Source: Meiothermus sp. Pnk-1 (GTDB taxonomy: Bacteria; Deinococcota; Deinococci; Deinococcales; Thermaceae). Taken from it: 64,000 bases of DNA. Shown here one piece after another: positions 1 to 64,000 of the stretch. The DNA lies in contig NZ_QKOB01000013.1 of the NCBI RefSeq assembly GCF_003226535.1, positions 23,337 to 87,336 of the forward strand, written 5' to 3'. A program made the translations under genes and the position numbers. The notes below the pieces were generated by a model. The model worked only from the letters and a program-made list of their open reading frames with translations. It did no database searches and was not told where the DNA came from. Positions within the stretch are counted from its first letter, which is position 1. Each line of letters starts with the position of its first letter.

Positions 1-1
1 C

Positions 2-595
2 TTTCTCATCTACCTCGAGGCCCGCCCCGAGATCCTGCTCAAGCGCTACAACCTCTCGCGCCGGCTGCACCCGTTAGGGGTAGGCAACCTGCTTGCCGAG
101 ATCGATGCCGAGCGGCACACCCTGGCCCCCTTACGGGAACGGGCAGACCTGATCATCGACACCAGCGACAAAAGCGCCCGCGAGCTCAAGAACGCGCTCG
201 AGGAGGCCCTGGGCGAGGAGGAGGGCTTTGTGCTCAGGCTCATCTCCTTCGGCTACAAGTGGGGGCCCCCCCAAGATGCTGACCTGGTGCTCGACGTGCG
301 CAGCCTACCCAACCCCTACTACGTCCCCGAGCTCAAACCCCGCCCCGGTACCGATCCCGAGGTGGCCGCCTACGTCTTCAGCCGACCCGAAGGCGAACCC
401 TTCTACGGGGCTTTGCGCAGCGCCGCTGGGCTGGCCGCAGAGGGGGCCAAGGCCGAAGGCCGGGGAGCCTACACGGTAGCGGTCGGGTGCACCGGAGGCC
501 GTCACCGCAGCGTGGCGGTGGTGGAGCGGCTGGCCCGCGAGCTCGAGGGTCGCCTGCGGGTGGAAGTCGAGCACCGCGACCTGGCCAAGGAGTGA
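2..595 (+). CDS. rapZ: RapZ nucleotide-binding protein, C-terminal part (5' truncated by window)
   Basis: The open frame runs in from the window edge and ends with TGA at 593-595, so only the C-terminal ~197 residues are present. The end of the P-loop kinase-like half is visible (FLIYLEARPEILLKRY, then RRLHPL). The second half carries the family hallmark GCTGGRHRSV followed by a short acidic tail. RapZ proteins bind nucleotides or metabolites such as UDP-GlcNAc precursors and regulate amino-sugar supply; the RNase E adapter role is known for enterobacteria and should not be assumed here. The next gene is glmR, the usual rapZ-yvcK pairing. No whiA follows. An internal ATG at 230 is not the real start. 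Confidence 0.93.
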   Translation, partial: FLIYLEARPEILLKRYNLSRRLHPLGVGNLLAEIDAERHTLAPLRERADLIIDTSDKSARELKNALEEALGEEEGFVLRLISFGYKWGPPQDADLVLDVRSLPNPYYVPELKPRPGTDPEVAAYVFSRPEGEPFYGALRSAAGLAAEGAKAEGRGAYTVAVGCTGGRHRSVAVVERLARELEGRLRVEVEHRDLAKE

Positions 596-659
596 ACCCG
601 TGCCCTGCTTGGATCTTCCTCGAGTCTTAGACCGGCCCTCAAACCGCGGGAGGCCCTGA

Positions 660-1985
660 ATGGGGGCCTACTCCCCGGTCAAGACCCCGCCCCGCCCCAG
701 GCGCCGACGGCTGCTCTCGCGCCGCTGGCTGCTGCCGGGGATGCGGGTCAAGCGCTACGCCCTGATCGCCCTGATCGGCGGTCTGCTGCTCCTGTTGGGG
801 GTGGTGCAGCTCACCTGGGACGGCCCGCTGGTGAGCGGGTTCTTCCAGCTCGCCCGCTGGGCCGTGCTGCTGGGCCTACCCCAGTGGCTCTCGGGGCTCT
901 TTTGGATGGCCTTGGGGGTGGTGCTGGTCTTCCTGGGTATCCGCTGGATGAACCGCAGCGTGCTCTCCGCGCTGGCCGACCCCGACACCGTGCCCGAGCA
1001 GGTCTACATCCGGCGGCGGCTAGAGAACGGCCCGCGCATCGTGGCCCTGGGCGGAGGAACCGGGTTGTCGCGGGTCTTGCGAGGCCTCAAGCAGGAAACC
1101 GCCAACCTCACCGCCATCGTGGCCGCCACCGACGACGGGGGAAGCACCGGGCGACTGCGCGCCTCCTTCGGGATCCCCGCGGTGGGCGACCTGGTGGACT
1201 GCCTGGCCGCGCTTTCCGACGCCGAGGGCCTGCCCGACCTGATGCAGTACCGCTTCGCCCGGGGTGGCGAGCTCGAGGGGCATACCTTCGGCAACCTCAT
1301 GCTGGTGAGCCTGTACGAGCTTGCCGCGTCTTCCCGCAGCGATAGCCAAGGCGGCGACTTCGCCGCCGCCATCCGCCAAGCCAACAGCATTCTGCGGCTG
1401 CGGGGAGCGGTCTGGCCAGCCACCGACCGCCCAGCCAAGCTATGGGCCATCCGCGAAAACGGAAGCCGCGAGGAGGGCGAATCCCGGCTGCGCCACGGCC
1501 AGGGGCGCATCCTTCGGGTGGGCCTCGAGCCCGCCGAGGTCCCGGCCATGCCCGAAGCCCTGGAAGCCCTGCGCCGCGCCGATCTGATCGTGCTGGGGCC
1601 GGGTAGCCTGTATACCAGCGTGATCCCCAGTTTTTTGCCGCCGGAGATCGCCCAGGCCATTCGGCAAGCTCCGGCCAGAATCTGCTACATCGCCAACGTA
1701 ATGACCGAAGTCGGCGAAACCGACCACCTCTCGCTCTGCGCACACTACCAGGCCGTAGCGGCCCACCTGGGCCGCCGCCCGGATATCGTGCTGGTCCACA
1801 CCGCTCCCATAGATCCCGGGTTGCTGCAGCGCTATGGCGCAGAAGGACAGCAACCGGTAACCCTGGACCTGGAGGCGCTCGAGAACCTCGGCGTACAGGT
1901 CATCCAGGGGGACTTCCTCGAACAAGGCCCCTACGCCCAGCACGATCCCGGTAAACTGGTGCGGGCGCTCATCGCGTTGTGCTAG
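660..1985 (+). CDS. glmR: Gluconeogenesis factor GlmR/YvcK family with N-terminal membrane anchor
   Basis: A 441-residue protein of the CofD-like YvcK family. The Rossmann-type core starts near residue 126 with VALGGGTGLSRVL, followed by AATDDGGSTGRLR (about 156-167) and a GPGSLYTSV motif further on, all typical of UDP-sugar-binding YvcK proteins that steer carbon toward UDP-GlcNAc and the cell wall. The first ~100 residues are extra: a basic segment (RPRRRR) and two hydrophobic stretches, about 33-52 and 77-95, so the protein is probably membrane anchored with the catalytic part in the cytoplasm. A GGGAGG ribosome site precedes the ATG. It lies 64 bases after rapZ and 1 base before the next gene, so the three are probably cotranscribed. 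Confidence 0.92.
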   Translation: MGAYSPVKTPPRPRRRRLLSRRWLLPGMRVKRYALIALIGGLLLLLGVVQLTWDGPLVSGFFQLARWAVLLGLPQWLSGLFWMALGVVLVFLGIRWMNRSVLSALADPDTVPEQVYIRRRLENGPRIVALGGGTGLSRVLRGLKQETANLTAIVAATDDGGSTGRLRASFGIPAVGDLVDCLAALSDAEGLPDLMQYRFARGGELEGHTFGNLMLVSLYELAASSRSDSQGGDFAAAIRQANSILRLRGAVWPATDRPAKLWAIRENGSREEGESRLRHGQGRILRVGLEPAEVPAMPEALEALRRADLIVLGPGSLYTSVIPSFLPPEIAQAIRQAPARICYIANVMTEVGETDHLSLCAHYQAVAAHLGRRPDIVLVHTAPIDPGLLQRYGAEGQQPVTLDLEALENLGVQVIQGDFLEQGPYAQHDPGKLVRALIALC

Positions 1986-1986
1986 T

Positions 1987-2793
1987 ATGACCCCTCTTCT
2001 CCTCACCGATCCCCTCGGCGACGACCATGGGCTGGGCTATGCCTATCCCACCGCCGCCATCTACGCAGAAAGCGGCTTCGCCGACCTGACCGGCTTCCAG
2101 GCTCTCGAGCGAGACGGGCGGCTGGTACTCAGGGTACGGCTGGCCCGCTACCCTAACCCCCAGGCCGCCCCGCTCGGCTTCTCGCTGGCCGTCGTGGGTA
2201 TCTACGTAGAAAGCGAACCCACGAAGGGGGCCGAAGGTGGCCAGGAACTCCCCGGCGCAGGCTTCAAAACGCCCGCTGGGCATGGCTGGGACGAAGCCTA
2301 CCTGCTGAGCGGCTGGAAGGCCGAGTCGCTCCGCCCGGATGGCCGGCGTCAAGAGGTTCAGGCCCGCAAGGAGGGCGACTGGCTCGAGGTCTTCCCCGAC
2401 CTCCCCCCTGGCGACTACGGCTACTACGTCACGGTGGGCCTCTACGACCCCTTCACCCCCACCGGCTTCCGCCCGGTACGCCCTGGCGGGGGAGGCTGGG
2501 TGTTGGATGCCCCTAGCGGAGCCCCGGCTGCGGTGGACGTGCTCTCTGAGCACCAAGCCCAGGCCTACCAAAGCGGGGTGCTGGCCCCGGTCCGGGGTGC
2601 CCGCAGCCCTTTGCCCTGGGCCATCGGGGTGGCGGCGGCCGGGTTCCTCGCCATCGTGCTGGCCTTTGTCTTTCCGCGCCGTCGGCCCAGAGCAGGCCAG
2701 GTCCCCCGCAAACCTCAGCCAGCCGCCCCGGGCGCGAAGGAACCCACGGCCAAGGAAAAACCAGAGGATTTCGACCTCGATATCCGGTTTTGA
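1987..2793 (+). CDS. Glucodextranase C-terminal-like domain protein with C-terminal membrane anchor
   Basis: 268 residues. The opening LTDPLGDDHGLGYAYPTAAIY matches the start of the carbohydrate-associated domain found at the C terminus of glucodextranases and in stand-alone archaeal and Thermus-type proteins (Pfam Glucodextran_C family, from memory). Residues about 211-230 form one hydrophobic membrane segment, followed by a basic, Pro/Lys-rich tail of about 38 residues. No export signal is visible at the N terminus, so topology is uncertain: the folded domain could be outside only if translocated without a classical signal. The start codon follows the glmR stop by one base, indicating translational coupling. 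The function is unknown; the link to GlmR suggests an envelope role, which is inference. Confidence 0.7.
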   Translation: MTPLLLTDPLGDDHGLGYAYPTAAIYAESGFADLTGFQALERDGRLVLRVRLARYPNPQAAPLGFSLAVVGIYVESEPTKGAEGGQELPGAGFKTPAGHGWDEAYLLSGWKAESLRPDGRRQEVQARKEGDWLEVFPDLPPGDYGYYVTVGLYDPFTPTGFRPVRPGGGGWVLDAPSGAPAAVDVLSEHQAQAYQSGVLAPVRGARSPLPWAIGVAAAGFLAIVLAFVFPRRRPRAGQVPRKPQPAAPGAKEPTAKEKPEDFDLDIRF

Positions 2794-2803
2794 AACGTAC
2801 AGC

Positions 2804-3142
2804 TCACACCGGCCGCAAATCCTCGAGCAGCAACCACCCCACTCCCTCGGGCGTAGCCTGAAGGTAAGGGTCTAGCTCTTCGCGGAGCGAAGCGGTGAGG
2901 GGCTTGAGCTCGAGCGGTTCTCTCTCGGTGAGTATCAGCGCCGTGACCTGAAAAAAGCGTTGCCCCTCGGTGGGGGTGCCGTCCTCAAAGAAAGCAAACG
3001 GTGGGCGAACCTCGTCGAGCAAGAGATGTACCGGACCATCCGGCAGACCTTGGGCGAGCTCGGCGGGAAGGGTTTCCCTGGGTTCGAACTCGAGGCCGCG
3101 GGGAAACCAAAGGTAGCCCTGAAATAGCTTGATGCCTTTCAT
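2804..3142 (-). CDS. Hypothetical protein, 112 aa
   Basis: An acidic, soluble protein of 112 residues with no motif I recognise (starts MKGIKLFQGYLWFPRG). Its ATG overlaps the stop of the alanine racemase gene by 4 bases (ATGA at 3139-3142), which supports it as a real, translationally coupled gene. There is no signal peptide or membrane segment. It converges on the glucodextranase-like gene with only 10 bases between the stops. Confidence 0.7.
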   Translation of the reverse strand: MKGIKLFQGYLWFPRGLEFEPRETLPAELAQGLPDGPVHLLLDEVRPPFAFFEDGTPTEGQRFFQVTALILTEREPLELKPLTASLREELDPYLQATPEGVGWLLLEDLRPV

Positions 3143-4254
3143 GGCTCCACCCTGGCTACCTCTACCCCCCCGCGCAGGTACACCCGGGGCAGCCGCGCGG
3201 CGAGCCGTACCGCCGGCTCATAGCTTACCGTGCCAGTCATCTCGGCCCAGCCCCACAGGCTCGAGCCGGGGTCAAAGTCCGCCGTGAGCACTTCGAACAC
3301 CGCATCGAGGTTCACCGGCCCAGGTATTCGCACGGTGACCTGATCCATCGAGATACGCCCCACCACCGGACAAACCCATCCCGCCCCCGAGGGTTGGGAA
3401 AGCCGCACGGTCGCCCGGTTGTAGGCGAGCCTCGGCATCCCGTCGGCGTAGCCCACCGGCAAGGTGGCGATCCACTCGTAGTCCCGGGTGGTGTAAAGCC
3501 CGCTATAGCCAATTTTTCTTCCTGGCGGGAGCTGCTTGACTAGGGTGGGCTTGGCCAGCAGGCGGGCGATCGGTTTGAGGCCCAAGTTTGGTAAGAGCCC
3601 GTACAGCGCAATCCCCGGGCGAATAGCGTCGAAGCCGTAGTCGCGTAAGTTGAAAACCCCGGCCGAGTTTGCCAGGTGGCAAAAATATCCCGGCCCCCAC
3701 ACCTCCTGCACCCGTCGAAAGTGGGCGAGTTGCATCCGGGTGAACTCGGGGTTCTCTTCCGCGTCGGCAAAGTGCGAGTAAAGCCCGGTCACCTTGAGGT
3801 GAGAAAAGCGCTCGAGCGCCTCCTTTACCCGCTGCGCCTCCTCCCAGGGAAACCCCACCCGGCCCATACCCGTATCAAACTCGAGGTGAACCTCGGCGAT
3901 CTTTCCTAAAGCGCGCGCCGCCGCGTCGAGCGCCTGCGCTCCTTCGAAGGTGGAGAGGCTGGCGATCAGGTCGGCTTCCAGCGCCTCTCGAGCCTGGTCA
4001 GGATGCAAGCTGCCCATCAGTAAAACCCGGCCTTGGATCCCTCCCAAGCGGAGTTCGCGGCCCTCGTCGACGGTCGCTACTGCGAGCCCCCAAGCTCCTA
4101 GCCGCAGCAGCTCCTTCCCAATTGGAACCGCTCCATGCCCGTAAGCGTTGGCCTTCACCACCCCCACCAACTGGGCTAGGAGAGTCTTAGAGCGGAGCAA
4201 GGCAACATTATGGGCCAACGAGTCTAGGTTGATCTCGAGCCAAGCCGGACGCAT
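3139..4254 (-). CDS. alr: Alanine racemase
   Basis: A 371-residue fold-type III PLP enzyme that makes D-alanine for peptidoglycan. Residue K34 in GVVKANAYGHG is the PLP lysine. The C-terminal part has PVGYADGMPR and VVGRISMDQVTV, both typical of Alr; the catalytic tyrosine lies near YSGLY. An upstream in-frame extension is possible but would run through a tRNA gene, so I place the start at the ATG at 4254 (MRPAWLEINLDS), the usual family start. A TAAACT box at 4262-4267 lies 7 bases before this ATG, so the transcript is probably leaderless. The small hypothetical gene overlaps its stop. Confidence 0.93.
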   Translation of the reverse strand: MRPAWLEINLDSLAHNVALLRSKTLLAQLVGVVKANAYGHGAVPIGKELLRLGAWGLAVATVDEGRELRLGGIQGRVLLMGSLHPDQAREALEADLIASLSTFEGAQALDAAARALGKIAEVHLEFDTGMGRVGFPWEEAQRVKEALERFSHLKVTGLYSHFADAEENPEFTRMQLAHFRRVQEVWGPGYFCHLANSAGVFNLRDYGFDAIRPGIALYGLLPNLGLKPIARLLAKPTLVKQLPPGRKIGYSGLYTTRDYEWIATLPVGYADGMPRLAYNRATVRLSQPSGAGWVCPVVGRISMDQVTVRIPGPVNLDAVFEVLTADFDPGSSLWGWAEMTGTVSYEPAVRLAARLPRVYLRGGVEVARVEP

Positions 4255-4261
4255 AAGTTGT

Positions 4262-4267
4262 AGTTTA
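4262..4267 (-). promoter_or_regulatory. Probable -10 box of alr (leaderless)
   Basis: TAAACT on the minus strand ends 7 bases before the alr ATG. There is no Shine-Dalgarno sequence in the gap. A -35 match is poor. Confidence 0.5.
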
Positions 4268-4272
4268 TCGCC

Positions 4273-4309
4273 TAAAAACAAACCCCCCCACCCAGGGAAG
4301 GGTGAGGGG
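4273..4309 (-). terminator. Terminator after the 23S-5S-tRNA-Gly unit
   Basis: On the minus strand, just past the tRNA CCA end, CCCTCACCC pairs with GGGTGGGGG around a short loop and is followed by the T-rich run TTTGTTTTT. This is a good intrinsic terminator separating the rRNA unit from alr. Confidence 0.7.
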
Positions 4310-4313
4310 AAGC

Positions 4314-4389
4314 TGGAGCGGGAGACGGGACTCGAACCCGCGACCCCAACCTTGGCAAGGTTGTGCTCTACCAACTGAGCTACTCCCGC
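4314..4389 (-). tRNA. tRNA-Gly (GCC)
   Basis: 76 bases with an encoded CCA end. The acceptor stem GCGGGAG/CTCCCGC, D arm (AGCTCAGTTGGTAGAGC), anticodon loop with GCC and T arm (GGGTTCGAGTCCC) are all intact. It lies 11 bases behind the 5S gene on the same strand, so it is processed from the rRNA transcript. Confidence 0.96.
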
Positions 4390-4400
4390 AAAACAAAAAA

Positions 4401-4518
4401 CCCCTGCACCGCCCTACTCTCCCAGGCCCTCGCGGGCCGAGTACCATCGGCGCAGGCGCGTTTCACTTCCGTGTTCGGAATGGGTACGGGTGGTTCCACG
4501 CCGCTATGGGCACAGGGG
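4401..4518 (-). rRNA. rrf: 5S ribosomal RNA
   Basis: About 118 bases. The minus strand reads CCCTGTGCCCATAGCGGCG near the 5' end, then the conserved CCATTCCGAACACGGAAGT loop and the terminal GGGAGAGTAGGGCGGTGCAG arm, as in Thermus 5S. The exact ends are estimated from pairing of the terminal stem. Confidence 0.93.
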
Positions 4519-4556
4519 TATCCTCTTTCTACCTCTCATATACCTCGGGGATACTC

Positions 4557-4566
4557 GTGGGCAGTA
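4557..4566 (-). other. 3' arm of the 23S rRNA processing stem
   Basis: GTGGGCAGTA on the plus strand (TACTGCCCAC in the transcript) is a perfect 10-base partner of 7513-7522 on the other side of the 23S gene. The two arms enclose the whole 23S and would form the base of the precursor stem cut by RNase III. Confidence 0.7.
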
Positions 4567-4596
4567 GGAAGATCGGCTCGCATCACTGCAGCCAAA

Positions 4597-7478
<2,882 letters not shown>

Positions 7479-7512
7479 TCGGCAACTATACAACCTTATC
7501 TCGCCGCTCCCT

Positions 7513-7522
7513 TACTGCCCAC
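7513..7522 (-). other. 5' arm of the 23S rRNA processing stem
   Basis: TACTGCCCAC on the plus strand (GTGGGCAGTA in the transcript), the perfect complement of the arm at 4557-4566, placed about 35 bases before the mature 23S 5' end. Confidence 0.7.
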
Positions 7523-7564
7523 TTTTCATGATCCCCCGCCTACCTTCCGATAGGCGCAACGAAG

Positions 7565-7593
7565 AGGGTATCAAGTGCTTCAAATCTTGTCAA
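7565..7593 (-). promoter_or_regulatory. Promoter of the 23S-5S-tRNA-Gly unit
   Basis: On the minus strand the -35 box TTGACA (7588-7593) is separated by 17 bases from TACCCT (7565-7570). The start point would fall near 7558, about 80 bases before mature 23S. The stretch 7479-7685 holds only this leader and promoter region. Confidence 0.8.
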
Positions 7594-7685
7594 CCCCTTC
7601 CCGGCCACCCGGGGTCAAGACCCTAAAAATAGCGTCCCGCAGACGAAAAAACTTCCAAGGCGCGGCAACTTATGGCCACGCCGCC

Positions 7686-8255
7686 CTAGCCGCCCGGCTG
7701 CACAGTTCCACGCCGTTTTTGCTCCCATTCCTCGCGAAGGATGGCGTAAGCGTATTCGCTGGCCCAGTGCCCCTTGAGCCACAAGCTTTGCACGAATGTC
7801 CCCTCGAGCCGCATCCCCAGGCGGACCATGAGCTGCCAGGAGGGGTGGTTTTCTACGTCGGTGTTGGCTCGGACGCGATGCAGTTTGAGTTCCCCGAAGA
7901 GGTATTCCAGCAGGCGTTCCAAGGCTTCCCGAGCGAGGCCTTGACCCTGGTGGGCACGAGAGAGGGTGATGGTCATCTCGGCTTGCTGGCCATCCGGAAG
8001 GAGACAAAAAGCGCATTCCCCAATCATCTCGCCGTTATCCTTGCGCTCGAGCGCCATCGGATACCATTGGCCCGGCACGGCGGGCACCGCAGCCTTCGCC
8101 CGCTCGAGGAATTCCACCGCCTTGTCCCGGGGATAGGGCACCTCCCAGCCTTGGTAGCGGGCCACCTCGGGGTCCGAACGGTAGCGGATAAAGGCCTCGA
8201 GGTCACGATCCTCGAAAGTGCGCAAGGCTAGTCGGGGGGACTCGAGTCGAAACAT
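7686..8255 (-). CDS. GNAT-family N-acetyltransferase (RimJ/RimL-like)
   Basis: 189 residues of the Acetyltransf_3 type. The protein opens with SPRLALRTFEDRDLEAFIRY, then has the acetyl-CoA pyrophosphate-binding motif as AHQGQGLAREAL and the late family pattern NHPSWQLMVRLGMRLEG, with the usual GMRxEG turn. Members acetylate ribosomal protein N termini, small molecules or antibiotics; the substrate cannot be read here. It stands alone, with a TATCCT box 9 bases before the ATG at 8255. Confidence 0.85.
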   Translation of the reverse strand: MFRLESPRLALRTFEDRDLEAFIRYRSDPEVARYQGWEVPYPRDKAVEFLERAKAAVPAVPGQWYPMALERKDNGEMIGECAFCLLPDGQQAEMTITLSRAHQGQGLAREALERLLEYLFGELKLHRVRANTDVENHPSWQLMVRLGMRLEGTFVQSLWLKGHWASEYAYAILREEWEQKRRGTVQPGG

Positions 8256-8335
8256 GTTGCTAGCAGGATACCGCGCCCAGTTCAGCTAGCTCCGGTTCGT
8301 GTTTTAGTACGCTTGCCGAGGCTTGGGTGGGCAGT

Positions 8336-9037
8336 CTAGGAATTCTGCTGGGCAGCCTCGATAAGCGCCCGGAAAATGCCCCATTGCTGCGGCAGCAACT
8401 CAGGATGCCACTGCACGCCCATAAAGAACGGGTGCCCCTCGAGCACCACCGCTTCTACCAACCCATCGGGCGCGAGCGCCACCTCCCGCAGGCCGGGGGC
8501 TAGCTCCTTTAGGCCCTGATGGTGGTAGGAGTTCACCCGGAAGCGCGGTTCAAAGAGCCGCGAGAGCGGGCTTTCCCCCACCTGCTCGAGCGAGTGGGCC
8601 ACCACCCCGGGCTCGGATTTCTGGTAGTGCTGCACGGCCTGAAAGCCCTGAGTAGGCAAATCCTGGTACAGCGAGCCACCCAGGGCTACGTTCATCACTT
8701 GGATGCCGCGGCAGATGCCGAGGGTAGGAATCCCGTGGTGCGCGGCGTAGCGGGCCAGGTACAGCTCGAGCCCATCCCGCTCCGGGCTCACCTCGCCCAA
8801 CTCGGGAACGGGTTCTTCCCCAAAGTGGGCCGGGTCTACGTCCACCCCGCCGGGCAACAACAAACCGCCCAAGCTATCGAGGATGGTGGCTAGCCGATCT
8901 TCGGGCTGGGGGGGGATCACTAAGACCGATGCCCCCTGGGCTTCCAGGGCTTTGACGTAGGGCTCGAGCAGCCCCCAGATCTTGCTGCGGATGAGTTCGC
9001 CCGTGGTGCGGTACTGCGCGCTGACGCCGATGAGCAT
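8336..9037 (-). CDS. Peptidase C26 family, gamma-glutamyl-GABA hydrolase-like
   Basis: 233 residues with the class-I glutamine amidotransferase fold. The nucleophile C109 is in LGICRGIQVMNVALGG; the His-Glu pair is in GVQWHPE near the C terminus, and LPGGVDVDP gives the oxyanion region. This is the PuuD-like group that hydrolyses gamma-glutamyl amides such as gamma-Glu-GABA, but no other putrescine-pathway genes are near, so the exact substrate is open. It is divergent from lysA with 41 bases between the starts. TACAGT (9044-9049) ends 6 bases before the ATG. Confidence 0.85.
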   Translation of the reverse strand: MLIGVSAQYRTTGELIRSKIWGLLEPYVKALEAQGASVLVIPPQPEDRLATILDSLGGLLLPGGVDVDPAHFGEEPVPELGEVSPERDGLELYLARYAAHHGIPTLGICRGIQVMNVALGGSLYQDLPTQGFQAVQHYQKSEPGVVAHSLEQVGESPLSRLFEPRFRVNSYHHQGLKELAPGLREVALAPDGLVEAVVLEGHPFFMGVQWHPELLPQQWGIFRALIEAAQQNS

Positions 9038-9043
9038 GCCTCC

Positions 9044-9070
9044 ACTGTACTCTTTATGCCGGGGTACGAT
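9044..9070. promoter_or_regulatory. Divergent -10 boxes of the C26 hydrolase and lysA
   Basis: TACAGT on the minus strand (9044-9049) lies 6 bases before the hydrolase ATG, and TACGAT on the plus strand (9065-9070) lies 8 bases before the lysA ATG. Both spacings predict leaderless mRNAs, with the two promoters packed back to back. Confidence 0.5.
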
Positions 9071-9078
9071 ACGAGCCG

Positions 9079-10263
9079 ATGGATGCCACCCCTTTTCCCT
9101 CGGCGCCGCTGCGCCCGGAGTTTCAACAGGCGCTGCAGGAAGCCCTGCAGCGCTACGAAACCCCCTTCTATGCCTATGACCTCACGCGTATACACTCCCG
9201 CGTGAAGGCCCTCCGCCAATCCTTCCCCCGTGCCCGGCTTTTGTATGCGATGAAAGCCAACCCCCGCCTGGGCATCCTGCGGCGCTTGCGGGGATGGGGG
9301 GTTGGGCTCGAGGCGGTTTCTCTAGGCGAGGTCTTGCGCGCGTACCGGGCAGGCTATACACCGGAAGAGGTCCTGCTGAACGGCCCGGTAAAAACCCCGG
9401 CCATGCTCGAAGAGCTCCAGCGGGCAGGCCTTCCGATCCTAGGGGTTGACTCCCTAGCCGACCTAGAGCGCATCGCCCGCCTTCTCCCCGGGGCGAAGGT
9501 GCTGCTGCGGGTCAATCCCGACCTCCCCATCGCCACCCACGACCACCTAGCTACCGGGCGCGGCGAGAGCAAGTTCGGTATCCTGGCCGCCGAGGTCCCC
9601 GCCTCGGTGAGGCGGGCCAAGCAGGCGGGGCTAGAGTTTCTCGGGCTGCACCTCCACTTGGGCTCGGCCTTGGAGAGCCAGGAGGATTTTCAGGACGGCT
9701 ACCGCGTTCTGGAAGCCCTCTATGAGCGTATCGGCCCGACCCAAGTGCTGAACCTGGGCGGGGGCTTCGGGCTGAACTTCGATCCGGCAGGGGTCTCCGA
9801 AGCGGCGCAACAACTCGCGGATAAGTTTGGGGCCCGGCTCTGGCTCGAGCCGGGCCGCTACCTGGTAGCTGAGGCAGGGGTGCTGGTCACGCGGGTCTGG
9901 GGAACCAAGCGCACCCGGCGGAATTATCTGCTGGTGGACGCCGGGATGATGACCCTGCTGCGCCCCATGCTCTACGGAGCCCAACACCCGGTGATCCCGC
10001 TCTACGAAGGCCCGGAGGTGCAGGCTTGGGACCTGGCCGGGCCGGTGTGCGAGTCGGGGGACGTGCTGGCCCGAGACGTACCGCTCCCTACGCCGAAAGA
10101 GGGCGATGCGCTGGCGATCTTACAGGCCGGAGCCTACGGCAGCAGCATGAGCAGCAACTACCTCGACCACCCGAGGCCGCTCGAGATTCTGTGGACCGGG
10201 GCCGAGTGGGAGGTGCTGCGCAGGCCGCAAAGCCTGGAAGCTTTGCTCGCGGAAGAAGTTTAG
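9079..10263 (+). CDS. lysA: Diaminopimelate decarboxylase
   Basis: 394 residues, a fold-type III PLP decarboxylase converting meso-diaminopimelate to L-lysine. K59 in YAMKANPR is the PLP lysine; LHLHLGS, NLGGGFG, EPGRYLV, CESGD and AGAYGSSMSSNY follow in the family order, and CESGD is the catalytic signature of LysA rather than of arginine or ornithine decarboxylases. Thermus makes lysine through the aminoadipate/LysW route, so a lysA-like gene is worth noting; a related role such as carboxynorspermidine decarboxylation cannot be fully excluded. Its stop overlaps the convergent regulator gene by 4 bases. Confidence 0.88.
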   Translation: MDATPFPSAPLRPEFQQALQEALQRYETPFYAYDLTRIHSRVKALRQSFPRARLLYAMKANPRLGILRRLRGWGVGLEAVSLGEVLRAYRAGYTPEEVLLNGPVKTPAMLEELQRAGLPILGVDSLADLERIARLLPGAKVLLRVNPDLPIATHDHLATGRGESKFGILAAEVPASVRRAKQAGLEFLGLHLHLGSALESQEDFQDGYRVLEALYERIGPTQVLNLGGGFGLNFDPAGVSEAAQQLADKFGARLWLEPGRYLVAEAGVLVTRVWGTKRTRRNYLLVDAGMMTLLRPMLYGAQHPVIPLYEGPEVQAWDLAGPVCESGDVLARDVPLPTPKEGDALAILQAGAYGSSMSSNYLDHPRPLEILWTGAEWEVLRRPQSLEALLAEEV

Positions 10264-10904
10264 CCCTCTGGCTTCGGGACCAGCCCCAAGTGCAAGACGT
10301 ACTTCTCCGGGCCGCGACGGTGCTCGTAGCGCGCATACACTTCCCACAGCTCGCGCTGCAGGGCTTTGGCCTCGGCCCGGCTGAGCCGCAGCCCCGCACT
10401 CCAAAAGTTGAGCACCGCTGGAGAGGCTTCGTCCAAGAAATCCTGCGCATCTCCACCGGCATCCGAGCCCCACAGCATGATCCCGTCCTCATTGAGCCGG
10501 ACCAGGAGCTGACGTTCGTACTTGGGCAACCCCAGCGCCCGCGCGACCCCCCGCTCGAAGCTGCGTTTCCAGAAAACGGCGTCCTCGAGCGCCGCCAAGG
10601 AGGCCGGCGGCACCAACTCGAGCGGAACCCGAAAGGCCCGCGCGATGGCCTGGTAGCGCTTGATGGGGCGTCCTCGCCGGGGCTCGAGGCCCACTACCTC
10701 GAGCAAGCCTGCGCGTAGCATTTGCAGCACCCGGTAGTGCATACTCTGGATCGAGAGTTTGCCCTCCTCGGCCGCCGCCTTGACCGTGGTGGGACCCCGC
10801 ATGAAGGGTTTGAGGTATACCGCTATATCGGGGTCGGCCAGGATGCGAGCTGCAAGGGTGTTACGGATTTCCAACACCTGGGGCTTTTCTGGCGCCTGGA
10901 GCAT
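10260..10904 (-). CDS. Winged-helix transcriptional regulator (ArsR-like)
   Basis: 214 residues from the ATG at 10904. The N-terminal ~90 residues look like an ArsR/winged-helix domain: ILADPDIAVYLKPFMRGPTTVKAAAEE, then a likely recognition helix SIQSMHYRVLQMLRAGLLEV and a basic wing EPRRGRPIKRYQ. The C-terminal half is helical and not recognised. A longer frame exists upstream, but it crosses the operator and promoter region, so the inner ATG is preferred. It is divergent from an MFS exporter, with palindromes in the 105-base gap, and is probably that gene's regulator and its own. Confidence 0.8.
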   Translation of the reverse strand: MLQAPEKPQVLEIRNTLAARILADPDIAVYLKPFMRGPTTVKAAAEEGKLSIQSMHYRVLQMLRAGLLEVVGLEPRRGRPIKRYQAIARAFRVPLELVPPASLAALEDAVFWKRSFERGVARALGLPKYERQLLVRLNEDGIMLWGSDAGGDAQDFLDEASPAVLNFWSAGLRLSRAEAKALQRELWEVYARYEHRRGPEKYVLHLGLVPKPEG

Positions 10905-10914
10905 AATCCACTCT

Positions 10915-10942
10915 ACTCCAAAAGTGAACTTTTCTCTGGAGT
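10915..10942. promoter_or_regulatory. Nested palindromic operator between regulator and MFS gene
   Basis: The outer arms ACTCCA (10915-10920) and TGGAGT (10937-10942) enclose an inner perfect inverted repeat AAAAGT-GA-ACTTTT (10920-10933). It starts 11 bases upstream of the regulator ATG. A TATACT -10 box for the MFS gene is at 10964-10969, and a second small inverted repeat, GACCCG-AGC-CGGGTC, is at 10975-10989. Confidence 0.65.
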
Positions 10943-11009
10943 AAAGACCCTCTACCCTGCGCCTATACTCTCCTGACCCGAGCCGGGTCGGGGGAAGTAC
11001 CGCTACGGT

Positions 11010-12350
11010 ATGCGACCCCCCAGCGGCATGACCGCCTTCACCATCGTCTGGTCCGGGCAACTGCTCTCGCTATTGGGCAGTGCCATGACCCAGTTCGGCA
11101 TGACCCTCTACGTCTTCAAGGAGACCGAGCGGGCCACGGCCTTGGCTTTGATGGGCTTTTTCACCTTCCTGCCGCTGATCCTCTTTAGCCCCACCGCCGG
11201 AGCCCTGGTAGACCGCTGGAACCGCAAGCTGGTGATGATGCTCTCGGATATCGCCGGGGGCACGGTGGGGCTAGCGATTTTTCTCTTGTACTCGAGTGAG
11301 CACCTGCAGATCTGGCACCTCTACGCAGGCGGCTTTGTGGTAGGAACCTTCCAGGCTTTCCAGTGGCCCGCGTACTCGGCGGCCATCAGCACCATGATCC
11401 CCAAGGGCCAGTACGCCCGGGCCTCGGGGATGATGTCGCTGGCCGAGTCCGCCTCGCAGGTTAGCGCGCCCATCCTGGCGGCGGCGCTGCTGGGGTCGAT
11501 CGGTCTGCAAGGGATCTTGCTCCTCGATATCACCTCGTTCGTGATCGCCATCCTCACCCTGGCATGGGTCCACATCCCCCAGCCCAGGGCCAGTGCGGAG
11601 GGGCTCCAGGCCCAAGGCAACCTCTTGCAAGAATCTTTGTTTGGCTTTCGCTATATCCTGGCCCGCCCCAGCCTGCTCGGGTTGCAGACGGTGTTCTTGT
11701 GCGTCAACCTGTTTTCCAACTTCGGCTTCACCGTGATGGCCGCGATGATCCTCTCGAGGACCGGCCAGAACCAGCTGGCGTTGGGCTCGGTGGAGTCGGC
11801 GGCAGGGCTCGGCGGGGTGCTGGGTGGACTGTTGCTCTCGGTCTGGGGCGGGCCGAAGCGCAAGGTGAAAGGGGTGCTCTTCGGCATGGCCCTAAGCGGT
11901 CTGCTCGGCACGATCCCGATGGGAATCGGGCAAAGCCTCCCGATCTGGATGGCCGCCGCTTTTTTGGGTTCGCTCATCATCCCGATCCTGAACGGCTCCA
12001 ACCAAGCTATCTGGCAGGCTAAAGTACCCCCGGATATCCAGGGCAAGGTGTTCTCGGCACGGCGGATGATCGCCTGGCTCGCCAGCCCCGTCGCCATGCT
12101 CTTGGCCGGGCCCGCTGCCGACCGCCTCTTCAGCCCGGCCCTCATGCCGGGCGGAGCCTTGACCGACACCTTCGGCCCTCTGGTGGGGGTAGGCCCGGGA
12201 GCCGGGATGGGCTTGATGCTGGTGTTGGCCGGGGCAGCGGAGGTGGTCGTGGCCCTGGGGGCGTATATGATCCCGGCGATCCGGGGCGCCGAGGAGCTCA
12301 TCCCCGACCACGCCCAGACCCACGAAGCTACGGCAGGAAGTCCAGGTTAA
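11010..12350 (+). CDS. Major facilitator superfamily transporter (macrolide-efflux/EntS-like)
   Basis: 446 residues with about 12 hydrophobic segments. The second loop has AGALVDRWNRKLVMM, the MFS motif-A equivalent in the DHA3 drug-efflux group, and the architecture begins directly with TAFTIVWSGQLLSLLGSAMT, typical of those exporters. It probably exports a drug or siderophore-like compound from the cytoplasm. It is divergent from a winged-helix regulator with palindromic sites between them, supporting inducible expression. The ATG at 11010 follows GGGGGAAG at a long distance; a second ATG at 11028 is an alternative start. Confidence 0.85.
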   Translation: MRPPSGMTAFTIVWSGQLLSLLGSAMTQFGMTLYVFKETERATALALMGFFTFLPLILFSPTAGALVDRWNRKLVMMLSDIAGGTVGLAIFLLYSSEHLQIWHLYAGGFVVGTFQAFQWPAYSAAISTMIPKGQYARASGMMSLAESASQVSAPILAAALLGSIGLQGILLLDITSFVIAILTLAWVHIPQPRASAEGLQAQGNLLQESLFGFRYILARPSLLGLQTVFLCVNLFSNFGFTVMAAMILSRTGQNQLALGSVESAAGLGGVLGGLLLSVWGGPKRKVKGVLFGMALSGLLGTIPMGIGQSLPIWMAAAFLGSLIIPILNGSNQAIWQAKVPPDIQGKVFSARRMIAWLASPVAMLLAGPAADRLFSPALMPGGALTDTFGPLVGVGPGAGMGLMLVLAGAAEVVVALGAYMIPAIRGAEELIPDHAQTHEATAGSPG

Positions 12351-12660
12351 ACCCCTCAAACCACCTGCCGGTCTTGGCCGCCATCGAAGGGCGATGGCGA
12401 AGTGCTTCGGGTGGGAAATGGGGCGCTGTCGCGCAGTCTCCCGCATGGCGTGGTGCTCCTCTACTGGCCCCGGGCCACACAGGTGACAGGGATGGTGGGC
12501 GGAGTTCCTCAGCCGACCTCGAGGTCTTGGCAACGCCCCGACCACAGCCTAGATCGAGCACGGTTTTCGCTGGGGCATGACCATAGCCGTAAGGGCCGCG
12601 CCCCAGTCCATTTGGTCCGATCCGGCGATTTGGCGGTGGAGGTTTTCCCAAGCTCCCAGA
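12351..12660. other. Intergenic stretch without a supported gene
   Basis: About 310 bases. Short open frames exist on both strands (for example 12374-12580 + and 12328-12651 -), but none has a convincing start, a ribosome site or a recognisable family. It may be a decayed remnant. The only clear signal is the -10 box at its right end for the next gene. Confidence 0.5.
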
Positions 12661-12661
12661 C

Positions 12662-12667
12662 TACAAT
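12662..12667 (+). promoter_or_regulatory. Probable -10 box of the DUF72 gene (leaderless)
   Basis: TACAAT ends 6 bases before the ATG at 12674, with no ribosome site in the gap. Confidence 0.55.
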
Positions 12668-12673
12668 CGGCCT

Positions 12674-13474
12674 ATGGAACTCTACCTGGGCACCGGCGGC
12701 TATACCAACGACGACTGGGTGGGCCTGCTCTACCCCCCCGAGGCCAAGCGAGAGGAGTGGCTTTCGATCTATGCGCAACACTTCAACGCAGTGGAGCTGA
12801 ACTCTTCGTTCTACAACATCCCCGGCCGCAAGGCCTTCGGCGGGATGCTCAAGAAAAGCGGGGGCCGGGTGCACTGGGCCATCAAGATCCACCAGTCCAT
12901 GACCCACGACCGAAGCGCTACCGACGAGGACTACCAGCGCCTCTTCGAATCGGTGGCCCCCCTGCGCGAGGCGGGTGTGCTCGGTCCCTTTTTGGCCCAG
13001 TTCCCCCAGTCCTTCCACCGCACCCCCGAAAACCGCAAGTATCTGGCCACCTTGGCGGAGCGCTTCGCCGATCAAGGGCTGGCTCCGGGCGGCCTCGCGG
13101 TGGAGTTCCGCCACGCCTCCTGGGACAACGACGAAGTGCGTGCGGCGTTCAGGAAAGCTGGCCTGATCTGGGTCAGCCCCGACTACCCGCCGCTCCCAGG
13201 TCTGCCCAAAAACCAGCTCCACCTCACCAGCGAAGTGGCCTACATCCGGCTCTCAGGGCGTAACAAGGAGAAGTGGTACGAGGGCAAAAACCAGTCCGAG
13301 CGGCATGACTATCGTTACACCGCCGAGGAGTTGGGCTTTTGGGTGCATTCCCTGGTAGAGGCCCAGGAAGAGGAGAACATCACCCAAGCCTGGTTTATTT
13401 TCAACAACACGACAAAGGGCCATGCCCTCGAGAACCTGCGGATGCTGCGGGGGTTGCTCGAGACCTATTTGTAG
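12674..13474 (+). CDS. DUF72 (YecE-like) family protein
   Basis: 266 residues. It starts LYLGTGGYTNDDWVGLLYP and has FNAVELNSSFYNIP followed by a TIM-barrel-like pattern (KIHQSMTHDR, VEFRHASW, YIRLSGRN, FNNTTKGHALENLRML), which together define the DUF72 family. Structures of this family are TIM barrels related to sugar isomerases or endonuclease IV; the biochemical role is not settled. It is a single gene, tail to tail with an MFS gene with one base between the stops. Confidence 0.9.
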   Translation: MELYLGTGGYTNDDWVGLLYPPEAKREEWLSIYAQHFNAVELNSSFYNIPGRKAFGGMLKKSGGRVHWAIKIHQSMTHDRSATDEDYQRLFESVAPLREAGVLGPFLAQFPQSFHRTPENRKYLATLAERFADQGLAPGGLAVEFRHASWDNDEVRAAFRKAGLIWVSPDYPPLPGLPKNQLHLTSEVAYIRLSGRNKEKWYEGKNQSERHDYRYTAEELGFWVHSLVEAQEEENITQAWFIFNNTTKGHALENLRMLRGLLETYL

Positions 13475-13475
13475 G

Positions 13476-14666
13476 CTACAAGTTGGCCTCGAGCCTCCCC
13501 ACGTCGCTTCGGCTCAAAAAGAACAGGATCCCCAGCATGATCAGCAGCGCCGAGAACACATAAGGATACGGCGGGTGCAAGCCGTAAAGGCTCGTCCCCA
13601 CCATCGGCCCCAACATCCGCCCCAGGGCCTGGGCCGAGCTCGAGAGCCCCGCCACCACCCCCTGCTCGGCATCCGAGACCGCCAGCGACTGCGCGGCTGT
13701 GACCCCAGGGGTGGCCAGCGCCCCACCCGCCCCCAAGAGCACCAGGGAAAGGGTGAGGGTAGGAAATGAGCTCGAGAGCACCAGCCCCACGTACCCCGCC
13801 AACGCGAGCGGCAACCCTACCGCCAGCAACCGGCGCGGGGGCCATTTCACCCACCGCACCAAAAAGCCCTGGATAAACACGGCTACCAGCCCAAATACCG
13901 CCAGGGCGATCCCCACCGTCTGCGCGGTGCGCTCGGCGCTGAGGGAGAGCCGGTCTTGATAGTAGAAGGCCACCGTCTGCTCCATCGCCACCGAGGAGAG
14001 GTTGAGGATAAAGCCCAACAGCAGGATCGGCCAGATGCGCGGGTCAAAAATCGAAAGCTTGGGCGGTTGGGCGGGCCGCGCCTCCGCGGTGCGGGATTCG
14101 GGGAGGACGAAATAGACGAAAATCGCGTTCAAAACCGCCAACGAGGCCGAGAACAGCACCGGAACCAGCAACCCAAACCCCGAGAGCACCGCGCCGATGG
14201 CCGGGCCGAAGATCACCCCCAGCCCGAAGGCCGCCCCCAAAAGGGCGAAGCCCTGGGTGCGGTCCTCTCGGCTGGTGATATCGGCCAAGTAGGCCTGGGC
14301 GGTGGGCAGGGTGGCCGAGGAGAAGGCCCCACCCAAAAGCCGCGCCCCCAGCATGCTGAGGTACAGCGGCAGGCCGGCTAGGGTTTCCCGGAAGCCTAGC
14401 CAACCCAAAAAGGTGAAGAGGAAAAACCCCATCGCGAAGCCCAAGATGCCTAAAAGCAGGATCGGTTTGCGGCCCGCCGTCTCGCTACGGCGACCCCAGT
14501 AGGGGGCCAGCAAAAACTGCATCACGGCGTACCCGGTAGAGAACAGGCCCACCTGGAACTCGGAGAAGCCCAGTTCACGGCCCAGCGGCCCGATGATAGG
14601 AAACAGGACCGAAAGGCCAAGGATGGAGTTGAACAGGGTGAGAAATAGCAGCGGCAAAGGACGCAT
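13476..14666 (-). CDS. Major facilitator superfamily transporter (TetA/Bmr-like)
   Basis: 396 residues from the ATG at 14666 (MRPLPLLFLTLFNSILGLSV), with 12 expected membrane segments. Motif A appears as APYWGRRSETAGRKP, and motif C-like glycine-rich helices follow, so it is a drug:H+ antiporter of the DHA1 type. A longer frame upstream (to 14720) would start inside the promoter and is rejected. The promoter is TTGTCC (14697-14702), 16 bases, TACACT (14675-14680), ending 8 bases before the ATG. It is divergent from the MOSC gene. Confidence 0.87.
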   Translation of the reverse strand: MRPLPLLFLTLFNSILGLSVLFPIIGPLGRELGFSEFQVGLFSTGYAVMQFLLAPYWGRRSETAGRKPILLLGILGFAMGFFLFTFLGWLGFRETLAGLPLYLSMLGARLLGGAFSSATLPTAQAYLADITSREDRTQGFALLGAAFGLGVIFGPAIGAVLSGFGLLVPVLFSASLAVLNAIFVYFVLPESRTAEARPAQPPKLSIFDPRIWPILLLGFILNLSSVAMEQTVAFYYQDRLSLSAERTAQTVGIALAVFGLVAVFIQGFLVRWVKWPPRRLLAVGLPLALAGYVGLVLSSSFPTLTLSLVLLGAGGALATPGVTAAQSLAVSDAEQGVVAGLSSSAQALGRMLGPMVGTSLYGLHPPYPYVFSALLIMLGILFFLSRSDVGRLEANL

Positions 14667-14674
14667 CGGCCCCC

Positions 14675-14748
14675 AGTGTACGCCCAAGGTCGGGGGGGAC
14701 AATTGTCCAGGGCGACACATACCTCAGCTCGGGATGGCAAGGTAGGAT
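14675..14748. promoter_or_regulatory. Divergent promoters of the MFS and MOSC genes
   Basis: On -, TTGTCC (14697-14702) and TACACT (14675-14680) are 16 bases apart, and the -10 box ends 8 bases before the MFS ATG. On +, TAGGAT (14743-14748) ends 6 bases before the MOSC ATG. Both transcripts would be leaderless. Confidence 0.55.
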
Positions 14749-14754
14749 AGGGCA

Positions 14755-15393
14755 ATGCATCTGCTCTCGGTCAACGTCGGCTCGGCTCGAGGCCTCCAGG
14801 TTGGGCCGCGTACGGTCTCGACGGGCATCTACAAGACCCCGGTAGCCCATCCGGTGCGGGTAGGGAAGCTGGGCCTCGAAACCGACACCATATCCGACCA
14901 CAAGCACCACGGCGGCCCCGACCAGGCGGTGTACGTCTACTCCGCTGATGATTACGCCTGGTGGGCCGAGCAACTGGGGCACCCCCTCGAGCCGGGAACC
15001 TTCGGGGAGAACCTGACCTTCTCCACCTTTGGAGCGGAACCGGTGAGGATTGGGGACCGCTTCCAGGTGGGGGCGGTGCTGCTCGAGGTGAGCGCACCCC
15101 GCATTCCCTGCGGGGTCTTCGCCGCCCGGATGGGCGACCCCGGCTGGGTCAGGAAGTTCAAGCAGGCTGCCCGGCCCGGGTTTTACGCGCGGGTGCTGGA
15201 GGAAGGGGTGGTGCGGGCTGGTGAACGGCTCGAGCGCATCCCCACCCAAGCCGATTACCCCACCCTTCAGGACCTCTTCACCCTCTGGTACGAAAGCCAG
15301 CCCGACCCCGCCAGGCTGCACTGGGTGTTGCAGGCCCCCCTGGCGATCCGAGCGCGAAGAGAGTATGAGGAAAGGTTGAAGGCTAAAAGCTAG
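14755..15393 (+). CDS. MOSC domain protein (YiiM-like)
   Basis: 212 residues. The sequence has VGLETDTISDHKHHGGPDQAVYVYS in two parts, EPGTFGENLTF, and PRIPCGVFAARM with the conserved cysteine, the order found in MOSC sulfur-carrier proteins that act in molybdenum-cofactor chemistry or N-hydroxylated base detoxification (YiiM/YcbX group). The C-terminal helical part ends with a lysine-rich tail. It is cytoplasmic and stands alone. The -10 box is 6 bases upstream of the ATG. Confidence 0.87.
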   Translation: MHLLSVNVGSARGLQVGPRTVSTGIYKTPVAHPVRVGKLGLETDTISDHKHHGGPDQAVYVYSADDYAWWAEQLGHPLEPGTFGENLTFSTFGAEPVRIGDRFQVGAVLLEVSAPRIPCGVFAARMGDPGWVRKFKQAARPGFYARVLEEGVVRAGERLERIPTQADYPTLQDLFTLWYESQPDPARLHWVLQAPLAIRARREYEERLKAKS

Positions 15394-15405
15394 TGCTTTG
15401 GGTCG

Positions 15406-15454
15406 TACGTCGTACGCCATACGCAATACGCAAAACGCCAGACGCTAAACGCGG
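15406..15454 (+). repeat. Degenerate heptanucleotide repeat (seven TACGCNN-type units)
   Basis: Seven consecutive 7-base units share ACGC (once ACGT) at positions 2-5: TACGTCG, TACGCCA, TACGCAA, TACGCAA, AACGCCA, GACGCTA, AACGCGG. The array lies between two convergent genes. Similar arrays lie at 34905-34939 and, more weakly, at 43220-43254. Confidence 0.75.
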
Positions 15455-15468
15455 GGGAAAAAATCGGG

Positions 15469-15483
15469 ACGGCGTACCGCCGT
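15469..15483. terminator. Small inverted repeat between convergent genes
   Basis: ACGGCG-TAC-CGCCGT is a perfect 6-base stem with a 3-base loop, between the MOSC stop and the protease stop. There is no T-run, so its role as a terminator is only possible. Confidence 0.35.
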
Positions 15484-15530
15484 ACACCTAGGGGACCGAT
15501 CCTCTTCGTTCGACGTACGGACCCGCTGTT

Positions 15531-17078
15531 TTACGGCTTCTGCATCCAGAACTCATACGGCCCCGAGCCGCTGTAGGCGTAGATCTGCCAGATGTAGTAG
15601 CCAGATTGTCCGGTGTAGCTGATGTTTTCGTCGCGAGCTTCGGTAGCTGAGCTGGCCACTACCTCCCAGGCCGAGCCGTTCCAGCGCCACAGGTAGAGGT
15701 CGTAGTCGGTGCCGCTCGAGCCCTTGAGCCAGCCCTTGATGATGCCGCTGGCGGCCTGGAAGTAGGTGCCGTTCGGCTGGTAGGCCACGTCGCCGGGGCC
15801 GCTCAAGGAGCCGGTGTACTTCTCGCAGCCCGTGCAGGGGGCGTCGCTGGGAGGTGGGGTGGGGCTGCCGCCGGAGTTCCCTTGCAGGTTGAAGAGGAGC
15901 CGGTTGGGCGAGCCGTCGCCGGGGTTTTGCACCTTTGCGCTGGTGGACCCATCCAGGATCGCCGCGTTCACCGCGTCGGGGCTGGCCCCTTGGTGGTTTT
16001 CCAAGTAGAGGGCTGCCACCCCGGCCACGAAGGGGGCCGCCATGGAAGTTCCACTTTGGAGCTGGTCACCACCGTTGATCCAAGCCGAGCGGATATTCTC
16101 GCCGGGGGCGAACAGGTCGAGGCAGTTCCCGTAGTCGGAGAACGAGGAGCGGGCGTCATTGGGAGCGGTGGAGCCCACCGTGAGGGCCTGGCTGACCCGC
16201 GCCGGGGAGCTGGCGCAGGCATCGCGGGCGAAGTTGCCCGCCGCCACCGCATAGGGGATGCCCGAGGCGATGGAGTTGCGCACCGCGTCGTCGAGGGCGG
16301 TGGAGTCGCCGGCCTCGAGGCTGAGATTAGCCACCGCGGGTTTCTGGGCGTTCTTGGTCACCCATTCCACCCCAGCGATCACATCGGCGACGGTTCCGGA
16401 GCCGTCACAGCCCAGCACCCGGACCGCATAGAGGGTCGCGCCCTTGGCCACCCCATAGGTGTTCCCCCCGATGATCCCGGCCACGTGGGTGCCGTGCCCG
16501 TAGCAGTCCTGGCCGTTCCCGCCGGTGGCGTCAAAGCCGACTTTGGCCCGCCTGCCGAACTCGGGGTGGTCGGTCTGGATGCCGGTGTCGATCACGTAGG
16601 CGTTCACCCCCGCGCCGGTGGCGGTGTAGGTGTACTTGCCATCCAGCGGAAGGTTGCGCTGGTCGATGCGGTCCAGGCCCCAGTCGGGGTTGTTTTGGAT
16701 GGCCGTCACCACCACCTTCTGGTCGGCCTCGACATAGGCCACGTTGGGGTTGCGGCGGTACTGCTCGAGTTCGCTGTCGGGGATCACCGCCGCGAAGCCC
16801 TTGACGGCGGCGGTGTAAACCTGCAACACCCGCACGCCGGGCCGCTGGCTTTGCAGGCCGACCTGGTGCTGCGCCTCCGTCCCGCTCACCCCTTTCTTGA
16901 ACACCACGATGTAGCGCCCAGGGATGCGGTCGGGATTGTCCAGGTTATACACCGGGGCCAACTCCGAGGTATTCCCCTCGCCGATGGAGGGCGGTTGGGT
17001 AGCCGGGGGGCTCGAGGGGCTACACGCGACCAGGGCCAACACTCCGAGGAACGCAGTAAAAACCCATGTTCTTCGCAT
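15531..17078 (-). CDS. Subtilisin-like serine protease (aqualysin type), secreted
   Basis: 515 residues from the ATG at 17078, which follows GAGGGGAG. Order of parts: a signal with a lipobox-like end LALVAC (C19), an I9 propeptide ([12 protein letters not shown] to YVEADQ, about 52-120), the S8 catalytic domain with D164 in [15 protein letters not shown]195 in [10 protein letters not shown] and S345 in [12 protein letters not shown], and a C-terminal PPC-like beta domain after about residue 420 ([11 protein letters not shown] to [10 protein letters not shown]). This is the layout of aqualysin I and relatives, proteases active outside the cell. The lipobox suggests the precursor may be lipid-anchored. 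Several cysteines in the catalytic domain could form stabilising disulfides. Confidence 0.93.
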
Positions 17079-17178
17079 ACTCCCCTCACGGTAGAGGGGC
17101 AAACCCGAAGCAGTATGCAGATCGCATTAAAAGCGCTTTAGACGAAGCCCTTGGCTCAACCCTCGCTCAAGACCGGGC

Positions 17179-17535
17179 TCATCGGCGTGAACGCCAAGTC
17201 TCGGCATACACGTCGCGGAACACCCCGGCGATGGGCGCATGCGGCTTGTGGACACGCACGGTAAGTCCCTCGAGCCGGGGGAATTCCCGCATGAGCCGCT
17301 CAGCCAGGTGATCGGCCAGGGCCTCGATGAGGTAAAACCGCTCCCGCGTCACCACCGAGGCTACCGCCTCGTACACCTTGCCGTAGTCCACCGTCTCCTC
17401 GAGCCGGTCCCCCTTGCCCTCGAAGGCCACCTCCATCTCCACGTCCACGATGAACCGCGCACCCAAGCGCCCCTCCTCGGGCATCACCCCGTGGTGCGCG
17501 TGAAACTCGAGGCCCGCCAGCACGATCCGCCCCAT
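17179..17535 (-). CDS. folB: Dihydroneopterin aldolase
   Basis: 118 residues: MGRIVLAGLEFHAHHGV, RFIVDVEMEV, then TVDYGKVYEAV and a YLIEALADHLAE helix, followed by VRVHKPHAP with the catalytic lysine region. It cleaves 7,8-dihydroneopterin to 6-hydroxymethyl-dihydropterin in folate synthesis. The ATG directly abuts the folP stop, so the two are cotranscribed and coupled. Confidence 0.93.
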   Translation of the reverse strand: MGRIVLAGLEFHAHHGVMPEEGRLGARFIVDVEMEVAFEGKGDRLEETVDYGKVYEAVASVVTRERFYLIEALADHLAERLMREFPRLEGLTVRVHKPHAPIAGVFRDVYAETWRSRR

Positions 17536-18354
17536 CTACCCCACCGCCTCCCAAACGTCCAGGGCCTCCCGGTGGGCCTTCACATCATGAACGCGCAAGA
17601 TGCGGGCTCCCTTCATCACCCCGTAGAGGTGCATCGCCACCGAGCCCACCACCCGGTCCTCGGGCCGCTCCACCCTGGTGAGTTCTCCGATGGTGCGCTT
17701 GCGGCTGGCCCCGAGCAGCACCGGATGCCCCAGCTCCACCAGTTGATCCAGGTGGCGCACCAGCTCGAGGTTCCCCGCCGCCTTCTTGCCGAAGCCGAAC
17801 CCCGGATCGAGCACCACCTGAGGAACCCCAGCGGCTAGGGCTTTCTCGGCCTGCGCCGACAAAAACCCCTTGACCTCCGCTACCACGTCGGCGTACTCGG
17901 CGTGCTGCTGCATGGTGGCTGGGTCGGGCACCGGCATGTGCATGATGACTGCCGGGACCTGATATCTAGCGCAAAGCTCGAGTATCCGCCCATCGCGCAG
18001 CCCGGTCACGTCGTTGAGCAAGTGGGCGCCCATGGCCAGGGCTTCGGCGGCGACCTCCGGCTTGCGGGTGTCGATGCTGAGCGGGATACCCAACGGGAGC
18101 AGGGCCTCGAGGACCGGCAGCACCCGCCTCCTTTCCTCCTCCGGCGATACCGGAAGGGCTCCGGGGCGGGTGGACTCCCCGCCCAGGTCGAGGAGGTCCG
18201 CACCCTCAGCGATCATCTCACGGGCTCGAGCGAGGGCGGCTTCCACCTCCTGATACTTTCCGCCGTCGGAAAAGGAATCCGGGGTGAGGTTCAAAATCCC
18301 CATCAAGCGCACTCGAGACAAATCCAAGCTGTGCTCACGCAGGTGCAGGATCAC
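17536..18354 (-). CDS. folP: Dihydropteroate synthase
   Basis: 272 residues. The two DHPS signatures are clear: MGILNLTPDSFSDGGKY near residue 19 and DLLDLGGESTRPGA near 55; DPGFGFGK and LLGASRKRTIGEL follow. The enzyme joins pABA to the pterin pyrophosphate and is the sulfonamide target. The start is GTG at 18354. TAAAAT (18361-18366) lies 6 bases before it, so the message is probably leaderless. folB follows with no gap. Confidence 0.95.
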   Translation of the reverse strand: MILHLREHSLDLSRVRLMGILNLTPDSFSDGGKYQEVEAALARAREMIAEGADLLDLGGESTRPGALPVSPEEERRRVLPVLEALLPLGIPLSIDTRKPEVAAEALAMGAHLLNDVTGLRDGRILELCARYQVPAVIMHMPVPDPATMQQHAEYADVVAEVKGFLSAQAEKALAAGVPQVVLDPGFGFGKKAAGNLELVRHLDQLVELGHPVLLGASRKRTIGELTRVERPEDRVVGSVAMHLYGVMKGARILRVHDVKAHREALDVWEAVG

Positions 18355-18360
18355 AAGCGC

Positions 18361-18366
18361 ATTTTA
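18361..18366 (-). promoter_or_regulatory. Probable -10 box of folP-folB
   Basis: TAAAAT on the minus strand, 6 bases before the folP GTG. There is no ribosome site in between. Confidence 0.55.
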
Positions 18367-18725
18367 GGGCCGGATCGAGAATCTCGCTGCGGTAGGCGGG
18401 ATTCGGCACCTGGCCGGGGCCGACCAGATAGCCCTCGCGGGGCGCTCCGGCGCGCTCATGACCGTGCTCCTACATCCAGAGGGTGAGGGCCTGGTCTCGA
18501 GGTGGACACCGGGCCTACCGGAGGGGAGCGGCTCGCCCACCATCCGGGCGGCGACCATCATCGTCCCCCATGCCGAACTTGGCCAGGTCATAACCCCTCT
18601 GGGTGGTCCAGACCCTGGTTCTTGAGGGCGTAGGAGGGCCACGCCTGCGAGGTTTGGGGTCGCCGTGGCCATCCGCCATTCATGGGGGTACGTCCACCAC
18701 TTCTCGACCGAGAGCAGACGACCCC
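18367..18725. other. Intergenic stretch, possible coding remnant
   Basis: About 360 bases between folP and the tRNA-Ser genes. On + a stop-free run from about 18370 to 18626 contains an ATG at 18459, and the translation looks fairly protein-like (ALMTVLLHPEGEGLV, then TIIVPHAELGQVITPL), but no family is recognised and no ribosome site is seen. It may be a decayed gene or chance in GC-rich DNA. Confidence 0.35.
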
Positions 18726-18752
18726 AAAGAAAAAGGACTGGTTTCCCAGTCC
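18726..18752 (-). terminator. Intrinsic terminator of the tRNA-Ser pair
   Basis: On the minus strand GGACTGG-GAAA-CCAGTCC (7-base perfect stem, tetraloop) is followed by TTTTTCTTT, just behind the tRNA-Ser(GCT) CCA end. Confidence 0.88.
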
Positions 18753-18756
18753 CTGT

Positions 18757-18851
18757 TGGCGGAGAGGGGGGGATTCGAACCCCCGATAGGGGCTTTAGTC
18801 CCCTATAACGGTTTAGCAAACCGCCGCCTTCAGCCACTCGGCCACCTCTCC
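18757..18851 (-). tRNA. tRNA-Ser (GCT)
   Basis: 95 bases including an encoded CCA. The acceptor stem is GGAGAGG/CCTCTCC, the anticodon loop reads TTTGCTAAA, the long variable arm (ATAGGGG...CCCCTAT) is typical of serine tRNAs, and the T loop is GGTTCGAATCC. Confidence 0.95.
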
Positions 18852-18889
18852 AAAAACTCCCTTGTCCGCTCCCCTCAACGGGGTCAGCT

Positions 18890-18980
18890 TGGCGGAGGGA
18901 GAGGGATTCGAACCCCCGATGGGCTTGGCGCCCATAGCGGTTTTCAAGACCGCCGCCTTCAACCGCTCGGCCATCCCTCC
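18890..18980 (-). tRNA. tRNA-Ser (TGA)
   Basis: 91 bases including an encoded CCA. The acceptor stem is GGAGGGA/TCCCTCC, the anticodon loop CTTGAAA gives TGA, and the variable arm is the long serine type (ATGGGCGCCAAGCCCAT). It precedes tRNA-Ser(GCT) by 38 bases on the same strand. Confidence 0.95.
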
Positions 18981-19014
18981 AAAAGCGAGGTCACCCTCGT
19001 ATGGCCGCTCTATC

Positions 19015-19043
19015 ACTATGCGAAAGGGCGGGGCAGTTGTCAA
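19015..19043 (-). promoter_or_regulatory. Promoter of the tandem tRNA-Ser genes
   Basis: TTGACA (19038-19043), 17 bases, CATAGT (19015-19020) on the minus strand. Transcription would start about 28 bases before the first tRNA. The TTGACA box is identical to the -35 of the rRNA unit. Confidence 0.7.
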
Positions 19044-19061
19044 GCTGAGAGGGCAGGAGCC

Positions 19062-19853
19062 CTACCCTTCCTCCGAGAGGTCCATGCCCATGATGGAATA
19101 GCCAGCATCCACATACACCGTCTGCCCGGTAGTGCCTGAAGAGAGCGGCGAGAGCAGGTAGAAGCCCAGGTTGCCCACCTCCTCGTGGGTGATCATGCGC
19201 TTTAGGGGGGCGATGGCACTATATTTGGCGGTCATCTTGCGGAAACCGGGAATGCTCATGGCCGCCACGGTGCGGGCGGCCCCTGCGCTTACCGCGTTGA
19301 CCCGCACGTTCTTGGGGCCGAGTTCGTACGCCAAGTAGCGTACGCTGGCCTCGAGCGCAGCCTTGGCGATGGCCATCACGTTGTACTTGGGGACCACCTT
19401 CTCGGCGGCGTAGTAGGTCAGGGTGATGATCGAACCCCCCGGATTCAATAGCGCTTCGGCCTCACGGGCCACCGCCACCAAAGAATAGGCCGAGACCTGG
19501 AGGGCGGTGTTCCAGTCGGCGGCGGTGGTCTCGATGAAACGGCCCTCCATCGCCTGACGGGGGGCATAGGCGATGGAGTGCACCAAGTAGTCGAGGCTTC
19601 CCCACTTCTCCTTGAGGTCGGCGAACATGGCCTTGAGGGCCGTTTCGTTGGTTACGTCTACCTCGTAGAGCAGCACCCCCGGGATGTCCGCGGTGAGCTT
19701 GTGCAACTTATCGCGTAAGCGTTCACCCTGGTAGCTGAAGGCCAGACTCGTACCAGCCTGGCGCAGCTTTTGGGCGATCGGCCAGGCCAGGCTGTGCTCG
19801 TTGGTCACGCCCATCACCAGGGCACGCTTGCCGGAAAGGTCAATCTCCATCAT
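19062..19853 (-). CDS. fabI: Enoyl-[acyl-carrier-protein] reductase (NADH), FabI type
   Basis: 263 residues of the FabI branch of short-chain dehydrogenases: the nucleotide site opens as SGKRALVMGVTNEHSLAWPIA, LVHSIAYAP is at 90-98, and the YxxMxxxxK catalytic pattern is Y157 NVMAIA K164, one more Tyr lying upstream. It reduces trans-2-enoyl-ACP in the last step of each fatty-acid elongation cycle. TAGAAT (19860-19865) ends 6 bases before the first of two consecutive ATG codons, which supports 19853 as the leaderless start. Two tRNA-Ser genes lie downstream with their own promoter. Confidence 0.94.
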   Translation of the reverse strand: MMEIDLSGKRALVMGVTNEHSLAWPIAQKLRQAGTSLAFSYQGERLRDKLHKLTADIPGVLLYEVDVTNETALKAMFADLKEKWGSLDYLVHSIAYAPRQAMEGRFIETTAADWNTALQVSAYSLVAVAREAEALLNPGGSIITLTYYAAEKVVPKYNVMAIAKAALEASVRYLAYELGPKNVRVNAVSAGAARTVAAMSIPGFRKMTAKYSAIAPLKRMITHEEVGNLGFYLLSPLSSGTTGQTVYVDAGYSIMGMDLSEEG

Positions 19854-19859
19854 GGCGGT

Positions 19860-19865
19860 ATTCTA
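19860..19865 (-). promoter_or_regulatory. Probable -10 box of fabI (leaderless)
   Basis: TAGAAT on the minus strand, 6 bases before the fabI ATG, with no ribosome site between. Confidence 0.55.
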
Positions 19866-19906
19866 CCGCCCAGGAGGGGTAGACTGTACGCAAAGGAGAG
19901 TCCCCC

Positions 19907-20440
19907 ATGCTCCATTTCTCTAGCGATTTTCTCGCCCGCTACGGTGACGCCGAGCACTGCCTGAAACAGCTGGAGCGCTCGCGGCGGGAGTTGCTGCACC
20001 TGGCCGAAAACCTGAGCGACGAGCAGTTTTTCACCCGGCGCAAGCCCGAGCAGTGGAGCCCCGCAGAGGAAATGGAACACATCGCTTTGGTGGAGGAGGC
20101 AGGCGGAAAGGTGATCCGCATGCTGCGGAAGGTGGCCCGGGGGCAGATGGAGCTTCCCCCCGCTGGTCCCCCTGGCCAGACCCGGCCCGATGGCCGCCTG
20201 GTGGCTCCGCCCGCTGTCCAGCCCAAAGGAGGGCTCTCACGACAGGAGGTTCTCGACAGGTTGCGGGCAGTGCGGGAACGGCTGCTGCTCGAGGTCGCCG
20301 AAAGCAAAGGGGGTATCGCCCAGCCTCCCACTTTCCGCCACCCCTTTTTCGGGGAACTCACCGCGTTGGGCTGGCTACAAACCTTGGTCTATAACGAGCA
20401 GCACCACCTCGAGCAGATTAGGGCGCGATTGAACAGCTAG
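19907..20440 (+). CDS. DinB-like domain protein
   Basis: 177 residues, mostly helical. The first helix pair (CLKQLERSRRELLHLAENLSDEQF), then QWSPAEEMEHIALVEEA and the late LVYNEQHHLEQI carry the histidines expected for the three-His metal site of the DinB/YfiT fold. Family members are metal-dependent thiol-transferases or of unknown role. An AAGGAGA ribosome site precedes the ATG, and a TAGACT -10 box is at 19880-19885, so this gene, unlike many neighbours, has a short leader. Confidence 0.75.
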   Translation: MLHFSSDFLARYGDAEHCLKQLERSRRELLHLAENLSDEQFFTRRKPEQWSPAEEMEHIALVEEAGGKVIRMLRKVARGQMELPPAGPPGQTRPDGRLVAPPAVQPKGGLSRQEVLDRLRAVRERLLLEVAESKGGIAQPPTFRHPFFGELTALGWLQTLVYNEQHHLEQIRARLNS

Positions 20441-20719
20441 GCGCAAATTTTGCGACCCGACTTACCCCGCTGCGCGGCGAAAACCGCGCCACTCACAAGG
20501 TACGGGCTTGCGCTCGTGACCACGGGCCGTACCCATCCCCCAGCGGCGGTTTCGCGACGATGCCCCGCCCTGGGGTTCGCCGGTGGTGCGGCCCTGCCCC
20601 CTACCCGCTTCACCTGCGGTGGACGCGGGGGTCGCCTCGCCACAGCAACCCCGGTTTCAAATAGCCCCACGCCCCCTCTCTCTCAGGCCGCCGGAGGGCA
20701 GGACTGTGCCCTGAATTAC
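20441..20719. other. Intergenic stretch with several stem-loops
   Basis: No supported gene. Behind the dinB-like stop lie CGCAAA/TTTGCG (20442-20454), GCGCGG/CCGCGC (20472-20489) and the longer-range GGTACGG (20499-20505) with CCGTACC (20527-20533). The first could act as a transcript end; the rest is unexplained. The right end is the promoter and operator region of the MarR gene. Confidence 0.5.
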
Positions 20720-20746
20720 TTTCATATGAAAGTCTTCCATATGAAA
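20720..20746. promoter_or_regulatory. Tandem MarR-type operator sites
   Basis: A perfect 12-base palindrome TTTCATATGAAA (20720-20731) and a one-mismatch copy TTCCATATGAAA (20735-20746), with centres 15 bases apart, end 8 bases before the marR start. The placement predicts autorepression of the operon. Confidence 0.75.
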
Positions 20747-20754
20747 ATAAAGCA

Positions 20755-21195
20755 GTGAACGACACCTCCCTTCTCGAGCTCGCCTCGGCCATCCTTCGGC
20801 TCTCCCGGCAGATTCGGGCAGCCCTAGACGGTCCGCTCGAGGCCACCCTACAGCTCAACTTCAGCGAGATCAACGTGCTGCGCCTCATTGACCAAGGGGT
20901 CCATAGCCCCAGTGACCTCGCGCGCGAGCTGCAAATACCCGCCCCTACCATCAGCCGTATCCTCAACCACTTGGTCGAGCGCGGCCTGGTGGAACGGGAT
21001 GTGGACAACCTCAACCTGCGCCGATTCCATTTGCGGCTGACCCCTGAAGGCCAGCGAATTCGTCAAAAAACCCGGCAAACTGCCCAACAGATCCTCACCC
21101 AGCGCTACCGGCAGATCCCTCAGCCGGTACTCGAGCGAGCCCTGGAAGGTTTGCAGGCCCTCGAGCCCTATTTGCGGGAGGCCCAATATGTCTGA
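20755..21195 (+). CDS. MarR-family transcriptional regulator
   Basis: 146 residues with the MarR winged helix: INVLRLIDQGVHSPSDLARELQIPAPTISRILNHLVERGLVERD split over helix-turn-helix and wing, then the wing LRRFHLRLTPEGQ. It starts with GTG at 20755. The flanking helices form the dimer. It overlaps the exporter gene by 8 bases and has palindromic sites directly upstream, so it most likely represses itself and the exporter until a drug-like ligand binds. Confidence 0.9.
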   Translation: MNDTSLLELASAILRLSRQIRAALDGPLEATLQLNFSEINVLRLIDQGVHSPSDLARELQIPAPTISRILNHLVERGLVERDVDNLNLRRFHLRLTPEGQRIRQKTRQTAQQILTQRYRQIPQPVLERALEGLQALEPYLREAQYV

Positions 21196-22789
21196 ATCCA
21201 CCCCCATGAACGAACAAGAGAAGATCCTGGCCTTTGTAGGGGTGCTGGTGGTGCTTTTCCTGTCTTCCTTGAACCTCACCGTGGTGGGTACCGCTATGCC
21301 CCGGGTGATCGCCGAGCTGGGCGGGTTGCAATACTATGCCTGGGCCTTTATCGGGTACTCGCTCACCTCCACCCTAGCAGTACTGGTGGCCGGTAAGCTC
21401 TCGGACCTCTATGGGCGCAAGCCCCTGATTTTGCTGGGCATCGTGCTATTCGCCGCGGGCTCAGTACTCAGCGGCTTTTCCCAGAATATGCTCGAGCTGG
21501 TCCTCTTCCGCGGCTTCCAGGGCATCGGGGGCGGGGTGCTGATGAGCATGGCCTTTACCACCATCGGCGACATCTTCACCCCCCTCGAACGCGGGCGTTA
21601 CCAGGGCTACACCGGGGCGGTGTGGGGGCTCTCCAGCGTGATCGGCCCGATTGTGGGCGGGTTCCTCACCGATCACATGGGCTGGCGCTGGGTATTCTTC
21701 GTCAACTTGCCCTTCGCCGTTATCGCTTTATGGGTGATCGCCCGCTACCTGCCCTCCCGCCGGGCTCCGGCACAAAGCCGAGTGGACTACCCGGGAGTAG
21801 TGCTGCTCACAGCGGCGGTGGTCCCGCTGCTGCTGGGCCTGACCTGGGGCGGTAGCACTTACCCCTGGCTCTCCTGGCAGACCCTCAGCCTATTGGGGGC
21901 AGCGGCGGTTTTTGGGGGGTTTTTCGTGCAATGGGAGCGGCGGGCCGTGGCCCCGCTCCTCGACTTCCGGTTGTTTAAAAACCCCACCTTCCGGGTGGCT
22001 AACCTAGCCGGCTTTCTCAACACCGCCGGGATGTACGCGGCTATTCTCTACCTGCCCCTCTATATGCAAAGCGTGCGGCAAGCCTCGGCTTCCGGTTCAG
22101 GCATCGTCCTCACCCCTCTCATGCTGGGGCTGATCGTTACCAGCACCCTAGCCGGACAGAGGGTGAGCCGCACCGGACGTTACAAGCCTTACATCCTGGC
22201 GGGCTCCGCCGCGATGGTGGTGGCGCTGGCCCTGACCAGCCGGCTAGGCCCGGAAACCCCGCTGTGGTTGGCCTTCGCCGCCATGGTGCTGTTGGGTTTG
22301 GCCCTGGGTCCGATCAATTCCTTGCTGACCCTGGCCGTACAAAACGCCGCGCCCAAGGCCGAACTGGGTATGGCCACCAGCGCCAACCAGTTCTTCCGCC
22401 AGATTGGCTCCACCGTGGCCGCCACCGTGTTCGGCAGCCTGATGAGCCTCTACCTGAACCACCACCTCCTCGAGCACCTGGGGGCCGCCGCGCGCCAGCT
22501 CCCGGCGGCGGCCATCGCCAAGCTCGCCAACCCGGAGATCCTCAACAGCCCCGAAGCCCTGGAGCGCACCCAGGCGGCCCTGAGCCGGCTAAGCGGCCCG
22601 AGCTTCGCCGAGCACGTCCTGCATGGCCTGCGCCTGACGGTAAGCGGGGCCCTATCGGAAATTTTCCTGGTGGCCGCAGGTTCGAGCCTGCTGGCCCTCT
22701 TGGTGGTAACGCGGCTGCCGCAGCTCGAGCTGCGAGGCTCGAGGCCCGCTCCTGCCACCCAACCGGCCCCTTCGGCGGCGGATGACTAG
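21188..22789 (+). CDS. DHA2-family drug exporter (EmrB/QacA-like MFS)
   Basis: 533 residues with about 14 membrane segments, the size of the DHA2 group. Characteristic parts are LDLxxVxxALP-like SLNLTVVGTAMPRV in helix 1, motif A as GKLSDLYGRKP, and the helix-5 motif C region GAVWGLSSVIGPIVGGFL. It exports toxic compounds in exchange for protons. It is cotranscribed with the upstream marR through an 8-base overlap. Confidence 0.92.
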   Translation: MSESTPMNEQEKILAFVGVLVVLFLSSLNLTVVGTAMPRVIAELGGLQYYAWAFIGYSLTSTLAVLVAGKLSDLYGRKPLILLGIVLFAAGSVLSGFSQNMLELVLFRGFQGIGGGVLMSMAFTTIGDIFTPLERGRYQGYTGAVWGLSSVIGPIVGGFLTDHMGWRWVFFVNLPFAVIALWVIARYLPSRRAPAQSRVDYPGVVLLTAAVVPLLLGLTWGGSTYPWLSWQTLSLLGAAAVFGGFFVQWERRAVAPLLDFRLFKNPTFRVANLAGFLNTAGMYAAILYLPLYMQSVRQASASGSGIVLTPLMLGLIVTSTLAGQRVSRTGRYKPYILAGSAAMVVALALTSRLGPETPLWLAFAAMVLLGLALGPINSLLTLAVQNAAPKAELGMATSANQFFRQIGSTVAATVFGSLMSLYLNHHLLEHLGAAARQLPAAAIAKLANPEILNSPEALERTQAALSRLSGPSFAEHVLHGLRLTVSGALSEIFLVAAGSSLLALLVVTRLPQLELRGSRPAPATQPAPSAADD

Positions 22790-22839
22790 GCTCGCCCTGC
22801 GCGGGGTACTTCGGGCCTTACCCACGCCCGGCGCGAGCC
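22789..22839. terminator. Inverted repeat between convergent exporter and etfA
   Basis: GGCTCGC (22789-22795) pairs with GCGAGCC (22833-22839) across a GC-rich loop. Its position between two convergent stops suggests a shared terminator, though no T-run is present. Confidence 0.4.
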
Positions 22840-22875
22840 CACCGTTTAGCGTACCGCGCGAACCCCGCCCGTGGC

Positions 22876-23823
22876 CTAGTCCTTCAGCTTCTTCACCGCC
22901 TCGATCAGCGCCGGAAGCACCTGGTGCACGTCGCCCACGATGCCGTAGTCGGCGATCTTGAAGATAGGGGCTTCGGCGTCTTTGTTCACCGCCACGATGT
23001 ATTTGCTCTTGTTCATCCCCGCCTGGTGCTGCACCGCGCCCGAGACCCCCAAAGCGAAGTAAACATTGGGCTGCACCACCTTGCCGGTCTGCCCTACCTG
23101 CTCGCTATACGGCCGCCAACCTGCATCCACCACCGCGCGGGTGGCCCCTACAGCGCCACCCAGCAGCTCGGCCAGCTCTTCCACCTTGGCAAAAGCCTCG
23201 GGGCCACCCAGCCCGCGCCCGCCGGTCACTACCACGGTGGCTTCGGTGAGGGAAACCCCCTTCTTCTGCTCGGCTACGCGCTCGAGCCCCTCTACCCGGG
23301 GTGCCGGGAGTTCGATGTCTAGGCTCTCCACCGCACCCTCGGAACCCAGCGGCGCAGCCGCTGGGGTGGTGTTGGGCTTGACGGTGAAGACCACCGGAAG
23401 CGCAGCCGCCTGCTTTTCGGTGACGCGGTTCAAGAAGCTGTAACGGGTGGCGATAATCTTGGAGCCGTCGGTGTGGGTCTCGAGGGTGTCCTCGAGAAGG
23501 GCCGCCCCCATCTTGAAGGCTAGCCGGGGGGTCCACGAGCGCCCCTGGCGGCTCGCAGTGGCCACCACCACCTGGGCCCCGGCCTTCTGCTGCGCGGCAT
23601 AGGCCGCCGCCGCCCACTTCTCGGCGGTGTAGGCGCCAACCTCGGCTAAGTAGAGGGTATGGACGTACTTCCTAGCCTCCTCCGCCACCGCCGCGAGGTT
23701 CTCGCCGATCAGCACGCCGGCCACGCTTCCGGCGATGGCGTTGAGCTCTCGGGCGCGGGTGAGGGCCTCGAGGGCCCCTTTGCGCAGGCGGGTTCCATCG
23801 TGTTCGAGTACGACTAAGATCAT
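22876..23823 (-). CDS. etfA: Electron transfer flavoprotein alpha subunit
   Basis: 315 residues from MILVVLEHDG. The C-terminal FAD domain is clear: VTGGRGLGGPEAF, then GATRAVVDAGW, EQVGQTGKVVQPNVYFALGVSGAVQHQAGM and NKDAEAPIFKIADYGIVGD. It carries FAD and passes electrons from acyl-CoA dehydrogenases to the ETF:quinone oxidoreductase. It is the last gene of the acd-etfB-etfA train, 24 bases after the etfB stop. Confidence 0.95.
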   Translation of the reverse strand: MILVVLEHDGTRLRKGALEALTRARELNAIAGSVAGVLIGENLAAVAEEARKYVHTLYLAEVGAYTAEKWAAAAYAAQQKAGAQVVVATASRQGRSWTPRLAFKMGAALLEDTLETHTDGSKIIATRYSFLNRVTEKQAAALPVVFTVKPNTTPAAAPLGSEGAVESLDIELPAPRVEGLERVAEQKKGVSLTEATVVVTGGRGLGGPEAFAKVEELAELLGGAVGATRAVVDAGWRPYSEQVGQTGKVVQPNVYFALGVSGAVQHQAGMNKSKYIVAVNKDAEAPIFKIADYGIVGDVHQVLPALIEAVKKLKD

Positions 23824-23847
23824 CTTTCCTCCGGGCAACTCCTGCGG

Positions 23848-24600
23848 CTAGATCACTTTCGCCTCTTCGTGCAGCAAGCGCACTAGCTCGTTCGCTGCGG
23901 CCACCGGGTCTTTGGTCGCGTCAATGATTCTGTTCAAGCGCTGGCGCTCTTGGATGGTCTGCTCGAGGATCTCCACCTTGCCCTCGAAAGCGATAGGAAC
24001 CTTGCGGATCTCCTTCTTCTTGGCCTTCATGATGCCCGGCAGGGTGGGGTAGCGCGGCTCGTTGAGGCCCTGCTGGGTGGTAAAGACGGCGGGGAGGGCC
24101 ACCCGCACCACCTCTGCCCCCTCGTCCAGGTCGTGCTTGGCCTTGGCGGAAGCGCCTTCGCCCTCGAGCTCGAGGTGGGTCGTCCAGGTTACCACCGGCC
24201 AGCCCAGGGCTTCGGCGATGGCTGCACCCAGCGCTTGCGAGTCCCAGTCGGACTGCTGCCCGCCGGTGAAGACCAGCGTAGGGGCCTCGTCGCGGATGGT
24301 GTCGGCCAAGGCCTGGGCCTGGGTGATGGGGTCGAGGGGGGTATCGGTGACGAGGTGAACCCCCCGGTCTGCCCCCATCGCCAAGGCGGTGCGGATGGCC
24401 TCTTCAAAGCGTTCGGGGCCGAGCGCTACGATCACCGCTTCGCCGCCGTGCTGCTCCTTGAGGCGGATCACCTCCTCCACGCCCCACTCGTCCATCTGGT
24501 CGAGGATCAGCGTGGCGCCCTCGTAGCCCACCCGCCCCCCTTCGACGCGGAGCTTGGCTTCGTTGTCGGGTACTTGCCGTATGACCGCAATGAATTTCAT
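23848..24600 (-). CDS. etfB: Electron transfer flavoprotein beta subunit
   Basis: 250 residues from MKFIAVIRQVPDNEAKLRV, with the AMP-binding region about residues 90-130 (GADRGVHLVTD, LVFTGGQQSDWDSQALGAAIAEAL) and the C-terminal recognition arm. It pairs with EtfA. It starts 5 bases after the acyl-CoA dehydrogenase stop, so the three genes form one electron-transfer operon. Confidence 0.95.
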   Translation of the reverse strand: MKFIAVIRQVPDNEAKLRVEGGRVGYEGATLILDQMDEWGVEEVIRLKEQHGGEAVIVALGPERFEEAIRTALAMGADRGVHLVTDTPLDPITQAQALADTIRDEAPTLVFTGGQQSDWDSQALGAAIAEALGWPVVTWTTHLELEGEGASAKAKHDLDEGAEVVRVALPAVFTTQQGLNEPRYPTLPGIMKAKKKEIRKVPIAFEGKVEILEQTIQERQRLNRIIDATKDPVAAANELVRLLHEEAKVI

Positions 24601-24605
24601 CGGAT

Positions 24606-25751
<1,146 letters not shown>

Positions 25752-25775
25752 AAGCGGATGGCCTGCGCCGAAGCC

Positions 25776-26171
25776 TCAGCCCCTCTCCACCTCCTCTTCC
25801 GTCCCGAAAAACGAAGCGGCGTCGTACTGGCTCCACTGGGGCCTGAACGGGGGCAAGGAAGAAGGCAAGGCCAGGGGGTGGCCAGGGGCGGGAATGGGCT
25901 TGAGTTCGGCCCGCAGCGGTTTGACCCGGGGCAGTTCCAGCGGCGCCTGGACCCCCTTGCCAAAGGCGAAAAGGCATCCCTCGCGGTCCCACATGAGCCC
26001 GCCTCGATACCAACCGCGATGCCCGCCCATGAAGTCCACGACCTGGCGGTAACCATCCGCCCCCGGCTCGAGCAGCACCCCCACCGGCCGGTTGGCCAGG
26101 GTGTAGACCACGCCGCTCCCCGTGCAGTAGAGGATTGGATCCCCGTTTTTATCCCACAGGACAGTACGCAC
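25776..26171 (-). CDS. 4-fold beta-flower-type small protein
   Basis: 131 residues with start GTG at 26171, preceded by AAAGGAG. The first ~90 residues are a series of short strand-turn units (LWDKNGDPILYCT, GVVYTLANRPVGVLL, VDFMGGHRGWYRGGLMWDREG, LFAFG), the pattern of the recently named 4-fold beta-flower domain; this assignment is from memory of the pattern. The tail is Pro-rich and ends acidic. It is first in the acd-etfB-etfA train, 24 bases before acd. Its function is unknown. Confidence 0.65.
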   Translation of the reverse strand: MRTVLWDKNGDPILYCTGSGVVYTLANRPVGVLLEPGADGYRQVVDFMGGHRGWYRGGLMWDREGCLFAFGKGVQAPLELPRVKPLRAELKPIPAPGHPLALPSSLPPFRPQWSQYDAASFFGTEEEVERG

Positions 26172-26188
26172 AGACGCTCCTTTGACCG

Positions 26189-26217
26189 AGTATAAGTTTT
26201 TCTCTCCCCTCCCGCAA
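26189..26217 (-). promoter_or_regulatory. Promoter of the acyl-CoA dehydrogenase/ETF train
   Basis: TTGCGG (26212-26217), 17 bases, TATACT (26189-26194) on the minus strand, about 18 bases before the GTG with a ribosome site in the short leader. Confidence 0.65.
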
Positions 26218-26252
26218 GCCCAACAACCCCGAGGCCAGCCGCCGGCATCCCC

Positions 26253-27899
26253 TCACAGCACCCCTGCCGAGCGGAAGGCTCCGTTCACCACTTCTCTGGC
26301 CTCCCGCATCACCTGCTCGAGGTGCTCCGCCCCCCGGAAGCTCTCGGCGTAGATCTTGTACACGTCCTCGGTGCCCGAGGGGCGGGCGGCGAACCAGGCG
26401 TTCTGGGTGACCACCTTGAGGCCGCCGATGGGCTCGCCGTTGCCGGGGGCGCGGGTGAGCTTGGCCAGGATGGGCTCTCCGGCCAGCTCGGTGGCGGCGA
26501 CCATCTCGGGGCTAAGGTTGGCGAGCACCTTCTTCTGGGCCGGGGTGGCGGGGGCGTCCATGCGGCTGTAGGCCGAAGCGCCGAAGCGGGCCTCGAGCCC
26601 ACGGTAGTGCTCGCTGGGCGACTTACCGGTTTTGGCCAGAATTTCCGCCGCCAAGAGCCCCAGGATGATCCCATCCTTGTCGGTGCTCCAGGCCGAGCCG
26701 TCCATGCGCACGAAGCTCGCCCCGGCACTCTCCTCTCCGCCAAAGCCCAAGGTTCCGTTCAGGAGCCCATCCACAAAGTACTTGAAGCCCACCGGCACCT
26801 CGACCAGGGGACGCCCCAGCGCCTGGGCTACCCGGTCGATCATGCTGCTGGAAACCAGGGTCTTGCCAATGCCCAGGCGGGCGGGCCACTGCGGGCGGTG
26901 CTGGTAGAGGTAGTGGATGGCGACGGCGAGGTAGTGGTTGGGGTTCATCAACCCATCGCGGGTCACGATGCCGTGGCGGTCGGCGTCGGGGTCGTTGCCC
27001 ACGGCCACGTCGAAGCGCTCCTTGAGGGAGATCAGCGAGGCCATGGCGTAGGGGCTCGAGCAGTCCATGCGGATCTTGCCGTCCCTGTCCACACTCATGA
27101 AGGCAAAGGCGGGGTCGATGCGCTGGTTGACCACGGTGAGCTCGAGGCCGTAGTGCTCGGCGATGCGCTGCCAGGTCGCCAGCGAAGCCCCACCCAGCGG
27201 GTCCACCCCGATGCGCACGCCCGCGGCCTTGATGGCGGCGAGGTCGAGGATCTGGCCGAGCTCGCTCACGTAAGGGGTGACGAAGTCGAACTCTTCGACG
27301 GCTTGCAGGGCGCGCTCGAGCGGGATGCGCTTGACTCCCTTGAGGCCCTCGGCCAGGAGGGCGTTGGCCCGCTCCTGGATGGCCCCGGTCACGCCGGTAT
27401 CGGCGGGGCCGCCGGAGGGGGGGTTGTACTTGAACCCCCCGTCCTGGGGCGGGTTGTGGCTGGGGGTGATCACGATGCCGTCGGCCAGGCCCTCGCGGCG
27501 GCCTTTGTTGTAGGAGAGGATGGCGTGGGAGACCAGGGGGGTGGGGGTATAGCCGCGACCCTTCTCAACGCGCACATGGACGCCGTTAGCCACCAGGACC
27601 TCTAAGGCGCTCGCCCAGGCGGCTTCGCTGAGGGCGTGGCTGTCCATGCCCATGTACAGCGGCCCGCTGATGCCCTGCTGGGCGCGGTACTCGGCTACGG
27701 CCTGGGCGATGGCCAGGATATGGGCCTCGTTGAAGGTGCGGTGGGCGGAGGTTCCCCGGTGCCCGCTGGTGCCGAAGGCTACCCGCTGCAAAGGGTCGGC
27801 GGGGTCGGGCCGGAGGGTGTAATAGCTGGTCATCAGGCGCGGAATATTGGCCAAAATGTCCTGTGGGGCAGGCTTTCCAGCCAAAGGGTGCAGCGACAT
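26253..27899 (-). CDS. pgm: Phosphoglucomutase (alpha-D-glucose phosphate-specific)
   Basis: 548 residues, the E. coli Pgm-like branch of phosphohexomutases. [20 protein letters not shown] lies near residue 42, the phosphoserine loop is in [17 protein letters not shown], the metal site is [12 protein letters not shown], the sugar loop is [10 protein letters not shown], and the phosphate loop near the end is [15 protein letters not shown]. It interconverts glucose 1- and 6-phosphate. A strong AAGGAGG site precedes the ATG. It is divergent from the OYE gene. Confidence 0.95.
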
Positions 27900-27967
27900 A
27901 GGGCCTCCTTGAGAAGAGCTTACCCAAATTTGCCCCTAAGAGCACCTTCGCTCTTCCCTACGCCCTC

Positions 27968-27973
27968 TACAAT
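27968..27973 (+). promoter_or_regulatory. Probable -10 box of the OYE gene (leaderless)
   Basis: TACAAT ends 7 bases before the ATG at 27981. Confidence 0.5.
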
Positions 27974-27980
27974 CCGGCCT

Positions 27981-29042
27981 ATGAGTTTGCTGTTCGAGCC
28001 GCTCGAGCTTCGTTCGGTCACGCTGAAAAACCGCATCGCCATGTCCCCCATGTGCCAGTACTCCTGCGAAGAGCAAGACGGCCAGGTAAACGGCTGGCAC
28101 CTCCTCCACTACCCCACCCGAGCGGTGGGCGGGGTGGGGCTGATCATAGTGGAGGCCACCGCGGTGGAGGCGCGGGGGCGAATCAGCCCGGAGGACCTGG
28201 GCATCTGGTCGGACGCCCACCTCCCGGGGTTGCGGGAGCTGGCGGCCAAGATCAGGGCTCATGGGGCGGTGGCCGGGATCCAGCTCGCCCACGCCGGGCG
28301 CAAAGCCGGAACCACACGCCCCTGGGAGGGAGGAAAGCCCCTTTATGCCTGGACCCCGGTGGCCCCTAGCGCGCTGGCCTTTCAAGCGGGCTGGCCGGTT
28401 CCGGAGGAGTTGGACGAAGCGGGGCTCGAGGAGGTCAAAAACGCTTTCCAGCAGGCTGCAAGGCGGGCCTGGGAGGGCGGTTTCCAGGTGATTGAGCTGC
28501 ACATGGCCCACGGCTACTTGCTGCATTCCTTCCTCTCGCCCCTCTCCAACCACCGCACCGACCAGTACGGCGGGAGCCGGGAAAACCGTATGCGCTTCCC
28601 GCTCGAGGTGGTGGAGGCGGTGCGCGAAGTCTGGCCGGAGGAGCTTCCTCTTCTGGTGCGGGTCTCGGCGACCGACTGGGTGGAAGGCGGGTGGAGCGTC
28701 GAAGACACGGTGGCCTTGGCTCGAGAACTGGCGAAGCGCGGGGTAGACCTGCTCGACTGCTCCTCGGGTGGGATCGTTCCCGGGGTGAAGATCCCGCTGG
28801 GGCCGGGGTATCAGGTACCTTTTGCAGAGAAGGTCCGGCGCGAGGCCAGCCTCAAAACCGGAGCAGTGGGCCTCATCACCGACCCTCTGCAGGCCGAGGC
28901 CATTCTCCGCGAGGGACAGGCCGATGTGGTGTTTTTGGCTCGAGCCCTCCTGGCCGAACCCTACTGGGCCTACCGGGCCGCGCGGGCGCTGGGAGCCGAA
29001 AAGGTCTGGCCACGCCAGTACGACCGGGCCTTTCCCGGCTAG
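27981..29042 (+). CDS. Old yellow enzyme, NADPH dehydrogenase (NamA/YqjM-like)
   Basis: 353 residues from the ATG at 27981; a longer upstream frame overlaps pgm and is rejected. It is a thermophilic-like OYE with C25 in [10 protein letters not shown], the redox-tuning cysteine of the YqjM class, plus [50 protein letters not shown] and a late [12 protein letters not shown]. It is an FMN enzyme reducing activated C=C bonds, with a role in detoxification. Its stop overlaps the convergent permease gene by 4 bases. Confidence 0.93.
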
Positions 29043-29866
29043 CCCTTGGTGGCCCCGGCGGTGAGCCCCTTGATGAACTGCTCGGAGAGGAGCAAATACA
29101 AGAGGATCAGCGGCAACGCAGCCAGCGTAAGCCCAGCGAAGAGCGGCCCGTAGTCGGTGGCGAACTCTCCAAAGAAGACCGATAGGCCCTGGGGGACGGT
29201 CTTGAGGGCGGGATTTTGCAGAAAAGCCAGCGGCAGCAGGAAGTCGTTCCAGATGGGGATGGCGGTGTAGATGGCCACGATGGCGAGCTGAGGCCGTACC
29301 AAAGGCAGCATGATCCGCGCAAACACCTGCCACTCGCTAGCCCCGTCGATCCGCGCGGCGCTCTCGAGGTCGGCGGGGAGCGAGCGGAAAAAACCGGTGA
29401 GGATGAAGACCGCTGCCGGAACACCCCCCGCTGCGTAGACCAGGATGAGCCCCAGGTGCGAGTCCAGGAGGCCCATCTGCTTGAGTTGGACGAAAAGCGG
29501 CACCAGCACCAGCTTGGCCGGGAACAGCAGGCCTATCAGAAAGACCACGTACAGCAGGTTGTTGAGCCCGAAGCGAAAGCGCCCCAGGGCGTAAGCGGCC
29601 ATCGCGCTAAAGACCAGGATTAGAAGCTCGGCCCCCAGGGTGATGAAGACCGAGTTACGAAAGTACAGGTCGAAGCGGCCCGACTCCCAAACCTTGGCGA
29701 AGTTCTCCAGGCTCCATACCTTGGGCAAGGCAAAGGGCGAAGCGAAGATCTCCGCGGTAGGCTTTAGGGCCGAGATCAGCATCAGGGCCAACGGGAGGAT
29801 CACCCCCAAAGCATTCAGGCCAAGCGCCCCGAGCAATAGAGCATCGGCAAAGCTCAAACGGCGCAT
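29039..29866 (-). CDS. Sugar ABC transporter permease, MalG-like (CUT1), system 2
   Basis: 275 residues with six predicted membrane segments. The ATPase-contact EAA loop reads [25 protein letters not shown]. It is the inner-membrane partner of the next permease and of the binding protein at 30784-32046. The start overlaps the upstream permease stop by one base. No ATPase gene is in this cluster. Confidence 0.93.
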
Positions 29867-30765
29867 CAGCCCTCCACCTCCCGGCGGCGCAGGTAGAGCG
29901 AGCCTAGCGCCGACCCTGCCCCTACGATCACAAAGAGCACCACGCTGATGGCCGAGGCCACCCCCACATTGGAGGTGGCTTCAGAGGCTGCTCCGAAGGC
30001 CAGCCGATAAAACATCAAACCCAAGGTGTCGGTGGCCCCACCGGGGTTCCCGCTCACCCCAGCCATCACATAAGGCAACTCGAACCACTCCATGGCCCCG
30101 ATAAAGGTCAGGATCACGACGATGGTGAAAGCCGGAGCCAAGAGGGGGAGCATCACCTGGCGGAAGACCTGCCCCTCGGTGGCCCCATCGAGGCGGGCGG
30201 CCTCGTAGTACTCCTCGGGGATACTGTTCAATCCGGCCAAAAACACCAGGGTGGGAAAGCCCACCCAGCGCCAGGCGTTCACCAGAATTAAGGTCAAAAG
30301 GGCGTACTTGGGGTCCCCCAACGGGGCGAAGCTCGCCACCCCCAAGGCGTTGGCCATCTTGGTGATGGGACCGACCAGGGGGTCGAGAAAGAGAAGCCAC
30401 AAAAAGCCCACCACCACCAGCGAGAGAATCACCGGCAAAAACACCGTAACCCGGAAGAACCTAAATAGGGGCAGTTGCCGCCATAAGGCGTAAGCCAGCA
30501 GCAACCCCACCCCGTTCTGGATCACCATCAGCCCGACAAACGCCGAGAGGTTGTGGGAGAAAGCCCGGAGGAAGGCCTCGCGAAAGGGAAAGCTCAAGAG
30601 CTTGCGGAAGTTCTCGAGCCCCACAAACCCCTCGCGGTTGAAGCTGGTCCAGGAGTACAGGCTAAAGCTCAAGGCGTTGAGGGCCGGCCAGACCGTGAAG
30701 ACCAGCATCAGCAAAAGCGCCGGGGCCAGGAAGATGGTCAGCCATAAGTTCCGTTGAAAGCGCAT
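29866..30765 (-). CDS. Sugar ABC transporter permease, MalF-like (CUT1), system 2
   Basis: 299 residues with six predicted membrane segments and an EAA loop EYYEAARLDGATEGQVFRQVMLP. It forms a heterodimer with the following permease. It starts 18 bases after the binding-protein stop. Confidence 0.93.
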   Translation of the reverse strand: MRFQRNLWLTIFLAPALLLMLVFTVWPALNALSFSLYSWTSFNREGFVGLENFRKLLSFPFREAFLRAFSHNLSAFVGLMVIQNGVGLLLAYALWRQLPLFRFFRVTVFLPVILSLVVVGFLWLLFLDPLVGPITKMANALGVASFAPLGDPKYALLTLILVNAWRWVGFPTLVFLAGLNSIPEEYYEAARLDGATEGQVFRQVMLPLLAPAFTIVVILTFIGAMEWFELPYVMAGVSGNPGGATDTLGLMFYRLAFGAASEATSNVGVASAISVVLFVIVGAGSALGSLYLRRREVEG

Positions 30766-30783
30766 AGACCGGCTGGAGGTCGG

Positions 30784-32052
30784 CTACTTTTGGAATGGTT
30801 TGAACCACGTGGCCACGCCCTTGGTCATCTCCTCGGCGACCTGGCGGCCCGTGGCTTGGCCCAGGATCATCCTTTGCAGGCCGCTGCGAATGAGTTCGGT
30901 GCCGGTAGGGGTAGCGTAACGGAAGCCCACCAGGGTCAAGAAAGGGGTGCCGTAGTAGCCGGTCTGCTCGATGATCTCGGCCAGCACCGGGTCCTTGGCT
31001 TTGGTCCCCGGTATCGCCGAGGCCTGGGCTAGCCGCTCGGTAAACTGCTGGCCGAACTCCGGGGTGGAGAGGAAGTTGAGGAACTTGATGGCCGCCTCGG
31101 GGTACTTGGTCTTGGCGTTGATCGAGTAGTTCCCGTCGGCAAAGGTCGGGACGTAGGTGCGGCCCCCGCGGGTGAGGGGCGGGGCGGGCATAAAGCCAAA
31201 GTTGAGCTTGGGGTTGTTCTCGCGGAAGAAGGCGATGTCGAAGCCGCCGGTCACGAAGAAAGCGGCCCCGCCGTTGGTGAAGAGGGTACGGCCTTCGGGG
31301 TAACCGATGCCCGCGTAGTTGGGTGGGAAGAACTCCTTGAGCGCGGCGGTCTCCTCCAGGGCTTTGATAAAGCCTTCGTCCACAAAGGTTTTCTTTCCCG
31401 AGGTCACGTCGCGGAAGTAATCGGTGCCGCCATAGAACATGGGTCCGATCACCCCGAAGATCTGCTCGAGGCTGACCCCGTCTTTGGGACCGTTGGCCAG
31501 GGGAACGATCCCAGCGGCTTTGATCTTGGCCAGCGCAGCCTTGAACTCCGGCCAGGTCTCCGGCAACTCTTTGATCCCCGCCCGGCTCAGGAGGTCTTTG
31601 TTGTAGAAGAAGCCCAGGCTCTGGGTGGCGAAGGGCACCCCGTAGATCTTCTTGCGGGTGTCGTCCTTGAAACCACGGGCGGCGTTGAGGAGGCTCGAGG
31701 GAAACTTGCTCAGGTTGGGTACTTGCTTGGCGTCAATGGGCAGTAAGTAGCCCGCGTCCGCGAGTTGGGCCAACCCTCCGTAGGCTCGGGTGTGGATGAT
31801 GTCAGGGCCACTCCCCGCAGCCAGCGCCGAGGAAAGGATGGTGTTGTACTCGGTGTTTTTGTACGGGGTGAAGACTACCTTGATCCCGGTCTGCTTCTCG
31901 AACTGCTTGGCGATATCGTCGTAGAACTCCTTGTCTTCGACCCGCCAACTCCAGAAGCTGAGCGTGACCTGCTGGGCCAGGGTCGTCCCCGGGATTAGAA
32001 AAACCATCCCCACCGCTAATGCTTTGCTAAGTGTTCGTAAGGCCATTCGCAT
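30784..32052 (-). CDS. Sugar-binding protein of ABC transporter (CUT1), system 2
   Basis: 422 residues (ATG at 32052, second ATG at 32046). The signal peptide ends LIPGTTLAQQ, so it is cleaved by signal peptidase I or kept as a membrane anchor, with no lipobox. The mature part is a family-1 solute-binding protein: VTLSFWSWR, KQFEKQTGIKVVF, GSGPDIIHTRAYG, and GAAFFVTGGFD. The ligand is not readable. By context (NagA, NanE, kinase upstream on the same strand) an amino sugar or its oligomer is likely. It has its own promoter at 32089-32118. Confidence 0.92.
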   Translation of the reverse strand: MRMALRTLSKALAVGMVFLIPGTTLAQQVTLSFWSWRVEDKEFYDDIAKQFEKQTGIKVVFTPYKNTEYNTILSSALAAGSGPDIIHTRAYGGLAQLADAGYLLPIDAKQVPNLSKFPSSLLNAARGFKDDTRKKIYGVPFATQSLGFFYNKDLLSRAGIKELPETWPEFKAALAKIKAAGIVPLANGPKDGVSLEQIFGVIGPMFYGGTDYFRDVTSGKKTFVDEGFIKALEETAALKEFFPPNYAGIGYPEGRTLFTNGGAAFFVTGGFDIAFFRENNPKLNFGFMPAPPLTRGGRTYVPTFADGNYSINAKTKYPEAAIKFLNFLSTPEFGQQFTERLAQASAIPGTKAKDPVLAEIIEQTGYYGTPFLTLVGFRYATPTGTELIRSGLQRMILGQATGRQVAEEMTKGVATWFKPFQK

Positions 32053-32088
32053 ATCCTAGCCCCCTGCGTTGGATTGTTGAGCCAGGTT

Positions 32089-32126
32089 AGTATACGAAGG
32101 TATGGCTTTGGTATTCAAGTGGTCTG
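32089..32126 (-). promoter_or_regulatory. Promoter and possible GntR half-site of transporter system 2
   Basis: On the minus strand TTGAAT (32113-32118), 18 bases, TATACT (32089-32094). Overlapping its upstream edge, the plus strand reads AAGTGGTCT, the same nine bases as at the GntR-gene operator near 55998-56006. This suggests, but does not prove, a shared regulator. Confidence 0.5.
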
Positions 32127-32191
32127 TGAACCCAAGGCCGGTAGGAGGCCACGGAAGAACCTGGGCACGGTCGCGCAACTTTTCGAGCGGC

Positions 32192-33157
32192 TCAGGTATC
32201 GTAACCCAACGCGCCCTCGAGGCTGGCGATCTGACCCGGATGAATCGGTCCGGCCTGTTCCAGCGCCAGCACCAAGGCACCCCCTAAGGGCTCGAGCCGG
32301 GGAAGCCGCACCTCCGCCTTAGGGGCCAGCCGAGCAAGCGCTTGGATAAACGCCTCCCGCAGCACATCCACCCGGAAGACCCCCCCGGTGGGGTATACCG
32401 GCGGGTCCCAGAACTCCAGCTGGCGCATAACGGCCCCCGCCAGCCCCGCTAGCGCCGCTCCCCCTTCCCTCAGGATGTGCTGCGCCATCCTATCGCCCTC
32501 CCCCGCGACCCGGGCCACCACCGGCAACAGCCCCGCCACCCGCTGGCGCTCCAGACGACCATCGTAAAAGGCCAGGCGCAAATCCCAGGGCTGGCCCAGG
32601 CCGAGGTGGGCCAGCAGGGCCTGGGTCAGCCGGGTATCCGGGGCCAGCCGTTGGGAGGCCTCGAGCACCGCCCGCACCGCCTGCCGCCCTAGTTCATAAC
32701 CGCTTCCCGCGTCGCCCAAAAGGTAGCCATAGCCCCCTGCGAAGGCCTCCCGCCCCGCCCCATCTAGCCCCCAGGCGATCGAGCCGCCCCCGGCGATCAC
32801 CAACACCCCGGGGTTGCCGTAAGGGTCGGCCCCCCGGAAATTGCTCTGGGTGTCGTGGTGAATAGCCAGGCTCACCACACCGGGCAAGCGTTCCCGCATC
32901 CAGGACTCGACGGCGGAAGGGCCTCGCTGTGCCCCGGTCAGGCCCAAGGCGGCGTGGCGGATCGCCCCCAGCGGAAGCTGCGCGCCGATCTGCCGCAGCA
33001 GCTCCTCCAACACCCCCCGGCAGCGCTGGCGCTTTTCTTCGGTGGAGAGGTCATCCCAAGGCCCGGCCTGGGCTCGGGCCAACACCCGGCCCTGGAGGTC
33101 AGCCACCGCCGCCCGGGTGGAGGTCTGTCCCCCGTCGATTCCTAAAACAAACGTCAC
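32192..33157 (-). CDS. BadF/BadG/BcrA-type sugar kinase (N-acetylglucosamine kinase-like)
   Basis: 321 residues starting with GTG at 33157. It belongs to the ASKHA fold: phosphate-1 motif FVLGIDGGQTSTRAAVAD, a second motif around LGLTGAQRG, GVLVIAGGGSIAWG for the adenosine and phosphate-2 region, and GDAGSGYELGRQAV. The NagK-like members phosphorylate GlcNAc or glucosamine with ATP. The gene overlaps the nanE stop by 4 bases, so the two products probably act in sequence: phosphorylation of GlcNAc or ManNAc, then epimerisation. Confidence 0.85.
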   Translation of the reverse strand: MTFVLGIDGGQTSTRAAVADLQGRVLARAQAGPWDDLSTEEKRQRCRGVLEELLRQIGAQLPLGAIRHAALGLTGAQRGPSAVESWMRERLPGVVSLAIHHDTQSNFRGADPYGNPGVLVIAGGGSIAWGLDGAGREAFAGGYGYLLGDAGSGYELGRQAVRAVLEASQRLAPDTRLTQALLAHLGLGQPWDLRLAFYDGRLERQRVAGLLPVVARVAGEGDRMAQHILREGGAALAGLAGAVMRQLEFWDPPVYPTGGVFRVDVLREAFIQALARLAPKAEVRLPRLEPLGGALVLALEQAGPIHPGQIASLEGALGYDT

Positions 33158-33834
33158 GGCAACGCCTCTACAAAGCGGCGGGTGATCTCGGTGGGGTTGG
33201 TGATGGCCGTGCCGACCACCACCGCATACGCCCCGGCCTCGAGGGCGGCCCTGGCCTCCTGGGGGGTCCAGATGCGCCCTTCTGCCACCACCGGAACCGA
33301 GGTCTGCCGGGCGAGGAGGGCTACCAGCTCCAGATCTGGCCCTTGGCCTAGCCCTTGCGTGGCGGGGGTGTAACCCGAGAGGGTGCTCGCCAGCAGGTCG
33401 GCCCCGGCTTCGGCGGCCCACAACCCCTCCTCGAGCGTGGAGCAGTCGGCCATCACCGGCACCCCCAGCTCGGCTTGAATCTCCCGGATGAGGGCGTGCA
33501 GCTCAGGAAGGTTGAGCCGTTGGTAAAAAGCACAGGAAAGGGCCACCAAGTCGGCCCCGGCCTCCACGACCCGGCGGGCGGACTCCAGGTCCGGGGTGAT
33601 GATCACGTTCCCCTGCGGGTCCAGGCGTTTGTCAATTCCGATGATGGGGAGTTGGGTGACGGCCCGGATGGCCCGGATGTCCTCCGCCCCGTTAGCCCGT
33701 ATCCCCCCTGCCCCGCCCCTCTCGGCGGCCTTGGCCATCGCCGCCATAAAGCGGGGGCCGTACAGGGGGCTACCGGCCCTCGCCTGGCAGGAGACGATCA
33801 GCTTGTGCTGCAGTTTGGCTACCGTAGGGTGCAT
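33154..33834 (-). CDS. nanE: N-acetylmannosamine-6-phosphate 2-epimerase
   Basis: 226 residues, a TIM barrel: LIVSCQARAGSPLYGP, GGIRANGAEDIRAI, PIIGIDKR, VMADCSTLEEGLWAAEAGAD and the late PVVAEGRIWTPQEARAALEAGAYAVVVGTAITNP (in parts). It converts ManNAc-6-P to GlcNAc-6-P, feeding NagA. It sits 10 bases after the SIS gene and overlaps the kinase gene. Confidence 0.93.
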   Translation of the reverse strand: MHPTVAKLQHKLIVSCQARAGSPLYGPRFMAAMAKAAERGGAGGIRANGAEDIRAIRAVTQLPIIGIDKRLDPQGNVIITPDLESARRVVEAGADLVALSCAFYQRLNLPELHALIREIQAELGVPVMADCSTLEEGLWAAEAGADLLASTLSGYTPATQGLGQGPDLELVALLARQTSVPVVAEGRIWTPQEARAALEAGAYAVVVGTAITNPTEITRRFVEALP

Positions 33835-33844
33835 CGCGACCTCA

Positions 33845-34888
33845 TCAGCGTGTCCGGGTGACCTTCGAGAGGTTGCGGGGAGCGTCGGGGTTGTGGCCTC
33901 GGGCCACCGCCAGCCGGGCGGCGAAAGGGTAAAAAGCCTGAGCGATAAGCACCGAATCCAAGACCGGATGTAACCGGACGGACAGCGGCATGGGGGTGTG
34001 GGCGAACTCCAGGGCGTCCGCCTCGGAGGAAGCCACCAGCAGGTGGGCCCCCTTCCCGCGCAGGTTCTCCAACAGGCTTAGCATGCCAGGCAGGGGCTTG
34101 TCCTTGGGCAAAAGCGCCAGCAGCGGGAATCCCGGCTCTACCAGGGCCACCGGGCCGTGCAGGAGTTCGGCTCCCGAGAGGGCTTCGGCGTGGAGGGCGC
34201 TGGTCTCCTTGAGTTTGAGGGCTAGCTCGTTGGCTACTGCGAAAGCATAGCCTCGTCCGACCACCAGGGTGTTGTCGGTTTCGCTCAAGACCTCGAGCCC
34301 CGCGCTCCAGTCCGCCTCAGCAGCCTGGTATAGGGCCTCGGGGAGTTGGCTGAGCGCGCTTTGCAGCTCCCTATCGTCGCGCCAATACGCCACCAGTTGG
34401 GCCAAGGCGGCCAAGGCGGCCAGGTAGCTTTTGGTAGCGGCCACCGCCTCCTCGACTCCGGCCCACAGGGGCAGCACCACCTCGCACGAGCGAGCCAGCG
34501 GCGAGGATTCTTGGTTCACCAAGGCCACGGTAAGGGCTCCCCCGCGCCGGGCCTGGCGGGCTACCTCGATCAGGTCGGGGCTCTCTCCCGATTGCGACAC
34601 CGCCAACAGCAGGGCCTTATGGAGGCTCAGGTGGGCGCCGTAGACGGTGGTGGCAGAGGGGATGGCGCTCGAGCAGACCAGCCCCAACAGGCTTTCGATC
34701 AAGTACTTGCCGTAGAGGGCAGCGTGGTCGGAGCTACCCCGAGCCACGGTGAGAGCAAAGGGCGGGGGGTTACGGCGCAGGAAGCCAGCCAGGCTCTCCA
34801 CCTCGCTGCGGTTCTCGCGCAATAGACGCTCCACCACCGTGGGCGCTTGTAAGGCTTCGCGGTACATCTTGGTTTCGCTAACGTTCAT
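33845..34888 (-). CDS. Two-SIS-domain sugar phosphate isomerase/deaminase (NagB-II/GlmS C-terminal-like)
   Basis: 347 residues without the glutaminase half of GlmS. It begins with TKMYREALQAP and has two SIS domains: the first with VARGSSDHAALYGKY and LAVSQSGESPDLIEVARQAR, the second with VVGRGYAFAVANELALKLKETSALHAEALSGAELLHGPVAL (in parts). It is best explained as a glucosamine-6-phosphate deaminase of the NagB-II type, converting GlcN-6-P to fructose-6-P and ammonia after NagA. A classical nagB is not seen here, which fits replacement. Confidence 0.87.
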   Translation of the reverse strand: MNVSETKMYREALQAPTVVERLLRENRSEVESLAGFLRRNPPPFALTVARGSSDHAALYGKYLIESLLGLVCSSAIPSATTVYGAHLSLHKALLLAVSQSGESPDLIEVARQARRGGALTVALVNQESSPLARSCEVVLPLWAGVEEAVAATKSYLAALAALAQLVAYWRDDRELQSALSQLPEALYQAAEADWSAGLEVLSETDNTLVVGRGYAFAVANELALKLKETSALHAEALSGAELLHGPVALVEPGFPLLALLPKDKPLPGMLSLLENLRGKGAHLLVASSEADALEFAHTPMPLSVRLHPVLDSVLIAQAFYPFAARLAVARGHNPDAPRNLSKVTRTR

Positions 34889-34904
34889 GGGCTTTCTCCG
34901 TTTG

Positions 34905-34939
34905 CTGCGCTCACGCCATACGCCGAACGCAAGATGCGG
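34905..34939 (+). repeat. Degenerate heptanucleotide repeat (five units)
   Basis: CTGCGCT, CACGCCA, TACGCCG, AACGCAA, GATGCGG in uninterrupted 7-base phase, mostly with ACGC at positions 2-5. It is the same type as the array at 15406-15454 and sits in the 58-base gap between the nagA stop and the SIS gene start. Confidence 0.7.
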
Positions 34940-34946
34940 TGCCGGC

Positions 34947-36035
34947 TCAACGCACCCGCTCCCCGCGGATGTAGACCTCCTCGACCTCGAGCCCCGCGTT
35001 CAACACCACCAGGTCGGCCCGAGCCCCCACCGCGATGCGGCCCCGATCCTCGAGGCCCAGGTACTCGGCAGCCAGGGTAGAGACCCGCTGGGCCGCCTCT
35101 TCCAGGGGCAGGCCCCAACCCACCAGGTTGCGCAGGGCGCGGTCTAGGGTAAGAGAGCTCCCGGCCAAGGCGCCGTCGGCGAGGTAGACCCCCTCGCCCT
35201 TGCGGTAGACCGCGTGACGACCCATGCGATACTCCCCCTCGGGCATCCCGGCGGCGGCCACCGCGTCGGTGACCACGTACAGCCCCGGGATGGCCCGCAA
35301 CACGCCCCGCAGCACCGCCGGATGAACGTGCAATCCGTCGCCGATGACCTCGGCATAGCGAGCCCGCTCGAGGCTCAGCCCCACCACCCCCGGCTCACGC
35401 TGGACCAGCGGAGTCATGGCGTTGAAGAGGTGGGTAAAGCCCCTGGCCCCCGCCTCGAAAGCGGCCAGGGCTTCGGCGTAGGTGGCGGTGGTATGGCCCT
35501 GCTGCACCCGCACCCCCCGCCCTGCAAGCCAGCGGATGAGCTCGAGCGCCCCCGGCAGCTCAGCGGCCAGGGTGACGATGCGGATCGGGGCCAGTGCGCA
35601 AAAGCGCTGCACGAGCTCGAGGTCGGGCAGAAGCGGATAGGGTGGCTGGGCCCCTAGCTTCCGGGGGCTGATAAACGGGCCCTCCAGGTGTACTCCCACC
35701 ACCTGGGCCTCGTCCACAGCGGGCCTTTCGACCACCGCTCGAGCCCCTCGTAAAGCCGCCTCAATCTCCTCCACCGGGGCCGTGACGGTGGTGGCGAGCA
35801 GGGTGGTGGTGCCGTGCTGGGCGTGAAAACGGGCCAGTTGTCGAACGGCCGCCTCGCCTTCCATCGTGTCCGCTCCGCCGCCGCCGTGAACGTGTAGGTC
35901 AATGAACCCAGGCAAGATAAAGCGCCGGGGTTCCGGCGCGGTGGCCATGGGCTCGAGCCCCTCGACGCGCTCGCCGAAGCTGAGGCGTCCGGCCACAGGG
36001 CCCTGGGGGGTGATGACGGTTCCGGAAAGTTCCAT
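34947..36035 (-). CDS. nagA: N-acetylglucosamine-6-phosphate deacetylase
   Basis: 362 residues from the ATG at 36035, which has a perfect AGGAGG site. It is an amidohydrolase barrel: LPGFIDLHVHGGGGADTME with H48 and H50, HLEGPFISP for the metal-binding glutamate, QQGHTTATYAEALAAFEAGARGFTHLFNAM (in parts) for the later histidines, and VVTDAVAAAGMPEG with the catalytic aspartate. It releases acetate from GlcNAc-6-P. It follows DUF4127 by 14 bases. Confidence 0.95.
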   Translation of the reverse strand: MELSGTVITPQGPVAGRLSFGERVEGLEPMATAPEPRRFILPGFIDLHVHGGGGADTMEGEAAVRQLARFHAQHGTTTLLATTVTAPVEEIEAALRGARAVVERPAVDEAQVVGVHLEGPFISPRKLGAQPPYPLLPDLELVQRFCALAPIRIVTLAAELPGALELIRWLAGRGVRVQQGHTTATYAEALAAFEAGARGFTHLFNAMTPLVQREPGVVGLSLERARYAEVIGDGLHVHPAVLRGVLRAIPGLYVVTDAVAAAGMPEGEYRMGRHAVYRKGEGVYLADGALAGSSLTLDRALRNLVGWGLPLEEAAQRVSTLAAEYLGLEDRGRIAVGARADLVVLNAGLEVEEVYIRGERVR

Positions 36036-36049
36036 TAGACCTCCTGCAT

Positions 36050-37570
36050 TTAGATTACGCGCCCCTCCCGCACCAGGCGCAGGGGGAACACCCCGGTGAA
36101 CAAGCGGGGCCAGGCTAGCCTGGCTGGCCCGCGCTCGAGCCGCACCCCCGGCAGCCGTGGGGCGAAGTGCCACGCCCACAGCTCCTCGACCAGGGGGGCC
36201 ATGCGGGCCTCGACCAGGGCCTCGGCGCGGGGCTTGAGCTCGCCCAAGTCGAAGGGGCTGGGGTCACCGAGCGCTTCGCGCACCTCGCCGCGTACCCGGC
36301 CTTGGTAGAGCCAGTCATCGACGAGCCGCGAGAGGTGAGCCTCGGCCAGGGCCAGGGGGTCGCTCCCGTAGAGGGAGCAAACCCCAGAGGCGATGGCGCT
36401 GCCCAGCGTGTTCCCCGCCGTGTTCCAGGCGGCGTACCCGGCCAGGCGGGTCACGTCCACGGCATCCAGCAGCAGCCGGGTGAAGCGCTCCTCGGCCCCG
36501 TTGGCATAGGCCACGTCGGCCACGGTGACCCGGCGGCCTGCGGCCAGGTCTTCGGCGATGCACCCCACGAACTCGGGCAGGTGGCGGTTGGCGGTGTCCA
36601 CCGCCTCGAGGTTGGGCTGGCGGTGGGCCTGCCGGTGGGAAGGGGCGTTGACGGCCAGGATCAGGTCGGCGGCCTCGGGGCTCGAGGCCGCCACGCAGCC
36701 CGCCGCCCGCAGGTGGGCCTTGACCAACTCGCCCAGCACGCGGTCCTCGTAGAGCATCACGCTGTGAGGGGCCAGGGCCGAGGGGTAGCGCACCCAGATG
36801 CGGGGCTTGCGGCCCGAGGCGTTGACCAGAGCCCGCGCCAGCAGCACCGCCGCCACCTCGTCGGCGCCGGGGTACACGTCGGCCTTCGGCCACAGGTTCA
36901 GCTCGTCGATCCGGGCTTCCAAACGCCGCCGATCCCTGGCCGCTAGACCATACGGAGTGGTGTCGTCCAGGGTCAGGCACAGGTGCTCGAGCACCCCCTC
37001 CTGCAGCAGGCCGATGGCCGCCTGGTGCAGGGCGTGGTTGCGCTCGCGGGTGGCGAGCCAGTCCTCCAGAATCTCCCTTGGGACTGCGGAAATCGCGGCC
37101 TCGAGTTCCGAGCGATCCGCGCCCCGCTCCACCCGGTCGGTCCACTCCGACACCCGGCGCAGCGCCGCACCCCACCGGCCGTAGTAGGGCTTCTCCTCCA
37201 GCGGATCGTCGTCGTGGGCCACCCGCACGATCACGCCGTAGGCCAGCAGGCGCAGCCGGGGGTGGTCCCGCTTCACCTCGCGCAGCACCTCCAGCCGCCC
37301 CAGCGCCGCCTCGAGCGGGTCCGAGACCCGGCGGGCCGGGATCATGCCGCCCAGGGTGAGGGTCTCGAGGGTGACGAGGGCCACGTCGGCGGCAGGGGCG
37401 TGCTCGCGCAGCCATTCGGCGATCCCGGCGGTGTCGCCAGGGCGGTTTAGGTGGTTGAGGATCTCCAGGGGGGGCGAGAGCAGCTCGAGGCCGGCCACCC
37501 GCGCGAGCTGGTGGGGCAGCTCGAGGGTGGGGGGGCGGGTGTCACAGGGCAGGAGCAGTACGCGCTTCAT
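36050..37570 (-). CDS. DUF4127 family protein
   Basis: 506 residues, soluble, without a signal peptide. The start MKRVLLLPCDTRPPTLELPHQL, then TLETLTLGGMIPARRV, LTLDDTTPYGLAARDRRRLEA, YPGADEVAAVLLARAL and YAAWNTAGNTLGSAIASG match the DUF4127 family as I remember it. Conserved Asp/Glu/Asn-rich patches (LDDTTPYG, NTAGNT) look like catalytic or metal sites, but no function is established. The gene abuts the permease stop with no gap and precedes nagA by 14 bases, so it belongs to the amino-sugar operon and probably processes the imported sugar before deacetylation. This role is inference. Confidence 0.8.
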   Translation of the reverse strand: MKRVLLLPCDTRPPTLELPHQLARVAGLELLSPPLEILNHLNRPGDTAGIAEWLREHAPAADVALVTLETLTLGGMIPARRVSDPLEAALGRLEVLREVKRDHPRLRLLAYGVIVRVAHDDDPLEEKPYYGRWGAALRRVSEWTDRVERGADRSELEAAISAVPREILEDWLATRERNHALHQAAIGLLQEGVLEHLCLTLDDTTPYGLAARDRRRLEARIDELNLWPKADVYPGADEVAAVLLARALVNASGRKPRIWVRYPSALAPHSVMLYEDRVLGELVKAHLRAAGCVAASSPEAADLILAVNAPSHRQAHRQPNLEAVDTANRHLPEFVGCIAEDLAAGRRVTVADVAYANGAEERFTRLLLDAVDVTRLAGYAAWNTAGNTLGSAIASGVCSLYGSDPLALAEAHLSRLVDDWLYQGRVRGEVREALGDPSPFDLGELKPRAEALVEARMAPLVEELWAWHFAPRLPGVRLERGPARLAWPRLFTGVFPLRLVREGRVI

Positions 37571-38479
37571 CTACCCCTTTACCGCCCCCTCGAGCCCGCG
37601 CATAAAAAGCCGCTGGGCCAGGAGGAAGACCAGCAGCACCGGGATCATCATCAGCACAGCCCCTGCCGCTACGTTGAAGGTGTCGTAGTTGAACTGTCCC
37701 TTGAGCTTGAGGATCGCCACCGACAGCGGCAACAACTCCTCGTTGGTGAGCAAGGCTACCGAGGGCCAAAAATAAGCGTTCCAGGTACTGACCAGGGTAA
37801 AGATGCCCAAAGCGGTGAGCGAGGGCCTCGAGAGCGGAATCATGATCCGCCATAGGATCTGCGTCTCGCTGGCCCCGTCAATCCGGGCGGCCTCCAGAAG
37901 GGTACCGGGGATGGCTAGGTAGGCCTGGCGCATGAGAAAGATGCCGAAGGCGGTTGCCACCGTGGGCAGCACCACCCCCCAGTAGGTGCCCAGCAGGTGC
38001 AGCTTGTTGAGGGTCAACACGTTGACGATAAACGAGGTCTCGGTGGGCAAGACCAAGGTGGAGAGGATCGCAGCGAAGATGAGGTTCTTCCCGGGAAAGC
38101 GCAGCCGGGCCAGCGGATAAGCGGCCAGGGCCGAGACGATCAGGGTTCCCGCCACGGTGAGCCCGGTGATGATCAGCGAGTTTAGCAAATACTTGCCCAG
38201 CTTGAGCTTTTCGAAGACCTCGACGAAGTTGCCCAGGGTGACGGCGGGCGGGAAGAGGCTACGGGGAAGGTCGTAGATGCTGATCCCGGCTGCTTTTTTG
38301 TCGGTGAGGGAGATCGCCAGGGTCCACAGGAAAGGGAAAACCGCAAAGGCCAGGATGGCCAGCAGGATCAGGTAGGTCAAAGCGAAGCCCACCCCTTTGC
38401 GCCACGCCGCCCGGCGGCGCAGCCCCGCGGCCTCTGCTCGGGCGTGGAGGGTGGTCGGGAAGCCTCCTCGTTCGTTCAT
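37571..38479 (-). CDS. Sugar ABC transporter permease, MalG-like (CUT1), system 1
   Basis: 302 residues with six predicted membrane segments and the EAA loop [26 protein letters not shown]. The cytoplasmic N terminus is longer than usual and basic. It overlaps the MalF-like gene by 4 bases and directly abuts DUF4127. Confidence 0.94.
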   Translation of the reverse strand: MNERGGFPTTLHARAEAAGLRRRAAWRKGVGFALTYLILLAILAFAVFPFLWTLAISLTDKKAAGISIYDLPRSLFPPAVTLGNFVEVFEKLKLGKYLLNSLIITGLTVAGTLIVSALAAYPLARLRFPGKNLIFAAILSTLVLPTETSFIVNVLTLNKLHLLGTYWGVVLPTVATAFGIFLMRQAYLAIPGTLLEAARIDGASETQILWRIMIPLSRPSLTALGIFTLVSTWNAYFWPSVALLTNEELLPLSVAILKLKGQFNYDTFNVAAGAVLMMIPVLLVFLLAQRLFMRGLEGAVKG

Positions 38480-39384
38480 CGCTCTCCTCGATCCTCGCGG
38501 GTGATGCGAAAGTTAAGGTAGCTGAGCCCGAAGCCTACCAATGCGATGAGCAGCCCCGCCGCGCTGGCCACCCCGTAGTTGAAGTCCAGCCCCAGGCTCT
38601 TGTTGTAGACGTAGAGCAAGGCGGTGTAGGTGCTGTTGAGCGGGCCGCCGGTGCCCCCGGTAAAGACCAGAATCTCCTCGAGCACCCGGATCGCTGCGAT
38701 GGTCGAGAGCAGGCTGCACAAGAGGAGGGTGGGGCGCATCAGCGGGACGGTGATCCGCCAAAAACGCTGCCAAGGGCTGGCCCCGTCGAGGGTGGCGGCC
38801 TCCTCGAGCTCGCCGGGGATGGCCTGCAGCCCGGCCAAATAGAGCACCATGTAGTAGCCAAAGCCGCGCCAGAAGGTCACCAGCATGATCGCCCAAAGGG
38901 CCGTGTGCTCGTTCAAGAGCCAGTTGAACTGCCCACCCTGGTTGAAAAAGCCAACTAGCCGCAGCGACCAGTTGAGCAAGCCGTCCTTCTGGAAAACCCA
39001 CTCCCACATCACCGCCGCCAGCGAGATCGAGGTAATGACCGGGATGTAGTAGCCCGCGCGGAACAAGGCTATGAAGGGCAGCTTTCGGTTCACCAACACC
39101 GCCACCGCCAAGGAAGCGATCTGCAAAACCGGCACCACCAGCAAGTATTTGAGCGAGTTCACAATCCCGGTCTGAAACAGCGGGTCGCGCAAGACCAGGG
39201 CGAAGTTCTGCCCGCCCACCCAACGGGGCGGCGCCCCCGAGCCCAGGTTGGCGGCGGTGTACTCGGTGAACCCCAGGTAAGCTCCGTAGAGTACCGGATA
39301 AAAGGTGAATAGCCCCATCAGCACCAACGCCGGGGCTAGGAAAGCGTAGGCTGCGAGGGTGGTTGTCCAGGCTTGGCGTTTCAT
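38476..39384 (-). CDS. Sugar ABC transporter permease, MalF-like (CUT1), system 1
   Basis: 302 residues with six predicted membrane segments and the EAA loop LEEAATLDGASPWQRFWRITVPLMRP. It is the partner of the MalG-like permease. It is separated from the binding-protein gene by a 56-base gap holding a strong stem-loop. Confidence 0.94.
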   Translation of the reverse strand: MKRQAWTTTLAAYAFLAPALVLMGLFTFYPVLYGAYLGFTEYTAANLGSGAPPRWVGGQNFALVLRDPLFQTGIVNSLKYLLVVPVLQIASLAVAVLVNRKLPFIALFRAGYYIPVITSISLAAVMWEWVFQKDGLLNWSLRLVGFFNQGGQFNWLLNEHTALWAIMLVTFWRGFGYYMVLYLAGLQAIPGELEEAATLDGASPWQRFWRITVPLMRPTLLLCSLLSTIAAIRVLEEILVFTGGTGGPLNSTYTALLYVYNKSLGLDFNYGVASAAGLLIALVGFGLSYLNFRITREDRGER

Positions 39385-39399
39385 AGGGCCTTCAGCAAG

Positions 39400-39431
39400 G
39401 GGGCTCGAGGAGACCTATCCCCTCGAGCCCC
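39400..39431 (-). terminator. Strong stem-loop behind the system-1 binding-protein gene
   Basis: GGGGCTCGAGG (39400-39410) and CCTCGAGCCCC (39421-39431) form a perfect 11-base stem with a 10-base loop. No T-run follows, so it more likely protects the 3' end of the binding-protein mRNA or reduces read-through into the permeases than ends transcription fully. Confidence 0.75.
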
Positions 39432-39440
39432 AAACCCTTA

Positions 39441-40685
39441 TCACTTGGCGTTGGCGTTCCAGAAGGCCACCGCGTCGTCGAGGGCCTGCTTGGCGCTTTT
39501 CTTACCCAAGAAGGCGGCCTCGATGTTGTCGTTGAAGTTTTTGTAGACGTCGTCGGTGTTCTTGGGGGGTTTGAAGCCCGGGTTGATCAGGCGGCCAGAG
39601 CTCGAGTTCATCCCCTTGCCGATCTCGAGGGGGTCGTCGCTCTTGGCCTTGAGGCCGGGGTCGCTCTCGCAGCCCTTGGCGGTGCAGACGATGGGTACCA
39701 CGTTGGCGAACTTGACCTGGTTGGCGCGGTTGGTCATGAACAGGGCAAAGCGGGCCGCCGCGGCTTGGTTCTTGGAAGCCTTGGGGATTACCAGATCCAT
39801 CGCCCCGCCGGTCTGGATCCCGGCCTTACCCAAAGGAGCACTGGCGATCTTGGTCTTTTTGTAGAGGTCGGGGTTGGCCTCCTTGACCCGGTTCAGCGAG
39901 GTCGGAGCCCCCACGATGATGGCAGCCTTACCTTGGCTGTAGAGCTCGTTGGAAAGCTGGAAGGCTTCCTTGCGCAAGAGCTCCTGGGGGATCACGTCGT
40001 TCTTCATGGCGTCGACGTACTTTTGCAAGAGGGCCACGTGCGCCGGGGAGTTGAAGTTGGCCTTGCCGTCCTTGTCGTAGATGGAGAGGCCCTCGAGGAA
40101 AAAGCGGCCCAAGAAGCTCGCACCGTTGGGGTCCTTGACCGGGGGCAACCAGCCGTAGGCCCCGGTGGCCTTCTTGATCCTCTCGGAGGCGGCGAGCAGG
40201 TCGTCGGTGTTCCTTATGCCCTTGACGTCCACCCCGGCCTTGGCAAAGAGATCGGGGTTGTACATCATCACCCCCTGGTCGAGCCAGCCGTACCAGGGCA
40301 GGCCGTAGACCTGGCCGTCCACGGTGAAAATGTCCAACACGTTGGGATAGTAGAGCTGGTTGAGCAAGCCGCGCGAGACCACCTGGGTGATGGGAAGCAG
40401 GATGCCGTTCTGGGCGGCGGCGAAGGTGGAGTCTTGCCACAGGTTGACCACGTCGGGGGCCTTGCCGAGCGCAATGGAGGCGGTGAGGTCGCGCTCCATG
40501 GTGTCCTGCTTGTCCACCCACTTGACCTTGATGGTGGGGTTGGCCCGCTCGAACTCGGCGATAGTGCTTTTGATGTAGTTGTCGAAGTTGGGGCTCAGGT
40601 AGTAGGTCCAGAACTCGATCTGGGTCTGAGCAAAAGCGCTCAATCCCAGCGCCATCGCTCCTGCTGCCAGCAACCGCTTAACCAT
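39441..40685 (-). CDS. Sugar-binding protein of ABC transporter (CUT1), system 1
   Basis: 414 residues. The signal peptide is MVKRLLAAGAMALGLSAFAQ with a likely cut after AFA. The mature part is a family-1 binding protein: IEFWTYYLSPNFDNYIKS, FERANPTIKVKWVDKQ, GKAPDVVNLW and a later GKAAIIVGAPTS. Residues with cysteines near VPIVCTAKGCESDPG are unusual for this family and could form one disulfide outside the membrane. It is first after the RpiR gene on the same strand. The ligand is probably a GlcNAc- or MurNAc-type sugar by context. Confidence 0.93.
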   Translation of the reverse strand: MVKRLLAAGAMALGLSAFAQTQIEFWTYYLSPNFDNYIKSTIAEFERANPTIKVKWVDKQDTMERDLTASIALGKAPDVVNLWQDSTFAAAQNGILLPITQVVSRGLLNQLYYPNVLDIFTVDGQVYGLPWYGWLDQGVMMYNPDLFAKAGVDVKGIRNTDDLLAASERIKKATGAYGWLPPVKDPNGASFLGRFFLEGLSIYDKDGKANFNSPAHVALLQKYVDAMKNDVIPQELLRKEAFQLSNELYSQGKAAIIVGAPTSLNRVKEANPDLYKKTKIASAPLGKAGIQTGGAMDLVIPKASKNQAAAARFALFMTNRANQVKFANVVPIVCTAKGCESDPGLKAKSDDPLEIGKGMNSSSGRLINPGFKPPKNTDDVYKNFNDNIEAAFLGKKSAKQALDDAVAFWNANAK

Positions 40686-40757
40686 AGTTTCCTCCTACGG
40701 ATTCTGGGTGCCACGGGAAATCCCGAAAGGCCAAAGGATAAGGTGAAGCGGAATCCA

Positions 40758-41624
40758 TCAGTAACTCCGATCCGCCACCGCCGCCGCGGTTTTGCTCAGC
40801 AGTTCTGCGCCTTTGGGGTGACGCAGGGCGGTGCGGGTAAAGAGAAAATCGAGGATCATCAGCTGGCTGATCTTGGCGCTCATCGAGCCGCGCGTAAGGG
40901 GGGACTCCGGCGCCGAGGTAAGCAGTACCGCATCGGCGAAGCGGGTAATGGGGCTACGGGCCCCACGGGTCACCGCTACGGTATAGGCCCCCGCCAGCTT
41001 AGCCTGCTTGAGCGCTTTCACGGTGTCGATGGAGGAGCCCGAGACCGAGATGCCAAAGGCCAAGTCTTTCGGCCCCAACGTGGCGGCTGAAACCGCCGCC
41101 GAGTGGGGATCAGGGTAGGCGATGGCCGCACAGCCCAGCCGCTGGAGCTTTTGGGCAAAGTCCTGGGCCGTGGTTCCTGCGTTCCCTACGCCGTAAAAGT
41201 CGATGCGGCGGGCTTTCAGAATGCGCTCTACCACCGCCTCGAGCAGATCCACATCCATCAAGCGGCGGGTCTCGTCGAGAACCTGCCGGGCAGTGTTGTA
41301 GACGTAGTCGGCAGTGCTCTGGGCCGAGGTGGGTTTTTCCTGTTTGGGCAAGATCACCGGGCTCGTCACCAAGTCGCTCGCCAGCGCTAGCTTGAAATCC
41401 TGGAAGCCCCGAAACCCCAAGTCGCGGCAAAAGCGCACCACGCTGGCCTCGCTCGCGCCCGCTGCGTCGGCGACTTCGATCACGGTTTGGTAAATGACCT
41501 GGTCGGCGTTATGCAACACGTACTGGGCGATGCGCTCGAGGGCCGGGGTCATCGACCCGGTGAGGCTCCTGAGGCTCATCAGAGCCCCGCCGGGCATAGG
41601 GTCTCGCTGCTTAGAACGACTCAC
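40758..41624 (-). CDS. RpiR-family transcriptional regulator (MurR-like)
   Basis: 288 residues starting with GTG at 41624 behind GGAG. The N-terminal HTH_6 domain reads MTPALERIAQYVLHNADQVI, then IEVADAAGASEASVVRFCRDLGFRGFQDFK (in parts), and the C-terminal SIS domain has DFYGVGNAGTTAQDFAQKLQRLG and FGISVSGSSIDTVKALKQAK. RpiR proteins sense phosphosugars. It lies at the head of the amino-sugar train and is divergent from nagZ, so it probably controls both. Confidence 0.9.
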   Translation of the reverse strand: MSRSKQRDPMPGGALMSLRSLTGSMTPALERIAQYVLHNADQVIYQTVIEVADAAGASEASVVRFCRDLGFRGFQDFKLALASDLVTSPVILPKQEKPTSAQSTADYVYNTARQVLDETRRLMDVDLLEAVVERILKARRIDFYGVGNAGTTAQDFAQKLQRLGCAAIAYPDPHSAAVSAATLGPKDLAFGISVSGSSIDTVKALKQAKLAGAYTVAVTRGARSPITRFADAVLLTSAPESPLTRGSMSAKISQLMILDFLFTRTALRHPKGAELLSKTAAAVADRSY

Positions 41625-41654
41625 AGGCTCTCCAAAGGGATTGTGACTGGACTC

Positions 41655-41684
41655 AGGCTAGAGGATGAAGTAAATTTTTGTCAA
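41655..41684 (-). promoter_or_regulatory. Promoter of the RpiR gene and amino-sugar train
   Basis: TTGACA (41679-41684), 18 bases, TAGCCT (41655-41660) on the minus strand, in the 71-base gap between the RpiR and nagZ starts. The start point would lie within a few bases of 41648. Confidence 0.6.
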
Positions 41685-41695
41685 GAGGTAAAGAT

Positions 41696-43219
41696 ATGAA
41701 AAAATATTCGACCAAGTTCTGCCCCCTGGTGGTAGATATCCCCGGCCCGACCCTGGACGACGCCACCCGCCACCACCTGGCCCACTACGGCTTCGCCGGA
41801 GTCTGCCTGTTTCGCAAGAACATCCGCAACCGGCACCAGCTCGCCCAGCTGGTGGCCGAACTGCGCGAGATCCTGGGCCCGGAAGCCCTCATCGCCATCG
41901 ACCAAGAGGGCGGGGCGGTCCTGCGCACCACCGACCTACCCGAAGCCCCCTCGGCGATGGCCATGGGCGCCACCGGCGATCCCGCCCTAGCCCAAGCGGT
42001 AGGAGCAGCGGTGGGCCGCGGGCTGATCAGCCTGGGGATCAACTGGGATTACGCTCCCGTGCTCGATGTGAACACTGACCCGCGCAACCCGGTGATCGGC
42101 GACCGCAGCTTTGGCTCCGACCCGGCCAAGGTAGCCGAGCTGGGGCTGGCCTGGGCGCGGGGGCTCGAGGGAACGGGGGTGATGGCCTGTGTCAAGCACT
42201 TTCCCGGCCACGGCGACACCTCTTTGGACTCTCACCTGGCGCTGCCGGTAGTGCGCAAGCCGCGGGAGCAGCTCGAGGCCGTGGAGTTCTACCCTTTCCG
42301 CCGGGCAGTGGAGGCGAGGATTTCCTCCATCATGACCGCCCACATCCTCTATCCGGCCTTGGACCCCGAGTACCCGGCGACCCTCTCCCAGGCTATCCTC
42401 ACCGGGCTATTGCGCGAGGAGTGGGGTTACGACGGCTTGGTCGTTACCGACTCGATGGACATGAAGGCCATCACCCACTTCAGCCCCGACGCCAAAGCCG
42501 CAGCGGTGCGGGCCTTCATCGCCGGGGCTGATCTGGTGCTGGCCCTGGGATCCAGAGAAACCCAGCAAACCCAGGCCGAGGCGCTGCGGCAAGCTCGGGA
42601 AGGTGGCACCATCCCCGCCCAGCGGTGGGAGAAAAGCCAACAGAGGCTCGAGCAAGCCACCGCCCGCTTCCCCGGCACGCCCCGCCCCTACTCCTCCACG
42701 CTCGAGGCGGAGGACCGGGCGATCCTCACCGCCGCCGCCCGGCGCAGCATTACCCGCTACGGCGAAGTCCGGCTTCCTCACCCCGGTGAGCGCATCCTCT
42801 TTGTAGCCCCCGACCTCGCCCCCGGTGAGAGCGCCTACGAAAATGGCCCCGCCGCTCAAGAACTAGCCCGCCGCCTGGCGGAGCGCTTCCCGGGGCTAAA
42901 GATCCTGGCCTACCCCCGCAGCAAACCTGAAGCCATCCGGGAAGGCCTGCAAGCCGCCCTTCAGGAAGCCGATTTCATCCTGTACGTGACCACTTCCCGG
43001 CAGCCCCTCCAACCTGGAGAGCTCGAGCTCGCCCGTGCCCTCTTCTCCTCGGGCCGCCCGGCCCTCCACGTCGCTTTGTGGAACCCCTATCACGTCATGG
43101 CCTTGGGACAGCCCGCCCTCATCACCTACGGATGGCGCCAACCCACCCTCGAGGCCCTGATCGAAGCCCTCAGCGGCGCCGAGGCCCCGGGCAAGCTGCC
43201 GGTGGAACTGGCGGAGTGA
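41696..43219 (+). CDS. nagZ: Beta-N-acetylhexosaminidase, glycoside hydrolase family 3 (NagZ-like)
   Basis: 507 residues from the ATG at 41696, which has an AGAGGT site 8 bases upstream; the TTG at 41678 is less likely. The GH3 N-terminal barrel has IAIDQEGGAVLRT, DYAPVLDVNTDPRNPVIGDRSFG (in parts) and KHFPGHGDTSLDSH, the NagZ signature carrying the His-Asp acid/base dyad, followed by VVTDSMDMKAI with the nucleophile aspartate. A C-terminal domain of ~170 residues is present, as in Bacillus-type NagZ. No export signal is seen, so it acts in the cytoplasm on imported GlcNAc-containing saccharides, in keeping with the divergent transporter operon. Confidence 0.92.
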   Translation: MKKYSTKFCPLVVDIPGPTLDDATRHHLAHYGFAGVCLFRKNIRNRHQLAQLVAELREILGPEALIAIDQEGGAVLRTTDLPEAPSAMAMGATGDPALAQAVGAAVGRGLISLGINWDYAPVLDVNTDPRNPVIGDRSFGSDPAKVAELGLAWARGLEGTGVMACVKHFPGHGDTSLDSHLALPVVRKPREQLEAVEFYPFRRAVEARISSIMTAHILYPALDPEYPATLSQAILTGLLREEWGYDGLVVTDSMDMKAITHFSPDAKAAAVRAFIAGADLVLALGSRETQQTQAEALRQAREGGTIPAQRWEKSQQRLEQATARFPGTPRPYSSTLEAEDRAILTAAARRSITRYGEVRLPHPGERILFVAPDLAPGESAYENGPAAQELARRLAERFPGLKILAYPRSKPEAIREGLQAALQEADFILYVTTSRQPLQPGELELARALFSSGRPALHVALWNPYHVMALGQPALITYGWRQPTLEALIEALSGAEAPGKLPVELAE

Positions 43220-43254
43220 GGCGCTGAACGTCGAAGGCGAAACGCCGGCTGTAG
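43220..43254 (+). repeat. Weak heptanucleotide repeat behind nagZ
   Basis: GGCGCTG, AACGTCG, AAGGCGA, AACGCCG, GCTGTAG in 7-base phase. It is more degenerate than the arrays at 15406 and 34905 and assigned by similarity to them. Confidence 0.4.
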
Positions 43255-43299
43255 GGGTAGACGCCCGCCCCACCTCTTCCGGCGCCCGGTGTTCGGCTA

Positions 43300-43328
43300 T
43301 CGACTCTCCACCATCGACCCAATAAGCT
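43300..43328 (+). promoter_or_regulatory. Promoter of the quinone oxidoreductase gene
   Basis: TCGACT (43300-43305), 17 bases, TAAGCT (43323-43328), ending 7 bases before the ATG. A leaderless start is likely. Confidence 0.5.
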
Positions 43329-43335
43329 TTTAACC

Positions 43336-44298
43336 ATGAAAGCCATCCGCGTTCACCAAACCGGCGGCCCCGAGGTCATGGGGCTCGAGGAGATCCCCAC
43401 CCCCACCCCCGGCGAGGGGCAGGTGCTGGTGCGGCAGGAGGCCATCGGGGTCAACTTTATCGATACCTATAAGCGCTCGGGGCTTTACTCCCTGCCCCTG
43501 CCCTTCGTGGTGGGGGAGGAAGGAGCCGGCACGGTAGAGGCGGTGGGGCCAGGGGTTTCGGAGTTCCAGCCCGGCGACAAGGTGGCCTACGCCAACGTCC
43601 AGGGCGCCTACGCCGAGTACGCGCTGGTTCCCGCTGAGAAGCTGGTGAAGATTCCTGCCCATCTAGACGCCCGGATCGCCGCCGCGCTGATGCTCCAGGG
43701 CATGACCGCGCACTACCTGGTGAAAAGCACCTACCCCCTCCGGGCCGGGGAGACCTGTGTGGTCCACGCCGGGGCCGGTGGGGTCGGGTTATTGCTGATC
43801 CAGATGGCCAAGATGATCGGGGCCAAGGTCATCAGCACCGCCGGCAACGAAGAAAAACGGGCTTTGGCCAAGGAGGCCGGGGCTGATTTCGTCTTTCCCT
43901 ACGAAGGCTTCGAGGAGAAAGTCCGGGAGGTCACCGCGGGCAAGAAAGCCGACGTGGTCTACGACGGGGTGGGCCAGGCTACCTGGGAGGGCAGCTTGAA
44001 CAGCTTGCGGATCCGGGGCATGCTGGTGCTCTACGGCCAGTCCAGCGGCCCGGTGCCGCCCTTCAACCCCCAGGTGCTGAACCAAAAAGGCGGCCTCTAC
44101 CTCACCCGGCCCTCGCTGTGGCACTACACCCAAACCCGCGAAGAACTCCAGTGGCGGGCGGGCGAGATCATGCAGTGGGCCGCCGAGGGTAAGCTACGGG
44201 TGAGGATCGGGGCGGAGTTCCCCCTCGAGCAGGCCGCCGAGGCGCACCGCAAGCTGCAAGGCCGACAGACCACCGGGAAAGTGCTGCTCATCCCTTGA
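43336..44298 (+). CDS. NADPH:quinone oxidoreductase (zeta-crystallin type)
   Basis: 320 residues of the zinc-free MDR family: MKAIRVHQTGGPEVM, IGVNFIDTYKRSGLY, VVGEEGAGTVEAVG, and the nucleotide loop VVHAGAGGVGLLLIQMAKMIGAKVISTA (in parts). The AGAGGVG loop binds NADPH. It reduces quinones one electron at a time in the cytoplasm. It is a single gene. Confidence 0.94.
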   Translation: MKAIRVHQTGGPEVMGLEEIPTPTPGEGQVLVRQEAIGVNFIDTYKRSGLYSLPLPFVVGEEGAGTVEAVGPGVSEFQPGDKVAYANVQGAYAEYALVPAEKLVKIPAHLDARIAAALMLQGMTAHYLVKSTYPLRAGETCVVHAGAGGVGLLLIQMAKMIGAKVISTAGNEEKRALAKEAGADFVFPYEGFEEKVREVTAGKKADVVYDGVGQATWEGSLNSLRIRGMLVLYGQSSGPVPPFNPQVLNQKGGLYLTRPSLWHYTQTREELQWRAGEIMQWAAEGKLRVRIGAEFPLEQAAEAHRKLQGRQTTGKVLLIP

Positions 44299-44525
44299 AA
44301 CCTCGAGCTGACGGGAGTCCGAATTTGGCGGAGTTAAGGCGGTCGCAAACGGCGCTTGGGCTAGCCCCAACCCCCTGTCATGTCCGGCCAGGGCGGTTTG
44401 GGACAGCTCCACCAACACCTGCTCCGCGAAGCACTCCAAGCAATTCTGGCCTGATTCCCCCTCGAGCTCCCGGTGATCGCATCGGGCGCCCTCCTGTAGA
44501 GGGCATCAAGCCTCCGCGAGCTTTT

Positions 44526-44927
44526 CTACTCCGGCAAAGCTTTGGGCGGCTCGACCCGGGCTTGCACGTCCACGACCTCGGAGGGAAACCAGGCCTCGGC
44601 CTGCTCCTTGGCCCGTTGTCGGTGCCCGGGTTTGACGTGAGCCGCCACCGTGGCCAGGGCGGTGAGCAAGGCCCCGAGGTCATCGGTAAAGCCTACCAAG
44701 GGTAGCAAATCGGTGATCACATCAAAGGGGATGATGAAGTAGGCCAGCGCCCCCACCACCACCCGCTTGGCCCAGACCGGGGTATCGGGGTCTTGCAGGG
44801 TGAAGTAGAGGGTAAGGGCTTTCTCCACCACCTCTTTCCCCGCCAGCCGGGCGTAGCGGCGGAGCTTGTGCCAGAAAGAGCGGTCGCTGTAGCCTCCTTG
44901 GGCATTTGCGGGGGTCTTGGTCTCCAC
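44526..44927 (-). CDS. YkvA-like DUF1232 protein
   Basis: 133 residues. The DUF1232 core is KRVVVGALAYFIIPFDVITDLLPLVGFTDDLGALLTAL (in parts, residues about 55-95), a short membrane-associated helical hairpin with the conserved Pro-Asp pair. The C-terminal tail is basic with a KPGHRQRAKEQAE stretch. The role of the family is unknown. The 228 bases between its stop and the quinone oxidoreductase stop contain no supported gene. Confidence 0.85.
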   Translation of the reverse strand: METKTPANAQGGYSDRSFWHKLRRYARLAGKEVVEKALTLYFTLQDPDTPVWAKRVVVGALAYFIIPFDVITDLLPLVGFTDDLGALLTALATVAAHVKPGHRQRAKEQAEAWFPSEVVDVQARVEPPKALPE

Positions 44928-44978
44928 GCCTTTGATTGTAGGCGAGGACTCGAGGCCAAAAGGTGAGGCCCTTGGGCG

Positions 44979-44984
44979 TAGACT
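44979..44984 (+). promoter_or_regulatory. Probable -10 box of the nitrilase-nadE operon
   Basis: TAGACT ends 8 bases before the ATG at 44993. Confidence 0.5.
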
Positions 44985-44992
44985 GAAAGAGC

Positions 44993-45877
44993 ATGATTCG
45001 CCACGCGGTCTTACAGCTCAAACCCGAGAAGGGCCAGATCCGCAAGAACCTCGAGCGCATTGCCCAGGCTCTCTCCGAGCTGCGCTCGTATAAGCCCCAG
45101 GTGGCGGTGCTGCCCGAGGCCTTCCTGACAGGATACTTTCTCCAAGGGGGGGTGCGCGAACTGGCCATGACCCGCGAGGAGCTATCCGAACGGCTCCAGG
45201 CCATGTACCGGTCGCTGGACTGGGGCGAACCCCTCGACCTCATCGTGGGTTTCTACGAGCAAGACGGGGGGGTCTACTATAACTCCGCCGCCTACCTCGA
45301 GCTGGGCGGGCGGGGGCTGGTGCACGTCCACCGCAAGGTGTTCCTGCCCACCTATGGGGTTTTCGACGAAGAGCGCTATATCTCGCGCGGCAACCGCATC
45401 CAGGCCTTCGACACCCGATATGGGCGGGTCGCCCTTTTGATCTGCGAAGATTTCTGGCACTCCCTCACCGCCACCATCGCCGCTCTGGATGGGGCGGAGA
45501 TCCTCTATGTGCCCTCGGCCAGCCCCGCGCGGGGGTTCGCAGGGGCCGAACCCGCCAACGTGGCCCGTTGGAAGAGCCTGTGTCAGGCGGTGGCGGCCGA
45601 GCACGGAGTGTATGTGGTGCTGAGCTCTCTGGTAGGGCTCGAGGCCGGTAAGGGCCTAGCCGGCGGTAGCGTGGTGGCCGGGCCAGAGGGCAACCTGCTG
45701 GCCCAGGCTCCGGCCTTTGAGGAAGCCGCCCTGATCGCGGAGGTTGACCTCGAGCGGCTGGCCCCGGTGCGCTACGACAACCCCCTGCTTCCCGACCTGG
45801 AGGGGGGGCTGCCCCTGCTGATCCCCGACCTCCAACGGGTGATGGGGCAGAGCGGCGGAAGGGAGGGGCGGGCATGA
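44993..45877 (+). CDS. Nitrilase-family amidohydrolase, probable glutaminase partner of NadE
   Basis: 294 residues with the carbon-nitrogen hydrolase triad: E42 in LPEAFLTGYF, K115 in VHRKVFLPTYGVF and C151 in LLICEDFWHS. The KVFLPTYGVFDEERY and ICEDFW strings resemble the glutaminase domain fused to NAD synthetases in many bacteria. The stop overlaps the nadE start by 4 bases (ATGA at 45874-45877). I infer it supplies ammonia from glutamine to NadE; other amidase roles remain possible. Confidence 0.85.
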   Translation: MIRHAVLQLKPEKGQIRKNLERIAQALSELRSYKPQVAVLPEAFLTGYFLQGGVRELAMTREELSERLQAMYRSLDWGEPLDLIVGFYEQDGGVYYNSAAYLELGGRGLVHVHRKVFLPTYGVFDEERYISRGNRIQAFDTRYGRVALLICEDFWHSLTATIAALDGAEILYVPSASPARGFAGAEPANVARWKSLCQAVAAEHGVYVVLSSLVGLEAGKGLAGGSVVAGPEGNLLAQAPAFEEAALIAEVDLERLAPVRYDNPLLPDLEGGLPLLIPDLQRVMGQSGGREGRA

Positions 45878-46734
45878 AGATCATCGAGGCGGTGCCGGGG
45901 CGGGAGGTGCTGGAACTCAACTACCCCCTGGTGAGCGACTTCCTGGTGCGCTTTGTCCGCGAAGAACTAGAGTGGCGCGGCTTCAAGAAAGCGGTGGTGG
46001 CCCTTTCCGGCGGGGTGGACTCCGCCGTCACGCTGGCCTTGGGGGTGCAGGCCCTGGGCGCCAAGAACGTCTACGCGGTCTACATGCCCCACGCCATCTC
46101 CCGCCCCGAGTCGCGCGAACACGCCGAGCTCGTAGCCGGGATGTTCGGGGTCCATTTCGAGGTGGTGGACATTACCGGGATGGTGGAGAGCTATGCCGCT
46201 CAGGTGCCCGACATCACCCCCCGCCGCAAAGGCAATGCCATGGCCCGAGCCCGCACCATCGTCGGCTTCGACAAGGCCGAGCAGTACGGCGGGCTGCACC
46301 TGGGCACGGGCAACAAGACCGAGCGGTTGTTCGGCTACTACACCTGGCACGACGTGGCCGATACCGGCCCCATCAACCCGCTGGGGGACCTCTACAAGAC
46401 CCAGGTTTGGGGCCTGGCTGAGCATCTGAAGCTTCCCGAGGCCGTGATCAAGAAGCCGCCTACCGCCGACCTCGAGCTGGGCCAGACCGACGAAGGCGAT
46501 CTGGGCATCGCCTACCGCCGGGCCGACGTGATCCTCGAGCACTACTTGAAGGGCTACCCCGATGACTACATCCTACGGCTGGGCTACACCGAGGCCGAAG
46601 TAGCACGGGTCAAGCACCTGGTCAACACCACTCACTGGAAACGCACCATTCCCACGGTGGCGGTGATCTCGACCACCGCCATCGGCGAGTTCTACCTCCG
46701 GCCTTTGGACTTTAGGCTTGAGCAAAGCCCGTGA
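45874..46734 (+). CDS. nadE: NAD synthetase (stand-alone synthetase domain)
   Basis: 286 residues of the N-type ATP pyrophosphatase fold with the P-loop SGGVDS at 45-50, then RKGNAMARARTIVGFDKAEQYGG (in parts), GTGNKTERLFGYYTWHDVADTGPINPLGDLYKTQVW (in parts), and KKPPTADLELGQTDEGDLG. It makes NAD+ from deamido-NAD+, ATP and ammonia. It lacks the glutaminase domain of long NadE, which the overlapping upstream gene appears to provide. Confidence 0.95.
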   Translation: MKIIEAVPGREVLELNYPLVSDFLVRFVREELEWRGFKKAVVALSGGVDSAVTLALGVQALGAKNVYAVYMPHAISRPESREHAELVAGMFGVHFEVVDITGMVESYAAQVPDITPRRKGNAMARARTIVGFDKAEQYGGLHLGTGNKTERLFGYYTWHDVADTGPINPLGDLYKTQVWGLAEHLKLPEAVIKKPPTADLELGQTDEGDLGIAYRRADVILEHYLKGYPDDYILRLGYTEAEVARVKHLVNTTHWKRTIPTVAVISTTAIGEFYLRPLDFRLEQSP

Positions 46735-46747
46735 CCCGATCCCGGTT

Positions 46748-46939
46748 ATGCTGCGCGCGCTGGTGGTGCTGACCGTCGTCTGGGGCCTGTCCCTGGCCGG
46801 GCTCATCCTGCTGCGACAAAACCAAAAACCGTTTTGGGTCGAGCTGCGAAGGTTTTTGTGGATGCTCTTTCTCGCCATCAGCGTAGCTGGGATAATCGTG
46901 GTGGGGGTGCTGGACTGGGAAGGGCTGCGGCAGCCCTAG
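46748..46939 (+). CDS. Small two-helix membrane protein, 63 aa
   Basis: Two hydrophobic segments: LRALVVLTVVWGLSLAGLIL near the start and FLWMLFLAISVAGIIVVGVL near the end, with a positively charged link (RQNQKPFWVELRR). The family is unknown. ATG at 46748 is chosen; an in-frame TTG at 46718 inside nadE is the alternative. It is packed between nadE and the phosphoesterase gene (7 bases), which supports reality. Confidence 0.6.
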   Translation: MLRALVVLTVVWGLSLAGLILLRQNQKPFWVELRRFLWMLFLAISVAGIIVVGVLDWEGLRQP

Positions 46940-46946
46940 GGCGACG

Positions 46947-47792
46947 ATGCGGCTGGCTATCCTCAGCGACATCCACGGGAACCTTCCGGCCTTAGAGGCG
47001 GTGCTGGCCGACCTCGAGGGCCTGGACGCCGATTTGGTGGTGGTCAACGGCGACCTTGTCAACCGGGGACCCGCCAACCGAGAGGTCATCGAACGGATGT
47101 GGGGGCTGGCGCAACGGGATAAACTTCGCTTCACCCTGGGGAACCACGACGATCTGGTGCTGGGTTGGGCGCGGCGCGACCCCCGCCTCTTTGAACTGTA
47201 CGACGATCCCCTATTCGTCTCTACCGGTTGGGTGGCGAGCCAGCTACAGCCCGAACACCTGGAGTGGATCGCCGCCCTCCCCTACCAGATCCACTTGGAA
47301 GAACTGGGCCTGCGCATCGCCCACGGCTCACCTCGCCACTACCGCGAGGGCTACGACGAGCGCCTCCCGGATACGGCCATCGCCGAGATCGTACAGGAGT
47401 ACCCGGCCCGCACCCTGGTCGGATCGCACACCCATCGGCCCTACGTGCGCCAACAGGGGGGCACGCTGGTGCTCAACAGCGGGGCGGTGGGTTCACCGTT
47501 CAACGGCGACCCTCGAGCACAATACATGCTGCTTGAAATCTCGCCGGAACAAACCCGCTGGGAGTTCCGTCAGGTTCCCTATGACCTGGAGGCGGCCCTA
47601 CGGGCTTTTCATGATTCCGGATTGCTCGAGGAGGGTGGGCTGGGGGCTTACTTGTTTTACCTCGAGCTACAGACTGCCCGCTCTCTGCTCACCCCCTTCT
47701 GGCTGTGGGCCAACGCCCACCAGCTACCCCACGACTGGGAAGCCTGGCAGCTCTTCCAACGGGCCCACCCCGAGCGCTTTGCCCAAACGTGA
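46947..47792 (+). CDS. Calcineurin-like metallophosphoesterase
   Basis: 281 residues. The metal ligands appear in the canonical order: D8 and H10 in ILSDIHGN, NGDLVNRGP, TLGNHDD, and GSHTHRPYV near residue 157. It is the YfcE/DUF2437-like group that cleaves phosphodiesters or phosphomonoesters with two metal ions. The C-terminal ~90 residues form an additional helical lid (SLLTPFWLWANAHQLPHDWE). The natural substrate is unknown. Confidence 0.88.
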   Translation: MRLAILSDIHGNLPALEAVLADLEGLDADLVVVNGDLVNRGPANREVIERMWGLAQRDKLRFTLGNHDDLVLGWARRDPRLFELYDDPLFVSTGWVASQLQPEHLEWIAALPYQIHLEELGLRIAHGSPRHYREGYDERLPDTAIAEIVQEYPARTLVGSHTHRPYVRQQGGTLVLNSGAVGSPFNGDPRAQYMLLEISPEQTRWEFRQVPYDLEAALRAFHDSGLLEEGGLGAYLFYLELQTARSLLTPFWLWANAHQLPHDWEAWQLFQRAHPERFAQT

Positions 47793-47824
47793 CGGGTCTC
47801 ATCGCCCGGAGCGCGCAACGCCTC

Positions 47825-47830
47825 TAGGCT
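47825..47830 (+). promoter_or_regulatory. Probable -10 box of the CoA-binding protein gene
   Basis: TAGGCT ends 6 bases before the ATG at 47837. Confidence 0.45.
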
Positions 47831-47836
47831 AGGCGC

Positions 47837-48274
47837 ATGACCCAGACCGAACTGCGCCACCTGCTCGCGGCGGCGCGAACCATAGCCGTGCTGGGGGCGC
47901 ACCCCGACCCGAGCAGGGCCGCCTTCTACGTGCCAGATTACCTCTGGCGCCACGGCTACCGCATTCTGCCCACCAACCCGGTCTTCGCCGGCCAGACTTT
48001 GTGGGGGGAGCGGGTCCGCGCCGACCTGAGCGAGATCCTCGAGCCGGTAGACATCCTGGACGTGTTCCGCCGCAGTGACGCGCTGCCCACCCATCTCGAG
48101 GGGATCCTGGCCCTGCGACCCAAGCTGGTCTGGTTGCAATCAGGGATCCGCAACGACGCCTTCGCGCGGACGCTCGAGGAGCTCGGCATTGGGGTCATTC
48201 AAGATCGCTGTTTGATGGTTGTCCACCGCCAACTGCTGGGAGCTTGGGATCGCTCATCCTCAAGGGGTCGGTAG
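47837..48274 (+). CDS. CoA-binding domain protein (YccU-like)
   Basis: 145 residues with the Rossmann fold of the succinyl-CoA-synthetase alpha-like CoA-binding proteins: TIAVLGAHPDPSRAAFYVPDYL, YRILPTNPVFAGQTLWGERVRADLSEI (in parts), VDILDVFRRSD, and LVWLQSGIRNDAFARTLEELGIGVIQDRCLMVVH (in parts). The family binds CoA or NAD; its role is undefined. Confidence 0.9.
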   Translation: MTQTELRHLLAAARTIAVLGAHPDPSRAAFYVPDYLWRHGYRILPTNPVFAGQTLWGERVRADLSEILEPVDILDVFRRSDALPTHLEGILALRPKLVWLQSGIRNDAFARTLEELGIGVIQDRCLMVVHRQLLGAWDRSSSRGR

Positions 48275-48483
48275 TGCAGCGAGATCGCGACCAGAGCAAG
48301 AAGCAGCGCCAGGATCAACGCCCAACACCCCGGCAGCGGGCCGATGTAGGCGGAAGCGCTAGGTTAGACCACTGCGAGCGGCCCCGAGAGGGCTTGCCGC
48401 TGGCGGCCCACCCTCCGCCCGCCCTGGCCCCGGCAGAGGTGGACGAGGGGGGTGAGGTAATCCTGGGAGGTGCCCTCCTGCAA

Positions 48484-49494
48484 AGCGCCTTGCTCGAGTG
48501 GTACCGGGCCAACCGGCGCGACCTGCCCTGGCGCGGTGAGGACGACCCCTACCGGATTCTGCTCAGCGAGGTGCTGCTTCAGCAAACCCGGGTAGAGCAG
48601 GCCATCCCCTACTACCACCGCCTGCTCGAGCGCTTTCCCACCCTGGAAGCCTTGGCTAAGGCCCCGCTGGAGGAGGTGTTGCAGGTCTGGCAAGGGGCCG
48701 GGTACTACGCCCGGGCGCGTAACCTGCACCGGCTGTCCCAGCAGACCCCAGCGCTCCCCGCTGAGTACTCGCGCCTCCGCCAGCTCCCCGGCCTCGGCCC
48801 TTACACGGCTGCTGCTGTCGCCTCGATCGCCTTTGGCCAGCCGGTAGCCGCCGTGGACGGAAACGTGCGCAGGGTCTTGTCCCGCCTTTTCGCCTGGGAA
48901 AACCCCACCTCTCGGCAGGTCCAAGAAAAAGCGGATCGGCTCTTGCAGCGAGAGGCCCCCGGCGATTGGAACCAGGCCCTGATGGAGCTGGGGGCGACGA
49001 TTTGTACGAAGAACCCGCGCTGTATGGCCTGCCCGGTCTCCAGGTGGTGCAAGGGGAAGAACCACCCTCAACGCTACCCCGCCCCCCAACCCCGCCACCC
49101 CCAGGAGGTGCAGCTGGTGGCGCTGGTGCTAGAGGGGCCGCAGGGAATCTACCTCGAGCCCCGCAGCGGCCCCCTGTTAGGTGGCCTGTGGGGGGTACCG
49201 CTGGCCGAGGGGCTGGAGGAGCTAAAGGAGCGTTTGCGGGTGGAGATGGCGGAGTACGCAGGCGAGGTGCACCACGCCTTTACCCACCGTAAGCTCACCG
49301 TGAGGGTCTACCGCGCCCGCTGGGAGGGAGCTGGGTACAACCCGGCGGACAAGCCGCTCTCCCGGCTTGACCAGAAAATCCTCAACAAAATCCCTTGGCC
49401 AAGCGCAGCCCCTCCTCGCACATCCGGGCGTAGGTCCCCTCGCCAAGGACGCACAAGCCCAGGCCGTACAGGCCCTCGAGCCGAGTCAGCCTGA
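48484..49494 (+). CDS. mutY: Adenine DNA glycosylase (A/G-specific, MutY type)
   Basis: About 330 residues. The family core begins LLEWYRANRRDLPWRGEDDPYRILLSEVLLQQTRVEQ (in parts), with the helix-hairpin-helix LPGLGPYTAAAVASIAFGQ, the catalytic aspartate in VAAVDGNVRR, the FeS cluster cysteines CTKNPRCMACPVSRWC, and a NUDIX-like C-terminal domain (VALVLEGPQGIYLEPR, HHAFTHRKLTVRV). It removes A paired with 8-oxoG. No ATG is near the homology start, so the listed start is approximate; a GGAGGT site just before 48478 points to a CTG or TTG there. The last ~37 codons overlap the convergent gene. Confidence 0.85.
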   Translation, partial: SALLEWYRANRRDLPWRGEDDPYRILLSEVLLQQTRVEQAIPYYHRLLERFPTLEALAKAPLEEVLQVWQGAGYYARARNLHRLSQQTPALPAEYSRLRQLPGLGPYTAAAVASIAFGQPVAAVDGNVRRVLSRLFAWENPTSRQVQEKADRLLQREAPGDWNQALMELGATICTKNPRCMACPVSRWCKGKNHPQRYPAPQPRHPQEVQLVALVLEGPQGIYLEPRSGPLLGGLWGVPLAEGLEELKERLRVEMAEYAGEVHHAFTHRKLTVRVYRARWEGAGYNPADKPLSRLDQKILNKIPWPSAAPPRTSGRRSPRQGRTSPGRTGPRAESA

Positions 49495-50065
49495 AGGTCT
49501 TCGCCTCCCACTCCCCGGGGGCAAACACCTTGAACGCCACGCTGTACCCGGGGGTTCCGCCCTGGGGGGGAACCTCGGCCTTACGCTCTACGAAGCCAAA
49601 CCCCTGGGACAGCAGGTCTTGGTAAAGGTCCGGGTACGCCGCCTCGGAGAGCCGCCCGGCCTCTTCCACTACCCCGCCGAGGGTAAGCCTGGGCTCGAGG
49701 AAGCTCCCCACGGCCAGCACCACCCGCTCGGCCCGGCGCTGGGGGCCTTCCCAGGTCTCCACCCCTATCACCCGGCCTCCCTCCAGCACCAACCGCGTCA
49801 CGGAGGACTGAAACAGGTGCAGCTTGGGCTCGGCCTCGAGCTTGTACTTGGCCCTGGCGTGGATCTCCCAGCCCTTCGCCCCGGCAAACCCAACCTCGGC
49901 CAGGAGGGTTCCCGGAGGAAAGGGCGGCATGACCGGGGTAAAAGGGAGGAAGACCGTATCCAGGCTCTGGGTACAAAGCCCCACGCGAACCCCTCTTCTC
50001 GCCAGGGCATAGGCCGCCTCTGCGCCAGCGAAGCCTGCGCCCACGATCAGCACATCGTAGTCCAT
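49382..50065 (-). CDS. GidA-related FAD-binding protein
   Basis: 227 residues, with FAD dinucleotide motif MDYDVLIVGAGFAGAEAAYALARRG at the N terminus. It corresponds to the small GidA/MnmG-related protein known structurally from Thermus, which lacks the rest of MnmG. RVVLAVGSFLEPRLTLGG is the second conserved part. A tRNA or redox role is possible but unproven. Its 3' end lies 113 bases inside the mutY frame on the opposite strand. It follows kbl by 5 bases. Confidence 0.85.
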   Translation of the reverse strand: MDYDVLIVGAGFAGAEAAYALARRGVRVGLCTQSLDTVFLPFTPVMPPFPPGTLLAEVGFAGAKGWEIHARAKYKLEAEPKLHLFQSSVTRLVLEGGRVIGVETWEGPQRRAERVVLAVGSFLEPRLTLGGVVEEAGRLSEAAYPDLYQDLLSQGFGFVERKAEVPPQGGTPGYSVAFKVFAPGEWEAKTFRLTRLEGLYGLGLCVLGEGTYARMCEEGLRLAKGFC

Positions 50066-50070
50066 CGGTT

Positions 50071-51303
50071 TTAGAATAGCGCCCTGAACCGCTCCAGCGC
50101 CCCCAGCACCTGGTCAATATCGGCCTGGGTATGCTCCGCCGAGACCTGGAAGCGGATGGACTCCTCGCCTTTGGGCACCACCGGGTAGACGATAGCGGTG
50201 GCAAGGATACCCTCCTGGCGCAAAAAGCGCACTAGCTGGCCCGCCCGCTCGCCGTCGCGCAGCACCAGCGGCACCACCGGGTGGTCGCCGGGGAAGCTCT
50301 CGTAGCCCAGCCGCAGGATCCCCTCGCGGAAACGCCGGGTCATCGCCCGTAGGTGGGCTAGGCGGGTCTGCCCCTCGGGGCTTTCCAAAAGCTCGAGCGC
50401 AGCCAAAGCCGCCGCCGCCTCGCCGGGGGTGATGGGGTTGGAGTAGATGTACATCGGGGAGGTCTCGCGGAGATAGGCGATGAGGGTGGAGGGGCCCACC
50501 ACATACCCCCCGTTCACCCCGAAGGCCTTGCCCAAGGTTCCCACCAGGATGTCGGCCTGGGCCTGGGTGTACTCTTCGGTTCCCCGCCCGCTGGCCCCGA
50601 AGGCGCCCACCCCGTGTGAGTCATCCACGATCAAGAAGGCGTTCTCGGGGAAGTGAGGGTCGTACTTCCGCACCAGCAGGGCCATCTCGGGCAAAGGCGC
50701 GTGCGAGCCGCGCATGCTGAAGATGCCGTCGGTGATGACCAAAGCCCGGCTTGCGCCGATCGAGGCCGCGCTTTGCAGGGCGGCTTCCAGGTCGGCCAGG
50801 CTCAGGTGCCGGTAGATGTATTTCTCCTTGGGCCTTGCGAGCCGGATGGCGTTGATGATGCAGTTGTGGTTGAGTTCGTCGCTGATGAGCACCGTCTCGG
50901 GCGTTACCAGCGGCACGATTACGCTCAGGACGGTGGCGTAGGCCGAGGAGAAGATCATAGCCGCCTCGCGGCCATGGAAGCGGGCCAGGCGGCTTTCAAG
51001 CTCCACGTGCGGCTCGTAGGTCCCGCTGATAAAGCGCACCGCGCCGGGACCCACCCCGAAGCGCTCGAGGGCCGCTTCCTCGGCTTTTTTCAGGGCCGGG
51101 TGCTGGGCCAGGCCCAGGTAGCCGTTGGAGTTCATGCGGATGAACAGCTTTTCGCCGTGGCCCAAAAGCCGGTAGCGGGGGCCTCGAGCCCCCTGGGCGG
51201 GCAGGATTTCCACCACCACCGCTTCCTGCCCCTTGCGGCGGCCTTGCGCCTCGAAGTCGTCAATGGCTTGTCGGAGTACTGGGGTCAGGCGATCCAGCGG
51301 CAT
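50071..51303 (-). CDS. kbl: Glycine C-acetyltransferase (2-amino-3-ketobutyrate CoA ligase)
   Basis: 410 residues of the alpha-oxoamine synthase family. NSNGYLGLAQHP, SGTYEPHVELESRLARF, SDELNHNCIINAIRL, VDDSHGVGAFGASGRG and the PLP lysine in VGTLGKAFGVNGGYV are in order. With tdh directly upstream (1 base gap) the reaction is 2-amino-3-oxobutyrate plus CoA to glycine and acetyl-CoA. A few related enzymes are BioF; tdh linkage makes Kbl preferable. Confidence 0.92.
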   Translation of the reverse strand: MPLDRLTPVLRQAIDDFEAQGRRKGQEAVVVEILPAQGARGPRYRLLGHGEKLFIRMNSNGYLGLAQHPALKKAEEAALERFGVGPGAVRFISGTYEPHVELESRLARFHGREAAMIFSSAYATVLSVIVPLVTPETVLISDELNHNCIINAIRLARPKEKYIYRHLSLADLEAALQSAASIGASRALVITDGIFSMRGSHAPLPEMALLVRKYDPHFPENAFLIVDDSHGVGAFGASGRGTEEYTQAQADILVGTLGKAFGVNGGYVVGPSTLIAYLRETSPMYIYSNPITPGEAAAALAALELLESPEGQTRLAHLRAMTRRFREGILRLGYESFPGDHPVVPLVLRDGERAGQLVRFLRQEGILATAIVYPVVPKGEESIRFQVSAEHTQADIDQVLGALERFRALF

Positions 51304-51304
51304 C

Positions 51305-52282
51305 TCAGGCCCCCTTTACGGCCATCCGCGCCGATAGCTGCTCGAGCATGTCGGCGGTCACCGCGGCCAGGTCGAAAGCCGGTTTCCAGCCCCACTCCTC
51401 ACGGGCGGCGGCATCGTCCAGGGTGTGCGGCCAGGAATCCGCGATGGCCTGGCGCACCGGGTCTACCTGGTAGTGGATCTTGAAGTGCGGCAGGTGCTTC
51501 GCGATCTGCGCGGCAAGCTCGGCTGGGGTGCAGCTAAAAGCGGTCACGTTGAAAGCGTTGCGGTGGTGGAGCCGCACCGGGTCGGCTTCCATCAGCTCGA
51601 GCGTGGCCCGGATGGCGTCGGGCATGTACATCATCGGCAGCCGGGTGTCAGGGGCCAAGAAGCAAGTGTAGCTGCCTCGGCGCAAGGCCTCCCAAAAGAT
51701 CTCCACCGCGTAGTCGGTGGTCCCCCCTCCGGGCGGGGCGGTGTAGGAGATGAGGCCGGGGTAGCGCAGGCCGCGCACGTCCAGGCCAAAGCGCAAAGCG
51801 TAGTAGTCGCAAAGGAGTTCCCCCGCCACCTTGGTCACGCCGTAGAGGGAGTGGGGGCGCTGGAGGGTGTCCTGCGGGGTGGGGTCTTTGGGCGTGGAGG
51901 GGCCAAAGACCGCGATGGAGCTGGGTACGAAGACCCGGCAGCCGTGATCCCGGGCCACCTCCAGCACGTTGTACAGCCCCTCCATGTTGACCCGCCAGGC
52001 CAGCTCGGGCTGGGCTTCGGCCTTGGCCGAGAGGATGGCCGCCAGGTGGTAGAGGGTGCCCACCCGGTACTTTTTGACCACCTCCTCCAGCCTCGAGCGA
52101 TCGGTACAGTCAAGCAGCTCAAAGGGTCCCCCCCGGATCGGGGTGTCGGAGGGCAGACTTCGCACGTCGGAAGCCACCACCCGTTCCGGGCCAAAGCGTT
52201 CTCGCAGGGCGGGAACCAGCTCCGAGCCGACTTGTCCTAGGGCGCCGGTGACGAGGATGGTCTCTAGGGGCTTCGCTTCCAT
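51305..52282 (-). CDS. tdh: L-threonine 3-dehydrogenase, short-chain (epimerase-like) type
   Basis: 325 residues of the UDP-galactose-4-epimerase-like SDR family: ILVTGALGQVGSELVPAL for NAD, TLYHLAAILSAKAEAQPELAWRVNM (in parts), VFVPSSIAVFGPSTPK, and the catalytic YxxxK in YGVTK, then GLRYPGLISYTAPPGGGTTDYAVEIF (in parts). These last strings are typical of SDR-type threonine dehydrogenases rather than of sugar epimerases. It oxidises threonine to 2-amino-3-oxobutyrate, which Kbl then cleaves. Confidence 0.92.
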   Translation of the reverse strand: MEAKPLETILVTGALGQVGSELVPALRERFGPERVVASDVRSLPSDTPIRGGPFELLDCTDRSRLEEVVKKYRVGTLYHLAAILSAKAEAQPELAWRVNMEGLYNVLEVARDHGCRVFVPSSIAVFGPSTPKDPTPQDTLQRPHSLYGVTKVAGELLCDYYALRFGLDVRGLRYPGLISYTAPPGGGTTDYAVEIFWEALRRGSYTCFLAPDTRLPMMYMPDAIRATLELMEADPVRLHHRNAFNVTAFSCTPAELAAQIAKHLPHFKIHYQVDPVRQAIADSWPHTLDDAAAREEWGWKPAFDLAAVTADMLEQLSARMAVKGA

Positions 52283-52307
52283 ACCCCCTCATCCTACCTC
52301 GCCCCTT

Positions 52308-53048
52308 TCAGTAATCCCCCTCCAGCCCGCCATCCGCCCCTCGAATCCCTCCCGCCTTGCGGGCGTTGAACTCCTCGAGGATCGCCGCCGTGGCGGTGGC
52401 CCCTACCCGCGTAGCTCCCGCGCGCATCGCCTCGAGCAAGGCCTCCAGGGTGCGCACCCCGCCCGCGGCCTTGACCTGCACCTGCGGCGAGACTGTCTGG
52501 CGCATGAGCCGGAGGTCCTCCAGGGTCGCCCCGGAGGGGGCAAAGCCGGTGGAGGTCTTGACGAAATCGGCCCCCGCCTGCTCGGAAAGCCGACAGCCCA
52601 GCACCTTCTGCTCGTCGCTGAGGTAGGCGTTCTCCAGGATCACCTTGACCAGCGCCCCGCCCTCCCGGGCGGCCTCGACCACCGCCGCGATTTCCTCCCG
52701 CACATACTCGGCTTCGCCGCCCCGCAACCGACCGATGTTGATGACCATGTCCAGCTCCACCGCGCCCTGCTCCATCGCCAGCTTGGCCTCGAAGACCTTG
52801 GTGGCGGTAGCCGAGCTTCCGTGGGGGAAGCCCACCACGGTTCCCACCTTGACGCTCGAGCCCCGCAGGGCCTTGGCCGCGAGTTCTACGTCACAGGGCC
52901 TCACGCACACCGAGGCCACCCGGTAGCGCTCGGCCAGCTCACAGCCCGCCAGGACCTCGGCGGGGGTGAGTTCGGGGCGCAGCAGCGAGTGGTCGATCAT
53001 CTGCGCGACCTGTTCATAGCTGAGGGATTCCACGGTAATCCCTGGCAT
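52308..53048 (-). CDS. deoC: Deoxyribose-phosphate aldolase
   Basis: 246 residues, class-I aldolase TIM barrel: IDHSLLRPELT, VCVRPCDVELAAKAL, VGTVVGFPHGSSATATKVFEA, ELDMVINIGRL, KVILENAYLSDEQ, the Schiff-base lysine in ADFVKTSTGFAPSGAT, and VKAAGGVRTLEAL with the second lysine. It splits deoxyribose-5-P to glyceraldehyde-3-P and acetaldehyde, or acts on a related ketose-P here. It has an AGGAG site and follows the TIM-barrel isomerase gene by 15 bases. Confidence 0.94.
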   Translation of the reverse strand: MPGITVESLSYEQVAQMIDHSLLRPELTPAEVLAGCELAERYRVASVCVRPCDVELAAKALRGSSVKVGTVVGFPHGSSATATKVFEAKLAMEQGAVELDMVINIGRLRGGEAEYVREEIAAVVEAAREGGALVKVILENAYLSDEQKVLGCRLSEQAGADFVKTSTGFAPSGATLEDLRLMRQTVSPQVQVKAAGGVRTLEALLEAMRAGATRVGATATAAILEEFNARKAGGIRGADGGLEGDY

Positions 53049-53063
53049 GGATTTCTCCTGGAG

Positions 53064-53978
53064 CTAGCCCATGAAGTTTCTGAGGAAGCGCCCGGACTGC
53101 ACCAGCGCCCGCTTGCGGTCCTCGAGCGAGCCCTCGTAGGCCCGGTCTTCGACCTCGATGCAGACCGGACCCGAGTAGCGGGCCTCGGTAAGGTTGGCGA
53201 AGAAGGCGCCCCAGTCCACCTCCCCCAACCCCGGCAGCTTGGGGGTGTGGTACTCGAGCGGGGTGGCCAGGATCCCTACCTGCCGTAGCCGGTCGCGGTC
53301 GATGCGCACGTCCTTGGCGTGGACGTGGAAGAGCTTGTCCTTGAACTCGAGCAAGGGCCAGGCCGGGTCCATCATCTGCCAGACCAGGTGGCTGGGGTCG
53401 TAGTTGAGGCCGAAGTGATCGGAGGGGATGCGGCGGAACATCTCGCGCCAGATGGCCGGGCTCACCGCCAGGTTTTTGCCGCCGGGCCACTCGTCGGTGG
53501 TGAAGTACATGGGGCAGTTCTCGATCCCGACCTTTACCCCCTCCTGCTCGGCGTGCCGGATGATCTCCGGCCAGCGCTCGTCGAAGAGGGCCCAGTTGTC
53601 CTGCAAGGACCGGCTGGGCTCCCGCCCGATAAAAGTATTCATCCGCCCGATCCCCAGCCTTGCCGAGGCGCTGATGACTTTTTTGATGTGCTCGAGGTAG
53701 ACGCTGGCCTCTTTTTCGTCGGCCACCAGCGGATTGGGGTAGTAACCCAGCGCCGAGATCGAGACCCCGTACTTCTGCACGAGTCCCCGGATCCGCTCGA
53801 CCCCGGCGTCATCCAGCTCGTTCACGTCGATGTGGGTGACCCCGGCGTAGCGGCGCTCGGCCTTTCCTTTGGGCCAGCACATCACCTCTACGGTGGCGAA
53901 GCCCTGCTGGGCGGCGAACTCGAGCACCTCCTCGAGGCTGAGATCGGGAAGGATCGCACTGACAAAACCTAGCTGCAT
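53064..53978 (-). CDS. Sugar phosphate isomerase/epimerase-like TIM-barrel protein
   Basis: 304 residues from the ATG at 53978, preceded by AGGAGGAAAT. It is of the AP-endonuclease-2/xylose-isomerase-like barrel group (IolE/IolI): [23 protein letters not shown] (in parts), [36 protein letters not shown] and [13 protein letters not shown], supplying the usual Glu, Asp, His, Glu metal ligands. Members isomerise, epimerise or dehydrate sugars and 3-keto-sugars. It sits between Gfo/Idh and deoC genes, so a role in sugar or inositol oxidation is likely. Confidence 0.87.
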
Positions 53979-53989
53979 ACCATTTCCTC

Positions 53990-55144
53990 CTAGTACCGCA
54001 CCCTGACCCATTGGCCCTGCTTGCTGCTCTCGAGGATCGCCTCGCACAAAGCCAGTTCCTTGTGGCCGTCCTCGAAGGTTGCATAGAGTGGATTCTGGCT
54101 GGCCCTTCCCGCCTTGATATCGGCGTAGACGGCGCGGTAGAGCTGCTTGAAGGTGTCGGGGAAGCCCTCGTTGTGGCCGCCGGGGTAGCTGGTGTAGCGA
54201 GCGGCCTCGCCCTCCAGGAGGCTGGGGTCGCGGATCAGGAGGCGGTTGGCGGCGTTGCGCTCCCCGATCCACAGCTCGTTGGGGCGCTCGCCGTTCCAGG
54301 CCAGCGCCCGCTCGGACCCCGCGATCTCCCACTCGATGCGGTTCTTGCGTCCAGCGGTGACCTGGGAGACGGTGAGCACCCCGCGCTTCCCGCCCGCGAA
54401 GCGCAGGAGTACCGAGGCGTAATCCTCGGTGGTGATCTTGACCGGCTCGGTGGCGGCTTCCCGGCTACCTTTCTTGCCGCTGAAGGTCTCTACCGAACCT
54501 GCCGGAGGACGCTGCCGGATGGGGTGCACAGTGTAGAGGTCGGCCATCACCTCCTCGACCTCGAGCCCGGTGATAAAGCTCACCAGGTCCAGCCAGTGGG
54601 TGCCGATATCGCCGATGGCCCGCAGCTCTCCCCCCTCCTCGGCCAACACCCGCCAGTTGAAGTCGGTGGGGTAGAGGAGCCAGTCTTGCACATAGCTTCC
54701 TTTGACGTGAAAAACCTCTCCGATCTCTCCTCGCCGCACCATCTCCCGGGCTTGCAGGCAGAGCGGATAGAAGCGGAGGTTGTAGTTGACCGCCGTCACC
54801 AGCTCGGGGTGCTGCTGGGCGGCGGCGAGGAGCTCTTTGGTCTCCTGGGTGTTCATGCCCAGGGGCTTTTCGCAGATCACGTGCTTGCCCGCTTCCAAGG
54901 CTCGCAGGACCTGCTCGCGGTGAAATCGGTTGGGGCTGGTGAGGTGGACGACCGCCACTTCCGGATCGGAGAGCATCTCGGCGTAGCTCGCGTAGCCCTG
55001 CTCGAGGCCGAGATACTCCGCCGCCCGGCGCGACTTTTCCGGGCTCGAGCCCAACACCCCCTTCACCTCAACCCCGATCCGGCGCAGCGCCTCCACGTGC
55101 ACCGGGCCGATAAAACCTGTGCCGACTATCCCGACCTTGATCAT
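53990..55144 (-). CDS. Gfo/Idh/MocA-family oxidoreductase (A)
   Basis: 384 residues from the ATG at 55144; a longer frame overlaps the GntR gene and is rejected. The NAD-binding site is [21 protein letters not shown], the catalytic lysine is in [18 protein letters not shown], and the C-terminal domain has [14 protein letters not shown] with the catalytic Asp and His positions. It probably oxidises a sugar, sugar-P or cyclitol hydroxyl. It is second in the GntR train, 34 bases after the regulator. Confidence 0.92.
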
Positions 55145-55178
55145 CCCGCACCTCCTCGATACGACGGCGAGTCCACGG

Positions 55179-55970
55179 TTAAGGACCTCCTGCGGCCTCT
55201 TCCTTGATGGCGATCTGGGGGTTGTCCCCGCAGAGCAGCACCCGGAAGCTGCACTTGTCGGCCCGACCGTAGCGCTCGGTGTACTCGATGGGGATACCGG
55301 CATCGGTAAAGACGCTGCGCTGGGTAAAGAGCACCGCCGCCCCGCGCGGAATGCCCAAAAGTTTCGCCAGCCAGGGTTCGGCCTTGATGGCCTGGATGAT
55401 CTCCTCGCCGCGGGCGAAACGCAGCCGATACACGCGGGTGAGGATTTCATACAGGGAGCCCGAGAGGTCATGCTCCAGGAGTCCAGGAGTGAGGTTGTAG
55501 TTGAGGTGGGCCCGCTCGAGCATCAAGGGTTCCCCGTTGGCCAGCCGCAGCCGGGTGAGCACCACCACCACGCTCTTGGGGGGGAGTCTGAGGGCCCGGG
55601 CTGCGGCGGGAGAGGCCGGTTCGAGGAGGGCCGAGATCACTTTGCTGGAGGGGTCCAATCCGGCTTGACGCATGTTCTCGGAGAAACTGGTAACGCGGGC
55701 CAGGGGCTGCTCGACCTTGGCCGGGGTAGGAAAGGTTCCCCGCCCCTGCCGCCGCATCAACCAGCCCTCCCGCTCGAGTTCTTGTATGGCTTGGCGCACC
55801 GTGGCCCGCGAAATGGAGAGCCCCTGGGAAAGTTCGCGCTCGCTGGGGATGGGCCTCCCCTCCGGCCACTCCCCCTGCTGCAAAACCCGCAGCAGCGCCT
55901 CCTTGAGCTGGAGGTAAAGCGGCAACGGAGCCCGCGGGTCAAGGTACTGGAGCGCGTCTGGGAGCTTCAT
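55179..55970 (-). CDS. GntR-family regulator with UTRA ligand domain
   Basis: 263 residues from the ATG at 55970; an ATG at 56012 in frame (MSRPLVPP) lies inside the operator palindrome and is less likely. The GntR winged helix reads [58 protein letters not shown] (in parts), and the UTRA domain of the HutC type follows from about residue 95 ([18 protein letters not shown] to the end). Such proteins bind phosphorylated sugars. It sits between two divergent gene trains. Confidence 0.92.
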
Positions 55971-56000
55971 AAAACTTCTTTCCCGAGCCGGTGGGACAAG

Positions 56001-56022
56001 TGGTCTAGACATCCGGTGGTCC
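56001..56022. promoter_or_regulatory. Operator for the GntR regulator
   Basis: TGGTCTAGACAT (56001-56012) contains the perfect palindrome GTCTAGAC (56003-56010), close to the TGGTCTAGACCA-type sites known for NagR/DasR GntR proteins. A second half-site TGGTCC lies at 56017-56022. It is in the gap between the GntR gene and the ROK gene, about 30 bases upstream of the GntR ATG. Confidence 0.75.
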
Positions 56023-56186
56023 GTACCTTATATTACACACTGGATCGGCTCACCAAGCAAGTGCGAGGAGGTAGGGTTCCGTTTGGCGTCTTATCCAGCA
56101 TGAGCACCGGGTCCGTGCTCCGAGGTTGACCCCAGAAGGGTGGAGGGTAGAGCCGAGCCCCTCGCGGTTTCGATTTAGCAAGGTTG

Positions 56187-57173
56187 ATGATCGTGGCAAA
56201 CGCTTCCATCGGTTTGGACCTAGGGGGAACCACCTATAGCGTGGGCTGGCTCGATGAGATGGGCCAGCTACGCGACCTGGTGAGCCTCGAGACCCGCTCT
56301 TACCGTCCCCCCGCGGAGATCGTAGCCGACTTGGCCCAGGCCATAAAGGCCACCGCCCAGCGAGCCCAGCTGGCCGGATACCGCATCATGGCGGCGGGGA
56401 TCGGAGTTCCGGCAGTGATCAACCCCTGGGCCGGAGAGGTGTTGCTCCCGCCCAACTTCGCCCAAGGCTGGCACGGCCTGGCGCTAGCCGAGCAGCTACA
56501 GGCGCTCACCGGCATTCCCACCCGACTCATCAACGACGCCCGCGCTTTTACCCTCGCCGAGTCACGGCTGGGCGCCGGGAAAGGCTACGCCCACCTGCTG
56601 GGCGTCACCGTGGGGACCGGGGTGGGCGGGGGGTTGATCCTGAACGGCCAGCTGTACCTGGGGCGCTGGGGTAGCGCAGGCGAGTTCGGGCACCAGGTCT
56701 ATGACCCCCATGGGCTGATCTGTGGCTGCGGCGGGGTGGGCTGCATTGAAGCCTACGCCTCCGGCCCGGCCATCGTGGCGGCGGCCGTGCGCCCCTTGCG
56801 CCAGGGCCGGGTGCCCATTTTGCGCGAGGTCATCGGGAATTCGCTGGACCGCCTCAGCCCTAAGGCGGTGGCGCAGGCGGCGTTGGCGGGCGAAGAGGAG
56901 TGCCGCGAGATCTACCGCCAGGCGGGCCGGGCGCTAGGCTTGGGCATCAGCAACGTATTGAGCGTACTGGGCCTGGAAGCGGTGGTGATCGGCGGCGGGG
57001 TAGCCGAGGCCGGGGATCTTCTGCTCGAGCCGATCTGGGAGACCCTCCGACGACACCAGTTCATGATCGCCGAGCATTTGCACGAGCTAAACATCCTCCG
57101 AGCCGAGTTGGACGAGCCCGGGGTGGTGGGAGCAGCGATGTGGGCCGCGGAGCAAACCCTGGTAGGGTTATAA
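56187..57173 (+). CDS. ROK-family sugar kinase
   Basis: 328 residues. The start is taken at ATG 56187 (AAGG 5 bases before); an in-frame TTG at 56184 is possible. ATP motif [36 protein letters not shown] (in parts), and the zinc-binding ROK signature [12 protein letters not shown] then [17 protein letters not shown]. No DNA-binding extension is present, so it is a kinase (glucokinase-type) acting on the imported sugar. The ThuA-like gene follows after 5 bases. Confidence 0.92.
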
Positions 57174-57178
57174 GGGAT

Positions 57179-57949
57179 ATGGAGACGATCAACGTCACGA
57201 TCTGGAACGAGTATCTTCACGAAACCCGCAACCCGCGGGTACAGGCTATCTACCCCGAGGGCATCCACCGAGCGATCGCGAAGGGGCTCGAGCCCCTAGG
57301 CGACTTTGCCATCCGCACCGCTACCCTGGCCGAACCCGAGCACGGCCTCAGCGCTGCGGTGCTCGAGCAGACCGATGTGCTGGTGTGGTGGGGGCACGTG
57401 GCCCACCAGCAGGTAAGCGACGAGGTGGTAGAGCGGGTGCAGCTGCAAGTGCTCTCGGGAATGGGGCTGATCGTGCTGCACTCAGGGCACTACGCCAAGA
57501 TCTTCAAGCGGCTGATGGGCACCTTTTGCAGCCTCAAGTGGCGCGAGGCGGGCGAGCGCGAGCGGCTGTGGAACCTGCGCCCCGACCACCCCATCTTGCA
57601 GGGCATCCCGGAGTACATCGAACTCCCTGAGGAGGAAATGTACGGCGAGCGCTTCGACATCCCTGAACCCGACGAACTCCTGATGATCTCCTGGTTCCAG
57701 GGCGGAGAGGTGTTCAGGAGTGCCTGCACCTGGACCCGCGGGCACGGGCGGATCTTCTATTTCCGGCCCGGCCACGAAACCTACCCCACCTACTACAACC
57801 CCCATGTGCTGCGCATCCTGGCCAATGCCTGCGGCTGGGCAAGGCGGCGGGTACGGCTCGATGTCACCCAGGCTCCTCGAAGCCAACCCCTGGAACCGCT
57901 GCCCCAGGAGGCGAACTTTCGCCCAGCGAAGCGAGGGGTGGCGCAATGA
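57179..57949 (+). CDS. ThuA-like domain protein
   Basis: 256 residues from ATG 57179. It is a ThuA-type flavodoxin-like/class-I-amidotransferase-fold protein: [28 protein letters not shown] (in parts), [53 protein letters not shown] (in parts), and [21 protein letters not shown]. ThuA is linked to the 3-ketotrehalose pathway in rhizobia together with the Gfo/Idh enzyme ThuB. Here it overlaps the Gfo/Idh B gene by 4 bases (ATGA). Confidence 0.87.
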
Positions 57950-59016
57950 GCACCCCCAAGGCCCTTCGAGTGGGGATCATCGGGGCCGGGGGGATCTCCA
58001 GCGCCCATTACAAAGGCTATGTCGCGGGTGGGGCGCAGGTGGTGGCGGTGGCCGATGTGAACCTGGCCGCCCTGGAAGCCCGCCAGAGCGAGTGGGGGGT
58101 CAGGCAAGCCTTCACCGATTACGAGCAGCTTTTGGCCCTCCCCGAAATCGACGCGGTCTCGGTCTGCACCCCCAACGCCTTCCACTACCCCGCTACGCTG
58201 GCCGCCGCCAGGGCAGGCAAGCATGTCCTCTGCGAAAAGCCCATCTCGCTCTCTCTGGCCGAGGCCCAGCAGATGGTCGAGGCCTGCCGCAAGGCCGGGG
58301 TGGTCTTGCAGATCAACCACCACCTGCGCTCGAGCGGCGCGGCCCGCAAGGCCAAGCAGATCCTGGAGTCGGGCGAGCTGGGCCGGGTCACCTTCATCCG
58401 GCTGCGCCAAGCCCACGACTGGGGTGGGGCTAGCGCAGTGCGCGACTCCTTTGGCCAGAAAGCCCTTTCGGGGGGCGGTACCCTGCTCGACAATGGCTGT
58501 CACCTGTTTGACCTGGCCCGCTATTTCGGCGGGGAGGTAGAAGAGGTCTTCGCCCGCACCGCCACCCTCAAGTTCGACATCGAAGTCGAAGACACGGCCC
58601 ATGCCTCGCTCAGGTTCGAGAGCGGGGCCTTGGGCGAGATCGAGGCGGCCTGGACGGCTACCGGTTGGGAGGAGGGCTTTTGGATCTATGGCACCCAAGG
58701 GGCGCTCGAGTACACCAACCGCTACGGCCGACCGGTGCTGCGCTTGAGCCACCGCACCTCTCCCGGCACCACCTGGGCCGAGCCCGACCACACCGACCAT
58801 ACCTTTGCCGGCGAGCCTAGCCACACCCGCCACGTGGGGAACTTCTTGGCCGCCATCCGGGGGGAGCGCCCGGTGATCTGCACCGGCCAGGACGGCCTGG
58901 AAGCGGTGCGGCTGGTGCTGGCGGCTTACGAGAGCGCCCGAACAGGCCAACCGGTGCGGCTCGAGGGGTTTCGGCCCGAAGCGGCGGCTCGGAGGGGAGG
59001 AACGGCTGGGGATTGA
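57946..59016 (+). CDS. Gfo/Idh/MocA-family oxidoreductase (B, ThuB-like context)
   Basis: 356 residues. NAD site [42 protein letters not shown] with the catalytic lysine, and the C-terminal domain with [23 protein letters not shown] carrying the catalytic Asp/His. It is a second oxidoreductase distinct from the one at 53990-55144. Overlap with the ThuA-like gene suggests a joint role. Confidence 0.92.
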
Positions 59017-59110
59017 CGAGGGGAAGCCGCAGGGTCTGCCCCTCGATACAGGAGGTGAAGGCATGCCAGCAACAGCTAGGTTTTTCGGTCATCGGTTCAC
59101 GGGGGGAAAC

Positions 59111-60157
59111 ATGAAACGATGGGTGATCGGTTGGTTGGCCATAGGGGCGGCGGCAATGTCCGTAGGGCTGGCCCAAAACAAGACCATCCGCATTGGGATC
59201 TCCAACGGCTTCGTGGGCTCGGAGTGGCGTACCCAGATGCTCGATGACATCAAAACCGTAGCCGAGGAGTACAAGAAGGCCGGGATCAGCGTCGAGCTGG
59301 TGATCCAAAGCGCAGACGTGGACGTACAGGGGCAAATCCAGCAGATCCGTAACCTGATCAACGCCAAGGTAGACGGCATCCTCATCAACCCCAACTCGCA
59401 AACCGGGTTGAACCAAGTCATCAAGGAAGCCACCGACGCCGGGATCAAGGTGGTGGTGGTGGACCAGGAGGTTTCGGCTCCCACCGCCATCAATGTGGCC
59501 ATCGACCAGCGGGCCTGGGCCAAGGACAAGATGGACTGGCTGGCCAAGACCCTGGGCGGTAAGGGCAATATCGTCATCATCAACGGCATCGCCGGACACC
59601 CGGCGAACGAGGCGAGGGTCGCTGGGGAGCGGGACTCGCTGAAGAACTACCCCGGCATCAAAGTGCTGAACTCCGTCAATGCCGATTGGGATCAGGCCAA
59701 AGGGCAACAAGTGATGAGCTCTTTGCTGGCTTCCCAACCCAACATTGACGGGGTCTTTACCCAAGACGGCATGGGCCAGGGGGTGCTGCGGGCCTTGATC
59801 GCGGCCAAACCGCAGAAGATGCCGGTGGTCTCGGGCGAGGCCTATGTGGGCTACATGAAGCTCTGGACCGACATCAAGAAGAGCTACCCCAACTTCAAGT
59901 CCTACGGGCTGGCCAACCCTCCCGGCGTGGGCGCTTCGGGTTTGCGCGTGTTGATCAACTTGGTGCAGGGCAAACAGCTCAAGGACGGCGTGCTGAAGGG
60001 CCCCTACAAGAACACCCTCTACGTGCCGATCCCGGCCAAGGTGGACGACCTCACCCTTCAGGCGACCCTGGCCGATCTCATCGCCAAGGGCAAGGCCGAC
60101 ACCTACACCATGGACGGCTACCTAACCCAAGCCCAGGCCAACAACTACTTCAAGTAA
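59111..60157 (+). CDS. Sugar-binding protein of ABC transporter, ribose type (CUT2)
   Basis: 348 residues from the ATG at 59111, after GGGGGGAAAC. The signal peptide is about MKRWVIGWLAIGAAAMSVGLAQ. The mature part is a Peripla_BP_4 protein: IRIGISNGFVGSEWRTQML, LINAKVDGILINPNS, VVVVDQEVS, and VDGVFTQDGMGQGVLRAL-like FTQDGMGQGVLRAL. It binds a monosaccharide or small cyclitol in the periplasm. Confidence 0.94.
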   Translation: MKRWVIGWLAIGAAAMSVGLAQNKTIRIGISNGFVGSEWRTQMLDDIKTVAEEYKKAGISVELVIQSADVDVQGQIQQIRNLINAKVDGILINPNSQTGLNQVIKEATDAGIKVVVVDQEVSAPTAINVAIDQRAWAKDKMDWLAKTLGGKGNIVIINGIAGHPANEARVAGERDSLKNYPGIKVLNSVNADWDQAKGQQVMSSLLASQPNIDGVFTQDGMGQGVLRALIAAKPQKMPVVSGEAYVGYMKLWTDIKKSYPNFKSYGLANPPGVGASGLRVLINLVQGKQLKDGVLKGPYKNTLYVPIPAKVDDLTLQATLADLIAKGKADTYTMDGYLTQAQANNYFK

Positions 60158-60162
60158 GCCTC

Positions 60163-60195
60163 GAGGGGCTATTGGCGCTCGGCCGGTAGCCCCTC
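60163..60195 (+). terminator. Strong stem-loop behind the CUT2 binding-protein gene
   Basis: GAGGGGCTA (60163-60171) and TAGCCCCTC (60187-60195) form a 9-base perfect stem with a 15-base loop, and no T-run follows. As at 39400-39431, it probably shields the binding-protein message and lowers expression of downstream genes. Confidence 0.7.
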
Positions 60196-60214
60196 CTCAA
60201 GCGGGGATCCCGCC

Positions 60215-61744
60215 TTGGACACGAACCCCGTCCTGCTCGAGACCCATCACATCTCCAAGCGCTACGGAGCCACCGTGGCGCTCCAGGAAGTCGCTTTTCG
60301 GCTGCGAAAGGGCGAGGTTCACGCCCTGTTAGGGGCCAATGGCAGCGGCAAATCCACCCTGGCTAAGATCCTCGCCGGGGCCGTTACCCCCGACAACGGG
60401 GAGATCCGGCTGGAAGGCCGGGCGGTGCGGTTTCGCCACCCGCTGGAAGCTCGTCGCTTGGGCATCGCGGTGGTATACCAGGAACTTTCCCTGGTCCCCG
60501 GCCTGAGCGTGCAAGACAACCTCTGGCTGGGGCATGAGCCAAGGGGTCGGTGGGGTCGCATCGACGGCAAAACTGCCCGCGCCCGCACCGAGGGCCTGTT
60601 GGGGTTATTCAAGGACGTGGCCGGAGAACGCTTTCTTCCCCAGACCCCAGCTGGAGAACTCCCCCCTGATGAGCGGCAGCTGGTGGAAATCCTTAAGGCG
60701 GTGAGCCACGAACCGAAGATCCTAATCCTGGACGAGGCTACAGCCAGCCTGGGCGCCCGGCAGGTAGAGCGCCTGCTCACCCTGGTACGGCGATGGAGGG
60801 CGCAAGGAACCGGCATCATCATCGTCACCCACCGCATAGAGGAGATCTTCCAGATCGCCGATCGGGCCACCGTGCTGCGGAGCGGACAAGTGGTGGGTGA
60901 GGTGAGCCTCGAGGAGACTAGCCGCGAGTCCCTGATCGGGCTGATTTCAGGGGAGGCCAGCCGAGCCCTTCAAGCTGAGGCCAAAATCCCCCGCCCAACC
61001 CGGCGCCACGCCCCTTTGCTACAAGCAAAGATCGAGCACGGCGGAAAGCTCCGAGACCTCGAGTTCTCGCTGTACCCGGGGGAGATCCTGGGGCTGGGTG
61101 GCCTACAGGGGCAGGGCCAGCGCGAGCTATTGCTCTATCTGTTCGGGGCCCTGACGCTCGAGCGGGGCACCCTGCTCATCGAGGGTACCCCGCACCGGTT
61201 TCGTCACCCCCGCGAGGCCATTCGCGCAGGGATGGCTTATGTGCCCGGCGACCGAGGCCGCGAGGGGCTCCTCCCGGTGCGCTCGATCCTCGAAAACCTG
61301 ATGTTGCCAAGCTGGCCCCACTACCGTCGAGGCGGTTTCCTCGAACTGAACGCCGCCCGGCGCGCCGCTTCCGGGATAGCGCAGAGGCTTTGGCTCAAGT
61401 ATGGTGGGCTCGAGGAGGGCATCTCCTCGCTCTCCGGAGGCAACGCCCAAAAGGTGGTGTTGGGCAAATGGCTGTTGCGGCAGCCCAAGGTACTCCTTCT
61501 CGACGACCCCACCAAGGGGATCGATATAGGGGCTAAAGCCGAGTTCTACCGGCTTTTAGACGAGTTACGAGCGCAGGGAATGGGGGTGATCTTCCACTCC
61601 TCCGATGACGACGAGCTGCTCTCGCTGTGCGACCGGGTGTTGGTGCTGCTCGAAGGCCGCCTGGTGGCCGAACTCGCAGGGGCCGGGTTAAACCGTGCGG
61701 CGTTGGTACGGGCCAGCCTGGGGGTGAAGGAGGCGGCAGATTGA
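60215..61744 (+). CDS. Sugar ABC transporter ATPase, two-domain (CUT2, RbsA-like)
   Basis: 509 residues with start TTG at 60215. The first domain has Walker A GANGSGKSTLAK, a Q-loop and DEATASLG for Walker B. Its signature loop is degenerate. The second domain has a degenerate P-loop region (GLGGLQGQGQRELLLYL) and an intact LSGGNAQKVVLGKWL signature and Walker B LLDDPTKGIDIG. This asymmetry is usual in RbsA/MglA-type ATPases. It powers the two permeases downstream. Confidence 0.94.
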   Translation: MDTNPVLLETHHISKRYGATVALQEVAFRLRKGEVHALLGANGSGKSTLAKILAGAVTPDNGEIRLEGRAVRFRHPLEARRLGIAVVYQELSLVPGLSVQDNLWLGHEPRGRWGRIDGKTARARTEGLLGLFKDVAGERFLPQTPAGELPPDERQLVEILKAVSHEPKILILDEATASLGARQVERLLTLVRRWRAQGTGIIIVTHRIEEIFQIADRATVLRSGQVVGEVSLEETSRESLIGLISGEASRALQAEAKIPRPTRRHAPLLQAKIEHGGKLRDLEFSLYPGEILGLGGLQGQGQRELLLYLFGALTLERGTLLIEGTPHRFRHPREAIRAGMAYVPGDRGREGLLPVRSILENLMLPSWPHYRRGGFLELNAARRAASGIAQRLWLKYGGLEEGISSLSGGNAQKVVLGKWLLRQPKVLLLDDPTKGIDIGAKAEFYRLLDELRAQGMGVIFHSSDDDELLSLCDRVLVLLEGRLVAELAGAGLNRAALVRASLGVKEAAD

Positions 61745-61859
61745 ACAGGAGGCCATACCGCCCTAGGGCTTACGCCGAGGTACAGGATAGGGCGAAGGTC
61801 GCTGCGATCTGTAAAGCGCGATACGCCATCGGCAATCTCATTTCTATGCCCTAAAGCCT

Positions 61860-62828
61860 ATGCCCTTCCTCCGCCGCCTCCTCGCTCAACCCTACGCCCT
61901 GGCCCTCGTTCTGCTGGTCCTGGGCCTCATCGTCACCGCCTTGTTCCAACCGGCCTTTTTCACAGGGCGCACCCTCGCCAACAACCTGCGTACCTTTTTA
62001 CCCCTGATCCTGTTGGCCGTGGCGCAAACCCTGGTGGTAATCGGTGGGGGAATTGATCTTAGCCTGGGAGCCATCCTAACCCTCTCGAGCGTGGTGATGG
62101 TGCAAACCTTCGGCCAAGATCCGGATCCTGGCCCCTGGCGTACCTTCGGCGGAATCGCTTTGGGACTGCTGGTGGCCACCCTAGCCGGGGCTGCGGGTGG
62201 CTTCTGTGTGGCCTACCTACGCTTGCAGCCGATCATCGCCACCTTCGCTACTTCATTTGTCTGGGCCGGGCTGGCCCTATGGGTACTGCCTCAACCCGGC
62301 GGTAACGTACCGCTAGCGCTGCAAAACTTTGTACGGCTTCAATTCCTGTTGCCCTTCTCCCTGTGGGTGGTCTTGGCCATCCTACTGGGATGGAGCTGGT
62401 TTTTAGCTACGCCCTGGGCCAAGCACCTCTACGCGGTGGGGGGGAATCCCCAGGCCGCTTTCACCTCAGGCGTCAACGTGGAGGGGGTACGGCTGGGGAG
62501 CTACGCCTTGGCCGGGTTCCTCACCGGCCTGGGGGCCTTCTTCCTCACCGCCGACATCGCCACCGGCGACCCCCTCATCGGCGGGCCGCTGACCCTCGCC
62601 AGCGTGGTAGCGGTGGTCATCGGCGGGACCCGGCTCTCCGGGGGTACCGGCGGCATCGTAGGAAGCGTGCTGGGGGCGGTGGTCTACTACCTGCTCAAAA
62701 ACGTGGTGGCCCTCGGGGTATTCAACTTAGGCCTCAGTCCGCAGTGGCAGACCCTGATCGACGGCACGGTAATCGTACTGGCCCTGGCCACCCCGGGCTT
62801 GCTGCGGCGAGCGAGGGGGCGGGCGTGA
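61860..62828 (+). CDS. Sugar ABC transporter permease (CUT2, RbsC-like) 1
   Basis: 322 residues with 8 to 10 hydrophobic segments. LVVIGGGIDLSLGAILTLSSVVMV is the hallmark RbsC/XylH sequence, with GTRLSGGTGGIVGSVLGA near the end. It is separated from the ATPase gene by 115 bases that contain the palindrome GCCCTAGGGC (61760-61769) but no gene. Confidence 0.93.
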   Translation: MPFLRRLLAQPYALALVLLVLGLIVTALFQPAFFTGRTLANNLRTFLPLILLAVAQTLVVIGGGIDLSLGAILTLSSVVMVQTFGQDPDPGPWRTFGGIALGLLVATLAGAAGGFCVAYLRLQPIIATFATSFVWAGLALWVLPQPGGNVPLALQNFVRLQFLLPFSLWVVLAILLGWSWFLATPWAKHLYAVGGNPQAAFTSGVNVEGVRLGSYALAGFLTGLGAFFLTADIATGDPLIGGPLTLASVVAVVIGGTRLSGGTGGIVGSVLGAVVYYLLKNVVALGVFNLGLSPQWQTLIDGTVIVLALATPGLLRRARGRA

Positions 62829-62847
62829 TGCTCTGTAGGGACCTCCC

Positions 62848-63813
62848 ATGACCAAGAACCCGCTTTCCTTTCCTTCCCTTCGCACCCCAGCGGCAATCGC
62901 GCTGGGGCTGGCGGCTTTTCTCCTGGTACTGGGGGAAGTTATCCGCCCCGGCTTCGCCGAATACAACCAGATCACCAATATCCTGCGTATCGCAGCGTTT
63001 TTGGGTATCGTGGCCATCGGACAGACCCTGGTGATCCTGGCCGGAGGCGAGGGCATCGACCTATCGGTGGGGGCGGTAGTGACGCTAGGGGCCATCCTCA
63101 TCTTCCGCATCACCGGCGGCTCGGACGCGCTCTTGTTGCCCGCCCTAGTAGCGGCCTTGCTGGCCGGTTTCGCCATCGGGCTCGTCAACGGTGTGGGGAT
63201 CGCTTGGATCGGCATCCCACCGCTGGTGATGACCCTGGGGATGATGGGGGTGGTCAAAGGATTGATCCTGGTCTACACCGGGGGGCGGCCTCAAGGAGGG
63301 ACCCCTCCGCTGATGAAGCAGCTCATCTCCGACCCCTGGGTGTTAGGGATTCCAGGGGATGTGTTCATCTGGGCATTGCTGGGAATCGCGGTGACGTTGC
63401 TCCTCCAGCGCACCGCTTACGGAAAGGCCCTTTACGCCATTGGGGCCAACCGCATCGCCGCCCGGCTCTCCGGCGTCCATGTCGAGCGCACGGTGATCCT
63501 AACTTATGGCCTCTCGGGGATGTTTGCGGCTTTGGGTGGCTTCGTGCTCCTAGGCTACATCCAAAACGTCTTTATCAACCTGGGTGACCCTTACACCCTG
63601 CCCTCCATCGCGGCAGTAGTGGTGGGGGGAACGGCCTTGGCGGGTGGGGTTGGAGGGTACGCCGGGACCATGGCCGGCGCCCTGGTGCTCACCCTGGTCT
63701 CGAGCCTCCTCATCACCCTAGGCCTCCCCGAATTCGGGCGGCAGATCACCTACGGCCTGATCCTGTTGGCCTTGTTGGCCTTATACGGGCGCGAGCGACG
63801 ACTGCGGGGATAG
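62848..63813 (+). CDS. Sugar ABC transporter permease (CUT2, RbsC-like) 2
   Basis: 321 residues with about 9 hydrophobic segments, with LVILAGGEGIDLSVGAVVTL and GTALAGGVGGYAGTMAGAL in the same positions as in permease 1. The two permeases differ enough to form a heterodimer. It starts 19 bases after permease 1 stops. Confidence 0.93.
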   Translation: MTKNPLSFPSLRTPAAIALGLAAFLLVLGEVIRPGFAEYNQITNILRIAAFLGIVAIGQTLVILAGGEGIDLSVGAVVTLGAILIFRITGGSDALLLPALVAALLAGFAIGLVNGVGIAWIGIPPLVMTLGMMGVVKGLILVYTGGRPQGGTPPLMKQLISDPWVLGIPGDVFIWALLGIAVTLLLQRTAYGKALYAIGANRIAARLSGVHVERTVILTYGLSGMFAALGGFVLLGYIQNVFINLGDPYTLPSIAAVVVGGTALAGGVGGYAGTMAGALVLTLVSSLLITLGLPEFGRQITYGLILLALLALYGRERRLRG

Positions 63814-63871
63814 CCCCTGCCCTCTGCCCTGGGTGTGTCCTGAAAATAGGCAAACAGCCTAAACTGTTGGA

Positions 63872-64000
63872 ATGAGCGAAATACGGGAACGGATGCATCA
63901 GTTGGTGGATGAGTACGAGCGGCTGGGAGAGGGGAAGAATATAGCCGAGCAGGAGTTGCTGGTGATTGAGTTTGGCAAACAGATCCAGCGGCTGATGATG
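63872..64000 (+). CDS. Start of an unidentified gene, possibly an insertion-sequence transposase (truncated)
   Basis: 43 codons to the window edge: MSEIRERMHQLVDEYERLGEGKN and a helical continuation with IEFGKQIQRLMM. The family is not recognised. The base composition just upstream is AT-richer (AAAATAGGCAAACAGCC), a setting often seen at the ends of insertion sequences, so a transposase is one guess. The true product needs sequence beyond 64000. Confidence 0.35.
   Translation, partial: MSEIRERMHQLVDEYERLGEGKNIAEQELLVIEFGKQIQRLMM

What the first reader, a model, noticed from the sequence alone, without database searches (positions are those of the whole stretch)
36050..37570. DUF4127 protein embedded between sugar permease and nagA
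The gene abuts the MalG-like stop with no gap and is 14 bases before nagA with its own AGGAGG site, so its product should act on the imported compound or on its regulation. It is soluble and has conserved LDDTTPYG and AAWNTAGNT patches. No activity is known to me for the family; it could be a hydrolase, lyase or phosphorylase for the incoming glycan.
Basis: partly seen in the sequence, partly recalled or inferred. Interest (0 to 1): 0.75.

Follow-up and report, generated by a model that had tools for sequence, protein, structure and literature searches.

The report
Likely ManNAc-glycan-cutting enzyme, unknown family DUF4127
A gene of a protein family with no known function lies in a sugar-uptake gene run and, in many unrelated bacteria, is again found close to the gene for the epimerase that handles N-acetylmannosamine-6-phosphate, so it is predicted to cut a small N-acetylmannosamine-containing sugar, likely from bacterial cell envelopes, a job for which our literature search found no described enzyme.

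Summary
In detail: window 36050-37570 (minus strand) is one intact 506-aa DUF4127 gene, starting at the stop of a sugar-ABC permease and ending 14 bases before nagA, in the run rpiR-SBP-permease-permease-DUF4127-nagA-nagB-nanE-nagK. The survey changes the reading. Outside Deinococcota the partner is not NagA but NanE (ManNAc-6-P 2-epimerase), found in 56 of 80 named loci; where both occur the nearest NanE is on the same strand (69 of 69 loci, all sets). The window regulator is closest to a NanR solved with ManNAc-6-P. Yet the sialic-acid lyase NanA is over its cut-off in 1 of 36 genomes and not in this one. PTS loci carry no ROK kinase (0 of 24); ABC loci usually do (32 of 40). In the smallest PTS operons (NanE-HAD-DUF4127-IIC-RpiR) DUF4127 is the one candidate for splitting an imported disaccharide. 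A second form with a signal peptide lies near SLH, LCP or TagA genes in some loci. Best reading: a glycosidase-like enzyme releasing ManNAc or ManNAc-6-P from a ManNAc disaccharide, perhaps ManNAc-beta-1,4-GlcNAc of cell-wall polymers. Activity is untested; the model has no whole-fold PDB match; no library paper names DUF4127 or PF13552.

The parts
36050..37570 (-). DUF4127 (PF13552) protein, 506 aa, no signal peptide; predicted ManNAc-glycoside-splitting enzyme
34947..36035 (-). nagA, GlcNAc-6-P deacetylase (TIGR00221 over its cut-off); start 14 bases after the DUF4127 stop
33845..34888 (-). SIS-domain protein, NagB-II-like GlcN-6-P deaminase (best NCBIfam match NF046059, below its cut-off)
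33154..33834 (-). NanE, ManNAc-6-P 2-epimerase (PF04131; NF002231 over cut-off; closest solved chains 4UTT/4UTW)
32192..33184 (-). BadF-type sugar kinase, NagK-like (below the NCBIfam cut-off); start codon uncertain
37571..38479 (-). sugar ABC permease (UgpE/MalG type); its stop abuts the DUF4127 start
38476..39384 (-). sugar ABC permease (UgpA/MalF type)
39441..40685 (-). sugar ABC solute-binding protein
40758..41624 (-). RpiR-family regulator; closest solved chain 4IVN (Vibrio NanR, described as a ManNAc-6-P complex in PMC12713135)
41678..43219 (+). divergent GH3 beta-N-acetylhexosaminidase (NF003740 over cut-off)
37535..37549 (-). codons of P8-x-D10-x-R12, first strictly conserved active-site-like motif
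   Evidence: coordinates from the reading frame

Best explanation
The window gene encodes a DUF4127 protein without signal peptide, in one gene run with a sugar-ABC transporter and a ManNAc-6-phosphate epimerase gene, and is predicted to split a ManNAc-containing disaccharide that the transporter would take up, so that the freed ManNAc would be phosphorylated and turned into GlcNAc-6-phosphate. Shown: gene order, co-occurrence with NanE, no NanA match in this genome, intact conserved core. Inferred: (1) the transporter brings in a ManNAc-glycoside, likely ManNAc-beta-1,4-GlcNAc or a larger envelope fragment that GH3 (and GH38 in relatives) trims; (2) DUF4127 hydrolyses the bond in the cleft between its two Rossmann-like halves, using conserved acids (D10, D202, D203, D237, E238, D352); (3) the NagK-like or ROK kinase makes ManNAc-6-P in ABC operons, while in PTS operons the PTS phosphorylates the non-reducing sugar and DUF4127 releases ManNAc-6-P directly; (4) NanE makes GlcNAc-6-P, NagA and NagB-II feed it to glycolysis; (5) the NanR-like RpiR senses ManNAc-6-P. 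The secreted form of the family is proposed to act on the same kind of bond in the envelope.
For: NanE in 56 of 80 named loci, about 0.7 expected from NanE density, in 30 of 45 genus-level groups (labels typed from record titles); nearest NanE on the same strand in 69 of 69 loci holding both, within 300 nt in 32 of 69. NanE somewhere in 34 of 35 of those genomes tested. In 111 Deinococcota genomes the long DUF4127 form and NanE coincide: both 26, long only 5, NanE only 7, neither 73. NanA over its cut-off in 1 of 36 genomes, there beside another NanE copy; no match in the window genome. PTS/kinase complementarity: PTS loci ROK 0 of 24, HAD 22 of 24; ABC loci ROK 32 of 40, HAD 0 of 40. Smallest operons NanE-HAD-DUF4127-IIC-RpiR; the two IIC proteins tested pass the lactose/cellobiose-family model TIGR00410. 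The two RpiR proteins tested, of the window and of L110, are closest to 4IVN. Core residues kept in both the cytoplasmic and the secreted form. Three genomes without NanE (G029, G032, G036) hold full-length DUF4127 frames that lost D10, R12, D203, D237, N383 and T384 (E238 in one of the three). Secreted form: SLH is the commonest family among the 93 neighbours scanned (7 of 93); L153 has SLH, LCP and WecG/TagA genes beside it. Beta-ManNAc-(1,4)-GlcNAc repeats in SLH-binding wall polymers are described in PMC6801904 (passages).
Against: No activity, ligand or solved structure. The structure prediction is confident (pLDDT 95.6) but matches no known glycosidase: Foldseek found nothing at E <= 0.001 for the whole protein and the first half resembles common Rossmann-like folds. 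GH38 alpha-mannosidase (21 of 80 loci; 5 of 18 Deinococcota) and ManA (6 of 80) point to mannose in the substrate, which ManNAc-GlcNAc alone does not explain; nor is the FAD oxidoreductase (34 of 80) or the Cof-HAD explained. NanE lies in the stretch read in only 7 of 18 Deinococcota loci, and 24 of 80 named loci lack it; a cytoplasmic subgroup (L053, L156, L169-L173, L182) has none. G034 has intact DUF4127 and no NanE. The named loci were chosen by similarity to one NanE-linked protein; in the independent Bacillota sample NanE is in 6 of 15 cytoplasmic-form loci. The CsaB association (47 of 47 against 203 of 252) has a high background and no correction for kinship. Most neighbours of the secreted form are not evident envelope genes.
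Confidence: 0.45

Rival explanations
1. DUF4127 splits a mannosyl-HexNAc core such as Man-beta-1,4-GlcNAc left after alpha-mannosidase trimming of N-glycan-like material; NanE would serve a side stream.
For: GH38 alpha-mannosidase in 21 of 80 named loci and 5 of 18 Deinococcota loci, ManA in 6 of 80; a lactose/cellobiose-type PTS fits a beta-disaccharide.
Against: Leaves the NanE link (56 of 80) and the NanR-like regulator without a role; GH38 is in 1 (L092) of the 25 PTS loci listed, within 7 kb.
Confidence: 0.2
2. DUF4127 is an isomerase, epimerase or lyase that makes ManNAc or ManNAc-6-P from another imported amino sugar, not a glycosidase.
For: Two Rossmann-like halves and no similarity to a known glycosidase; fits the NanE link equally well.
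Against: In PTS operons of the lactose/cellobiose type it would leave no enzyme to split the disaccharide; no invariant His, Ser or Cys in 80 sequences, though S264 and H286 are near-invariant there and an acidic metal site is possible.
Confidence: 0.15
3. DUF4127 processes peptidoglycan sugars (GlcNAc-MurNAc or anhydro form), the run being a cell-wall recycling operon.
For: Divergent GH3 NagZ-type enzyme, NagA, NagB-II, NagK-like kinase in the run.
Against: The MurQ-like gene lies on another contig (G000:C8, 278.5 bits, below the cut-off of 302); NanE is not a step of MurNAc use (recalled); the regulator is closer to NanR (E 1e-38) than to MurR (4e-15).
Confidence: 0.08
4. The run is a sialic-acid pathway and DUF4127 replaces NanA or handles a sialic-acid derivative.
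For: NanE, NanR-like RpiR, ROK kinase and esterases resemble nan gene sets.
Against: Does not explain lactose/cellobiose-type PTS, GH38, GH3, or the secreted form; NanA over cut-off in 1 of 36 genomes and beside another NanE copy (17 more genomes have weaker matches, below the cut-off). A non-homologous NanA cannot be excluded by sequence.
Confidence: 0.06

Closest known systems
nan operons (NanA-NanK-NanE with an RpiR NanR; recalled, regulator part from PMC12713135)
   Same: NanE, RpiR closest to NanR, kinase, ABC transporter; ManNAc-6-P as shared intermediate (inferred here)
   Different: No NanA match in the window genome, over cut-off in 1 of 36 genomes tested; DUF4127 in its place; disaccharide-type PTS in many relatives
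6-phospho-disaccharide PTS operons such as MurP-MupG or chitobiose operons (recalled)
   Same: Disaccharide-type PTS uptake plus a cytoplasmic enzyme splitting the phosphorylated disaccharide
   Different: The splitting enzyme would be DUF4127, for which Pfam and PDB sequence searches show no other family
NamZ / DUF1343 (GH171), a former DUF that became a glycosidase family (recalled)
   Same: An orphan family found through its nag/mur gene neighbours
   Different: Not compared here by profile; the Pfam scan of the window protein lists PF13552 alone
SGNH hydrolases
   Different: Tied with binding proteins and receivers; no invariant Ser or His; Asp (D10) follows the first strand

Membership tests
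PF13552 DUF4127 | Full-length profile match over the curated cut-off | tested here: met
   514.7 bits against 27; positions 1-485 of 489
PF13552 DUF4127 | Strictly conserved core residues present | tested here: met
   P8 D10 R12 G74 R80 R116 D202 D203 G235 D237 E238 D352 N357 W382 T384 N387 G390 all in the window protein
NanE-linked cytoplasmic DUF4127 subgroup (defined here) | No signal peptide and NanE on the same strand in the same run | tested here: met
Glycoside hydrolase (as activity) | Hydrolysis of a glycosidic bond | not testable with these tools
   Needs an assay
A glycoside hydrolase family already in Pfam | Sequence match to such a family | tested here: not met
   Only PF13552 at E up to 1; no NCBIfam match at E up to 0.1
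A protein family with a solved structure | Sequence match to a PDB chain | tested here: not met
   None at E up to 10 for one sequence; for the 80-sequence profile only 37 positions of virginiamycin B lyase at E 0.13-0.15
Known whole fold | Structural match over the whole chain | tested here: inconclusive
SGNH hydrolase | Fold of the first half | tested here: inconclusive
SGNH hydrolase | Catalytic Ser after strand 1 and invariant catalytic His (recalled features) | tested here: not met
   D10 in that place; no invariant Ser or His in 80 sequences; the near-invariant S264 and H286 lie beyond the first half
Sialic-acid (nan) catabolic operon | NanA lyase | tested here: not met
   No match in the window genome at E <= 1e-40; 1 of 36 genomes over cut-off
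MurNAc-6-P (MurQ) recycling operon | MurQ in the run | tested here: not met
   MurQ-like gene on contig C8, below cut-off

The most novel reading that the evidence does not exclude
DUF4127 is a new glycosidase family with a fold of its own, the first enzymes assigned to breaking ManNAc linkages of bacterial wall polymers: a cytoplasmic form (unphosphorylated or 6-phospho substrate) feeds scavenged ManNAc-GlcNAc into GlcNAc metabolism through NanE without sialic acid, and a secreted form remodels the ManNAc-bearing polymers that hold SLH proteins and S-layers.
Probability: 0.25. Interest if true: 0.82.

Novelty: new variant of a known kind. Interest (0 to 1): 0.62.

Why it matters
The family occurs in Deinococcota and, by record titles, in Bacillota, Actinomycetota (Collinsella, Gardnerella), cyanobacteria, spirochaetes (Treponema) and gammaproteobacteria (Vibrio, Pantoea); no paper in the library holds DUF4127 or PF13552. 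If the reading is right it fills the missing enzyme of a ManNAc route that does not start from sialic acid, explains NanE genes in genomes without NanA, and gives a tool for cutting ManNAc-bearing wall polymers; the library holds no paper with the words mannosaminidase, N-acetylmannosaminidase or ManNAcase. The version of this genome, close to Meiothermus and Calidithermus proteins, is likely thermostable.

Tried and rejected
Fold search as a route to function: the whole model and a model of residues 1-254 gave only Rossmann-like matches, tied with unrelated families; the second half was not folded alone. The viral library gave one strong structural relative without a name, A0A346TNQ6; the phage collection gave two short unannotated matches. 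NagA as the key partner was dropped after the survey. A link of the secreted form to wall polymers was tested with neighbours and with CsaB: suggestive only; in Deinococcota CsaB is in 107 of 111 genomes and tells nothing. The tree has an unresolved root; secreted and cytoplasmic forms are each in more than one group. Literature searches on ManNAc disaccharides, wall polymers and NanE gave no description of this family in the listings seen.

Rows dropped or set by hand; 13 rows left out (11 without the motif in the searched range or weak pieces, 2 duplicates); L004, the window genome's own short paralog, is one of them, although one search shows motif and signal sequence; the secreted class is a hydrophobicity rule over 2.0, with L063, L144 and L089 set to cytoplasmic by hand because the stretch lies before the likely start; L175 (no motif found) counted as cytoplasmic; L144 is the same gene as L063; loci were taken for 45 of 47 genomes (not G111, already L062, and not G375, a 19-bit match); for G172 not the best copy. 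The long form was tallied by hand as matches over 200 bits. CsaB counts use E <= 1e-20 matches read off the list. The 18 Deinococcota loci were chosen by hand, with about 7-10 kb on each side and some cut by contig ends. NanE density uses 49 full-length matches counted and the rounded genome sizes.

Full report
What is there. Window 36050-37570 on the minus strand is a 506-aa ORF that matches PF13552 DUF4127 over nearly the whole model at 3e-154 and nothing else in Pfam or NCBIfam. Its start touches the stop of the upstream permease and its stop lies 14 bases, with AGGAGG, before nagA. The run reads RpiR, solute-binding protein, two permeases, DUF4127, NagA, NagB-II-like SIS protein, NanE, NagK-like kinase, with a GH3 hexosaminidase divergent at 41678. 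No paper in the library holds DUF4127 or PF13552, and no PDB sequence matches it.

The same run elsewhere in the phylum. A genome of the same genus (L034) has the same order with one more gene, an FAD_oxidored PF12831 protein, between the permease and DUF4127. Other genomes of the family carry a GH38 alpha-mannosidase between DUF4127 and nagA. In the 18 Deinococcota loci read, NagA and NagB-II are each in 10, GH3 in 9, RpiR in 8, NanE in 7 and GH38 in 5. At the level of whole genomes, PF13552 is found in 66 of 111 Deinococcota and NanE in 33. Counting only the long form (over 200 bits, 31 genomes), both are present in 26, the long form alone in 5, NanE alone in 7 and neither in 73 (Fisher p 3e-14, no correction for kinship). 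Three of the five exceptions, G029, G032 and G036, have full-length frames in which D10, R12, D203, D237, N383 and T384 are gone while D352 remains; G034 is intact and a true exception; G090 is a partial match. The three are in one genus and may be a single event.

Other phyla. A scan of one genome for each of 84,980 species with an alignment of Bacillota and Deinococcota members kept the best 80 of 439 confirmed places. Profiles made from these loci found NanE in 56 of 80, RpiR in 53, an ABC component in 40, ROK in 38, FAD oxidoreductase in 34, a PTS IIC in 24, HAD in 23, GH38 in 21, AXE1 esterase in 14, ManA in 6 and GH3 in 2. From the density of NanE in 35 of these genomes (49 full-length matches in about 128 Mb) 0.7 loci would be expected by chance. 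By genus-level groups, 30 of 45 have at least one NanE locus. The nearest NanE is on the same strand as DUF4127 in all 69 loci of the three sets that hold both. Because the 80 are the best matches to one NanE-linked Priestia protein, an independent sample was taken: 299 genomes of the phylum of L062, 47 with a match, 45 loci read. Of these, 30 encode a form with a signal-peptide-like start and none has NanE; of the 15 others 6 have NanE and 13 an ABC component. So the NanE link belongs to part of the cytoplasmic form, not to the whole family.

Kinase or PTS. Loci with PTS IIC have HAD in 22 of 24 and ROK in 0 of 24; loci with ABC and no PTS have ROK in 32 of 40 and HAD in 0 of 40. The IIC proteins of L110 and L091, the two tested, pass the lactose/cellobiose-family model TIGR00410. 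The smallest operons are NanE-HAD-DUF4127-IIC-RpiR. Inference: this transporter family brings in phosphorylated disaccharides (recalled), NanE needs ManNAc-6-P, and DUF4127 is the one candidate left for the split. In ABC operons the kinase would supply the phosphate. The role of HAD is not explained. In the tree, PTS- and ABC-linked members are mixed within one Bacillota group, so DUF4127 and NanE stay together while the transporter changes.

Regulator and epimerase. The window RpiR is closest to 4IVN (E 1.1e-38), ahead of 8JU9 (1e-33) and MurR chains (4e-15); the L110 regulator likewise (8.7e-31 against 1.5e-24). PMC12713135 (passages read) describes 4IVN as Vibrio NanR with ManNAc-6-P and shows ManNAc-6-P as effector of pneumococcal NanR. 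The window NanE aligns with 4UTT, and the Lys that is Ala in 4UTU is Lys here (that 4UTU is a catalytic mutant is recalled). NanA has no match in the window genome and is over its cut-off in 1 of 36 genomes, next to another NanE copy; 17 more genomes have weaker matches below the cut-off. So the ManNAc-6-P is unlikely to come from sialic acid by the classical lyase.

Two compartments. The signal-peptide form includes the short Thermaceae paralog; the window genome has one on contig C24, with a clear signal sequence before YLPLDDRPP. Both forms keep D10, R12, G74, R80, R116, D203, G235, D237, E238, D352, N357, W382, T384, N387 and G390; E125, Y129, E275, D276 and R277 are conserved in the cytoplasmic form and variable in the secreted one. 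None of the invariant residues of 80 sequences is Ser, His or Cys; S264 and H286 are near-invariant there. Among the 93 neighbours of the secreted form that were scanned SLH is the commonest Pfam family (7 of 93), followed by MurA-type and other genes that need not be linked. In L153 the gene lies with an SLH protein, an LCP ligase and a WecG/TagA glycosyltransferase. CsaB matches are in 47 of 47 DUF4127 genomes against 203 of 252 others, a weak hint. The window genome has CsaB and three SLH matches. [quoted passage not shown] This is the basis for naming ManNAc-beta-1,4-GlcNAc as the likely substrate; it is inference.

Judgement. The gene is real and its tie to sugar uptake and to NanE is strong. 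That it is an enzyme on the imported sugar is likely; that it is a ManNAc-glycosidase is the best single reading at about 0.45; the exact disaccharide is less sure. The alpha-mannosidase and the FAD oxidoreductase in many loci keep a mannosyl-HexNAc substrate alive as the main rival.

Noticed in passing
L107:9197-11527 (Listeria riparia contig): HAD phosphatase and DUF4127 are read as one 776-aa frame; the nanE beside it is split over two frames, so fusion or assembly error cannot be told apart.
   Followed up: partly
L153:7970-12959: Secreted DUF4127 beside an SLH protein, an LCP ligase and a WecG/TagA glycosyltransferase.
   Followed up: partly
L187-L189 (G036, G029, G032): Full-length DUF4127 frames in which several conserved core residues are lost, in genomes without NanE.
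   Followed up: yes
window 29039-32052: Two permease-like genes (similar to the nag-run permeases) and a gene that looks like a solute-binding protein lie just downstream of the nag run on the same strand: probably a second sugar-ABC set.
   Followed up: no
L004:7500-8999: Short secreted DUF4127 paralog of the window genome; short forms are also in the genomes of the unnamed genus g4, where NanE was not found.
   Followed up: partly
L034:5839-7221 and many loci: FAD_oxidored PF12831 of unknown role is a frequent partner of DUF4127 across phyla; absent from the window run.
   Followed up: no
L060 (Subdoligranulum plasmid): DUF4127 in an ABC cluster with an AAC(3)-like protein and a PfkB kinase and no NanE: possibly another substrate.
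   Followed up: no
BFVD A0A346TNQ6: A 693-aa protein of the viral structure library is a structural relative of DUF4127 (TMq 0.80, 22% identity), unnamed.
   Followed up: no
PMC3283741 (passages): A pneumococcal island joins a cellobiose-type PTS with a NanE-like protein and a sulfatase; no DUF4127 was looked for there.
   Followed up: no
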